Positions 1 through 64,000 of a DNA stretch of 64,000 nucleotides are shown here, piece after piece. Each line of letters begins with the position of its first letter. Within the stretch, counting starts at the first letter, position 1. The position numbers and the translations under genes are program-made. The stretch is from Antedon mediterranea (Eukaryota > Echinodermata > Crinoidea > Comatulida > Antedonidae). Below the pieces are notes generated by a model. It was not told where the DNA came from and ran no database searches. It saw nothing but the letters and a program-made list of their open reading frames with translations. Location of the stretch: the NCBI RefSeq assembly GCF_964355755.1, contig NC_092674.1:30430001-30494000 (forward strand), read 5' to 3'.

Positions 1-1395
1 CAACTAAATTCTAACTAAGCTGTCAACTAAGTTATAACTAAGTTGTCAACTAAGTTCTAACTAAGTTGTCAACTAAGTTCTAACTAAGTTGTCAACTAAG
101 TTCTAACTAAGCTGTCAACTAAGTTCTAACTAAGCTGTCAACTAAGTTCTAACTAAGTTGTCAACTAAGTTCTAACTAAGTTGTCAACTAAGTTCTAACT
201 AAGTTGTCAACTAAGTTCTAACTAAGTTGTCAACTAAGTTCTAACTAAGTTGTCAACTAAGTTCTAAGTTGTCAACTAAGTTCTAACTAAGCTGTCAACT
301 AAGTTCTAAGTTGTCAACTAAGTTCTAACTAAGTTGTCAACTAAGTTCTAACTAAGTTGTCAACTAAGTTCTAACTAAGTTGTCAACTAAGTTCTAACTA
401 AGTTGTCAACTAAGTTCTAACTAAGCTGTCAACTAAGTTCTAACTAAGCTGTCAACTAAGTTCTAACTAAGTTGTCAACTAAGTTCTAAGCTGTCAACTA
501 AGTTCTAACTAAGTTGTCAACTAAGTTCTAACTAAGCTGTCAACTAAGTTCTAACTAAGCTGTCAACTAAGTTCTAACTAAGTTGTCAACTAAGTTCTAA
601 CTAAGTTGTCAACTAAGTTCTAACTAAATTGTCAACTAAGTTCTAAGTTGTCAACTAAGTTCTAACTAAGTTGTCAACTAAGTTCTAACTAAGTTGTCAA
701 CTAAGTTCTAACTAAGTTGTCAACTAAGTTCTAAGTTGTCAACTAAGTTCTAACTAAGCTGTCAACTAAGTTCTAAGTTGTCAACTAAGTTCTAACTAAG
801 TTGTCAACTAAGTTCTAACTAAGTTGTCAACTAAGTTCTAACTAAGTTGTCAACTAAGTTCTAACTAAGCTGTCAACTAAGTTCTAACTAAGCTGTCAAC
901 TAAGTTCTAACTAAGTTGTCAACTAAGTTCTAACTAAATTGTCAACTAAGTTCTAACTAAGTTGTCAACTAAGTTCTAACTAAGCTATCAACTAAGTTCT
1001 AACTAAGTTGTCAACTAAGTTCTAACTAAGCTGTCAACTAAGTTCTAACTAAGTTGTCAACTAAGTTCTAACTAAGCTGTCAACTAAGTTCTAACTAAGT
1101 TGTCAACTAAGTTCTAACTAAGCTGTCAACTAAGTTCTAACTAAGCTGTCAACTAAATTCTAACTAAGTTGTCAACTAAGTTCTAACTAAATTGTCAACT
1201 AAGTTCTAACTAAGTTGTCAACTAAGTTCTAACTAAGCTATCAACTAAGTTCTAACTAAGTTGTCAACTAAGTTCTAACTAAGCTGTCAACTAAGTTCTA
1301 ACTAAGTTGTCAACTAAGTTCTAACTAAGCTGTCAACTAAGTTCTAACTAAGTTGTCAACTAAGTTCTAACTTAGTTCTAAATAAGTTACAGTAA
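1..1395. repeat. 23-bp minisatellite in a TDRD3 intron
   Basis: About 60 head-to-tail copies of a 23-bp unit made of two near-identical halves (GTCAACTAAGTT and CTAACTAAGTT). Common variants are TTGTC/CTGTC and single A substitutions. Some units lack one half and are 12 bp shorter. The array runs off the left edge of the window and decays into unique sequence near 1380-1400, about 150 bp before the first visible TDRD3 exon. It has no coding potential. Confidence 0.95.
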
Positions 1396-1542
1396 GTTCT
1401 CATCACCCTATCTCACATACATGTTTTTGTGTTTAAAATGTCTATGTATATATCTATAAATAGTATGTATATTTTCAACAATGTTTTTAAGAGAGTTTTT
1501 ATTATTTTCTAACTATTGTTAGAGTTTAGCATCACACAGTAG

Positions 1543-4500
1543 ATCAACTAGACAAGATGGTGGCCCGCCTTCCTGGGTTCAGTTTGGTCAAGGTGGTGTT
1601 CAAATAGGTGTGCAGCGGATGGGAGGAGGTAGAAGAGGTATGCCAATTTTGACTCATCAACATTTTACATTTTATTCATTTCATCTAATGTCTGAAAAGT
1701 TCCTACTTTCTTTTAATAATATTTTTAATTTGTCCCAAAATATTTATGAATATAGTACTAAATCTCTGTCTACACTATCAAACTTTGTATGAAAAAAAAC
1801 CATGATGTGCCCATATGTGGACATGATGATGTCATATCACTACAATATTTGGACACATCACACTTTTTTGGTTCAAACTAGTTTGATAGTATAGACAGAG
1901 CTTAAGGTCAAAACTGAATCTAGAAGAAGAATAGTTTTATAAGATAATAAAATTAATCCACGTTTATTCATTCAGGTCTGAAAAAATCATTAGAATCGCA
2001 AAGAGAACACACAGAACTTGACAAAGAGTTTGAAGAACAGAGAAAGGCTGCGATTCAGGAACTAACTAAAAAGAAACAAGACAAGTCCTTAGGCCTAGGA
2101 AAAGTAAATATGGCGGCGGACAGGGGACGGCAGAAGGAGAACAGAAACAGTGGTCCAGTGGACCGTAATAGTAGGGAGGCTGCTACGGGCAAGTTCCAGA
2201 AGTTAAAACCTGAAGGGATATATAGAGAACTTAATTACAAGCCGAGCGTAGTAAGTACTTTTAAGTTTGTTTGTTTCATTTACAAAATAGAGCAGATATT
2301 TATAATTTAGAAAAAAAAAGATAAAAATAGGTAGTAATTACTTTAAGCATTGACCACCTGAGCAGTTGGCGACATGACAAGAATACTAAGAACTATATTT
2401 ACAAATATATATATATATATATATATAAAGAAAAAACAACATTAACATTTGAATATATGAATACCATTTCATTATAGAAATTGTTTTTAACAACCTCATC
2501 GCAATCATATCAGCATCAGAAAATATGTATATTTATTATGATAAAACTTGTAAACAAACTAGACATTATTTTGCCTGTCTTAAAATACATCAAGAACAAG
2601 ATTTGTATATCAAACATGTTGGGCCATCATTTCTAGATTGAATAGTACTGTACTATAAAAAATCTAACGTTAGAGTTCACCCTCTAGCCAACCATAGAGA
2701 TATTATATAATATCAACCAACTCTTAATATGTCCAATGATTAGAATGTACATGTACTTTAATGTCTGTGTTCTTTCTGCAAGGTTGACGACAAAGATACT
2801 AGAAAGTTAGTAGACATGGGTTTTGCCAAAGACTTAGCGACATCAGCATTACGAATCCATCATGGTAACTTTGATGCAGCTCTAGACTCATTGGTATCGG
2901 AGTCTAAGTATGATGACAAGCGGCAAGAAAGACAGTCATGGCCTGGTAGTAATAGACCAGACTATAATAGAAGAACAGGTATAATAATAATAATAATACC
3001 CTGGATTTATATAGCATTTATATAAAGTTGTAAAACCTCTAAGCGCTGAACATTATTACCCCAGTCAGTTTGTACTTAATTCAATTCTTCTCAACATCTG
3101 GACATTCATGTAAAATAAAACTTATTTCTATTTCAATAATGTTTTACCAGCTACAGTACTACCCTGTATCTTAAAATGTTTTTTCTTTTCTTTCTTATTT
3201 TTGTGGAAGTTTTGCTGACTAGATTGTATTGCCTCATTTATATTTAGAACTAGGAACACTCTTCCTTGTTGAGAACTAGGTACATAAATAAAATAAATAA
3301 AAATGTAGTCACTTTTATATAATATAAATAGTGTATTTCAATTTTAAATGTTAGCATTATTTTTTTTCTCACCAAAAAGAGGATAACCAGAGGCGAGATG
3401 ATTATCAAAGAAGAGATACTGATACTAGATGGAAAAACAATGACACAAGAGGAAGAGATAATGACACCAGAGGAAGAGATAATGATGCCAGAGGAAGAGA
3501 CAATGATCCCAGGGGAAGAGATGATCCCAGAGGAAGAGATGATACCAGAGGAAGGGACAATGATCTCAGAGGAAGAGATGATGCCAGGGGAAGGGACAAT
3601 GATAGGAGAAAGGAAAGTGATCCTCGAAAAAATGGAGATGACTTTAGGAGACGAGAAAGGGAGGATTTTAAGAAAGGTATTTAAATTTGTATTCACTGAT
3701 ATTGAATAAATAAACTTTATTAACTGATTATAGGTATATGAATTTGTTCACAATATTTTTTTGTAGGTGGAAGAAAACCACGGGTAGAGGAGGAAGAAGA
3801 AAATGGGGGTAGCAGGCCCTCTGGTCCGTCCACACTCTTTGATTTCCTGGCAACTAAACTTGGTGAGCCAGAAGGTGCAGGTAAGTAGATCATAACAAAA
3901 CATATAGCAAGTTTCTTGGCTACTGTTAGAAAAACTAGTAGAAAACTAGTTATTAACGGAGTGTAAAATTGTTTTCTCTTAATACCTACAGAGAAATCAA
4001 AGCCAACTCGTAAAATAAACTCAGACTATGAACAGCCATCTTCAGTGAAGGAAGCTGGTATAACTTTTCAGCATCGTGGGGGAGGATCAAAACGTCAAGT
4101 TGACGAAGGAAATAATTCCAGAGAGGACGATCATAAAGGGAACCAAAGAACTGGACCAAGAGATACGCGTAGTAAAAATTGGCAGGATAACCTACCGCCG
4201 CGTTTTCGGAAGGAACAATCTAATTCCCTTCCAAGTAGCGCTCGTAATTCCCGCCGTGATTATGATCATGAAGACAATCATCGTCATACAGATTATGAAA
4301 GGACTTTTAACAATGAAGGTCGTAGGTCACATCGTCAAGGAAATTATAATAGACAATCGGATGAACATTCAAATAATGATAGACAAAGGAATTATGACAG
4401 GAGGTCAAAGTTCAGGGATCAAAGGTCATATGATTCACCAAGGAAACATGATAGACCAGCGAGTTATAACGGAGAAGATTATTATGATCGTGGAACGAAT

Positions 4501-5598
4501 CAAAGGCAGCGACACTATTGTGATAACAACGCAGAGGGGGATCAAAACAAGAATTGGAATGCGTATAACAATGCGCAAGAGTTTCAGGCGGATGAACTAC
4601 CAAGTCCACCACCTGCACCCGATGCTATAGTATATGAACAATCAGCACAGCCAATCGCAATGGTTCAACCGCAAATGGTGGCTGTATTTCAGTGGAAACC
4701 AGGCGACTCCTGTCTTGCAATGTGGAATGATGGAGGAGTAAGTCATGTTGAAGTTTATACAATAATGGACAATTAAGATCTACATTAGAACCCTATTAAA
4801 TGGACACCGTTGAGACCCTAAAAAGGGGTATCCCCCTGAATATTATTAAATAGTATTAAAAATATATATTTCTCCTTGTTCATTTCATAGAAAAGTTTCC
4901 CCTTAATAAGAGTGCGTCTGAATAGGGTATACCAAAGGATGGTTCTACTGTATTATTTACCAGTTGAAGGGATTCAACAATAGACTCCAATAATAACATT
5001 TATTTATCCTTTCAGTTTTATCCAGCCAGAATCCAAAACATAGATCCAACTGGACAGAGTTTCTTTGTATACTATGAAGAATATGGAGATTATGCCCATG
5101 TACAAGTTGGTGACCTACGACCTTATATGGGACAGTGGGTAAGCAGAAACAAACTTTAAAGCACTGTCTACACTATCGAACTAGTTTGACAAAAAAGTTC
5201 CCAATACGGTAGTGATATGCTCATATATGGTAGTGATATGACATCACTATTTCCATATATGGGCACATTACATTTGTTTGTCATATAAAGTTTGATAGTG
5301 TAGACAGAGCTTAAATAGTGTTTCATTTAATTACAATATCATAGTTCATTCTAAATCTTGTTTTCATTAAATTCAGCAGACTACACAGCTGATGTATTCA
5401 AACTCAATGACCCAACCACCACCACCACCACCACAAACACAGATGATTGACAGCTACCAAGGCCAGCTATCTGGTATATTAGAGGTACGACGAGGGGGAC
5501 AAGGTGTAATGAAGAGGCCTGCTAACGGACCTCCAAGAGAGAGGAGATCTGTACGACCAGGTACTCAAGTTTACACCCCTCCGGGGGGTCGAAGTTGA
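1543..5598 (+). CDS. TDRD3: Tudor domain-containing protein 3 (3' part of gene)
   Basis: Seen: eight exons, about 1543-1637, 1976-2250, 2783-2978, 3380-3676, 3767-3880, 3992-4737, 5016-5138 and 5377-5598 (stop), joined in consistent phase. The product shows, in order: a GGPP-W-FGQ patch, a charged helix (EFEEQRKAAIQEL), a UBA domain (exon 3; VDMGF start, NFDAALDSLV end), an Arg-Gly-Arg-Asp repeat region, the STLFDFLATKLG motif, a long Arg/Asn/Asp-rich disordered stretch, and one Tudor domain split over exons 6-7 (WKPGD, then FYPARI, YYEEYGDYAHV). The tail (RRGGQG, RRSVRPGTQVYTPPGGRS) resembles the exon-junction-complex-binding motif of TDRD3. Known: TDRD3 binds methylarginine marks and partners topoisomerase TOP3B and FMRP. 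The N-terminal OB-fold exons lie upstream of the window. The exact first acceptor (1540 or 1543) is uncertain. Confidence 0.93.
1760..1904. mobile_element. MITE family A, copy 1
   Basis: About 145 bp with inverted ends (CTCTGTCTACACTATCAAAC at the left, its complement at the right) and an internal CATATGTGGACATGATGATG core. It lies in a TDRD3 intron. No coding capacity. Confidence 0.85.
3428..3615 (+). repeat. TDRD3: Coding minisatellite encoding GRDND(T/A/P)R repeats
   Basis: Inside TDRD3 exon 4, 21-bp and 18-bp units repeat about nine times, encoding GRDND-X-R and GRDD-X-R. Unit lengths are multiples of three, so copy-number change keeps the frame. The low-complexity purine strand also leaves the opposite strand open, which creates spurious reading frames there. 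Confidence 0.85.
4787..4953. mobile_element. TDRD3: Short inverted-repeat element (family D)
   Basis: In the intron after TDRD3 exon 6. It begins TAGAACCCTATTAAATGGAC and ends with GGTTCTACTGTA, and contains TTGTTCATTTCATAG and CCCCTTAATAAGAGTG. The same building blocks appear, greatly expanded, at 51853-52730. Confidence 0.6.
5158..5313. mobile_element. MITE family A, copy 2
   Basis: About 155 bp with the family's inverted ends (CTGTCTACACTATCGAACTA; TTTGATAGTGTAGACAGAGC) and two ATGGTAGTGATATG core units. It sits in the last TDRD3 intron. Confidence 0.88.
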
Positions 5599-6152
5599 TG
5601 AAAACAGGCCGTTGAGATATTTATAAAAAGAGATATGAACTTTGACCCCATTTCCAATGAGGTTAAAGTTCAAAGCCTTTATGGTGATTGTTTTCGGCCA
5701 AACCAAACAGATGATATTTTGTAAAGCATTACTTGTTACTATACACTGCCAGAGTTAAATAGCCAAGTGAGTTAAATAATGATTTGTTTGACTTGAGAGT
5801 GTTTATAATTGAAGTATGTTCTAAGCCTTAGAAGCTGTAGATGATGGATGGTGATAATTATTGTACAAGGTGATTGATACAGTCGACTAGCTGTTAACCC
5901 GACACACTTGGCCTTGCTTACCCACAGTAATTGTGTTTCTCCCAGAAGTCTCTGTTTTTGTGGACCTAACTTAATGTCTTGTTTTTGGTTGAATTGACTG
6001 TAAAAGAATGAGTGAATAACTGTCTGATATCTAGGTATAGATCTGATGGTCAATTATTATGGATGAGTTTGCTAGGCGATGTGAAAGAACTATTATAGTG
6101 TTCAATACATTGATTGTAAGAAACTTGGCAAACAGCAGCAGCGGATAATATA

Positions 6153-6260
6153 TAAAGCTCTATCTACACTATCAAACTAGTTTGACAAAAAAATGTGATG
6201 TCATATCCCTACCATATTGAGGCATACCACTACAGTAGTTTGATAGTGTTGACAGAACTC
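6153..6260. mobile_element. MITE family A, copy 3 (internally deleted)
   Basis: A 108-bp copy, probably in the TDRD3 3' UTR or just downstream. Both ends are present (AAGCTCTATCTACACTATCA; AGTTTGATAGTGTTGACAGA) but part of the core is missing. Confidence 0.8.
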
Positions 6261-6594
6261 TCAGCTTGCTTTTAAGTAACCCAAACCCCACCTGAACTAT
6301 CCCACCTTTTACACTTCTTCCCAATATATAGCTACTGCTGCATGAGATTTGGAAAAAATCTAATGAAAGCTGATTATCTGTAAATTTAGTTTTATATAAA
6401 ATAATGCGAGTAATAATATCAAATTCAGTATATCGCATATTTTTTGTAATAGATGCTTTTGATTAATTATTTGTATTTGCTCGTCATAATTTGTCCGTCA
6501 TTTGTATAAACGTATAGTGTTGCTCCAGCACCTTGAATTGATAGCACTTAAAGTGGTTGACAAAGTATGTGTAAGTAAGCATTGTATTCAGTTC

Positions 6595-6840
6595 TACAGA
6601 GGCAGATCCAGGATGGTTTAAATGGAAGAGGGTGGGGGGAGGGGAGGGGTGGGGTGGGGTTAGTGAGGGCTAACATATAATCATATCATCATATCATATA
6701 TGTATATTTATTGATGGAATAAAAATAATTGTATAGCAGTATAAAAATGGAAATATTAATAGTCTGTCAAAAATAGAAAAAGTAGTTCATGCCAAAGGGG
6801 GAGAACATGACCCAAGCCCCACCCCCTGGATCTTTCCTTG
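6595..6840. mobile_element. Probable short inverted-repeat element with GATCCAGG ends
   Basis: Starts GGCAGATCCAGGATGG and ends CCCCCTGGATCTTTCC, with a G-rich left arm (GGGTGGGGGGAGGGG) and a C-rich right arm. A related copy lies at 50690-50815 (GTGGATCCAGGATTG ... GAGATCTGCCCC). It looks like a non-autonomous DNA element; target duplications were not resolved. Confidence 0.5.
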
Positions 6841-9145
6841 TTCTATTTCCTTATGTTAGGTGCAAAAGTTGTTTAAAGCCTAATTTGGTATCATATTTTT
6901 AACAACTATCCTTGTTAATCTACAGTTTTGTTTAACAGCACTGTATTATGATGTTTTGCCCGACCTGCAACTCAAGCTTTGTTAAGTATGAACCTACATG
7001 ATTTAGGACGCTAGAATGTGCCTAACAAGGGTCCACATATGACAGGGATCATGGGTCATGTGACAGGGCTTCACATACAAAGCTATAAAAAAAACACCTG
7101 TAAAACTGTACAGTGTCAGTATGTAGTTACAGTAATATAAATTACGTTAGGAGTACTTAAATCCACCCCTGGTAAAAGTAAGTACAATACCAATGATATT
7201 TTCACAAACAAGAAAGTAATACCCAATCCTAAAAAACCACATTTGTAAAGTATTGTATATTTTTTTAATTACAGTATTAAACATTTTGTGAAATAATTTT
7301 ACCATAATTTTAATTAAAATGTTTTATATTTTTAATTCCTCATTATTTACTCATTTAACAGATTTAAAACAATAAATACAGGAATTACTCATAAGCATTA
7401 GTACGAAGAATGATTAAATTATTTCCAAATTGTTTCCATGAAGTATGAGGTCAGATGTATGAGGTCGGTTAAAGTAGTACTTAAATAAAAAATGGTGTTC
7501 AAAAATGTCATTAATAAAAAATATTAGTTAAAAATAGTAATATCCAAATACATGTTTATTTTACTAAAAACATGCTTATATTTTTATGATTTTTCATTTT
7601 GATGAAAAAAAATATTATAATTTATGTAAATTAATTTTTCACAGGCTAAAATAAATTATGAATTTCATAATTAAATAATGTATTTTGGAAAGGTAAACAG
7701 TTTTTTATGGTGATTGTTTTGTTTAAAAATTAGAATAGGAAAAACTTTGTGAGATATTGGCTTATATTGTCACCTGTTAGTTATTGTGGATATACAGTAG
7801 GTATGTTTAGAGAAGTGACAACTTGATTATAACATACTTATTTAAATATACCAATGAGATGTCATTACACGTTAATTACATGATGGTTTAATGTTTTCCA
7901 TTTAGTATGTTCTTTGGTGGAAGTTGGTTAATGGATCTTAATGATTTTGTTCATTTTTAGTAGGTTGTTGGAAAGTATTAGTATTAGTATAATAATAACA
8001 TATCATTTATATTATTTCATATGTGTACTTGTTTAGTGGTCTTTTTATTTATTAAAAGAAAAAAAAACAAAAGCTATACTTTTATCATAAGCTTATCAAT
8101 ATCTTTAATTTTTTAGTAAAATGCTCAACTATTAGTATAAACTAATAATAAAGCCAGGTTAATGTTTATCATATAATATATTGTGCATTAGTGGCTTAAA
8201 AAAATTAATATGCAATACTATTTTTGAATTTAGAATAGTAGAAGCTTAAAAATTATAATTTAGCAATGTATTAATTGTTACGTTTAGTATTCTGTATTGT
8301 ACTGTACAGTATATTTGTATAGCATTTAAAAATATTGTATAGGTATTTGTTTTAAATATACAAATCAATTACAAACATTGTTGTCATAGTTTTGATTGCT
8401 TTCTGAGTTATTCTGACAATAGGGAGCTGTCAATTTGGGATGACCAATGACCTAGGTCAGGTCAATGTATGTCGTCAGTTGTTGCCTGACCTAGAAATCA
8501 TCAAACCTGTGTCGAGGTAAGGAGCAAGTCCCAACATTTCTGCATGCTCACAATGAATTACCATGACGTAGTTTTGTTGTCGTTTGTTGCAAATCACAAT
8601 GTAGACATTTTCTTCGGATACATAATTGAAACGACGAAGAAGTTTTCAAACATATTTATTGCCACTTTTAATATATTTAAATTTGTTCAAAAATTTGATG
8701 AATAACTGTACTATATGTTTAAAAAAATTTAAAATATTAATTTAATTTGAAAAAAAATATAGATAGAATGTTACTTATTTCACCATATGTTAAAATAGAT
8801 TAGAATAAAATGGTCATTACACAGTTAACTAAACCAATCAATAAAATCAAGACAATAACATTTTATTAGCAGAAATGTCCATCAACTGAGCTACATACCT
8901 CAACACTGTACATTTAGCTGAATCCTACTCTAGGCCTACATCCCAATACAAGCCAAATCTCCATATTAACTCTATATCTCAAATAATTAGGCCTGGGCCT
9001 ACAAGCAATAACATTTTCTATATTCAATCAAAATACATATTGAAACCATTTTGTACAGATATTTTGGAATAATTTTGTTACATTTATCTTTAGTATATTT
9101 AAGTTGTTCTATGCACTCAATAATGTTACAAACAGCAATAATTTG

Positions 9146-12100
9146 TTAATATCGAATTTCATCATCTCTTCTTAAACTTTGCTGAGCAAAGAATTGGGTG
9201 ACATTATCATAATAGTCTTCAGATAACCAAAAGCACTGTTGTGGATCCACATGATTCGAGCTACAAGAAGCAAAAGGATAAAATATTTATTATATTATAC
9301 ACATTATACAATTATCTGTGAAGTTACAAGATAGTATTTGAACAAAGATAATACAGTGAAGAACTGTGTAAACAGTTACATACAATGCTTCCATCAGTAG
9401 TCCCATAAATGGACTGTTAAAATACATCCAGCGAGAACATGTGACCTTTTGCTGACATGGTGAGCATCATAACCATTAGACCACGTGTTTCTTGGTTATT
9501 ATGTTATATATCATGGAGAAATAGTCTCCATGGTTATATACATGTATATGACATCAACATTAACTGATACACATAAAAAACTACTTATGTACACCTCTTC
9601 TGGAAGCATTGATTTCAGAAACAAGGGAAAGATTGAAATGACTCTTCCCTGCTGAAACTGTTAAGTTTTGTTTGTGTTTGTTTATAATCTATTTATAAAT
9701 AAGCACACATTCAACAGTTAATATACAGCAACAATACCTTGTTCCGTTGCAGAATTTCACAATGATATATCCATCATTTGTTCCCACTATCTTTCCAGGC
9801 AAGTAAATGATGGACACGGCATTGGCAACCGCAAGAACGTGATCTCCTAGAGCTAATCTCTGTCGGCGAGTGAAAGAACCGAATATATGTTTTGTGTACT
9901 GGGAACTTTCTTCACCATTTGCCCATTGTAGATGAAATTGGAAAGTTTGGCCAATTCTTTCTTTGATGGATGCTGTAAGAAAAATGATGTGAACCGTTTT
10001 TTTATATTTAGCATTGCATGAAATTTATTATACTTGTATCCCAAAGTCAGTGTTTATAATTAAATACATATTGGAAAATTTCATTTTCTATTCCATTGAT
10101 TGTGAAAATCTCATTAAAATCTAATTTATTTTCCATTTCTATCGCATCTTACCTAAATGGTACATGCCATCTCCATCATTTCTTGCCACCACAGCCGATC
10201 CAATCAACGACGTCTCACAATTCATTATATAAGCTACTAACTCTTCATATAGTTGGTCATTTATTTTGTAAAGCTCTTCTCTGGGCACTTTAGCTTCTTC
10301 ATCATCATAGAATAAAACTTGACACCAGAGATCTGGGAATGAGCGGGTAATACGACCTGGTGCGTAACGAAAAGGGTAGTCAGGATGTAGACCAATTATT
10401 AAATCTCCAGCCTAAAAAATAACAATTTATTTATTACCACAATAATACTAAGACATTTTATGTATGAATTATTGCCCATACAGTATATGAATCGTGCCCA
10501 TATATGGACACGATGACATTATATCACTACTATATTTGGGATCATAATACTTTTTTTGTGAAACTAGACAGAGCTTCACATTTGTGTTTTATAGTGAATC
10601 AGCTATATTATCACCTGTATAATAATCTCTGAATCTTCTTTATCTGTAAATATATGTTTTCTATCAGCTTTTTCAATTGCTCCAACATTATCTGTTATAA
10701 AGTATTGACCATCTTCTGCTTGTTCTTCAATTGTTCCTACAAAAAATAACGATGATGTGTTGAATATCTGCTTGCTATAGTAGTGAGAGTTTAAAATTAT
10801 ACTTTTGAAATTTGAGTGATTGTCGTAAAAGCTAACCTCTGTAAAACCATCCATCAACTGGCCAGCGTGCAAGCACCTCTTCGCCATCTTCTATTTTATC
10901 ATCAAATTCTTCTTCTATGATTGATTCATTTTCACTTTCATCAGTACCTGGCTGGACTTCTTCTGATTGAGTACTTTGTTCGTGTGTTGGTGCTTTCTTG
11001 GTGAAGAAATCCTTAAAAAAGAATAAAATATGCTATAAATAAAAAGACATGGTACTTATAATCTTAACAAGGCCATTTTACAATGCCAGTGATCAACAGC
11101 TATAACTTTATTAGGAAGGTATAGGTACTATGTCTTAAATGGAACATACCTGATGCTTGTCTAGGAGTTCTTGTTGTTTGTCCTGCAGTTTTTTGTGTTT
11201 GTCTTGTAGCTCTGCATGGTGACTGTCATAACCCTTTTGTACTTCATTTATCTTCTTAACAGTGTGTTTAAGTTCCTCACGTAATTCCTGAAAAATGTAA
11301 AGGAAGATTTTAAAGGAAGCTTTTCAACAATAGTGGTCAAGGAAAGGGTATACATGCAAGGGCTAGTAAAGATGGGCTATATGAATATTGCTGTTATGGT
11401 AAAATAAATTGTACTGACCTCTTGAGACCTGAAGTGATCTGTTTGCTGTTGGTTCAACTGATCTTGAAGCTCTTCAAGTTTGTGAAGGAACTCTTTGAGA
11501 GATTCTCCACTTAACTGTGAGGTTGCCATATCAGGTTCATCTTCACCAGCAGAGGATCCAGCACTAGAATCTTCACTCTTACTGCCATCATTCTTGGAAT
11601 CATCCTCATTTTTCTGAGTTTGTTCATGATCTGGAGATGCTGATCTTGATGAATGTTTTGAGTCAGGTGGTGAACAAGACCTGGATGATGATTTAGAAAC
11701 ATGAGATGCTTCTGATTTGTGAGAAGAATGTGACCCTGATCTCTTTGAAGAATTTGAACGTGCTCTTTCTGATGAATTTGAATCTGACCTTTTGGATGAA
11801 CGTGACCTATCAGATGAGTCTGACCTGTTTAGTGAGCGGGAACCTGACCTTTGAGTTGATCTTGAATGTGAACTTTTTGATGATTTGGAACTAGACCGAG
11901 ATTGTGTTCTCTTTGAAGATCTTTCATTACTGGATGATCTTGAGCGGTCAGAAGCTGCACTAGAATATTTGTTCTGTTTATTGTCTGATTCTCTGGATCT
12001 CGATCTGGACGTGGACGGAGACCTACTAGATGACCTATCAAACTTTACACCTGATAAATAGAAAATTTAATTTATATAAAATGTTATATTTACACAACCC

Positions 12101-14003
12101 AAAGTTTTGGGACAATATTTTTACATAGTAAATATAGGGCTTACCTTTCTTTTCCTTCTCTTTATCTTTTTTCTTTTTCTTTCTTCGTCTGTGTCGCTCT
12201 CTTCCTCTATCTTTGTCCTTTTTCTTTTTATGATGTTTTGGCTTTTCTTCCTCTTTCGTTGCTTTATTCTCCTCATGTATTGTAGAGTGAAGACTAAAAG
12301 TGAAATAATTCAAAGTTTATAAATAATTAATAAGTCGGTATAGTAGTATACAATTCTTACTGATTGTTATTTGTATGACATTAGATGTTATAAGTAGTGC
12401 AACAAAAGGTGTTTTACTTTTGGAAATCGACTCCTTGTAAATCCCAAATAAACCGTAAAGCAAAGTTGTAGCGGGATTTGGTGATCTTCACAATAGAGTT
12501 TCTTTGGACGTTTACCTGAAACAATACAATAGTTTATTAAAATAATCCTGGTTTATGTTCTGTAATACCGAAGTGGCTCTCTGTTTCAATATCAAATAAT
12601 ATTGTCTTTATGTACTACACAACACATGGATTTCATCAAAATAAAAATATGGAAATGTAATGAAAACCTTTTAGATAAATTTACAAACTTACTGCTTTGT
12701 TGTTGAACTTAATTATGGTGTAAAACTTTGCTTGTTTCGCTTCATGAATCGGTGTGATTTGAACCATTCCTGGTACCCAACATTGGTAGGGCACTTTTCC
12801 AGTTTTGACCAATACATAATCTGCCACCTGTGAAATAGATAAACTTTTTGTAGATTACAAGTGAGTACAGATCATCTTGTAACAAACTGGGTTAGTGCTA
12901 CCAGACTGACACCATGAATATGTGAATATTGTAGCTCAATGTATGTATTGGCCTATCTTTGATCTTGAATCTACACTCAATGTGTAGATAGAGGTTGGAC
13001 ACTCAATGTGTAGATAGAGGTTGAAGAGGAGAGAGCTAGTCAAACAAAGGTGACCCTTGGTGGTCAAACTTAGAGATCAGCTTCGAGATGTTTTTAGTGA
13101 AAGTGGTCGCAGTTGTGGAGTATGGAAGGGTACTCCAGTCTCTGACTGGAAATAACAAATTCCATTCTCCCTATGGCTGAAACATTGTGATGTCATGTTT
13201 CTTAGGTCGATTTCAAAAGAATAATCAAGGCTTGGGACTACTGTATATCAATTTTATATCAACTTACCCTGAGATAGGGACACGGCCTGGCACCACTCAT
13301 AGGAATAACAAAACGTGATGGTACTAAACGCTGAGTTGTATCGTAGAACTGGACTTCAATGTGACGGGCATTTGGAACATCCACAACAGTGCCTATTAAA
13401 TTTATATATTATTATTTCGTTTATTTTATATTTAATGAGTTCATGGTTTGGGAGAAAGCATCTACAGGTACATATATTTTGAAAAATTGAAAAAACCCAC
13501 ATGTATTGAAATTGTTGTCATTTTTTTAACATAACTTCTAGAAGGGATCCATGATAATAATGACTACCAATTACTGCTTTATCTATGTTCACTTTAATAT
13601 CTTTTTTCTATTTTGTATATTCATTCATTATTATCTAAATAAATATTATCTGAAATCTGAAATAACATGATGGTACAGTAGTGTCATGGTAAATGTGTTT
13701 AGCATCATTGTACAGAGCTTTCATGGTATAGGTTTCAGCATCATGGTACAGTGTCTCGGTAGTGTCATGTTAAAGGTGTCACATATCAGGCTGTTATTTC
13801 TTTTTTTTAATCATAGAAACTCATCAATTAATCTCCTTTATAACCGGTTTACCTTTATAATAGAATCCGTTCTCATCACTCCGTGCTATCACATGCATTC
13901 CTTTCATTTTGTCTAAGACACAGCGAACTCGTTTCTTACTAAGAGCCTTCTTGAGTGGTTTGTCTGTAGTTTTGTGGCTACCAGTAACCAAAGCATTGAG
14001 GCC
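9146..14003 (-). CDS. DUF4537/Tudor-like protein with RS-rich and coiled-coil regions (5' end not found)
   Basis: Seen: twelve phase-consistent exons: 13853-14003, 13268-13392, 12693-12827, 12418-12515, 12145-12293, 11419-12050, 11150-11287, 10837-11011, 10615-10736, 10153-10411, 9738-9972, 9146-9260 (stop TAA), giving 777 residues. Residues about 30-170 form a DUF4537/double-Tudor-like domain (VIARSDENGFYYKG; ADYVLVK; CWVPGMV). About 171-220 is Lys/Arg-rich (HHKKKKDKDRGRERHRRRKK). About 221-370 is Ser/Arg-rich with many RS/SR pairs. About 420-480 is a coiled coil. Two more Tudor-like units follow (VLARWPVDGWFYRG; DLIIGLHPDYPFRYAPGRI; AVVARNDGDGMYHL). Inference: nuclear or RNP-associated reader protein. 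The first exon begins in phase 0 behind a good acceptor, so an upstream exon is missing. It may be a C11orf16-like gene or an alternative 3' part of the VWA gene upstream. Confidence 0.85.
10480..10577. mobile_element. MITE family A, copy 4 (left end lost)
   Basis: Core GTGCCCATATATGGACACGA and right end AAACTAGACAGAGCTTC are present; the left terminal repeat is missing. Located in an intron of the Tudor-like gene. Confidence 0.75.
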
Positions 14004-14722
14004 CTAAATAGAAGAGAACAAAAGATTTGTAAGGGATAAAGAAGATAGAATATATGTAGAAGAGATGCATGCTATATGTCCATTTATTTCGTAATACATC
14101 AAAAGATATAGACAGAACTTTTCATTTTATTTGCTGCTAGCTACGGTCAAAGTTCACGTTGAATAGCCATTTTGAAATAAAAATAAACAGCTGAAAACAG
14201 TAAAGAAACAAGAATATTAATGAAAATGCATAGGCCTACATAGAAAGCAGTGAAATAGCAGACAAACCAGCTCAAACAAAACTCTTAGAAAAAAACATAA
14301 AACAACAAAGAAAGCCAGTGTACATTCATGCAAGGTTTTTTCAGTTTATTTGTGAGTTTGCAGCTAAAAATACAATTAAAAGTTCAATTGTTCATTATAA
14401 TCATATAGAAATACAGTATATAAGCCCTATGGCAATGTTTAATGTATTGGAATAATACAATATTAACATTCATTCCTACAGTACATTAAATTTGTTCAGT
14501 ATAAATACACCAATTTATAAAATCTCCACCTAAATTTGTAAAATACATTTTTGGTTAATCTAGCATTGTTTGTTACATTTCTATCTATTTAAATTTTTCA
14601 ACTTTCTAAAAAAAATAATAGCACTAACTTAGGATATGTTCAGACTATAAAATCCTAACTTTTTCCTTTCAATCTTTTAAACTATAATATAGTAATTTCT
14701 TTATTACAATTATTATATAAAC
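14004..14722. other. Spacer or intron between the Tudor-like exons and the VWA gene
   Basis: AT-rich, without a convincing exon on either strand. It contains minus-strand polyadenylation-like hexamers (for example plus-strand TTTATTT near 14127 and 14345) that could end the short VWA transcript. A first exon for the Tudor-like gene was sought here and not found. Confidence 0.6.
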
Positions 14723-17700
14723 TTAATCCGAATCTCGCAAGCTAACACCACCATCATTCTCATCTACCTCATAACTTAGAGCATCGCTCCTCCTCGAAGC
14801 ATCACTCCTCCTCGATGTATTGCTCCTCCTTGATGAATCGCTTTTCCTTGATGCAGCATCATCTGATTCAACATTATCAGAAAATCTTGTACGAGGCGAA
14901 TCATCTTCTCGAGGTGTACTTGCTGTGACTTTGGGAGTTTTTCCATTACTTTCCTTCACAGCATTTCGTAGGTCTTCACTCTGCTGAAGATAGCGGTGAG
15001 CTTTTTCAATCTCTTCTTCTAATAGGATGATGTCCTGTTCTTTGATTGGCCAACCAATTCGGTCAAGCGCCTCCAAACAGTCCCGTCGATTTTCTATGAA
15101 GGAGACTGGTATATCCGAATCAAATCTATAAAAAAACATTTTAGAATTAAAATTTGACTCGATTTGTATAGTGCTTTTGTACAGTAATTCTCCTCAACAA
15201 ATGTCAGAATATAATATACAGTATAACTTACTTGTCTTTTTCTTCTTGTGGTAGAGCTCTCCAAACAACCTTGTCCAATCTCACCATATACTCCACGATG
15301 GCTTTTTGTAGTTTCTCTTCATAGGATTCAAGATTCACTGCACTGGGGTTGATTAGCTGAACTTCATGTCGATTACTGCCAGTAGTATGAGCAAGTGGAA
15401 TCACCTTAAAAAAACACACACAGAAAAGTTTATAATTCAGAAGTAAGAATTGTCCCAAGGGAAGAGGATTTATTTCAGGTTTAGAAATAAGAACCTCTGC
15501 AGAGCAAAATAAAGAAACTATTAGAAAGTCTAGTCAACTACTAACCTCATCAAAGACCTTGGAGATGACATGTTTGTCTAAGATAGGAATGTATTTTGAC
15601 CTTTGTCGTATCATCGTTGGGCCTAAAGCATCTATAATTGTCAGTTTTTTAGCAGAAAGACCATGCTTTTTTAGCCACTGCCTTGAAGACATCTCAAGAG
15701 AACTCTTCTTCTTTGTTTTCTTCTCTTTCTTTACAGGTTCTGGTCGTTCAATTCCTGCTTCTGTAAAAAAAAAAACATTGTTATTCTTATTTCTGTATTA
15801 CAGGTTCAATTGACTTTGTCCAAAGCTTGAAGATTATTTACACAAACTTGTATCAATACAAACTATGTTCAGAATGAAATTCTAGGTGTTTTCTGGTTCA
15901 ATTCCTGAATAATAGATATTAGATGGTAGATGGTGCAAAATAGTAAGCATTTTTATTCAGATTAAATGATCAATTTCTGTATTTCAATCAACTTACTTCT
16001 AAGTACATCAGTGTACCTCTCCCATTGGTTGTCCATTAACTCTTTTGTTTCTGGCAACACCCAATCTTTTTGTCCTGTTATTCTTAACAGACTTGTTTTA
16101 GTATGATCTGAAAAGAAAAAACAAACATACAATGAGAGGGACAAGCAGAGCAAGATGGAAAAATCTATTTCGTTAACAATTGAGTCATTGACAACTTGAA
16201 TGCTGTACAGTAAAGCATGCAGTTGTCTCTGTGGAATCTTTTATAAGAGGATTGAGGACCCTTGCCTAGGAATAAAGCTATCAAGCAAGTACACACCATA
16301 CAGTAATATTCAGTTTCCACTTACATGCAATATTAGGCTTGGACAAATTAGATTTCTTAGAGTGTAAAGTTGGTCGAGGAGGGTACGTAGATGTTCGACA
16401 TCTTTCATGGCCACCTGATGACCTATGACTAAGAGCTGATGTGGGTCGTTGTTGAAAACCTTGAGACGAGGCTGGTCTTGTAAGATGGAATTCATTTGAG
16501 GAGCTCAGTGACAATGTTCTTCCTTTCCCGGACATTGGCCTAGATGATCTAGAGTAATATAATGAAAATGTGGTTAGGGGAAATATAAGTTGAAAAATAT
16601 TAGCATTTACTATTAGCAGTTATCAAGAAAAAAGAAGAATTTAGAATCTGTTGACAACCCAAAAAAAACAACATAAAATTGTTCACCTTTTTCCATTATG
16701 ATTTCGGCCACATCCTTGAGACTGATTATTAGAGTTCCCCCAATCTAGCAGAGCGCACTGAGCACGTAGTTCAGATAACTTCTTTACATCATCTTTTCCT
16801 TTCTTTATCTCCTCCTTCAACAGACTTATGTCCTCACTTTCAAATGGTGCAGGCCCAATTCGTTCCCCCATGTTCTCTGAGTAGTAGTGGTATCGTCCAC
16901 CAGTGTCTGCTGCTAACTGTGACAGGAATTCGTTCGCTTCTACATCGTTGCAGTTGAATGATATTGCATGAATTGGAATGGAGTTTTGTAATTGCACTTG
17001 AGCTAAAATAGATTTGGTTGGCTGCAAAAAAGGCATTATAAATTAATTACAATAAACAACCCAAAGATGGGTGGTATTCAAATACCAGTCATACAGTACA
17101 ATTCTAGTCATTATAAGGAACAAATGTACACGCGCTCTCTCTCTCTCTTTCTCTCTTATCGTATATTTAGTATAAATCCAATTGGAACAACCCATGTTTC
17201 ACCTTCAATTTATTACTTACATGGTCTGGCCTTCCATCTGTCAAAAGATACACAGCTTGTGTTCCTGGGTCAGACAGAGCAATCTTTAATGCAGCTAGAG
17301 TATTCGTTGACCCTGTCACATTTAACCCTCGAACCCACTGCCATGCACTTTGGAGACTGTCCTCATTCACATCCAACATACGGTCTCGCCAAGAATGAGC
17401 TTTACTTCCAAACTGTGTCAGGTTGAATTTCATTTTGTGTCGAAGTTGTTCCTAAAGAAAAAAACAATATGAAATGACAGTCATTTTAATAAACACATAA
17501 AAGTAAACAGGATTTTTTACAATTTTTGTTAACATAAAAACCAAAAAACTTGTAATACCTGCATTAGACGATACAATCTGTCTTTCACTAAGTTGAGATG
17601 GTTCTCCATTGAGTTGGATGTGTCTATCAAGATATAAACTTGCTCTTCTATGATGGTACCAAACAACTCACGACTACCCTGCTGAAGCCAGTCAATCCTG

Positions 17701-20700
17701 TAAAATTCAAAATTCCAATATTATTTTAATTAGTGTAAAACTAGAATAACTTTCTGTAGGCTTCAAAATAACAAGATTTTAGAAAAGTCACAGTCATCAA
17801 TTACAAAAATCAAAGTTAATTTATTAGTACAGTAAGTTTGACATCAGTTTTAAATTGCGTACCTTCTCTGAAAGTCATTTACAGCCACAGTCATTTTCTT
17901 TTCAAATGTGCGGTGAACTTCAGCTGTCACATGTACATGTTTCACTGTGCCATCCTTCCACTTAAAATGGCAAAATTGGTTGCAGTACTTGGCATTTACA
18001 AGTTTGTTTCTTGTGTCCTGCAAAACATGTATCAAACAGATATAATAATAACACACTACTTTAATACAGTATTTAACTTCTATATAATGATTTCTTGCGG
18101 TGATGCTAATTTGCTGATCACATTAAGAAACTGACAAATGTGAAGAAGCAAAAAGGGTTTTGATGTAGCAATGAGACTATTAGTGAACTATTTAGATTAA
18201 ATGTAGTATGGTTTAAACATTACTTACAGCATCAGTGTATTCATCATTAGGAGGGCGCTGCAGGTTGACAACTCCATCGCAGTGTTTGAATGACACAAGT
18301 CCAAGTGCATCATAGAGGCCAAGTTTGCGAGACTTTAAACCATGGCTCTGAAGCCACTCTCTAGACCCCATGTTTTGTTCACTTCGTTTCACATCAGATG
18401 GTGATGGAGCGATTGCCGGAGTCTCTGTATTAAATAAATAAAATATATTTATAAATTCAAATATTTAGATTGCTCTTTGTATAGTTGGTATAAACTTTTC
18501 ATTCATTGCTTTGTACACAATTTTGCATTATTTTATGAAAATGAACACTGATTAAGAAGAATGTCTGAATGGAAAAACTGGAGAAAACAAAGAAATTCAG
18601 TGCTACAGTAGGGTGGAGATTAAGAATCGTCATTTTGTCATGGTGAAGTAAGGACACATAAAATAGTATTATAAAACCAGAGAGGGGTTTAATGCTGATG
18701 ACATACCTGGTTTATTACTATCAACAGCTGAGTCTGTTAGTAAAGATTGCAGATCAGCCAGTATGTTACGTGCTTCTTCAAGCTCACTCCATACCAGGAC
18801 AACATCTTCTCTTGTTCCAGCTCCAGGAGGTATTCCACCCAGCTTAATATGGCTGTCTAGTGTGTATCCACTTGTGCCTACAACGTCTGCATCCAGTTTA
18901 TTGAAAGCAAATGCATGGAATCTTGAAAACAAAAAAATAATCAAAAATCAAGAAAAAAAAAATTTGTTTTAAATAGAAACTCTCCCAGACCCAATTTTTG
19001 TTTAGATTATTTTATAAATAAACTAGAAACCAGTTCAAGAGTCCAGACCAGATTGGCCAAAAAAGTAAGTATTCTTATCTTTTATGAACTGCTGCATTTA
19101 CTTATGAGATGTTTATCAAAACCAAAATAGGCTTATTTTCAAATCACTATGTTCAAAACACTATCTAACTACCAATCTTATACCATATTATAATATATGG
19201 TAGATTTTTCATTTTTGATAGATTTGGCCTTACCTGCCACCAGTGAGCTCGGATGCTTGTCTTAGAAACTTAATGGTAGTTGAGTCTGTACTGTTGAAGG
19301 CTACAGTGTTGACTGGTATAGGAGCACCTTTCATCTTCTGTAAGAACAGCTCTGTGTTTGTTTTAGCAGAACTACCTTCAGAGAAGAGGTAAACGGCTTC
19401 AATCTGAAACGAATTACAATAAATAAAGGATTAACACATCACGTTCAGTAAATTGTTAAATTTTGGAAAGTTGTAGCTTGGTGGTTTAGATATTATCATT
19501 ACTATTAATCTCTCATATATGATCCTCAAGATTCAAACATTTTTCTCATGACAAAAACTACACTCCATTCCCAATGACTGATAATAAGACTTATTAACCT
19601 ACAGTATTACTGTTTATGTAGAGAGAGCTTCTTGTGTTTATGTTTGTCTTGTGAATAGTACATAAAATCACTTTATGGTTATCTATTGCAATGTGCCTAA
19701 TTTGAAGAGAAAAACAACAAATAAAATCTATTTACATTTTCATCATTGAAAGCTTTTACAATTCCTTCCAAGGCACTGTTCTGTGTAGTAGCTGCAACTT
19801 TGTCAAGATCCAGCAACCAGTCAATGGCACTGTTCAAGCTCTCTGCAGACATTGGCACAGCATAGGGCTGGAATGACACTTGATCTTCAGCAGCTCTGAA
19901 ACAAGATAAAGTACAGTATCAAATTAACACCTTAAATGAAAGAGTAGTTGCAAACAAATAGAGATAAAAATAGCAATTCACTTTGAGTAAATAAATGGCT
20001 TCAACCATGTATCATGCATACAGTAAATGTCATCTTTGTTGTCGTTCCTAAAGTCAATATCGGTTGTTTAAAATGTTTGTAAATTATAAGTTTTGGAGAA
20101 TATACACTTATAAATACTGTTGTATCTTATATCTTCATTTGAAAAACTTTTATAAGTCTGGAAAGGCAAGTTTACCTTATAAGATTAAGTTTGGCCACCT
20201 GTGATCCTTGCTCCTCAATGACTTTAACAATAGCATTACGACAGTGTTCAAACTGTCCCGGTGAATGAGTTTTAATGTCAATAACAATTGATATACATCT
20301 CTCTTCAATTACACCAAAGAATCGTCTACTCTCGGTTGTCAACCACTCGATTCGTTTCTTGTAAAGTAATATTGCTTGAAGTAGACTGTTTTCAATCTGT
20401 TTGATCTTCTCTTTGCCGACATTCAACTGAAATTTTAACAATCCTTTTTTAATTTTGATAAAAAAAGTTTATTCAATGCAACACTCACTTATTCTGATTT
20501 TTGACAGTGCTATGAGCAATGATCGTTGGAATGCTGCTTTCAAAATGGAACGATTGATTGATTGATTGATTGATGCTAAAGAGTGAACTCCCACTTACAT
20601 TCGTAATAAAATAATGTTTGGTTTATATTCTATTATTCATTTCTGTAGATGATCAAATAAAAATTGAAATGTCGAATCATGGCTTTGAGTCCCTCTAACT

Positions 20701-23700
20701 TTTTGAACATACATGGTTAATTACCTTTAGATGTTTTGAATTATATAGTTTTTTCAATTTTCTTACATTAACATTGTAAACTGTACCGTCTCTTCGTGGA
20801 TATCGTGAGAAAAGTCCTTCGCCATAACGAGAACAAACAGGCTTCTTTAAGGCTTGATCAAAATCTTGAAAAAAGGGTAAAAAATAAATGGATATACTAT
20901 ATGTCTAATATTAATATAATTATTTTTATTGATAAATGATGATTTAAATCATTTGTAGTTAGCACTTTAGGGAAGAGAAGCACAATGGTACTATGGGCTG
21001 CAGATACAAGAGAACGACAAGGAACACACATTCTACCCCTGACTACCAAAGTTTTCACTTTACTGTATATTAGATTAGAGAACATGCAACGTATTCTGCA
21101 TGTTCACTTTCAAATAGGTTATTATAATAGCTTTATCATCATCAAAAACAGATTAGACAAACAATCTGAAACCAGCAATCTAATATTATCACCAACAAGT
21201 TGGCTTAAACAAATAATGAACATCAGACAATAGACTTTTTACAGAATACAGCATACAGTACGTGTACAGACAATAGACGTCTGATGGTAGTGACATGATG
21301 TTGCTAGCCAACCATTCACTCTACAAATTCAATTTCAGAATGTGTGTCATCAAACATACAATCTGTTAAAAGATTGTCTGATTTTTAAAACAATTTCATA
21401 TGCATCCGACATTGAGAAACTATAGCCAATTATAAGATGAATTTATTTGAGGTTTAGGGAGGGTAACCACTAAAGCTACAAACATCTCTCCAGTACGTTC
21501 CTTTATATGTTGTGATATAATGTATATCAAAGTAATTTATTTTGCTTACCATAGCAGGGTTGCTAACTTCCATTTTTTATGAAGATTGTGCATTTTGTGA
21601 CAAAAGCACCAAATTTGGCACAAACCTTCTTTAGGGTATATCTAACAATCCTAGAAGGGGTGCCCAAAAATCGGAACAATTTAACGACGTCATTTGGACC
21701 ACGCCCTTTTTTTAGTATTACGTAATTAGGTGAAAACTCAAATCTTAGTATATACATACCAAGTTTGGTATCAAATTAAAACTCATGACATGTACATTGC
21801 AATACACACATAGCAAATATATGATTTCTCTTCAGACGGAATATATAGGTCAAATAATGTAATTTTCTGTCATATTGAAGGGAATTTCAATCAAAACGCG
21901 CCAATATTGGGCTATGTTATGAACATTGTAGTTATAAGAACAACAACATTCATTTTTGTAATAGAACTACAGTACTAATATATATTTATCCTGTATCAGT
22001 TACTTTCCTTTAACATAATATTAGGAACCACCGAAAAAAAGTATATAAAACATATACTGTATCAAACTTGGCTCAATAATCACTGGACTAAGTAAACAGA
22101 CAAAAGACCATTTGACTGACAATTATGGCGTTAGCATCCATAACAATACATGGAGGTGATTTTCAACTTTACTTTTATGAAATTATTTATCTGGAAACAA
22201 ACACTTATAATGGTACAGAGTTGCTAGATGACGAACAAGTTCCACGGCATGGGTAACAAAGACCAGTGCAAAAAAGACCTGCTGAACGGCACTTGCAGTT
22301 CCCTGAGCAATGCAGGCAACCAATTCCTCGATAATTGTTCAGAACTTCTGGTCTTGGATGCTCGAGATTGTGCCAATAAAAGTGCAGTAGTGACAGTTCG
22401 TACAATTCAGGATGTAGGTACTACCCAGTACCAACAATATTTCAAGGAAGTTATTCTCGACAGAAGTGTTGCAATTCAACAAGCCATCAAACAGAATAAG
22501 CTGCCGTTGTTCAACACACCATGGTCAAAATCAGTGTCCAAAACAAAGCAACAAGTTAAGAGTTTAAAAAGTGACTGCAGCCTATTCAGTCGACTGTATA
22601 TTGCAAGTCAATCTAGTGATGGAGTTTTGGAAGACATCTTCATGCATGAAAACCAGCCATGGCAACCCTCTTTGGCAGTAAATGGAAAGCTTCGACTACC
22701 AACTAAGAAGTCTGAGTTTCTACAGCATTTGGAGACTGAAGGCCAGCCTGAACCTCCTACATATTGTGACGTAAAGGTGTTTGACAGAGCTGCTATTGTC
22801 TATGCCCTTTCCAGCACCCATGCATTTACATTTGATGACTACGGTGATAAGGTGAGTACATTTCTTTGCATTCAGGATTGTATCTATTGTTTAACCACCA
22901 CATAATTGGTCACTTCTATATGCGGATCGTTATTCTTGTATCATTTGTATGACAGGTCTTTCTACCGTGGACCAGACAGCAGCTGCAGAATAGTAACAGA
23001 ATTGATATAGTGTGGGACACTTACAGAACAGATAGTCTTAAGCAGTCTACAGGAGAAAAAAGAGGAAAGGGGGTCAAGAGGAAAGTTGGGGGACAAACAA
23101 AGATTCCAGGGAATTTTCCAGACTTTCTGAAAGATCCAGTAAATAAAGAGGAGTTATTTACTTTTTAACTACAAAGGTGTCTACCCATGATTACTCTGAC
23201 TGCAAAGAAGTTTACATTACATCAGGTAAGTTTTATTATGATACATACTTATTTATTTTGTTTGTAACCAAACGATTAATTTACTTATACAGTTTCATAC
23301 CAATAATTAATTAAAAAGGCATATTAAATTAGTAAGTAATTCTTGATATATGTCCTGTAGGCGAGTCTGTTGTATGTTGACATCTACTCAACCTATGTCA
23401 ATCTGCGACCATGAAGAGGGATGTGCATTCACATTGATGATGCCTTAAAGAAAGGTAGCAGGGTTATTTTGGTGCGTACAGTTGATACTGATGTCGTCGT
23501 TATCTTGGTTGGTATTTTCTGCAATCTAATAGCCTGTTATCTTGGTACGTGTATCTGGGTCGCATTTGGCATGCGTAAGCACTTCCAATATTTTAATATA
23601 AATACCATCTGCCATAACCTAGGAGAGGATAAGTCAAGAGGGCTGCCAGTTTTTCATGCATTTACTGGGTCCGATACTACATCCCAGTTCTTCGGAAAAT

Positions 23701-26598
23701 CAAAACACTCCGCATGGGAGACGTGGAACTCATTTCCAGCAGTCACAGAAGCCTTTCTTTTCATGGCACATCACCCTTTCAAATCTCTAGGAGTCAACTC
23801 ATCTCAATTCCAGTTGCTAGATGAGTTTACATGTCATCTATACGACAAGACAAGTACTTTAAGAAGTGTTACTAAGCTAAGACAAGATCTTTTTTCAAGA
23901 AAGGCACGGACAATGGACAACATTCCTCCTACACAGGTAAGGGGAGCTTCCATATAATTGTCAATTGTCGTTTAATAATTTATTATCAGATTCATGTTTT
24001 TCTTTCATTAAAAGGTAACACCAATCTTTAAATTGTTTATTGCAGGATGCACTTTTACAGCATTCCAACAGATCCATATACCAAGCAAGCATTTGGACCA
24101 CCAGTCTACAGCCACAGCAGAATGCTCCATCACCAGAAGACTTTGGTTGGACTAAAACCGGCAGTACATGGACACCAGTCTGGACAATACTACCTGAAGC
24201 ATCCAAGGCATGTAGGGAATTGCTAAAGTGTGGCTGCAAAAAGTTGCCTTTTTGCTCAGGGAACTGCAAGTGTCGTTCAGCAGTGCACTGGTCTTGTTAC
24301 CCATGCCGTGGAACTTGTTCGTCATCTAGCAACTCTGTACCATTATAAGCGTTTGTTTCCAGATAAATAATTTCATAAAAGTAAAGTTGATAATCACCTC
24401 CATGTATTGTTATGGTTGCTAACGCCATAATTGTCAGTCAAATGGTCTTTTGTCGGTTTACTAATAGTCCAGTGGTTATTGAGCCAAGTTTGATATAGTA
24501 TATGTTTTATATACCTTTTTTCAGTGGTTCCTAATATTATGTTAAAGGAAAGTAACTGGTACATGATAAATATACATTAGTACTATTACAAAAATGAATG
24601 TTGTTGTTCTTATAACTACAATGTTCATAACATAGCACAATATTGGCACGTTTTGATTGAAATACCCTTCAATATGACAGAAAATTACATTATTTGACCT
24701 ATATATTCCGTCTGAAGAGAAATCATATATTGTTTATGTGTGTATTGCAATGTACATGTCATGAGTTTTTATTTGATACCAAACTTGGTATGTATATACG
24801 AAGATTTAAGTTTTCACCTAATTACGTAATACTAAAAAAAGGGCGTGGTCCAAATGACGTCGTTAAATTGTTCCGATTTTTGGGCACCCCTTCTAGGATT
24901 GTTAGATATACCCTAAAGAAGGTTTGTGCCAAATTTGGTGCTTTTGTCACAAAGTGCACAAAAAAAGTGCTAAGTTACCCTGCTACCATACTAAAACCTT
25001 TTCACGACATTAAGCAGATCTCTCACTGCATTTCTGAATTTCTCGGTTGCCCTTATTATGTAAGAGTAATCTCACTCCTTCCTGCCCTTATGTTTGCCAA
25101 AAATATAATCATTTGGATAAATGTTCATACGTTAACTTACCATCAAAATGTTTAAATCCAATGGAGGACAATATCTGTCCAAGGTTCAACCTGTTTTTCT
25201 TCAAGCCGTATGTAGCCAGCCACTTCTTTGATGATATCAAGGAGGACACATCAGGCTCCCATACCTTTTTCTTTGTTGGTTTTTGTTTTACGTATGACTG
25301 TATATCTTCAACTGAAACATTGATATCAGATTTCGACCCATTTGTAACTCCGGAAATCGGCAAATTTGGTAGGTCAAATTTGGGTCCTATAGGAACAAAA
25401 TTTTAAAATATCAACAGAAATATTATTTGAAAAGTTATTGTATGTGCAATTTTAAAATGATAATTAAATAAACACAATAGGATAACTTCGAAGATTTTAA
25501 ACAGCAATAAAAATACTGTAGTATTACATATTTATTATCTGTACAGGTACTGTATATAATTCTCCAGTTAATTATCAATAACAATGTTACATTATATTTG
25601 TTATTGATTAAATTACTGAAAATATGACATGTGGGTACCAGTGGCTGGATAAAATATGACATGTGGGTACCAGTGGCTGGATAAAATATGACATGTGGGT
25701 ACCAGTGGCTGTGGATAAAATATGACATGTGGGTACCAGTGGCTGGATAAAATATGACATGTGGGTACCAGTGGCTGTGGATAAAATATGACATGTGGGT
25801 ACCAGTGGCTGGATCTCAATGGATATACAAATAAAATAAGCAAAAACCTAAATCAAAATGAAAGAAATTGCAGAGCTTTTGAAAACACTATTCCTTCAAC
25901 AGTTAGTTTTTTTAATTTATTTTTTATATTATGTTAAAAATTATTTGATTATATTAGTTAAGTATTTGAGAATGAAAAAAACTGGAATGTATGATGATGA
26001 GTGACTGATTAGTAAGAAAATAAACAATTCAGAAAGTGCAAAAAGAAATTTCTGAAAATGTGATAAAATTAGTAAAGAAAAGCTAGTACACTCTCTAGAA
26101 AGATTTCACTACACTTCTACCAGATCACTGTTTTAAATTTTACAATAAAAGAGACAAAAATGGTTAATTTTAAAATGATACCATGATAACATTAGTAAGC
26201 TGCACCTTGGTGCAGTACAAATGTACTGTAGAGGTATACGTGTGCAAAACAATTTTTGTGTTCAAGTAACTTTTTGATTTTAGATGATAATTTCTGCATC
26301 AAAAGAGAAATAGTGAGATAAGTTAAGCTCTGTCTACACTATCAAACTATTATCAAAGTGGTACCAAATATGGTAGTGATATATCCAAATATGGTAGTGA
26401 TATATCCAAATATGGTAGTGACATCATCCATGTCTATATATGGGCACATCACATTTTGTTGTCACATAAAGTTTGATAGGATAGAGCTTAAAAAAAAGTT
26501 AGTTGATTAGTATGTGCTCCTTCATTCGTCACTTCAAACAACTTACTATGCTGGTCAGAAAGAGGAAAGTAAACTCGGTCACGTTCTATCTCGTACAT
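14723..26598 (-). CDS. VWA3B: VWA3A/VWA3B-like von Willebrand factor A domain protein
   Basis: Seventeen exons: 26547-26598 (ATG, MYEIERDRVYF), 25141-25386, 20767-20864, 20176-20426, 19736-19895, 19234-19403, 18707-18921, 18228-18424, 17863-18017, 17559-17697, 17221-17451, 16687-17021, 16325-16548, 15997-16107, 15546-15760, 15232-15404, 14723-15125 (stop). The sum is 3375 nt, or 1124 aa, near the family length. The second VWA domain (about 514-700) has an intact MIDAS: DTSNS 540-544, Thr610 in TGSTNT, Asp633 in LLTDG. The first (about 165-330) is degenerate, with DIKTH in place of DxSxS. WL-x-HGL-type motifs head three modules (exons 2, 8 and 15). The tail is Ser/Arg-rich. Known: such proteins are intracellular and largely uncharacterised. 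The paralogue assignment (3A versus 3B) is uncertain. The intron after exon 2 holds a 3.4-kb transposon. Confidence 0.9.
20552..20574. repeat. (TGAT)n microsatellite
   Basis: Five to six TGAT units in an intron of the VWA gene. Confidence 0.8.
21553..22310 (+). repeat. Left terminal inverted repeat of the 3.4-kb transposon
   Basis: Reverse complement of 24252-24984, with small indels and scattered substitutions. Shared landmarks: GGCGTGGTCCAAATGACG (as its complement near 21690), GGTACAGAGTTGCTAGATGA near 22214, and TTGCAGTTCCCTGAGCAA at the inner border. Confidence 0.9.
22228..24348 (+). pseudogene. Decayed transposon gene with PIN/FEN-like motifs and Cys-rich tail
   Basis: Exons can be followed at about 22228-22851, 22956-23225, 23361-23936 and 24046-24348 (stop). 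Family landmarks in order: LLVLDARDCANKS, KNKLPLF-like, CSLFSRLYIASQS, DIVWDTYRTDSLK, GEKRGKGV, VRTVDTDVVVILVG, FHAFTGSDTTSQFFGKSKH, AWETW, RKAR/IPPTQ, then a Cys-rich C-terminus (CGCKKLPFC, CKCRS, CYPCRGTC). The DTDVV plus TGSDTTS spacing resembles acidic motifs of PIN/FEN-type nucleases; that is my inference. There are at least three lesions: a one-base loss near 23167, an in-frame stop near 23373, and a frameshift near 23420. The apparent N-terminus is antisense terminal-repeat sequence, so the true start is unknown. This copy is probably dead. Confidence 0.75.
24252..24984 (-). repeat. Right terminal inverted repeat of the 3.4-kb transposon
   Basis: Pairs with 21553-22310. Its first ~97 bases are also the 3' end of the transposon gene, coding for a Cys-rich C-terminus, so the element's own coding sequence extends into the repeat. 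Confidence 0.9.
25619..25816. repeat. 32/35-bp minisatellite
   Basis: Six copies of a unit containing AAAATATGACATGTGGGTAC and CAGTGGCTGGAT. Some copies carry an extra TGG (GGCTGTGGAT). The array lies between VWA exons 1 and 2. Its open minus-strand frames are repeat artefacts. Confidence 0.92.
26324..26490. mobile_element. MITE family A, copy 5
   Basis: Starts AAGCTCTGTCTACACTATCA and ends GTTTGATAGGATAGAGCTTA, with two tandem ATATGGTAGTGATATATCCA units inside. It lies just downstream of VWA exon 1, in the first intron. Confidence 0.88.
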
Positions 26599-27060
26599 TT
26601 CAATTAGTTTTTATATCCTAAAATGAGCAGTTACACCAAGATAATAAAATGAAAATTGATAAAGATATATTTCTTACAATGTAAAATATTCAATGAATGT
26701 ACATGTGTTTTTAAATTGTACATTTTTTTTCACATTTTGCTGCGGATACTTCTGCAACTGCACCCAATTAATATCTTTATTTGAGCTGCTGCAAATAGAT
26801 TGCCCCACCAAAACAAAATATGCAATTATGTATGACATATTCTCGTTAATTATGATTCCGACAAATGTTTATTTATAATTTCAAAACATTTTTTATGTGC
26901 CCATCAACATTTAAGACAAACATTTTGAGGATTTCATACTGGAAGTCTAATATCAGTGTAGGCCTAACTACATGTAAATCAACAGTCTAGACTATAGGCC
27001 TTCTATAGTATGCCTCCGGCTGCTTTTGCACAGTAATTCAAACAGTACTTACAGTATTAC
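26599..27060. other. Upstream region of the VWA gene
   Basis: About 460 bp between the VWA start codon and the fold-back element. It is AT-rich, without a clear TATA or CpG-rich promoter. No exon seen. Confidence 0.5.
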
Positions 27061-28150
27061 GGTCAGTCTAATTACCGAAAACAACCGAAAATAACCGAAA
27101 ACAACCATAAACAACCGAAAACAACCACAAACAACCGAAAACAACCATAAACAACCAAAAACAACCATAAACAACCGAAAACGAACCGAAAACAAACCTA
27201 AAACAACATAAAATAATCTAAATACCGAAAACAAATTTGTATAATATTTTTTTAATGTCGCCCTCTATTGATGGGTGTTTCTAAATCTAAGACCATAACA
27301 GAGACAAAAAACCGCGCGCGCAAAAGCCAAGGAAGACCCTACGATGACAGTGTGCACAAAATACAACTAAAAATCGTACAATCAATCAATTGATAACATC
27401 GCATTTACTTACAGAATCTATAAAAATATTTTAATTTTAGTCTTTCGATTTTTGATCCAGAAACCAGCGCATTACTCCTTGTTTTTGAGTTCGTGTTGTG
27501 TCCGTTGGATATTGTGCTCCGCCAACAGAGCAAACAGAATTTCTATGTTTTTCCTAAAACAAATGATAATAAATGATACTTGACTTGACTTGACTTGACA
27601 ATAATTATGAATATGTTAATCCATAGTATAGAAAGTAAATTGACTATGGTTAATCATGATCAATTTAATTATAGATTTTCAAAGATAAATTATACAAAGA
27701 TACTAGGGACTATAAAGTATACTATCCTTAATCGCTTCAGTATTCACTTAAGTGACGAAACCGGGGACGAAAACGCAAAGTTAGGTAAAATCATGCTTTG
27801 TTTTTGAAAAGACTAAAAACGAAATGTGTTTATAGATTTTGTAAGTAAATGTAGTCTACGGTGTATTTCATTGAATTTGTACGATTTTTAGTTGTATTTT
27901 GTGCACACTACCATTTCGTAGGGTCTTCCATGATTTTTGCGCCTCTGTGTATGGTCTTAGCTTTAGAAACACCCATCAATAGAGGGCGACATTAAAAAAA
28001 ATATTATACAAAATTTGTTTTCGGTATTTAGATTTTTTAAATTTTGTTTTCGGTTTGTTTTCGGTTTGTTTTCGGTTGTTTACGGTTGTTTTCGGTTGTT
28101 TATGGTTGTTTTCGGTTATTTTCGGTTGTTTTCGGTAATTAGACTGACCC
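27061..28150. mobile_element. 1.1-kb fold-back element, Mutator-like size of target duplication
   Basis: Flanked by a perfect 9-bp direct repeat CAGTATTAC (27052-27060 and 28151-28159). The ends are inverted: GGTCAGTCTAATTACCGAAA at the left, complement at the right. Each end then carries a run of AACCGAAAACAACC-type short repeats. Inverted similarity extends roughly 400 bp inward, including GTCGCCCTCTATTGATGGGT and AGGGTCTTCC. No protein is encoded. A 9-bp duplication with long inverted repeats suggests a non-autonomous Mutator-like element; that assignment is inference. Confidence 0.8.
27570..27600. repeat. (TTGAC)n tail, possibly the 3' end of a LINE
   Basis: AATAAATGATACTTGACTTG continuing in TTGAC units at the centre of the fold-back element. 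Such short tandem tails are typical of CR1/L2-like LINE 3' ends, so this may be a nested retroposon remnant. Confidence 0.4.
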
Positions 28151-28768
28151 CAGTATTACTAAGAAGTATTTAGGCCTAACGTCGTGACAGTGAGAGATAG
28201 ACTCTATGACACGTTATACTTTAATAACTATATGTTTTCTTAAATAATAGGCTTACTAATGATATTTATGCTTACCTAAATGTGAACTCATAACTCAACA
28301 AGGTGTTCTATTTATAAAAATTCCATTATCTACCGGCTAAGTACGAGTACTTAATGCTTCATACTCAGCACCGTGAATTTTCATTTCGTTTTTGTTTTGG
28401 TCTCAGTTGCCAGGGTTGATGACGTAAAATAAACCAATCAAATTGCTTCATTCTTTGATCAGTATTAAGTCCTCGTTCACAAACAAAAATGTTACTAAAA
28501 TTAATTTTTCAAGTTTTAATCTAATTATAAATACATTTCAAAATACATAATATTACGTACATAATTTTAATCAAAATTAATTATTTCTGATTTTATCATT
28601 CAATCAAAATATACCAGACCTTAAAAGTCTACCACAGTGGGCGTGTTCATTGTATTACATTATACTTTCATACAGACGTTCTTTGGTAAAACATTCGACC
28701 ATGCATAACTTGCCAATATGGTATATTGTATATACCTCAGGGAAGTGATGAGATAATGGAGCTATATA
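28151..28768. other. Unique spacer
   Basis: About 600 bp of AT-rich sequence between the fold-back element and the large inverted-repeat region. No exon, RNA gene or named repeat seen. Confidence 0.5.
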
Positions 28769-29147
28769 TCCAATACCAAATTGGCGAGTAAATCATGTTT
28801 TACTTTAAATTAAATGTATACGCTCTTCCACAAGGTAAATTGTTAGTTATACATACAGACTATATTAAAACAATGATTTTGAACACGTAGGGCATTTCTT
28901 TGAATTCTTTCCTATTGTCGTTTTGTGGTAATTTACAGCTTTTTATATGTTTAACAAACGTACATAATCAATTGCGTCTGCATCATGCTAGACTACAACT
29001 TCCGGTAGTGACGTAATCAGCATATTTTTGGTAATAAAACTTTTTCACTAAGCTAGGGAATCTTCTGATATCAATATTCATTAGACCGTACTTTAGTTAG
29101 CCAATCAAAATAAACGTATAAACAATTTTGCGGCGATGTTGTTGAAG

Positions 29148-32100
29148 TAAAATATACTGTGTTTTACAATAACCAATTTGGTTAGAGTAAAACACAATGA
29201 TAAAGAATAGGAAACATTTAATAATATGATAAATGTCATTACATAGCAATTTATCACTGTGTTTTACTATAACCAATTTGGTTAGAGTAAAACACAATGA
29301 TATAGAATAGGCAACATTTAATAATATGATAAATGACATTTACATAGCAATTTAGCACTGTGTTTTACTATAAACAATTTGGTTAAAGTAAAGCAGAATG
29401 ATAAAGAATAGGAATTCAATAATATGATATATGACATTTACATAGCAATTTAGCACTGTGTTTTACTATAACCAATTTGGTTAGAGTAAAACACAATGAT
29501 AAAGAATAGGAAACATTTAATAATATGATATATGACATTCACATAGCAATTTAGCACTGTGTTTTACTATAACCAATTTGGTTAGAGTAAAACACAATGA
29601 TATAGAATAGGAAACATTTAATAATTTGATAAATGACATTTACATAGCAATTTAGCACTGTGTTTTACTATAACCAATTTGGTTAAAGTAAAACACAATG
29701 ATAAAGAATAGGAAACACTTAATAATATGATAAATGACATTTACATAGCAATTTAGCACTGTGTTTTACTATAACCAATTTGGTTAAAGTAAAGCAGAAT
29801 GATAAAGAATAGGAATTTAATAATATGATATATGACATTTACATAGCAATTTAGCACTGTGTTTTACTATAACCAATTTGGTTAGAGTAAAACACAATGA
29901 TAAAGAATAGGAAATATTTAATAATAATGATTATTTACATAGCAATTTAGCACTGTGTTTTACTATAACCAATTTGGTTATAGTAAAACACAATGATATA
30001 GAATAGGAAACATTTAATAATATGATAAATGACATTTACATAGCAATTTATCACTGTGTTTTACTATAACCAATTTGGTTAGAGTAAAACACAATGATAA
30101 AGAATAGGCAACATTTAATAATATGATAAATGACATTTACATAGCAATTTAGCACTGTGTTTTACTATAAACAATTTGGTTAAAGTAAAGCAGAATGATA
30201 AAGAATAGGAATTTAATAATATGATATATGACATTTACATAGCAATTTAGCACTGTGTTTTACTATAACCAATTTGGTTAGAGTAAAACACAATGATAAA
30301 GAATAGGAAACATTTAATAATATGATATATGACATTCACATAGCAATTTAGCACTGTGTTTTACTATAACCAATTTGGTTAGAGTAAAACACAATGATAT
30401 AGAATAGGAAACATTTAATAATTTGATAAATGACATTTACATAGCAATTTAGCACTGTGTTTTACTATAACCAATTTGGTTAAAGTAAAACACAATGATA
30501 AAGAATAGGAAACACTTAATAATATGATAAATGACATTTACATAGCAATTTAGCACTGTGTTTTACTATAACCAATTTGGTTAAAGTAAAGCAGAATGAT
30601 AAAGAATAGGAATTTAATAATATGATATATGACATTTACATAGCAATTTAGCACTGTGTTTTACTATAACCAATTTGGTTAGAGTAAAACACAATGATAA
30701 AGAATAGGAAATATTTAATAATAATGATTATTTACATAGCAATTTAGCACTGTGTTTTACTATAACCAATTTGGTTATAGTAAAACACAATGATATAGAA
30801 TAGGAAACATTTAATAATATGATAAATGACATTTACATAGCAATTTATCACTGTGTTTTACTATAACCAATTTGGTTAGAGTAAAACACAATGATAAAGA
30901 ATAGGAAACATTTAATAATAATGATTATTTACATAGCAATTTAGCACTGTGTTTTACTATAACCAATTTGGTTATAGTAAAACACAATGATAAAGAATAG
31001 GAAACATTTAATGATATGATATATGACATTCACATAGCAATTTAGCACTGTGTTTTACTATAACCAATTTGGTTAGAGTAAAACACAATGATATAGAATA
31101 GGAAACATTTAATAATTTGATAAATGACATTTACATAGCAATTTAGCACTGTGTTTTACTATAACCAATTTGGTTAAAGTAAAAAACAATGATAAAGAAT
31201 AGGAAACACTTAATAATATGATAAATGACATTTACATAGCAATTTAGCACTGTGTTTTACTATAACCAATTTGGTTAAAGTAAAGCAGAATGATAAAGAA
31301 TAGGAATTTAATAATATGATATATGACATTTACATAGCAATTTAGCACTGTGTTTTACTATAACCAATTTGGTTAGAGTAAAACACAATGATAAAGAATA
31401 GGAAATATTTAATAATAATGATTATTTACATAGCAATTTAGCACTGTGTTTTACTATAACCCATTTGGTTATAGTAAAACACAATGATATAGAATAGGAA
31501 ACATTTAATAATATGATAAATGACATTTACATATCAATTTATCACTGTGTTTTACTATAACCAATTTGGTTATGGTAAAGCACAATGATATAGAATAGGA
31601 AACATTTAATAATATGATAAATGTCATTACATAGCAATTTAGCACTGTGTTTTACTATAACCAATTTGGTTAGAGTAAAACACAATGACAAAGAATAGGA
31701 AACATTTAATAATAATGATTGTTTACATAGCTAGCAATTTAGCACAATGTTTTACTATAACCAATTTGGTTATGGTAAAGCACAATGATATAGAATAGGA
31801 AACATTTAATAATATGATAAATGTCATTACATAGAAATTTAGCACTGTGTTTTACTATAACCAATTTGGTTAGAGTAAAACACAATGATAAAGAATAGGA
31901 AACATTTAATAACATGATAAATGACATTCACATAGAAATTTAGCACTGTGTTTTACTATAACCAATTTGATTAGAGTAAAGCACAATGATAAAGAATATG
32001 AAACATTTAATAATATGATAAATGACATTTACATAGTAATTTATCACTGTGTTTTACTATAACCAATTTGGTTAGAGTAAAACATTTTAACTATGATAAA

Positions 32101-32240
32101 TGATATTTAGCACTGTGCTGGATACAGTAAAACACAAATTAAGAATAGGAAACATATAATAATATGATACATTTACATACAAATTTAGTATTGTGTTTTA
32201 CTATAGCCAATTTGGTTACAGTAAAACACAATGATAATGA
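29148..32240 (+). repeat. ~100-bp satellite array, left arm
   Basis: About 30 units of 96-101 bp. Each unit has a near-perfect palindrome (GTGTTTTACTATAACC, AATT, GGTTATAGTAAAACAC) followed by ATGATAAAGAATAGGAAACA and TTTACATAGCAATTTAG. Variant markers recur every ~797 bp: AAAGCAGAATG-bearing units, and ATAATAATGATTATTTACAT at 29920 and 30717. This reveals an eight-unit higher-order repeat. Units decay beyond 32100. Confidence 0.93.
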
Positions 32241-32436
32241 AACATTTATTATATGATATTATTTACATACCAAAATATTATATTAAACATATCTTATTAT
32301 CTAAACGTTATGAAAAGAATAGGATACATATAATGTAATAATATAATAAATACAAGTTACATAGTTTATCATCTTGTTTTACAGTAAAAGCAATTTGGTA
32401 ACACAGTTAAACACAGTGGTAAAGAATAGATACTGT

Positions 32437-32860
32437 TTTAGGTTATATAACCCTAACCCTAGTTTGAAGCGACATAATAAATTCATCGCGAAAAAGTACG
32501 TATCGTATTCAGAAACTTTTGAAATTTGTTAGATATGTTTAATAGGTTCTTACGTCTATAAAACAAACAAAAAATATAAATTTCACAAAAAATTCGTGAT
32601 TTTAATAATTTGCATTTCTAAAAATGTACACTTATGAAATACTATACATTTTCCAACACATTTTTACTTCATTGATGATTCCCAGAAATCAAAATAAAAC
32701 AAATTATGATATTTCTTTTACATTATAGATGTAAGAACCTATATTGAACATGTACCAAATTTCAAACGTTTTTTAAGACGATACGTATTTTTATCGATGA
32801 ATTAAGTATGTGATCGCTTCAAACTAGGGTTAGGGTTAAATAACCTAACAGTTCATTCTT
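32437..32860. repeat. Palindromic element with telomere-like ends, copy 1
   Basis: Left arm GGTTATATAACCCTAACCCT then AGTTTGAAGCGA...CATCGCG; right arm ATCGATGAATTAAGTATGTG...CTTCAAACTAGGGTTAGGG. The arms are ~135 bp and pair with each other around a ~150-bp AT-rich centre. CCCTAACCCTA is a two-unit telomere-type motif at each end. Confidence 0.85.
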
Positions 32861-33057
32861 TAACACTGTGTTTAACTTTTAACCAAATTGGTTTTAGTAC
32901 AACACAATGATAAACTATGTACATTTTATTTTTCATATTACATTATAGGATACATATAATGTAATAATAATAAATACAAGTTACATAGTTTATCATCTTG
33001 TTTTACAGAACCAATTTGGTTACACAGTTAAACACAATGATAAAGAATAGACACTGT

Positions 33058-33465
33058 TTTAGGTTATATAACTCTAACCCTAGTATAGTTTGAAGCGATC
33101 ACATACTTAATTCATCGCGAAAAAATACGTATTCAAATTTGGTAAATATGTTCAATAGGTTCTTACGTCTATAAAACAAACAAAAAATCAAAGTTTCAAG
33201 ACAAATTCGTGATTTTAATAATTTGCATTTCTAAACATTTACACTTATGAAAGACAATACATTTCCAACACATTTTTACTTCATTGATGATTCTCAGAAA
33301 TCAAAATAAAACTATTAGGATATTTCTTTTGCATTATAGATGTAAGAACCTATATTGAACATATCTACCAAATATCAAACGTTTTTCAAGACGATACGTA
33401 TTTTTAGCGATGAATATTAAATATGTGATCGCTTCAAACTAGGGTTAGGGTTAAATAAACTAAAA
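33058..33465. repeat. Palindromic element with telomere-like ends, copy 2
   Basis: Same layout as copy 1, with AACTCTAACCCTAG at the left and CTAGGGTTAGGGTTAAATAA at the right. The two copies are separated by satellite-like ACAGTTAAACACA sequence, so palindrome plus spacer appears duplicated as a ~620-bp unit. Confidence 0.85.
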
Positions 33466-33774
33466 CAGTTCTATTCTTTATCACTCACTGTGTTTAACTT
33501 TTAACCAAAATGGTTATAGTAAAACACAATGATAAACTTATATGTCAATTTTATTTTTCATAACATAAAATGTTTGATATTCTTTATAATATTTAATATT
33601 ATATTTTAGGCCTACTATTAATGACGTATAAATGCACACTACATCTGAAATAACTTTCTACTTCATTGGCGATTTTTACCAAAAAAAAGAACTAATTTTG
33701 TTATGTATATAGAGCAACCTATTATAACATGTCTTGTATGATTTTTATCTCGTTTCAATGACATTTTATACTAC

Positions 33775-34060
33775 AATTCAAATGAAAAAGCATCACAAAA
33801 AAATACGTCTGGTATTCAAAAAGTTTCTAAACTCGGTACACAGAAAAAAGGAAATGTTGAAAATGTATGGTCTTTCATAAGTGTGAATTTTTTGAAATGC
33901 AAATAATGGAAATCATCGATTTGTCTTGAAATTTATAATTTGTTTTGTCTTATTGAACATATCTATACAAAATGTCGAACGTTTCTGAATACGATACGTT
34001 TTTTATCTCGATGAATTTATAATGTCGCTTCAAACTAGAGGGTAGGGTAGTAACCTAACA
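33775..34060. repeat. Degenerate palindromic element, copy 3
   Basis: Shares TTGAACATATCTA, GAATACGATACGTTTTT and GCTTCAAACTAGAGGGTAGGG with copies 1 and 2. The left arm is rearranged. Confidence 0.65.
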
Positions 34061-34472
34061 AGTATCTATTCTTTATCACTATGTTTAACTGTGTAACCAT
34101 ATTGGTTCTAATAAAAAACAATGATAAACTATGTAAATTGTATGTTTCATATATTACATTTTTGCCAAAAAAAATTATTGGGAATGTTAAATTTCTTTTT
34201 CATGACATATATCTACAAATTTCAGAAGCTTTTGAGTACGAGTATTTTACGCGATGTTTTTTTATCCTCATTTTAATATTTTGGTAATGTAATTCACATA
34301 AAGTTTTGTATCCAAAAATTGTTTATTCTTGGGTAGAAATGAGGAAATAAATAGTATTCCTGTATAATATAATAATCAATAATAAAGTATAAAAAAAGTG
34401 TTGTGTAAACGAACGTTTTTTACGCTTCGAATTTTCTGTTACATTATGTTTGAATTGAAGCTACAGATATTG

Positions 34473-34513
34473 AATCATGGACCTATAAATTAGTAATTTA
34501 TAGGTCCATGATT
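34473..34513. repeat. Perfect 20-bp hairpin
   Basis: AATCATGGACCTATAAATTA and its exact complement are separated by one base. It is a strong stem with no U-tract, so not a bacterial-type terminator. Function unknown. Confidence 0.8.
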
Positions 34514-34779
34514 GAACATATCGTCACTCACCACACATTTTTTGTTTTGTATTTTGAAAGTATTTATTCTAAAGAACAATTGATGCAAACATCAACTGCG
34601 TAACTTATTTCATTAATTAATTATATTAATTATAATTTGGCGATTATTCGTCACACGAAGAGTCGAATATCGATTCGTCTCGTCATGGGCCGGAAGAAAA
34701 CGTGCATTGCGCACACTGTTTACGCGCCTCAACAATAAACGGCGAATATGCGATTCGTCACTTATGGAACGCCGTTTTA

Positions 34780-35005
34780 CACAAGTTTTTGGCGATGATA
34801 AAAATTGCGTCGATGATGAAATTGCGTCGATGAAAATTGCATCGACGCAATGTAGATTGCGTCGATGCAATGTAGATTGCGTCGACGCAATTTACATTGC
34901 GTCGATGAAAATTGCATCGATTAAAATTGCGTCGATGAAAATTGCGTCGATGAAAACTGCATCGATGAAAATTGCGTCGATGAAAACTGCATCGATGAAA
35001 ATTGA
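34780..35005 (+). repeat. 15-bp GCGTCGATGAAAATT array, inner left arm
   Basis: About a dozen 15-bp units, some with inverted sub-units (ATTGCGTCGACGCAAT). It begins TTTTTGGCGATGATAAAAAT, the complement of the right-arm border. Confidence 0.85.
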
Positions 35006-35409
35006 TGTGATGAATTTAATTGATTATGAAAATTCCAAATGGTTTTAATTCAATCAATGATGAAATGACTACTAGTAAAGTAAATGATGATGTTAATAAT
35101 GATGTTAATAATGTTATTATGTTGCTAAAAATTGACGGTTTCTGAATATTTTGATATGATAAACATGTTTACCGCTTGCGCTAGCGCGCGTTATAGACAA
35201 GCGCACAGTGATCGCGCACTAAAACAAGGTTGAAATATATGCACTGATTAACATTTTAGTGATTTATTGTCAACACATTTTAGCAATGGATCCATTATTG
35301 TCCTTTCGGACACATTATATCTTCTAGCTAATTGCTTCCGTTAATCCACCAGTTCAGTACATAAAATCCAGAGGTCCAGCATCCATGACATCATATTCAA
35401 ATCATACCG
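35006..35409. other. Centre of the inner inverted repeat
   Basis: About 400 bp between the two 15-bp repeat arrays. It contains GCTTGCGCTAGCGCGCG near 35167 and is otherwise AT-rich. No coding exon seen. Confidence 0.5.
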
Positions 35410-35690
35410 GCAGGGAGATCGCAATTTTCATCGATGAAAACTGCATCGATGAAAATTATTTTTTTTTTCATCGATGCAGTTTTCATCGATGCAGTTTTCA
35501 TCGACGCAATTTTCATCGACGCAATTTTCATCACATTAACGCAATTTTCATTACATCGACGCAATTTCATCGACGCAATGTTCATCACATCATTATATCA
35601 ATACTATATTCATCGACGCAATTTTCATCACATCGACGCAATTTTCATTGCATCATCGACGCGATTTTATCATCGCCTAAACTGGCATTC
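35410..35690 (-). repeat. 15-bp AATTTTCATCGACGC array, inner right arm
   Basis: Reverse-complement copies of the left array, ending ATTTTATCATCGCC. Together with 34780-35005 it makes a ~0.9-kb inverted repeat. Confidence 0.85.
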
Positions 35691-36049
35691 CACACTAATT
35701 GCGTGTGATCTGATTGGTGTATTATAAATAAATTCATCGCGATGAATTTTTCAGTAGATGTAATGAGACAGTTCAGTAGATGTAATGACAGTTAATTTAA
35801 TTGTTCTGCTCTTTTTGTACAAATCTATACTACTTTATATTATGGATTTTGTAGTACTGTTAAAATTATTAAATCTCTGGAAGTGTGTTTTACGAGTATG
35901 TCCGCAAATTTATGCGTTTACGGTTTTAAAATGTGAGTTTTAAATAGCGAACATGATCTTGTTGGTGCACTACGCACGCAGTATTCCAAAATGTCTTACT
36001 AATTGGGAGAAAATCATATTGTATCATATCATATTATATCCATTCTTTA
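35691..36049. other. Spacer before the right satellite arm
   Basis: AT-rich; contains a short direct duplication (CAGTAGATGTAATGA at about 35752 and 35773). No exon seen. Confidence 0.5.
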
Positions 36050-37590
36050 AATTCATATTCTTTATCCAAAACTAAATTGGTATAGTAAAACACAGTGCTA
36101 GCAATTTATCATATTATTAAATGTTTCATATTCTTTATCATTGTGTTTTACTCTAATCAAATTGGTATAGTAAAACACAGTGCTAAATTGCTATGTGAAT
36201 GTCATTTATCATATTTTTAAATGTTTCCTATTCTTTATCATTGTGCTTTACCATAACCAAATTGGTTATAGTAAAACACAGTGCTAAATTGCTATGTAAA
36301 TGTTATATATCATATTATTAAATTCCTATTCTTTATCATTGTGTTTTACTCTAACCAAATTGGTTATAGTAAAACACAGTGATAAATTGCTATGTAAATG
36401 TAATTTATCATATTATTAAATGTTTCCTATTCTTTATCATTGTGTTTTACTCTAACCAAATTGGTTATAGTAAAACACAGTGATAAATTGCTATGTAACT
36501 GTAATTTATCATGTTATTAAATGTTTCCTATTCTTTATCGTTGAGTTTTACTCTAATCAAATTGGTTATAGTAAAACACAGTGCTAAATTGCTATGTAAA
36601 TGTTATATATCATATTATTAAATGTTTCCTATTCTTTATCATTGTGTTTTACTCTAATCTGATTTGTTATAGTAAAACACAGTGCTAAATTGCTATGTGA
36701 ATGTCATTTATCATGTTATTAAATGTTTCCTATTCTTTATCATTGTGCTTTACTCTAACCAAATTGGTTATAGTAAAACACAGTGCTAAATTGCTATGTA
36801 AATGTCATTTATCATGTTATTAAATGTTTCTTATTCTTTATCATTGTGTTTTACTCTAACCAAATTGGTTAGAGTAAAACACAGTGATAAATTGCTATGT
36901 AAATGTAATTTATCATATTATTAAATGTTTCCTATTCTTTATCATTGTGTTTTACTCTAACCAAATTGGTTATAGTAAAACACAGTGATAAATTGCTATG
37001 TAAATGTAATTTATCATGTTATTAAATGTTTCCTATTCTTTATCGTTGTGTTTTACTCTAATCAAATTGGTTATAGTAAAACACAGTGCTAAATTGCTAT
37101 GTAAATGTTATATATCATATTATTAAATGTTTCCTATTCTTTATCATTGTGTTTTACTCTAATCTGATTGGTTATAGTAAAACACAGTGCTAAATTGCTA
37201 TGTGAATGTCATTTATCATGTTATTAAATGTTTCCTATTCTTTATCATTGTGCTTTACTCTAACCAAATTGGTTATAGTAAAACACAGTGCTAAATTGCT
37301 AAATGTCATTTATCATGTTATTAAATGTTTCTTATTCTTTATCATTGTGTTTTACTCTAACCAAATTGGTTATAGTAAAACACAGTGCTAAAAATTGCTA
37401 TGTAAATGTAATTTATCATATTATTAAATGTTTCCTATTCTTTATCATTGTGTTTTACTCTAACCAAATTGGTTATAATTTATTTAATTTCATTTCAAAA
37501 GACATTTACCTAAATTGCTATTTAAATGTCATTTATCAAATTATTAAATGTTTCCTATTATTTATCTGGTTATATAGTAAAACACTGTGC
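36050..37590 (-). repeat. ~100-bp satellite array, right arm (opposite orientation)
   Basis: About 15 units that are the reverse complement of the left array, with the same central palindrome (here often ACCAAATTGGTT). Markers such as TAATCTGATT recur at ~36650 and ~37160, again indicating block duplication (~500 bp). Confidence 0.92.
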
Positions 37591-37599
37591 TAAATTGCT

Positions 37600-37908
37600 A
37601 TTGTATTAAGGACGAGTTCCGAGAAGATGTATTCAAAGCTACAACCAATCAGAACAGTGTTAATCAATATAGTCCATGGCTACAGCCAATCAGAAACGTC
37701 CAAATCGCAATAACCCCTAGGCTAATAGAAATTATTGGTCCGAGTAGCCTTTTCAACCAGACGTTGCGAGGTTTAAAAAGTAAAACATGATTTACTCGCC
37801 AGTTTGGTATAGTTTATATACCTGGATAATGACCAGCAGAGTAGCTAGAGAAATGAATCACCGAATTGTAGTTTTCTCTTTCATTGTGAAGTAGTTTAGG
37901 CCTTAAAA
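37600..37908 (+). promoter_or_regulatory. Putative ZDHHC promoter region with two CCAAT boxes
   Basis: Two ACAACCAATCAGAAC / CAGCCAATCAGAAAC motifs near 37641 and 37684 lie 220-270 bp before the start codon, directly after the satellite arm. No TATA box near the expected place. Promoter function is inferred from position and motifs only. Confidence 0.45.
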
Positions 37909-40900
37909 ATGGGCGTTTTAAAGACTTGTTTGAAGACTGCAAGCTGGTTCCCCGTGTTGTTTATTTCGCTTGTAGTCGCATGGTCCTACTATGCATATGT
38001 TGTAGAGTTATGTTTTTGTAAGTATGGTATAAAAATCTATTTTTCCTAGGCCGGTATACTATAATTTACCTAGCTAGTCTAGCCTACAATTTGTGGCCTA
38101 CTGCTAGTAATTTGATGACGTTTGGGCGGCGATCACAGCAGCAGCAGTGGGGGTGACAGTACCACTGTCGATCAGACATTATTCTCACTGTCTTTTCATA
38201 TAGCCTCATTTAGATCCAAAAGATTGAATTTTTATAGAAGAAAAATTAAAAAAAATTTCTTTCCAATATGAATATTAATAATAAAGGTTTACTCATGCAT
38301 GTAAATTTCAAAATATACCAACAAAATATGCAATTAATTGATAAATTTAAATCATAAAATAGGCCTAATTTAATATAATAATAATAGATATGTTGAAAAA
38401 GGTGCAATCATGAATTTGTTAATGTTTTTTTCTGGCAATAAATGAAAATTTTAATTATATATGTCACGTGTACCAAAAATAAAAATAAATCTATCAAAAA
38501 ATGTGTTCAGTCATATAGGGCCTACATATTATTATTACTAGTTTTATAAATAATATAAAAAGAAAGAATATCTAATTGTAGGGCATCTCCACTGCCTGAG
38601 TTAATAAGGTTTATCGCAAATAGCGGACGCATACATACGTATGTTGTTTGTACTTTGTGACATTTGCTCCCAAACCCATCCCATCAAAATCAAGCTACTG
38701 TATTTATGATAAACCTTATTCAAAGTCTTCTTACTCCACTACCTTTACAAGTAAAATTATACTTAAAAATTTAGATTTTTTTTTTCAGATACACTTGCTA
38801 CAGATCCTTATAATAACATTGGACAAGCTGGTAAGTTTTCTCATTCTTAATGCGATATGCAGTACTTAGACAAGAAACATCACAATATGCATACATTTAC
38901 ATGTCTAGTCAAAATGCAAAGTAACTGTAAAAAAAGCTATTCAACATTTAACTTTAGAATTTACAGTTAAGTATACTTTAATAACATGTTATAAACACAA
39001 CAGGCACAGAACATGAATTCTAAAACCGCCCGGTCATAAATTGAAATTTAATTGATTAATTTGAAATGATATATTTTTGAAATAATAGAAAACTTGTTTA
39101 GTACTTACTTAATTTAAAATCATTTTGTATAATAAAATTGGTATGGTAATATCATTATCAATTGAGTTTATATATTTTATTAACAATTTTTCTATTATTA
39201 TTATTATTTTATAAATCAAGTTATTATACAATATTCCATCTGCTATAATTTGTTTTAAAGATGATAATAAATATTATGCATGTGATCCTGTTTTGTAAAT
39301 TTTCCAATCAATTTTCTGAATAACAATTAAATGTTAGTAAGTTGACATTTAAACGGTCTGATTGCCCGGCATCAACTAATGCAATCGAAATCTTGAATGA
39401 ACGACAGCGGCGGATAAAATTTGACATCGTCGGTTTGAAATTATTACTATGTGTATGGATAAGATGTAAATGTCATGGTTAACATGCATTGACACTTGAT
39501 ATCATATGTTATTCAAGAAAAAGGCATCATGAATAATAATCTGTAAAGATCAGGATGGGGAAAAAAGAATGCACAATGATGAACACAGTAACTATTCTAG
39601 GTCTTTTGATATCTTACTACTAATACTGTACACTACCTGTAGTACTCTCATGGTACAGTAGGATCCCCCTTATTAATTTAACTCTTTCCTGTTTACAGTT
39701 TATGTTAATAATAAACTTACTGTAGGAAAAATGCAGTCTTATTACATGTATTTAGTTTAAATTTATGTTCTTTAAAAGTTGAATTATATTTGAATTTTTG
39801 ACATACTTAGTATTTAAAACACCTTTGCTTGGTCTGTTTGTAACCTCTCGCTATGAACTAACTATTTATGGATGCCTTGACCACCCTCATATATGAAAGA
39901 ACTGTTTTAAATACAGTATCTAATTAATTAAAAGGTCACATGTTTTTTTTATGAATTCAGATGTTACAATTGTACTGTATATTATCATATTTTACTCTTG
40001 TCAACAGACGTAAATTTTTTTTTATAATGCCATGTTCTAGTAACCCACAGAAAACTTGGAATCATCTTCCTCAATCTCCCTCTTTCTGCTCACTATCAAA
40101 CTTGGACAAAAATTAATGTCCATTTATGAGCACATCACATTCTTTTGTCACATACAGATAGATAGTGTAGACAGAGCTTTAGTCTGTGGTACACAAATGT
40201 TTGTAAGTTGTATGAGTAGAATAGGGGTAGATCCGCTTGTTCTTCTTGACCACTGTTGGAAATTAAGTAGGGTTATTGTTTATGTTGTAGCAATGTTTTT
40301 ACATTGAAAATAAACTTAATTAGAAATGTTAAACCCATACAGTACTTTTTATCCTTTAAGCGTTGAATATTTTATAATTGTTTTTTATTAAAAATAAAAG
40401 TAGTTATAAATTCAATTGAGTTATAGAATTATTGTCAACATATTTTACTGGAGGCAGACAATCTGTTTCAATTCGTATTATCTATGGAACTTTATAATTT
40501 GCATAAATCAAATCATTAGGGATCAAGAATTGATGATTTAGAGTTCACATGTTGTTGGGTCAATACACGACAAATTTAGCAAAGTTGTTGAAGAAAAGTA
40601 CAATTGTATTACTTTATTTGTTCTAATTCATTCATTATATTTATTTTCCATAAAATAAAACAAAATAAAACAAGTAGATCAATGATGATTAAAATGATAT
40701 GGTACTGTATACAGTAAAATGGAAGGATGCCTTTATAGGACAAAATGTCACTTAAGCTAAGGCCACCGGTGATAAACAAATTCCACAACAAATTGAAATG
40801 AAAATTATAATAATAATGAAATTGTAGATTGAAATGATATGTTGGTGTAAGTTGTGATTGTGGACATGAATCATAAATACTTCAAGTTAACATTAACTAC

Positions 40901-43900
40901 TGTCATTTCCTAAAATCATTACGACAATTTACTTTATAATGCGAGTACGTGAAAGTGATATTTGAAATATGTATTTGGATTGTACTTGCTTGCTATTTAT
41001 ACTGGCAAACAACCAGCCTAGCAAACAAAATACCAGACATCTTATTTCTGTACCAATATCTCCAGAGACTAAATAGCTAATTATGAAACCATTTTTTTCC
41101 TTTCGTTCTTTTAATTTGATTATTATAATCAGTATTACACCGGTACTCATTAGGTCAACGAAAGAAACATTATTAATAATAATATATGATTTTGCAACCA
41201 ACAATGATTTGCTAATGAATTTACGCATAGGATAATGATATTATAATTGTGTTGTTGTTGTAGACATATTGTCATAGTATTATTAACTGCATAATCATCC
41301 CATTACAGTAATTGGGTTCATAAATGAGGAAGAATATAATTCCCTGAGATTGTGTGTGGATTGGGGTTTCTTTTGGTCAATGTAGTAAATATGTTAAAAG
41401 TGTTGTTTGTGTTACTGTGAGTTTTAAAGCTCGGTTCTATAATACTAGAGACCAACACAAGGACATAATCGCAATTTAAGTAATTTGACCAATCACTGGC
41501 GATGGATTATTTGAATTGTCGTTCATCATTAGTAAATTCTCTTACGTCTACAGTACGTTGTTGCTTTGCGTCTGTATATAGGAACCAAACTTTACTACCA
41601 GGACGCAGCGCAAGCATGTATAAATGCATGTAATTTGATCTATACAACCAAAAGTTTTTCTTTTGTGATTAATTTACATGTGTAGCATTTACAGTATGTC
41701 ATTGCATCACATTCTAGTGTGAACAAGCCTTGTCTACCTGTGTAGCATTTACAGTATGTCATTGCATCACATTCTAGTGTGAACAAGCCTTCTCTGTCTA
41801 CACTGTCAAACTAGTTTGACAAAAAAAGTGTGATGTGACCAAAATTTGGTAGTGATATCCTCAAATATGGTAGGGATATAACATCATCATGTCCATATAT
41901 GGGCACATCACACTTTTTTTAATATTGTAGACAGCGCTTTAAAGATGAATAATTGACATAGAGGTAAGAGAATCCAGAATTGGTTTGAGTTTTTATAAGT
42001 TATAATAATTTTAAAATTATTTCTTTTTTTCAGTGGTGTACCTTATATTTTATCATATATTATTGGTGATGTTTGCATGGTCATATGCCAAGACAATTTT
42101 TACGTCTGGTGGAGCGATTCCGGACGAGGTAAATAATTAATGTTTAAATTCATTCTTCTAAGCTAATAAATAGTTTATAGTCAACTACAGTATATTCAAA
42201 CGATGTGAACTTTTGTTTAGTGAAACATAAACAGTGTTTATCTATCTTGAAACACTGAAATCATTATTTTAATGTTGAGGAGTCATGTATGGCAAACCAA
42301 GTCTGTAATCAATCCAAACCATTTACCGTCAAACCATTGATTTGGTTTTTCAAAGAATGATTTGGATAGAAAAAATAGATGATATGTTATTCAATTGTTT
42401 GAATTGAGTACTTTTTGGCAGAATTGGCTCATCATAGTTCCTATTCTGTTACTACTTTCGCTGTACTTAAGCCTCTAGTTCTTATGTGTCTGTAGTTGTA
42501 AATCATTATTTATAAACTTAAGCATAGAATCTATTGTAAGTTGATGCTTTTAGACATAGGAGCATATTTACAGCAATGTAGCGGATATTTCTGAAGCAAT
42601 TTCATTAGAGACATTATTTTAAATGAGCTTAACTGTCATTTGAACTTTTTTGCAGCATTTTATGCATGTACAAATCAATGTCGTTCTACACTGGTGTTTT
42701 TTTAGTTCCACAATCTAAAAACCATTTCAACAAATACAATAAAATAATAAGAAATAACTAAGATATCAATTTTATTTGTTGCTGGTTTGAAATCCAAATC
42801 CATTGAAAATTAACATAAAGACATTTTGTCTTTATGTTATTAAAATTGCTTGTTTGCTTTAAGGTCATCTATTTTAGCTCCAAAGTAAATCCCTTTTTCT
42901 AAAAATGGATTATTCTAAAAAAAAGTCTAGAATTGATACAAATTATGTGCACATAACAAGTGTGATATTTAACTACTAAACTCTCTAATGGCTTTCTATG
43001 GATATTTTTAATAATTATTTAATTTTTTTGTCTCTGTTTTTGTAACAAATTATCATATAATTGTTACTTTCACTAGACCTACTGTATAGTATAATTACTT
43101 CTTAATAATTAATTAATAATAAAATACTAAATATTGTATTTTATAAACCATCACCACAGTCCACTAATAAGTTTGATTACATGATAATAAAACAAACTCT
43201 GAAGATAATGAGTGATTAGTCATTATCAAATTCAATATTTTGAACTAAAATCTGTATATTTATTTATATTTCGTTTTATAGTATAATATATTATATTTGT
43301 TAGTTTTTTTCTATACAATACTGTATAATTGCTGCTTCCTATTGGTTGATGATTTCTTTATTTTTTTGTTTTTTTTAAATAATAAATTGTTTTTTTGTAG
43401 TTTTACTTATCAAAGGCAGACTTGGAAAGAATTGAAGCTGAAGATAGAACAGATAGAAAAGATGAAATATTAAAGCAGATATCGCATAATCTACCTGTAC
43501 ACACTAGAACTCTAGGAGGAGGTTAGTGTTCAAGATTTGTAATGTTGTAATCATTAAACTAAAAAAAAAGGATCTTGCAGATCAGGCACATGATATATCC
43601 AGAGAGAGTTGTTATTAAATAATAACAACTCCCTATATAACAAAAGTTCTTAGGAATAGTAAACTGCTTTTTGTCCCCCCCCCCCCCACCTTCCCTCCTA
43701 CTTTTTCTATGACACCCCATTCTCTCATCAATACCCTTTCCCCTCTCAATCCTCTTTCCTCAATCAAGTTAACTGGGCAGAACAAAATAATGGGGTTGTA
43801 ATGTACATTTGGCCATTTTACCATTTTCCTGTAATACAGTACAGGGATTATACTGTAGTACAGAGAACATTATATGATAATGATTTCTACAAAAGATAGA

Positions 43901-46900
43901 GCATGCAAACACTTTCATGTTTTCTGTGATTTGATTTCAGGTATGCGTTACTGTTCTATATGTAAATCTGTTAAACCAGACAGGTGCCATCATTGTTCTG
44001 TATGTGAAAGGTAAGAATAAGCAGATATGTAATAATGCATCCCTCGTCAAGACATTGCTTTAATAATTGCCTAATAAGGACAAATTCTTCATATTCAAAT
44101 TCTTCATATTCAAATATATCCAAATTTTAATGTCTTTCATTTATTTATGCATAGTAAACCTTTTTTGAAAAGAAAAATTGAATGTTCACATGTTTCTAGG
44201 AATTGTATTATATTTTATATGGTTAATATCATTTTATTTTCTTAACTATTGGTGATATAAATGCAAAATATATGATAAAAACCATTAAACGCATGGTATT
44301 AATGCGTTTACTGATGCGTATCCTCATAAACGAGGTCTCCTATGAGAAGGGCAGTTACTAAATGCCTCGCGGCCATATGCTTGATATCTTTATCTATATG
44401 ATCATAAAGACATTTAAGATGCAGTCAAATTCAAAGATTTAAATTAACATGCTTTTAGTTCAATTATAGAAAATGTACATGCAACCATTTTGATGTAATC
44501 TTAATACCATAAGATAAAATGCAACATTTGTTGAATGAACTAATAAAATAATAAAATGTGTTATTTTTTTTTTAGTTTTAAAATACCTTTTCAATCCTTC
44601 CTACTTTAATTAATGATCTGTCTCTGTACATTCTCAATCATAATTGTTGAATCTTTGTATAATATTTTATAAATTTTACATTTAATAATTTTGTTTGCTT
44701 GAAGTAGTGAAAAAAAACATTTTTTTTTATATTCCATCCACCATGTCTCTTTATATAAAATGCTGCTTCAATGCTGTACAGCTCAATCTTGTAGTGTCGG
44801 AGGACACTCAGTCACGCTTGAATGAATCTCACGACAATTCAGTGATAACATCACAGTCATATATTAATGTTGGTACATTAGTAATCTACTACTTTAGTAA
44901 AGCTATACATTAATGGAATATATGTACATTTATTTAATGTGCTTCAGTTTTATAGGGGTTAGCTTATAAAATATCTTTTTATTTTTCTCAAGTAAAATAT
45001 AATTTTTTTTTGTGTTTGAATATTAAAAACATCTTACTGTATTTTCAAAATTATGAATATTTTTCTCCGACCTGCAGCAGGTCATGACCTGACCTGTAGG
45101 TCAAAGTCTGACCTGTATGATGCAACATGTAGGGACAGTGACTGACTTATTTTAGTGTCTATGTCGTCCCTCGACCAAATGACACTTTGTTGTTTTTGTA
45201 TATATAAGTTTTCTCATCTAATTATAAAGATTTTTTTTGGGAAAAATTCGCTTAGCTTATAAATTGTATGGATGTTTTTGTTTTGCAGGTGTATTTTGAA
45301 GATGGACCACCATTGTCCGTGGGTTAATAATTGTGTTGGATTCACCAACTATAAGTTTTTCGTTCTGTTTCTGTTTTATGCATTGACTTACTGTTTATAC
45401 GTAGCTGCCACGGTCCTCCCATATTTTATTAAATTTTGGTCGGTAAGTACAATTTGTTCTTTCACACTTGCTCTGGTACAGCTCTGGTTCCAGTTCAGTT
45501 TAGAGTACAACATTAGAGACTTTTCTGGATGTAGTTATTAGCTTCCAAATGTGGAATAAATGTATTACAAAATGTTTCATCCATTTTTTTGTTTGTTGGG
45601 TATAATAAGCCTACCATTTTGAATCAGATTTGTACTCAAGAAAATCAACTTATTCAGAATCGGTTCCTACATACATGAATAACTGATAATTGTTAATTTG
45701 CAATCTTTTCTCTTTTTGTTTTGTTTGAAATAAAGGAAATGCATAAATGATTAAGATGAAATGTTAAAAATATTGCATGTTATCTTGGACAAAATTTTAA
45801 CGCTGATATTTTATCAGAATTATTTTAAATTGAAACAAATGTTGACAGCAAAGTCACATTTAAGTGCATTTAACAATAAATGATTCATTACTATGCTTGA
45901 CAGCAGCAAAGGATTAGTATATAGTGTACATTGCAATCAGAATCTATGTACACATTTCTACATTTGGAACATTCAAAACACATTATTTTTGGTATTGAAA
46001 TATACCATGCATGATGAAAAATAGGTTAAAAATGTAATAACTTAATGTAAAAATATATGAAAATATTCAATGTGATAGACCACTTTAAATAACAATATCA
46101 ATACTTATTTTGTTTTTTTTTAATTAAGAAAATAACATTTCTTGTTGATATTGATTTGTTTTTTTGCTGTGGTTGCAACATTCAGGATGTAGGCGGTGCA
46201 GATATGAGCTTCCAAGTAATGTTCCTGTTCCTAATGGCAGCCATATTTGCGCTTAGTGTAGTCACCCTCTTAATGTACCACATCCAACTGTCCGGCATAA
46301 ACCGTTCAACACTAGGTAGGCCAGCTTTGATATTTATACTTTTAAATTTCTTTTTTCATGTTGGTTAGGGAGAGTTGGGTGATGAGTCTAGCAAGTTTCA
46401 TATTTTGTTCCTGTTTTTCGCGGCAGCCATGTTTGCCGTGAGCGTTCTTGCTCTACTAGGAATGCACACTCACCTCGTTCTCACCAACAGGAGCACCCTT
46501 GGTAAGACTTTTGGTTCAAAGGTCGTGTTAAGGCTGATAATGGTATTCCTTTATTTCACAGTGAATAGAGACTTTTCTCAATGCCTCGTAAACCTGATTC
46601 ATTCCATTCCAAATACTTCTGTTCATCTCTATTTACATTCTTACATTAAAACGAAAACAACAATTTTATTTTAATTTAACTTTTTATCATTAAGCAAAAT
46701 TAGTAAACAAAATCCAGTTTCAAAATCGTTTGAAATTGACCTTTCTTTCAAAAAAATTGTACATTTTAAATCTAATTGCTGGTGTTCTTTACTAGCACTG
46801 CTACACAGTATACTGCTCGCATAGATTGTGAGGCATCATCTAGGTACCTTAAATGTCCCTCAAATTCAACTCTATTCACCACCTTTTCTTTATTGTTATC

Positions 46901-49900
46901 CGTCTACATACGACTGAACCTTTCAGATTATAACATTATTTATTTTTTGTTTGTTGACTTTGTTTTTGTTTCCTAATAGCATGAATATATGGTTTGTATT
47001 TTTTTTACTGGTTTGGTACTGTAAACATTATTTTGTTTTTACGTTAATTGCGAGGTTGCAATATTAATAAATCTGATATTTTGGTTTTGGTTTTAGTGTT
47101 TTCTTTTTGTTATGTTTTATTTAGAAATCAATAGTCACAGTTACAAAAAACAATTTTACTATGTGTATGTTTTAATCTATTATTATTTTTATCATTATTC
47201 AATATATATTTCTTACAATTATTTGTGTTTATAAAATATAATTTTGCTTATTTTAATCAAAAGAATGTTTATACATGTACCCATCATGGTGTGTACCAAA
47301 AGTAATATTTATTACCCACTCTAAATTTTGGAGTAATTATTTCATGCCAGTCCTACTTTCACCTATCTTGTTCAAGATGGCAAAGGCAACTTACTCTGGT
47401 TCATGTTCAATATCATTGACTTAAGCTCTGTCTACACTATCAAACTTTATGTGACAAAAAAATGTGATGTGCCCATATATGGACATGATGATGTCATATC
47501 ACTACCATATTTGGGCATATCACACCAAGTTTGATAGTGTAGACAGAACTTTATGCAGTAAATGAATGCTAATCTTTATAACATACAATTGCATGTATTC
47601 AGTGGAAACATACTTATTCTTTCATTGATTAACATGGTTATAACTTACTTAGAGTCGTTCCGTGCTCCTGTCTTCCGCCACGGACCAGATAAGGAAGGAT
47701 TCAGCCGGGGAAGTTTCTGCAACAACTTCCGTGAAGTATTTGGCGATGAGAAAAAAATGTGGCCACTACCAATCTTCACAAGGTATAAATAATTTTGTTT
47801 GTGTAATCAATTTGTTTACATGTTTCCATTCTGCTTGTTTTGTGTCCTGTTCTCATTCTAATATTTTTGCAATTTGTTTAAATCTCAAAATCTCAATCTC
47901 ATTTCTCAGTCTCTCTAAACAGAACCTACTATATTTAAAATATATTTTGTTTGTAATGTTGTTACTCATTCATAATAACATTAAATTAACATTCAATATA
48001 TTTTGTTGACTAACTGTAGTAAAGGAAGCGGGTCAATGTTTCCTAACTACTACAATAATGCTCACATGTTCCCTCCGTACCGGTGAGTACAAGGGTAGCA
48101 CACATTGCACAGTTCCCTCCGTACCGGTGAGTACAAGGGTAGCACACATTGCACAGTTCCCTCCGTACCGGTGAGTACAAGGGTAGCACACATTGCACAG
48201 TTCCCTCCGTACCGGTGAGTACAAGGGTAGCACACATTGCACAGTTCCCTCCGTACCGGTGAGTACAAGGGTAGCGCACATTGCACAGTTCCCTCCGTAC
48301 CGGTGAGTACAAGGGTAGCGCACATTGCACAGTTTCCTTCGTACCGGTGAGTACAAGGGTAGCGCACCATGCACAGTTCCCTCCGTACCGGTGAGTACAA
48401 GGGTAGCGCACATTGCACAGTTCCCTCCGTACCGTTGAGTACAAGGGTAGCACACATTGCACAGTTCCCTCCGTACCGGTGAGTACAAGGGTAGCGCACC
48501 ATGCACAGTTCCCTCCGTACCGGTGAGTACAAGGGTAGCACACATTGCACAGTTCCCTCCGTACCGGTGAGTACAAGGGTAGCGCACCATGCACAGTTCC
48601 CTCCGTACCGGTGAGTACAAGGGTAGCACACATTGCACAGTTCCCTCCGTACCAGTGAGTACAAGGGTAGCGCACATTGCACAGTTCCCTCCGTACCGGT
48701 GAGTACAAGGGTAGCGCACATTGCACAGTTCCCTCCGTACCGGTGAGTACAAGGGTAGCACACATTGCACAGTTCCCTCCGTACCGGTGAGTACAAGGGT
48801 AGCACACATTGCACAGTTCCCTCCGTACCGGTGAGTACAAGGGTAGCGCACATTGCACAGTTCTCTCCGTACCGGTGAGTACAAGGGTAGCGCACATTGC
48901 ACAGTTCTCTCCGTACCGGTGAGTACAAGGGTAGCGCACATTGCACAGTTCCCTCCGTACCGGTGAGTACAAGGGTAGCACACATTGCACAGTTCCCTCC
49001 GTACCAGTGAGTACAAGGGTAGCGCACATTGCACAGTTCCCTCCGTACCGGTGAGTACAAGGGTAGCGCACATTGCACAGTTCCCTCCGTACCGGTGAGT
49101 ACAAGGGTAGCACACATTGCACAGTTCCCTCCGTACCGGTGAGTACAAGGGTAGCGCACATTGCACAGTTCCCTCCGTACCGGTGAGTACAAGGGTAGCA
49201 CACATTGCACAGTTCCCTCCGTACCGGTGAGTACAAGGGTAGCGCACATTGCACAGTTCCCTCCATACCGGTGAGTACAAGGGTAGCACACATTGCACCG
49301 GTGGTGTCGCCCCAAAAACATTAAATTGTAATGGCAATGTAGTAGCTTAGTGGTTAACATGTCTAAATCTGTATCTACACTAGCAAACTAGTTTGAGTTG
49401 CCCAAATATGGTAGTAATCATCACCATGGGCACATAACATTTTTTTGTTACATAAAGTTTGATAGTGTAGACAGAGCTTCGTATAGTATAGTACAAGGAA
49501 TTTTATTTTATACCATATATTAATGTGGATAATTCTTTTTCTTCCGTTATAACTGGGCTAAGTTGCACCCAGGTGAGGATGACACACATATAGCAACTTT
49601 CAAAGGATTCCTTGTAATCGCACAGGTGCCACCAAATGGAACTCATTCATCATTCCACAATGACAATAATGAACCAAATATTAATGTGAACTACCTCAGT
49701 GGCTCCGGTCAAGTTTGACCTACATACCAAATCTCATTTTATCTAAATCCTAAACTAATATATTTACTTTTATTACATCTAATGTGTGTCTTTTCTTTTT
49801 AGTACCATGTCATGGTTTTTTGGGGAAAAGTAGTTAAAATCAAAAAAGTAGAAAACATTCAATAGTTTTATCAACCATGATTTATTATTAAAATGAAAAA

Positions 49901-52900
49901 TTAACAATGTTTTTATCTTTTCAGCAAAGGGGATGGCATACGCTACCCTATACAAGCTAGAGATGAAGATTCTGACCGCCTTCTGGATGGTCCACCTGAA
50001 GATGACCTTGAAAGTGAGATGACCAGTGGAGCGGAAGATTCTAAAAATCAAGGTATGAGGAAATAAACAATTTTTACTATTACAAGTGTTTCTACTTTGA
50101 TACAATAATAGCATTTAAGGTAAGAATGTCAGCTAATGGATTTCTGATTTTAAATTTGTGAAGACTGCCCTCATCTCTAAATATCCAACGAGTGTCTTCG
50201 ATTAGACTATCATAACTTTGTTGCAGTTTTCTTTGCTCTTGTTGCTGTTTTCATGTTGTTTTCATTGTGTTTTTGTAGATTGTATACTTTACTGTACACC
50301 ACATAAACGTTCTATGTTGCTATTATCTTCTGGATACTACCATACCATTAGAATCTGCTTTTTAACACATTTCAAAATATCTTTTTATTTCCATAACATA
50401 AGTTAAACTTTTTCCATGGACACTTGCATAAACAACCCATTCAAGACACCAATTATGCTTGTCTAAAGCTCTGGTTACACCATCAAACTTTATGTGACAA
50501 AAAAATGTGATGTGCCCAAATATGGAAGTGATATGCGCAAATATGGTAGTGCTATGACCATCATGTCCATATATGGGCACATCACATTTTTTTGTCAAAT
50601 AAAGTTCGATAGTGTAGACAGAGCTTTAGTTTACAATAAATGGGCAAAACTGTTACCTACTAACTTTTTCCAAAGATACTGTCACAACCAGTAGTGGATC
50701 CAGGATTGTTTTTAAAAAGGGAGCACTAACACGTATTAATAGTCATAAATATCAAAAAGTATTTTATAATTTCAAAAGGGGTAGCACACCCCTTCCGAGA
50801 TCTGCCCCAGAAAACTAAAACTCATTGTTGCTTTCTGCATTGTTGATAATTTTCTTTGCTTTTTGTTTAGGAAAAGGAAACTTGCATGCAAGCATTCAGG
50901 AGAGTGTCAACTACAGTACAATTATCGAATCAGATAAAGCCCCTCTAAGAGAAGTGGCTCAGCCAAGTAGGATATAATCTTCTTCCTGAGTGGCTAGTTG
51001 ACTTTTAGCTCCGCCCACTTTTAGCTTAGCACCATCAATCAGCTTTTTCCTTTTATATATTATGTTTGTGAATTGTTGTCAGGATTTGATCATGTTTTTA
51101 ACTTTGCTCTTTTCAAAGCTCCATACTTTTAATCTATGTATAACATTTGCTAATGTTATTTTAAGCAAACATTTTTTAATGCATTCACATCATCAAATTC
51201 TTGACTGAAATTAAAACGTTTTGTTGCAAAAAGCATTGAAGCATGTTATGTTTACATTTTGTGGGATTCTTTAGTTGTGTTTTTTCTATCTCACTGTATT
51301 TTAATGTTTCTTCTTTTGCAAACCTTTTGTGAATATGTGTACACCATGTAATATCTTAACACATTTGATGAACTTTCACCTACAGTATTCAAACAATGTT
51401 CCTCACTTTCTAAAGCTATGTCTACACTATCAAACTTTATGTGACAAAAAAATGTGATGTGCCCATATATGGACATGGTTGTGATATATCACTACCATAT
51501 TTGGACACATCACACTTTTTTTGTCAAACTAGTTTGATAGTGTAGACAGAGCTTTATGGTATATATATTTTTATTGTAGTATTGTGGCTTAAGCAGCCTT
51601 TCATGTTGTAGAGAAAATCATTTTTTAAACATTTTTCTTTTTAATGTTTTATACCTTTAAAGTTTATAGTTTATAACTCACTACACATATCAATAACTGA
51701 TGGCAACTTATTACTATTGAATCTACATCTTAATTTTTGTACTAACACTTTATAACACTTTATTCTTAATTCTCTTTCCTTTATTTCACTTATATGTTAG
51801 ACATGCATATTTTTTACCATAAATATCATGGTACTAGTAGCAATATATAATACAGTGGAAACGCTATTAAGGGGAGACCTTCAGGACCAACAAAATGCCC
51901 TCTTAATAGGAGTTTGCTGTAATGTTAAAACATACATTGCCATTTGTTCATTTTACAAGTGTCCTCTTAATAGGAGTTTGCTGTAATGTTAAAACATACA
52001 TTGCCATTTGTTCATTTTACAAGTGCCCTCTTAATAGGAGTTTGCTGTAATGTTAAAACATACATTGCCCTTTGTTCATTTTACAAGTGCCCTCTTAATA
52101 GGAGTTTGCTGTAATGTTAAAACATACATTGCCATTTGTTCATTTTACAAGTGTCCTCTTAATAAGAGTGTCCCCTGTTTAAGAGTTGGCCATGGTATTA
52201 AAACATATATTGCCCCTTGTTCATTTCACACAGTGTCCTCTTAAAAGCATTGTCCCCTCAATAACAGTGTCCTCTTAAAAGCTTTGTCCCCTCAATAACA
52301 GTGTCCTCTTAAAAGCATTGTCCCCTCAATAACAGTGTCCTCTTAAAAGCATTGTCCCCTCAATAACAGTGTCCTCTTAAAAGCATTGTCCCCTCAATAA
52401 CAGTGTCCTCTTAAAAGCATTGTCCCCTCAATAACAGTGTCCTCTTAAAAGCATTGTCCCCTCAATAACAGTGTCCTCTTAAAAGCATTGTCCCCTCAAT
52501 AACAGTGTCCTCTTAAAAGCATTGTCCCCTCAATAACAGTGTCCTCTTAAAAGCATTGTCCCCTCAATAACAGTGTCCTCTTAAAAGCATTGTCCCCTCA
52601 ATAACAGTGTCCTCTTAAAAGCATTGTCCCCTCAATAACAGTTTCCTCTTAAAAGCATTGTCCCCTCAATAACAGTGTCCTCTTAAAAGCATTGTCCCCT
52701 CAATAACAGTGTCCGAAAGGAGAGATTGTACTATATTATACCTTAAAGGAAGACCAACACACAATTCTCTGACTGTACCAAATTAAAAGCAAATTTTTAG
52801 AATGTTATTGCCATTTTTGTGTTGATAACATTCCAAATTTATTTTAATCTTTTTTCAGTGCATATTAAAATATTTTTTAATTAACTAATTTGTTTTTGTT

Positions 52901-52944
52901 TTTCAGGTGGAGCCATAAATTATTCTGTTGAAAATGAACAGTAA
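37909..52944 (+). CDS. ZDHHC20: ZDHHC2/15/20-type palmitoyltransferase
   Basis: Exons: 37909-38017, 38789-38830, 42034-42128, 43401-43521, 43941-44010, 45289-45442, then 46186-46315 or 46369-46501, 47653-47782, 49925-50052, 50871-50966, 52907-52944 (stop). The total is 1113 or 1116 nt, i.e. 370 or 371 aa. It transfers palmitate to protein cysteines at membranes. TM1 about 13-33, TM2 about 50-70, the zinc-binding Cys-rich domain from Cys127 ([15 protein letters not shown]), the catalytic DHHC at 152-155, TM3 about 169-190, TM4 encoded by the alternative exon. After it come STLE (TTxE-like motif), ESFRAPVF, and NNFREVFG (PaCCT-like motif). The [16 protein letters not shown] junction matches ZDHHC2/15/20; the exact orthologue is uncertain. 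If the 50966 donor is not used, a stop at 50975-50977 gives a shorter C-terminus. Confidence 0.93.
38605..38718. mobile_element. MITE family C, copy 1
   Basis: AAGGTTTATCGCAAATAGCG at the left; TTTATGATAAACCTT at the right. Inside, TTTGCTCCCAAACCCATCCC. A second copy lies at 58369-58556. Confidence 0.75.
40090..40182. mobile_element. MITE family A, copy 6 (partial)
   Basis: ACTATCAAACTTGG at the left and ATAGTGTAGACAGAGCTTT at the right, with a shortened core. Confidence 0.75.
41430..41625. mobile_element. MITE family B, diverged copy
   Basis: Weak match to the family ends (AGCTCGGTTCTATAATACTA; AGGAACCAAACTTTAC) with the internal TTGACCAATCAC and TGCTTTGCGTC shared with other copies. Confidence 0.45.
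41682..41797. repeat. 58-bp tandem duplication
   Basis: TGTGTAGCATTTACAGTATG through GAACAAGCCT occurs twice back to back, almost without change, so the duplication is recent. Confidence 0.9.
41790..41942. mobile_element. MITE family A, copy 7
   Basis: TCTCTGTCTACACTGTCAAA at the left, TATTGTAGACAGCGCTTTA at the right; two TATGGTAG(T/G)GATAT units inside. Confidence 0.85.
43675..43687. repeat. Poly-C tract
   Basis: Thirteen consecutive C residues followed by a C/T-rich stretch, in an intron. Confidence 0.85.
46186..46315 (+). other. ZDHHC20: Alternative exon 7a of the palmitoyltransferase (TM4 version A)
   Basis: 130-nt exon, phase 0 in and phase 1 out, with acceptor ACATTCAG and donor GTAGGC. 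It encodes 43 residues with the membrane helix [20 protein letters not shown] and ends NRSTL. It is homologous to exon 7b next door but clearly diverged, notably MYHIQLSGI in the exit loop. Confidence 0.85.
46369..46501 (+). other. ZDHHC20: Alternative exon 7b of the palmitoyltransferase (TM4 version B)
   Basis: 133-nt exon with the same phases as 7a, acceptor GTTGGTTAG and donor GTAAGA. It encodes [20 protein letters not shown] and ends NRSTL. It is closer than 7a to the usual family sequence ([13 protein letters not shown]). Only 53 nt separate 7a and 7b. Confidence 0.88.
47422..47554. mobile_element. MITE family A, copy 8
   Basis: AAGCTCTGTCTACACTATCA to AGTTTGATAGTGTAGACAGA, core CCCATATATGGACATGATGA. 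It is close to the family consensus. Confidence 0.9.
48020..48082 (+). other. ZDHHC20: Possible 63-nt cassette exon 9a
   Basis: Between acceptor TAACTGTAG and donor GTGAGT lies an open, phase-2/phase-2 exon encoding [21 protein letters not shown]-like residues. Its KGSGSMFP start parallels KGDGIRYP of exon 9b, suggesting an old exon duplication. Inclusion adds 21 residues without changing frame. Confidence 0.6.
48069..49297. repeat. ZDHHC20: 44-bp minisatellite made of an exon end plus its 5' splice site
   Basis: About 28 copies of a 44-bp unit: 14 bases identical to the end of exon 9a (TTCCCTCCGTACCG), then GTGAGTACAAGGGTAGC, then a spacer ending TTGCACAG. Nearly every copy keeps the donor GTGAGT. 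One copy near 48434 has TTGAGT instead, and two have ACCA before it. The array lies in the intron between exons 9a and 9b. Confidence 0.95.
49367..49482. mobile_element. MITE family A, copy 9
   Basis: ATCTGTATCTACACTAGCAA at the left and TTTGATAGTGTAGACAGAGC at the right; the core is shortened. Confidence 0.85.
49540..49718 (+). other. Unexplained open frame, weakly Reeler-like
   Basis: An open frame ends at TGA 49716-49718 and contains [20 protein letters not shown] and a polar tail. F-K-G-F-L-x-x-A is reminiscent of Reeler-domain proteins. Its phase fits neither exon 8 nor exon 9a of the surrounding gene, so it is not an obvious exon of it. It could be an exon fossil or chance. Confidence 0.25.
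50465..50630. mobile_element. MITE family A, copy 10
   Basis: AAAGCTCTGGTTACACCATC at the left, CGATAGTGTAGACAGAGCTT at the right; internal CCATATATGGGCACATCACA. Confidence 0.88.
50690..50815. mobile_element. Probable GATCCAGG-end element, second copy
   Basis: GTAGTGGATCCAGGATTG at the left and CTTCCGAGATCTGCCCC at the right, like 6595-6840. Located in an intron just before exon 10. Confidence 0.5.
51412..51556. mobile_element. MITE family A, copy 11
   Basis: AAAGCTATGTCTACACTATC to TTTGATAGTGTAGACAGAGC; core GTGCCCATATATGGACATGG and ACTACCATATTTGGACACAT. Confidence 0.9.
51895..52152. repeat. 64-bp tandem repeat (x4) in a family-D element
   Basis: Four units containing CCTCTTAATAGGAGTTTGCT, AATGTTAAAACATACATTGC and TTTGTTCATTTTACAAGT, differing by single bases. 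The flank at 51853 (ACAGTGGAAACGCTATTAAG) looks like the element's left end. Confidence 0.9.
52231..52713. repeat. 34-bp minisatellite (x14) in the same family-D element
   Basis: About 14 nearly identical copies of a unit containing GTCCTCTTAAAAGCATTGTC and CCCTCAATAACA. It follows the 64-bp array within one intron of the palmitoyltransferase gene and ends at GTCCGAAAGGAGAGATTGTA, the probable right end of the element. Confidence 0.93.
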
Positions 52945-52984
52945 CATACTCAGTGCATCACGAAATGTTGTTATTTCTGATTAG

Positions 52985-53105
52985 CTCGATGTGGCCTAGG
53001 AAGGCAATCAATGTAGTCTACAAAGGCATTCAGTGTGGCCTATGAAGGCATTCAATGTGGCCTACAGGTTCATTCAATGTAGCCAATAGAGGCAATGTGG
53101 CTTGT
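52985..53105. repeat. ~25-bp degenerate tandem repeat in the 3' UTR
   Basis: Four to five units of the type AAGGCATTCAATGTGGCCTA directly after the stop codon region. Confidence 0.7.
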
Positions 53106-53928
53106 ATGTTTATACAAACAACGGTGTCAACACACATGCGAATAGTAAACTAAAGTTACCGTACATAAATATCATGTGTAAAATTTTCCTATGTGTAAAT
53201 ACCATGTACTTGTGTAAAAATATCAAATTGCTAGTAGGAGTTATGTATAGAGTATATGTGTTTAGAATCTTTCTTTTATAAAAACATATGTAAAATAATA
53301 GGCTAAAGATGATTTGCTTCACAAAAGCTGAGAGCATAATAGTAGATAAAATAAAATGTCACATATACGCATACTACACATGTAAATGTGATATTCTCTT
53401 GAACTTTTACTGAATGTACAAAATATTCACCTGGTGTAAATTCTATCTGTGTAGATACTTTATATTAGATATGAAGTCCCAGTTTAGTATGTAAGCTTAG
53501 TTCCTACTACCAGGGGTGCAGGTGTAAATTATAAACTGACCAATGACGAGTGATGGTGCACCAAATCAACACATTGTCATTGGTCAAATGTTTATCTACA
53601 TTGTAGCATTTGGTATTTGTGTAAGTACGTGCGAGTATCATCTAGGTGCCGCGGCCGCTATGTGTAAAACAGGTCGGTCAGATGTGCAGCAGTTTAGTTG
53701 CATGTGTAGATATATTTCCATGTGGAACTTCCATGCATATGTAGCAATAGGACCAAATTTCTGATGCCTTTATAGCTTATTATCCTAGTCCAGCACAAAA
53801 TAATAGATTTTATAATGTTCTGAAAATATTAAATTATTGATGTAGATGTGTCTTATAAATATTTGCTATTCTACAATATTGATGTTAATTTTTAATAGAC
53901 CTAGCATGCAAGTGTACAATAATTATTA

Positions 53929-54052
53929 AGCTCTGTCTACACTATCAAAAAAGTGTGATGTGCTCAAATATGGTAGTAATATAATTTTATCGTATCCATA
54001 TATGGGCACATTTGTTTGTCACAAAGTTTGATAGTGTGGACAGAGCTTTAAG
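53929..54052. mobile_element. MITE family A, copy 12
   Basis: AAGCTCTGTCTACACTATCA at the left, TTTGATAGTGTGGACAGAGC at the right; core shortened. Confidence 0.87.
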
Positions 54053-55083
54053 GTTTGAAGACAAAGCCTTGCTCATTTTGTTGATTTAATTTTATCCGAT
54101 TATCGTTCGTTGGTAAATGATGTAAAATATATTTAGAATTTAATATTTATGTCTGCTGTACATGGTGGTACTTTAATATATATTTAGAATTGAAATGTAC
54201 GAAAAGAAAATAATTTTATACTTATGCTTTCTTTCTTTTTTTTTTTTTGATGTAGGACTTTTTATCCTATTTTAAATAGCTGATAATTATACTAATAATG
54301 TGATTATACACCCCACCAGTATATAGCAAATAGTTGCACAAACAAATTTATTTTCCAGACCCTGCAACAATCCTAAACATTTGAAAATAGAGGTTGACAA
54401 TAGTAAATAATGCATAGTAAATGATGGATCATTATGACCTTATATAGGCATATAATTTCTAAATATGACTGTATTACTTTGTAAATTTAGTTCCGAGACC
54501 CAGCAACAGCAACAATATCCTAAAGATGTTTACAAATAGAGGTTGACAAATTTCTGAATATAGGTAGACCTACTACTATTTTCTAAATGAGATAGAGCGT
54601 AGGTAAGGTAATCAAGGCCGTAGCGAGAGGTTAAAAACAAACAAAATTTGACGATCCGTGCAGTGGAATTTGAGTGGGTTGTGGAATTTGGAAATTTCTG
54701 TCTACGGCCCTGGTAATGTATCGCACAAAATATTCTTCCTTAAATTTAGGCATATCATTACTAAATATGAGTGTAGGTGTACTGTACTACTATACTATTT
54801 TGTAAATGTCAGCGTTAGGTCATTAATGCTCCAGAAAGAAACCTACAGTATTATTTATAATTAACATATCAATAATAATTTCATTTAAGTGTGGGTCAAT
54901 AAGATATACCTTTTTAACGTAATATTCAAATTATTACTCTTTCAATGTTAGTTATGTTTTAAATACAGTGTAAAATGGTCTTTATTCTTAAGTACGTACT
55001 CAACTTAGTATGGTGTGTTTCACCTGTATATTTGATTGGTTGAACTCTATTTGTTTTACTTTTACACATTTGTATTTGCAATG

Positions 55084-55140
55084 AGTAAATAAATCCAATA
55101 TTGTTTTCAATAATGTGCATTAATTGTTTTCTGAAATAAA
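55084..55140 (+). terminator. Candidate polyadenylation signals of the palmitoyltransferase gene
   Basis: GAGTAAATAAATCC near 55084 and GAAATAAAAAC near 55133, followed by a GT-rich stretch (TTGCGTTGAACTCCGTTGT). Assigned by position only. Confidence 0.4.
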
Positions 55141-55209
55141 AACAATGTTGCGTTGAACTCCGTTGTACTGTTTTATTTACTATTGAGCACTGTGCTGTCC
55201 ACTATGTTT

Positions 55210-55374
55210 AAAGCCTTGTCTAAAACTATCAGACTTTATGTGACAAAAAAATGTGATGTGCTCATTTATGGACATGGTGGTGTCATCACTACCACATTTG
55301 GTCATATCACTACCATATTTGGGCACATCACACTTTTTTTGTCAAACTAGGTTGATAGTGTAGATAGAGCTTAA
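55210..55374. mobile_element. MITE family A, copy 13
   Basis: AAAGCCTTGTCTAAAACTATC at the left (diverged), GATAGTGTAGATAGAGCTTA at the right; core CATTTATGGACATGGTGGTG. Confidence 0.83.
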
Positions 55375-56437
55375 AGCACGACACTGTATATTGATATGAT
55401 GTAAAGCGTTTTAAAATATTTAAAAGTTTATCATTATTTACATTTATAAAATGTGTTGACAATTTACAGGCTTCTTGAAAATTGTTTTTGAGACGGAAAA
55501 TCTCTTATAAAAGATAACGCCCATTTAATTGCAGTTATGAGAGGCCATCGGGGCCAAAATGATGATTCAAAAGTTGCGAAAAGCAGACGATATGGAGGCC
55601 TACCTTGTTTTGGATAAAAAACAAAATACGGATTTTTTGGACGTGAGATCAGTTTGAAGTACATCATTATTCACTTATAAAAGGTAAGTAGAACTTTATT
55701 ACCTTATTTTTTAATTGCCTAGGCATCTAATTACTCGTTTAAGATTACAATTTTCCGCTAGGCTAGGCCTGGTCCAAAAGTTGAGATAGGCTAAGTCGCC
55801 TACCTAGTTCAAGACCAGAGTCTGAGCGGCCGCGGTGATGATTCTTAATCGTAATGACCGGGCGGGCCTGAAAATAATTTCCTAATTCAATCTTTGTTTA
55901 GATTATTTTGTTTAATACGTAATTAAGATTGATTATGTTAATTTATTGCAATACATCATGTCCTGGATGAATACAAATATAGGCCTACCAAGCCAAGCCT
56001 TTTCAAGTTATGATGAATAGGCCTATTTTTGTTGTCGTCGTAAATTGTGATATTCAGCACTGTTGAGTTTTCTAAGATTTGCATATTACCACTGCAAACA
56101 TGATCAGGACAAATGCTGGATGTTTTAAATGAAATATTTGATTTGTTTGTTTTATGAAGTTAGTCAGCGCATTATTATTTAATGTTTAATGTTTTAGGTA
56201 AGAAATAAACATGTTCATATAGACTGACCTAGTAATTTGTTGAATAGGCCACTTGAGCCTTGCAGAAACTAAAGAAGAAATGAACTGATTTTATGTTTTG
56301 CGTCCCGTTTTTATTAGATAGCTTCTTGCTTATTTTATTCGTATCTCCATCCATGTCCACAACATTGTTTCAGTAATTTGTCATTGAATGTATAGTCATG
56401 ATGTATCACATGTGTCATACTAAAAATATCTTCTAAA

Positions 56438-59400
56438 TTATTTCGTCGAATTTCCTTTCACATTACTTAATGTACTCATCACTTTTTTGCTTTTCCCTTC
56501 AAGTACTTCAGTTACCAACGTGTCCTTAAACGAGTACCATGCTCTGCCCTCACGAATTTTCGTCAAAGTTTCTTTCGGTTGAGGAAAATTGATTGCCTAA
56601 AACAAACAAAAAGTTTATCCACCTGCACCTAATTATCAAAACCTTTTAGAAAAACAGATGTAATAATTCCTATGCTTTTGAAGAATGTTTGCCTTGTTGA
56701 ATGTTGTAACACAGTAAAGCTTGTTCCCACTAGGACGCAACGCAATGACGTTAAGCGTAGTTCCCACTAGCGACGCAACGCAATGACGTTAAGCGTGGTT
56801 CCCACTAGCGACGCAACGCAATGACGTTAAGCGTGGTTCCCACTAGCGACGCAACACAAGGACGTAACGCAACGCAAGTGAATTGACCAATCACAAGCGT
56901 TGTGATTGCTAACTGTCTATAACTTCGCTTGTCATTGGTTAAAACGCTTGCGTTACGTTTACGTCCTTGCGTTAGTGGGAACCAAGCTTTAAGCGCGCCG
57001 CAAGTATTCACGGCGCGATGGATTATAGGAACTGTCGCTTGTAATTGGTCAAATTGTGTTGCGCCTATATGACGTTGCATTGCATCCTAGTGAGAACCAA
57101 TCTGTAATCGATATTTTGAAGCTTTTTAAAGATTCCATCACCTACCATCGTGTTAATTGTTTGCAACATCTTTATGGTATTTTCATTTTTAAAAAACTTC
57201 TTAGAAACAAGAATGCAGTGACAACCCTCACTGACTAAGCTTAGTTTGTTCTTAGACTTTCGTAATACGGTTTCCAGACCCTGTGAATTGAACAATTTCC
57301 TACAGTCACCATATTTGAAAAATAGTTTTATATCATGTTAGGCTTTGGTTCAGAGAAGGGGTTATTGCTACAGGAGTCCTTCAATAATAAAGGTATACCA
57401 GGTACACCTATATCTAGATTTCGCCAGTATCATAGGCATATTTGGTAATACAACATCACATGTTTCACATATATCCCTTAGAGTATCATATACCATCACC
57501 TAGCCATTGTCCTTCCATAGGCACCACATATGCGTTACATGTATTACCAAATCATTGACACTATGGGCAAATATTGTAGTGTGTGGAGATACCGCACTGA
57601 GAATCCAGGAAAACCAGGGAAGAGATATTTCACTTCATGGATTTACCAAAGTAGTCCATTGGAATTAAGTTGATTCTTTCGACTTCATGGGCTATCCTTG
57701 GTTTCTTATTTAATGTATTTGCTTGTAAATTGTTTGTATTCATTGCCTTGTAATCTTATGTTGAAACCGAAGAAAATAAAATAAAATCAGTCATATACCG
57801 CACGCGCAGTATGTTGAATGTTATGGAATCAGTTAATAAGTAAAAACATGATGTAAACAAGTTGTAATGTTCATTATTCCCATCACATTTCCTAATTAGT
57901 AATATGTTTTAGTACAACTTACAAACACGGATCCAGCGCCAAGCTCAGCTATCTGTGCGTACGTTGTAACTGTGTTATGTTTGATGACAGATTCATTGAT
58001 TTCATATTCCATTGGATTATCTTGTACCTGTAAAACAATTGCAAATAAATATTTTTATAAAACATCTCCGTAGAATCATGGATTAAGGAATTTAATCCAT
58101 GGTAGAATGAAGTGAATATTGGATTGATGTATTACACTTGCATTCAGCAAATAATCTTTTTTTCTCCAACCTCTTTTTCTGTTAAACCGCTTGCAGTAAA
58201 CCCAACTCGTTTCCACGTTCTCTGGATACCATCACAGTTAATAGGTTCTGTAATATTGTCTATGTTTTAAAATTAAAACAAATTAGTTTATGTAATTATT
58301 CTTATAATTATTGTTGTGTAGGTCACAGGTCATCTCTGAATAAGTAGCATTTTTATCATCGATGTCATAAGGTTTATCGCAAATAGCGTGCGCCAATGCA
58401 AGATAGGAAGGGTTTGGGAGCAAACGCCGCCACAACGCTTACCTACGTGATTTGTTGGTTGTACGTACGCGTCGTTACGTTTGCTCCCAAATCCTTTCCA
58501 TCATGCATTGTGCAATGGCATTCTTCCCGAAATCAAGCTATTTGCGATATTATCGCATTATTCTTCGTATAATTTTAAACTAATCTTTATCAAACAAAAT
58601 AAAAGTTCTGTTATATCTTAAAAGTACCGACCTTCATTTTTTAACTGAAGTTGTTGAGGAGACTGAATAAATATCTTCTGAAAATCATCATGTCTAAAAT
58701 GTTCAAATCTCTTCGGTTGTTGTAACTTCTTCTGTAAAGAAACATTTAAAGCACAATAATTCAAACAAATGAACGCCCAAAATCCTATAAAAAGCTTTTT
58801 AAACATTTAAAAACATTTAAACAATAAAAGTCAGTATTATATTACCTCTACGTCATCAAATATAGATGTTCGCTTATTGAATATTCTATCAACCGGGACT
58901 TGAGCAGTGTTTATCCTTTTCTTTGTTTCGAAAAATGACACTGTTTGGTAAAATAATAGTGATTAACTGGCAATTAAACATTTTGTTTGAAAACCTAAAC
59001 AAACCAATCATTGAATTGAACAACAACCAAGGTAACCGAATACTGTATCTTGTGGTCACAAGTAAGATTTTATTGCGTAATTTAAACTGCGCAAAAAGTT
59101 TGTAATACTACTTAAACACAATGTTTATACATACTACTCTTTCTCAGAACCGCAGTAGTTTTCCAGTCTTCTTTACGTCTGCTGCAGTAATCGACTTTTG
59201 AATGCGGTCGTTTGATTGGTTCTGATATTTCAGAGACTACCTTACATTTTCCCTGAAAAAAAGATAGGGATGGGGAAGAAAGTTGTAAATTGTTTAAATC
59301 CTGGTTAGTTAGTCTAATTACTGTATAATCAATTTTGGAACTGTAGTAGCAGTACTCTGTAGATACATTGATGACCTTATTATACTACTGTAAAACTTGA

Positions 59401-62400
59401 AATTTAGACATTATGTTAGACACACCATATCGAGGTTTCTCCACTTACCGATTTTACTATAGCAATATGAGCAGCTTCATTGACATTTCGTAAGATCACT
59501 GTTTCTGGTCTGCAGAAAGACAACATTTGTAAACACATCAAACAAATCTTTGTTAACTGTATTCCTACTACAAAACAATACCACTCTCCTCTAATTCAAC
59601 ACCAATTTTCACCAAAACCACCAACAAAAATCAGTTTATTTCAATTAGCCCAAATCGTAAATGTTTTAATTATCTAATAGTTCTTCCTGTCAAGTTATAA
59701 TTTAAGCTTGGGTTCCCATTTGGAAGCAACGTAAGGACGCAGTTAATTTTACCAATCACAAGCGTTGGATCATTCGAACTGTCACCTCTCATTGGTCAAC
59801 TCGCGTGCGTTTCGCTTACGTTGTCCTTGCGTTGCGTTCTAGTGGGAACCAACCTTTAAAGCTTGCCACTAGCGACGCAAAGCAAGAACGATTTGACCAC
59901 CAATCACAAGCGATTGATTATTCAAACAGTGGCTTGTCATTGGTTAACTGGCTTGCGTTGCGCGTACGTCATTGCGTTGCGTCCTAGTGGGAACCAACCT
60001 TTAAGAATGAATGTTGTTCTTACTTGTAATAATCACAGGTAAGATTGCTGTAGTTAGACTTTAATTCATCAACTGGTAATCCCCAGAAAAGTTCTTGTGA
60101 TTTACAGAATTTGATGAGTTCTTCACGGTCCTGTTCTAATGGGTCACGAATTAACCTTTGGAAATCCTAATGTGGTGGTAGAAAGGTCCTACAGTATTAA
60201 TTGGACGTATAGAGCAAACACAAAATACGTCACTTGGTAATAACTATGTAAAGCGTGGTTCCCACTAGCGACGCAACGCAGCAACGTTTTGACGCAAAGT
60301 GCTGTATTGCGTAATCACAAGTGCGAACCGACGACGAAACAGTGCTGCAAACATCGCAGGTTTGATTTCACACAGGCGAGGGCAAACACAATTATTAGAA
60401 GGGCATTTTCTTACGTTGCGCAGATTGCGTTACGTTGCGTCGCTAGTGGGAACCACGCTTGAGCTATCAATGCTTTTGATTAAAGTGGCTCAAGAGTTGG
60501 TAAATCAACATACCTTCTTTTCTATCATTAAAAGCTCGACATGATCTTTGCAGACGTAAGTGAACTTACGCGGTGTATCACGCAATAGTTCATGACCCTG
60601 CAAATACAAGACAATACAAACTTTAACAAATTATCAATACAACATTTGGATTATGTTAAGATAAATCAATTTTTATTCATAGAAAATGTACACCATTTTT
60701 TATTCAATTTGTGCTTAAATCCTGGCTACCATTTGAACGCAATGCAAGTACGTAAGCCCATCATAAGTTACGGAAAATTGACTAACAATCACGACGCGGT
60801 GGATCCGGACTATCTCTTGTGATTGGAAACCAAATGTTAACTTTTAATTGTTTACACGATCGACGCAACGCGACAGCGTACGTACAACGCGAGTATTTTG
60901 ACAATTACATGGCAATCCCATTACAGATCTACCGTTGGTTGGTCAAATAACTTGCATTACAGTACGTGTACATCCTTATGTCATAATATATAGACAAAAC
61001 TTTACCCCAAAGGCGTCTCCGTTTGAAACTTTAGCAACAGTTCTGACAAATGTCGTTCCATTTCTGTAGTCCATTTCACGTTCATTCACTAGACATGTTC
61101 CTGATAACATAATGTAGAAACCCGACGCACGATGCCCTTCTTTTAGAATCATTCGTCTATGTTCATATCTAGAAACAAAAATACACTGATTCAGCTACAA
61201 TATATTGTCACCCTTTCCTGGCTGGTAATTTGTGTATGGGTGCAGTTATCTTGGCCTAGTGTAGCGCTCCCCTCATGTGTACACGCCCTGTGACCTCTGA
61301 TAAGTCCCCCCCCCCCCATAGTGTACTGTATGATTGGATCATCTCGATCCTTGGTTTTCTGTGTTTTTTTAAATTTTAATTTTAATGTAATGTAATACCA
61401 GCAGAAACTTACGTAACGAAATGCATAACTTTAGCTAGTGACAGCTGAGTTTGTTTTGAATAGTTTCCAAAGGTTTTATTGCTTCTTAGTAAGGCTATAA
61501 CCTGGAGAGGCTACAGAAAAACATTCAGATTCAGTAAACTTTTCAGCGTAAACAACATGATTTATTGTTAGGCATATTGTAAATCATTCGATTTATTGTA
61601 AGACGACATAATCAGAACCTTTTGGAACATTTTCACCAGTGTTAGCCAAGTGAAATGAAAATAATAATTAAAATATTCCTGGCAAATAATGAATTAAATA
61701 AATCCAGCATGTGTTTTTATCAATGTAATGTACTGGAAGGCTATTTCATCTACAACATTATAATATTATTGTTTACCGTTTCTAACTCTTCTTGTTGTCT
61801 TCTTTCTGGTTTCTTCGTTAATATCAGTTTAAGTTTTTCTGATCCTCTTTTCTGAAATGTATAAGAAAGACGGTACAGTATGACTATGTTCGAAAGAAAA
61901 TTGTACTTTTTATTTAGAGAAAGTGTGTAAGTTGTTATGTCCTGTTAAATACCGGTAAACCTTTTTTTATAAGTGTTTACAATTTCTTCTTTACAGTCTA
62001 TTACTAAAAACATTCTTACTCTAATAGTTTTACTTACAAGTCGTAAATTAGACAACATACATCGGTGAAATGCCAAGGAATCCTCTATATCAGCTCTTAT
62101 GAAAAGATCCATCTCTACTAACGACCACAGTTTTGTTTCATCAAGTTTCACATAGCTGTAAATAAGTATCAATAATAATTCATTCTCATAAATACATTCT
62201 GATTGATTAGTTACATAGTCGTTTTCGTGCTACCTTACCTGGATAAACCTGTAATATCCCGAGGGAGACTATTTTACGATAACAATTCCTTTAGCACCCC
62301 TTTTATAATAATGGACTAATCCGACAATTTTAGTAAACTGACTGCATTTGTATTTTGATAGATCTTCCATAAATAAACATGAAAATGATACAAAAACACT

Positions 62401-63823
62401 GTTGGTTTTTATTGTGGGGTCATTTTGGAAAGTTTACTTGTGCATTTTGTGTAAATGTATTCAGCTTGTCTTCCGTCTATCAATATATTTGTTTCTGCAG
62501 TACATTGCTTGGGTTTATCAAACGGTTTGTAGGTTTCAATGACACCGAAATTTTACTACGACTTTTTAATGCACTATGTCGACCTGTTATTGAATATGGT
62601 GCTCCTGTGTGGGATCCACATCAAAAACAACATAATATAGCTATTAACAAGTCATTAAGACGGCGGGTTACTAAATTGTGTGTTGAAGGCGATTTCACTG
62701 ACAGGCTTAAGATACTAAATTTACCAGATATGGTTCAAAGAATGAAATTTCATAGTATAATTTTTGTAGTTAAGTGTTTGCATAATTTAATTGATTTTGA
62801 TATATTTGAATACCTTACAATTAATTCTCGGTATCCAGAGTCCCTCACCTTTAAACACATGTATGCTAGAACTAATGCATTTAAATACTCCCTGTTTGTT
62901 AATTTCCCTCGAATATGGGAATGTATCCCGCATAAAGTTCGTAACAAAGTCCTGTTTAACTTTGGGGGGTTTAGAAGGGATTTGAAAAAATGTATTACTG
63001 ATATCGAATTCATCTAGACTATCTCTGTGTATTTATGTCTATTACGTTTTTCGTACTATTAGTTGGGAAAGCCACTCGACAGTGCAGTTCTTTTGAACTG
63101 ATCCACTTTTGGTTACCCGCATGTGCTAGTACTTTTGTTCTGTTTTGTTGATTGATGCCGTACCTTGTTTATGATTTTTGTATGTTACCTGGAAATTGAA
63201 TAAAAAAAAAAAAAAAAAAAATACATCACGGTCATGCGTCATTTGAGCGTCGTTTATGACATGAACACGTACCTTTTCAATGCGAGACAAATGGCAGCAA
63301 TAACACGAACTGTTTTGGAAACTCTTCTAAACTTGTTATATGGCTTGAATTATAAAGAAATAAAATCGTTAAAAAAACAAACAAAAAACACGTATGTGAC
63401 GTCATTTTCACGCTATAGAGGAACGTACAGTATTTTCTTACCGTTTCATTAGCTCTTGTGGAGATCTGAAACAAAAATATAATTTGAGAAACTTATGATT
63501 GTAAATTATTGTAAAAGGCTGATTATTTGTTACCATACAAATAAAGTTACAGCAATGCATAATGTCTACAATATGCACAAATAAAACATTCTAGTGTGCA
63601 TTGAATTGATAAATATAAGCCCAAAGTCACGAACCTGTTGGATGGTATGTTGCCGTCGTGTTTGAAGTGATTTTCTAACATTCCTCAAAGCATCTAGCGT
63701 CACATTATCAGCACTGTAACGACATTGCTCCTCCAAATATGTTGCCCGTGTTGAAAGCATAGTTTTGCATTTTTGAAAATGAGACGGAAACACGTCAGTT
63801 GATGTTCTAGCGATACTGGCCAT
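56438..63823 (-). CDS. CNBD2: Cyclic nucleotide-binding domain protein, CNBD2-like
   Basis: Sixteen exons: 63635-63823 (ATG, MASIARTSTDV), 63442-63465, 63273-63343, 62038-62155, 61777-61851, 61413-61510, 61006-61168, 60514-60597, 60024-60166, 59449-59509, 59135-59252, 58846-58940, 58632-58731, 58171-58247, 57923-58027, 56438-56596 (stop). The sum is 1680 nt, or 559 aa, close to mammalian CNBD2. Residues about 72-95 (FRRVSKTVRVIAAICLALK) form a family-typical segment. The cNMP-binding fold runs about 160-280: NYSKQTQLSLAKVMHFVTYE, RRMILKEGHRASGFYIMLSG, then the cassette FGGHELLRDTPRKF. This keeps the Arg but departs from the usual FGE-AL pattern, so nucleotide binding is uncertain. A second, weaker cNMP-like strand set is at about 455-520. 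Known: CNBD2 is linked to sperm in mammals. Confidence 0.9.
56712..56996. mobile_element. MITE family B with a tandemly amplified left end
   Basis: Four ~46-bp tandem copies of the left end (AGCGTGGTTCCCACTAGCGA plus CGCAACGCAATGACGTTA), then the element body, ending TTGCGTTAGTGGGAACCAAG at about 56992. It lies in the last CNBD2 intron. Confidence 0.85.
56997..57106. mobile_element. MITE family B, partial adjoining copy
   Basis: GCGCCGCAAGTATTCACGG, CGCTTGTAATTGGTCAAATT, then TTGCATTGCATCCTAGTGAG, a diverged right end. Confidence 0.65.
57107..57900. other. Intron sequence without recognised gene
   Basis: Within the last CNBD2-like intron. It ends in GAAGAAAATAAAATAAAATC near 57766, which looks like the 3' tail of a plus-strand LINE or retroposon, but no coding similarity was recognised. 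Confidence 0.4.
58369..58556. mobile_element. MITE family C, copy 2
   Basis: AAGGTTTATCGCAAATAGCG at the left, AGCTATTTGCGATATTATCG at the right. Inner inverted pair GGGTTTGGGAGCAAACG / CGTTTGCTCCCAAATCC. Longer and less degraded than 38605-38718. Confidence 0.8.
59703..59859. mobile_element. MITE family B copy
   Basis: AAGCTTGGGTTCCCATTTGG at the left, GCGTTGCGTTCTAGTGGGAA at the right; internal ACCAATCACAAGCGTT. Confidence 0.82.
59860..60004. mobile_element. MITE family B copy, adjacent
   Basis: AAAGCTTGCCACTAGCGACG at the left, TTGCGTCCTAGTGGGAACCA at the right; directly abuts the previous copy in the same orientation class. Confidence 0.82.
60253..60463. mobile_element. MITE family B, long subtype
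   Basis: Perfect-looking ends AAGCGTGGTTCCCACTAGCG and its complement, 211 bp apart. It carries a core with GTGCGAACCGACGACG. The reverse-oriented counterpart is at 63841-64000. Confidence 0.9.
60715..60990. mobile_element. MITE family B, diverged copy or copies
   Basis: TAAATCCTGGCTACCATTTG, then GACGCGGTGGATCCGGACTA and CGACGCAACGCGACAGCGTA. It has family motifs without clean ends. Confidence 0.5.
61309..61318. repeat. Poly-C tract
   Basis: Run of about ten C residues after AAGT, in a CNBD2-like intron. Confidence 0.8.
62505..63222 (+). mobile_element. 5'-truncated LINE (non-LTR retrotransposon) with poly-A tail
   Basis: An open frame to a stop at 63015-63017 encodes the region after the reverse-transcriptase core. 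LLGFIKRFVGFND, ALCRPVIEYGAPVWDPHQK, and NFPRIWECIPHKVRN are typical of Jockey/CR1-like elements. The 3' UTR ends in about 20 A residues at 63202-63222. It is inserted antisense in the CNBD2-like intron between exons 3 and 4. The 5' breakpoint near 62505 is approximate; a TACAT on both sides may be a short target duplication. Confidence 0.85.
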
Positions 63824-63840
63824 ATTTCTGTCAACCCCTC

Positions 63841-64000
63841 AAGCGTGGTTCCCACTAGCGACGCAACGTAACGCAATCTACGCAACGTAAAAAAATGCCC
63901 TTCCAATAATTATGTTTGCCCCCCGCCTGCGTGAAATCAAAGCTGTGATGTTTGCAGCACTGTTGCGTCGTCGGTTCCCACTTGTGATTACGCAATACAG
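63841..64000. mobile_element. MITE family B, long subtype, cut by window edge
   Basis: Begins AAGCGTGGTTCCCACTAGCG 17 bp upstream of the CNBD2-like start codon and matches the reverse complement of 60253-60463. The right end lies outside the window. It may supply upstream promoter or 5' UTR sequence. Confidence 0.9.

Follow-up and report, generated by a model that had tools for sequence, protein, structure and literature searches.

Two tandem homologous exons for the fourth transmembrane helix of a crinoid DHHC palmitoyltransferase, probably spliced one at a time

A DHHC-type palmitoyltransferase gene of the crinoid Antedon mediterranea carries two adjacent, homologous versions of the exon encoding its fourth transmembrane helix (TM4), here called exons 7a and 7b, and the pair is quite likely to represent an old tandem duplication whose copies are spliced one at a time. 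The anatomy of the pair is well supported, the mode of splicing is deduced from reading frame and spacing, and the functional consequence is put forward as a candidate.

A tandem exon pair in a DHHC20/DHHC15-type gene

The gene lies within the 64,000-nucleotide stretch of DNA that was analyzed (hereafter, the window; Table 1). Our model, which covers only the coding exons from ATG to stop, contains 12 exon positions filled by 13 exons, with a single open frame and AG/GT dinucleotides at every internal border, and yields a product of 391 amino acids via 7a or 392 via 7b. This product is a predicted palmitoyltransferase of the DHHC20/DHHC15 type: human DHHC20 (6bml) was matched with E-values of 8.4e-114 (7b form) and 4.8e-108 (7a form), in an alignment extending to residue 294 and covering the C-terminal domain, while the Pfam DHHC family (PF01529) scored 129.4 and 124.3 bits, respectively, for a cut-off of 28.7. 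Homology to human DHHC20 and to DHHC15 runs the full length, through the DHHC domain, TM4, and the C-terminal domain, with invariant equivalents of Ser29, Tyr181, and Val185. TM4 was assigned by alignment to the solved human DHHC20 structure and to chain 6bms, which we take to be zebrafish DHHC15. Following human DHHC20 numbering, which Cys156 and Trp158 confirmed in the alignment, exon 7 corresponds to residues 199-242, i.e., the lumenal loop, TM4 (~208-235), and the stretch up to STLE, a TTxE-like motif found after TM4 in both isoforms. A preliminary description of this DNA had assigned both exons to the fourth membrane helix of a DHHC enzyme, and the alignments to human DHHC20 and 6bms bear this out.

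Table 1 Coordinates of the gene and of the exon pair with its splicing partners (positions within the window).
Feature	Position	Strand	Description
DHHC20/DHHC15-type palmitoyltransferase gene	37909..52944	+	Hand-built model, ATG to stop
Exon 6	45289..45442	+	DHHC motif and TM3; phase 0 at end; upstream partner of 7a/7b
Exon 7a	46186..46315	+	Lumenal loop, TM4, start of STLE, version a; 130 nt
Spacer	46316..46368	+	53 nt; 7a donor (TAG/GTAGGC) and 7b acceptor
Exon 7b	46369..46501	+	Lumenal loop, TM4, start of STLE, version b; 133 nt
Exon 8	47653..47782	+	Phase 1 entry; completes Glu of STLE; downstream partner of 7a/7b

Exons 7a and 7b each have a separate AG acceptor and GT donor, and both are entered in phase 0 and left in phase 1, so that the coordinates, lengths, phases, spacing, and splice borders first reported for the tandem pair all held. 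The encoded segments are identical at 20 of 43 residues, reach a BLOSUM62 score of 0.43 of the self-score, and differ in length by one residue. Both similarity and length difference fall within the defaults for predicting mutually exclusive exons given in an excerpt of PMC3228551 (score ≥15%, length difference ≤20 amino acids), where just 90 of 16180 non-exclusive exons of the fly X chromosome are said to have such features. The two exons also stand out in base composition, with a GC content of 0.46 (7a) and 0.49 (7b) vs 0.27-0.29 in intron 6, the spacer, and intron 7. A search of all 354 Mb of the assembly (18 contigs) at E ≤ 10 returned two matches per exon, namely the exon itself and the other copy (cross-match E-values of 8.2e-4 and 3.5e-4); this search scores only the best candidates, and stretches of N cannot match. 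None of 1000 shuffles of 7b reached the nucleotide alignment score of the pair, and the assembly-wide searches, the shuffles, and the neutral simulations described below together rule out chance resemblance. No further exon copies in the flanking introns were found among the matches listed by tblastn against the 64-kb window. In the prokaryote collection, the only relative was one distant DHHC protein on a contaminant contig (L009), and none was found in the viral collection.

Age and maintenance of the two copies

Next, we evaluated how long the two copies have been maintained. By the Nei-Gojobori method, 7a and 7b differ at a pS of 0.78, i.e., saturation, and a pN of 0.36, with differences at 16, 13, and 30 of the 43 first, second, and third codon positions, respectively. 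Since synonymous sites are saturated while pN is 0.36, both exons appear to have been long maintained as coding sequence. Neutral simulations (n = 3000) retained 11.2 identities on average and 19 at most, and none reached the 20 of 43 observed. Taken together, the pair looks like an old tandem exon duplication with a coding function long maintained in both copies. A recent duplication that would have left homology in the flanks was rejected, as no such homology was found (shuffle P of 0.39 and 0.34).

These comparisons bear on whether 7a might be a relic, i.e., an exon once used and now silent or dying, with all splicing proceeding through 7b. Exon 7b is the one nearer to human DHHC20 (24/44 identities, compared to 17/43 for 7a) and scores higher in both the Pfam and PDB searches, and several tests on 7a alone fail to reject drift: its conservatism by BLOSUM was not significant relative to neutral drift from 7b (P 0.14-0.20), its hydropathy was borderline (P 0.045-0.07), a TM4 free of charged residues had a P of 0.08, and an open frame had a P of 0.31 under unconstrained drift. 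A recent loss of 7a use would, in addition, be invisible to such tests. However, 7a retains its acceptor, donor, phase, and open frame, and continuous drift since the duplication fits poorly: with 7a neutral, 7b limited to silent changes, and equal time on each branch, at most 0.02 of 1500 runs were compatible with the data under any of 8 settings. Exon 7a is also far closer to human DHHC20 than expected from a 7b sequence drifted to the same 23 differences, this proximity being attained in 0/2000 and 1/2000 runs. We thus regard a relic status of 7a as improbable, and it is very likely that both exons are used.

One exon at a time: reading frame and spacing

The reading frame runs to the common stop when exactly one of the two exons is included. 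Joining 7a to 7b would lead to a stop after 244 residues with 5 exon junctions downstream, in agreement with the initial expectation that double inclusion breaks the frame; skipping both would lead to a stop after 293 residues with 2 junctions downstream; and retention of the spacer would lead to a stop after 257 residues, again with 5 junctions downstream, the stop in this last case being the TAG that belongs to the 7b acceptor. Since each of these three products would have at least two junctions beyond its premature stop, decay would be expected to remove them all. Among human mutually exclusive clusters, 377/629 (60%) have such a frame trap and 57/629 (9%) have potential for steric interference, according to an excerpt of PMC5740500, which also argues that a transmembrane helix is difficult as a cassette exon because its skipping would flip the topology.

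The spacer provides a second, putatively steric, barrier. Candidate branch points of the TNA type are located at +15, +21, +29, +30, and +43 from the 7a donor, another at +52 being the acceptor itself, and every possible branch point in the spacer is, by geometry, closer to the 7a donor than the limit of ~50 nt between donor and branch point given in excerpts of PMC7969005 and PMC5740500. Any branch point serving 7b would hence be at most ~43 nt from the 7a donor, a distance that would not allow 7a to be spliced to 7b. As a yardstick for intron size in this assembly, we used adjacent exon matches in chaperonin genes (45 pairs) and proteasome genes (9 pairs), with intron lengths estimated from profile positions and based on 69/74 and 33/33 rows; five rows had been set aside, two because they were lone matches and three because they repeated the first profile positions. 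The 53-nt spacer compares to at least 96 nt in 54/54 pairs, the next smallest values being 109, 114, and 117 nt, and the 96-nt value probably reflects no intron at all because both pieces share one stop-free open frame. Among 31 matches containing a stop, 4 seemed to have an intron within them, with sizes of 117 to 210 nt. Since the remaining introns of the DHHC gene measure 237 to 3203 nt, the spacer is below all yardstick sizes as well as the gene's other introns, and is therefore unusual here. This supports the earlier suggestion that it is too short for ordinary splicing, and makes efficient joining of 7a to 7b unlikely.

The same observations weigh on another reading, in which the pair would be an on/off switch with 7b as the sole productive form, and the inclusion of both exons, or of neither, would be exploited to generate decayed transcripts and lower the amount of enzyme. 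That all three wrong products stop early, each with at least 2 junctions downstream, is what such a switch would use, but it leaves the coding and phase-correct state of 7a unexplained and calls for efficient 7a-7b joining across an intron smaller than any estimated here, so that we consider it very improbable. Incompatibility between U2- and U12-type splice sites can be set aside as the mechanism, since by inspection both donors are GT and the acceptors are ordinary AG. With regard to regulation, the 7a donor and the 7b donor each agree with the consensus at 6/9 positions, the same as the constitutive donors of exons 1, 8, and 11, and thus nothing marks them as regulated. A search for docking and selector RNA pairing found inverted repeats in introns 6-7 with no obvious competing pair, and nothing convincing. 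The region 46100-46560, which includes both exons, folds more stably than shuffled sequences (z of -2.6, 1/100 as stable), a value from one sequence spanning coding exons; in the fold model, also derived from one sequence only, the 7b acceptor (46360-46365) pairs with 46483-46488 at the end of exon 7b. Overall, frame trap and short spacer make the probable mutual exclusivity originally proposed the best reading of the sequence, and the use of 7a and 7b is probably essentially exclusive.

This arrangement resembles exons 4a and 4b of vertebrate OGDH, which are likewise tandem homologous exons with the same kind of barrier; there, in a different enzyme, experiments placed the branch points at 25-41 nt, whereas here they are predicted within a spacer of 53 nt in total. 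It also resembles the 236 annotated tandem duplicated exon substitutions in human, i.e., adjacent homologous exons whose isoforms are alike save for one region, most of which are ancient and which are enriched in membrane proteins, as described in an excerpt of PMC9741552. No report of exclusive exons, for TM4 or otherwise, in a DHHC gene was found among the literature matches listed, mostly titles and abstracts, and neither PMC5740500 nor PMC9741552 contains "ZDHHC" in its main text. For Zdhhc20, the portion of PMC11283458 consulted mentions an event of a different type, a neural-regulated exon, without specifying which.

Candidate consequences of the swap for the enzyme

Substrate choice by DHHC enzymes is poorly understood. 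The differences between the 7a and 7b products fall in the lumenal TM3-TM4 loop, on TM4, mainly its outward face, and in the short stretch before STLE. The two would share the same catalytic core, the STLE motif, and the cavity ceiling at positions 29, 181, 185, 213, and 217. In human DHHC20, this ceiling is formed by Ser29, Tyr181, Val185, Leu213, Ser217, and sometimes Val216 (excerpts of PMC9006032, PMC9105814, and PMC9739150). The equivalents of Ser29, Tyr181, and Val185 are encoded by constant exons and are the same as in human, and positions 213 (Leu) and 217 (Ala), as well as STLE, are identical in 7a and 7b; only position 216, a minor ceiling contact, is changed (Met in 7a, Ala in 7b). 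The preliminary description had proposed that the swap alters residues in contact with the acyl chain, which is unsupported as stated. Its view that the swap changes TM4 and the stretch before STLE is upheld, although the cavity-facing side is largely kept and the differences favor the far face. On an ideal 100-degree helix, the 14 TM4 positions shared by 7a and 7b cluster near the 213/217 axis, while the 14 differing positions point ~168 degrees away; the projection on this axis gave a permutation P of 0.0098, 0.028 after removal of 213 and 217, and 0.05 when no axis was chosen, in a test that is post hoc, i.e., made after the alignment was seen. A large change of the cavity as the main effect is accordingly less likely, since the ceiling positions are shared and the differences favor the opposite face of TM4.

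We also considered that the exons may be used one at a time with the swap tuning the length of the acyl chain. In simulations of human DHHC20, position 216 occasionally touches the tip of the acyl chain (excerpt of PMC9739150), and ACSL1 and ACSL6 use exclusive exons to exchange a fatty-acid gate (excerpt of PMC1543647), yet the ceiling positions 29, 181, 185, 213, and 217 are alike in both isoforms, alanine at 217 alone left the simulated cavity no longer (excerpt of PMC9105814), and the differing residues favor the far face of TM4. Such tuning is unlikely as the main role of the swap, and a chain-length effect via position 216 would be small at most. In its subject the pair recalls ACSL6/ACSL1, where homologous exclusive exons swap a motif in an enzyme acting on long acyl chains; the ACSL motif, however, is a 26-residue gate in a soluble domain, with Phe and Tyr exchanged where the substrate enters (same excerpt of PMC1543647), whereas the crinoid pair, with its predicted exclusivity, exchanges a transmembrane helix that is largely unchanged on the side facing the acyl chain.

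Because the differences favor the far face of TM4 while the ceiling is kept, we rank an effect on substrate docking or membrane environment above a change of chain length, and suggest, tentatively, that the swap would act mainly on docking or on membrane partitioning. Two positions on the differing face, 226 and 230, are Thr and Tyr in 7a, and Ala and Met in 7b. According to an excerpt of PMC9105814 that does not itemize the residues concerned, a hydrophilic ridge of TM4 in human DHHC20 was put forward as a place where substrates dock. More tentatively still, this one gene might encode two enzymes with the same cavity and core and with different outward TM4 faces and lumenal loops, splicing then selecting the substrates or the membrane served. 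If so, the palmitoyltransferase would join the enzymes tuned by exclusive exons, the DHHC family would include a splice-controlled docking surface, and the two isoforms, with a shared core and an altered outer TM4, would offer a natural test of the TM4-ridge docking idea.

Several other features of the gene and the window were recorded. A tandem repeat at 36103-37477 (101-nt unit, 13.7 copies) ends ~430 nt 5' of the DHHC gene's start codon. Intron 7 includes an inverted-repeat element at 47423-47551 with 32-nt arms that are 91% complementary, and look-alikes were seen by eye at ~50470-50628, 51415-51555, 53930-54050, and 55210-55375; together these are like a family of short terminal-inverted-repeat transposons. 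At 1560-3900, exons of a second gene on the + strand read VDDKDTRKLVDMGFAKDLATSALRIHHGNFDAALDSLV, which resembles the UBA domain of TDRD3. A minisatellite at 48063-49298 (44-nt unit, ~28 copies) begins within exon 9, and its copies reproduce the final bases of that exon together with the 5' splice site, GTGAGTACAAGGG occurring 27 times. Use of a later copy as the donor would give an in-frame TGA right after ...MFPPYR, and the resulting product would lose the C-terminal tail and keep the catalytic domain. Elsewhere in the assembly (C4:29707405-29707764), the first positions of the chaperonin family are matched four times in tandem at intervals of ~90-100 nt, which may be a further case of a minisatellite with a captured exon.
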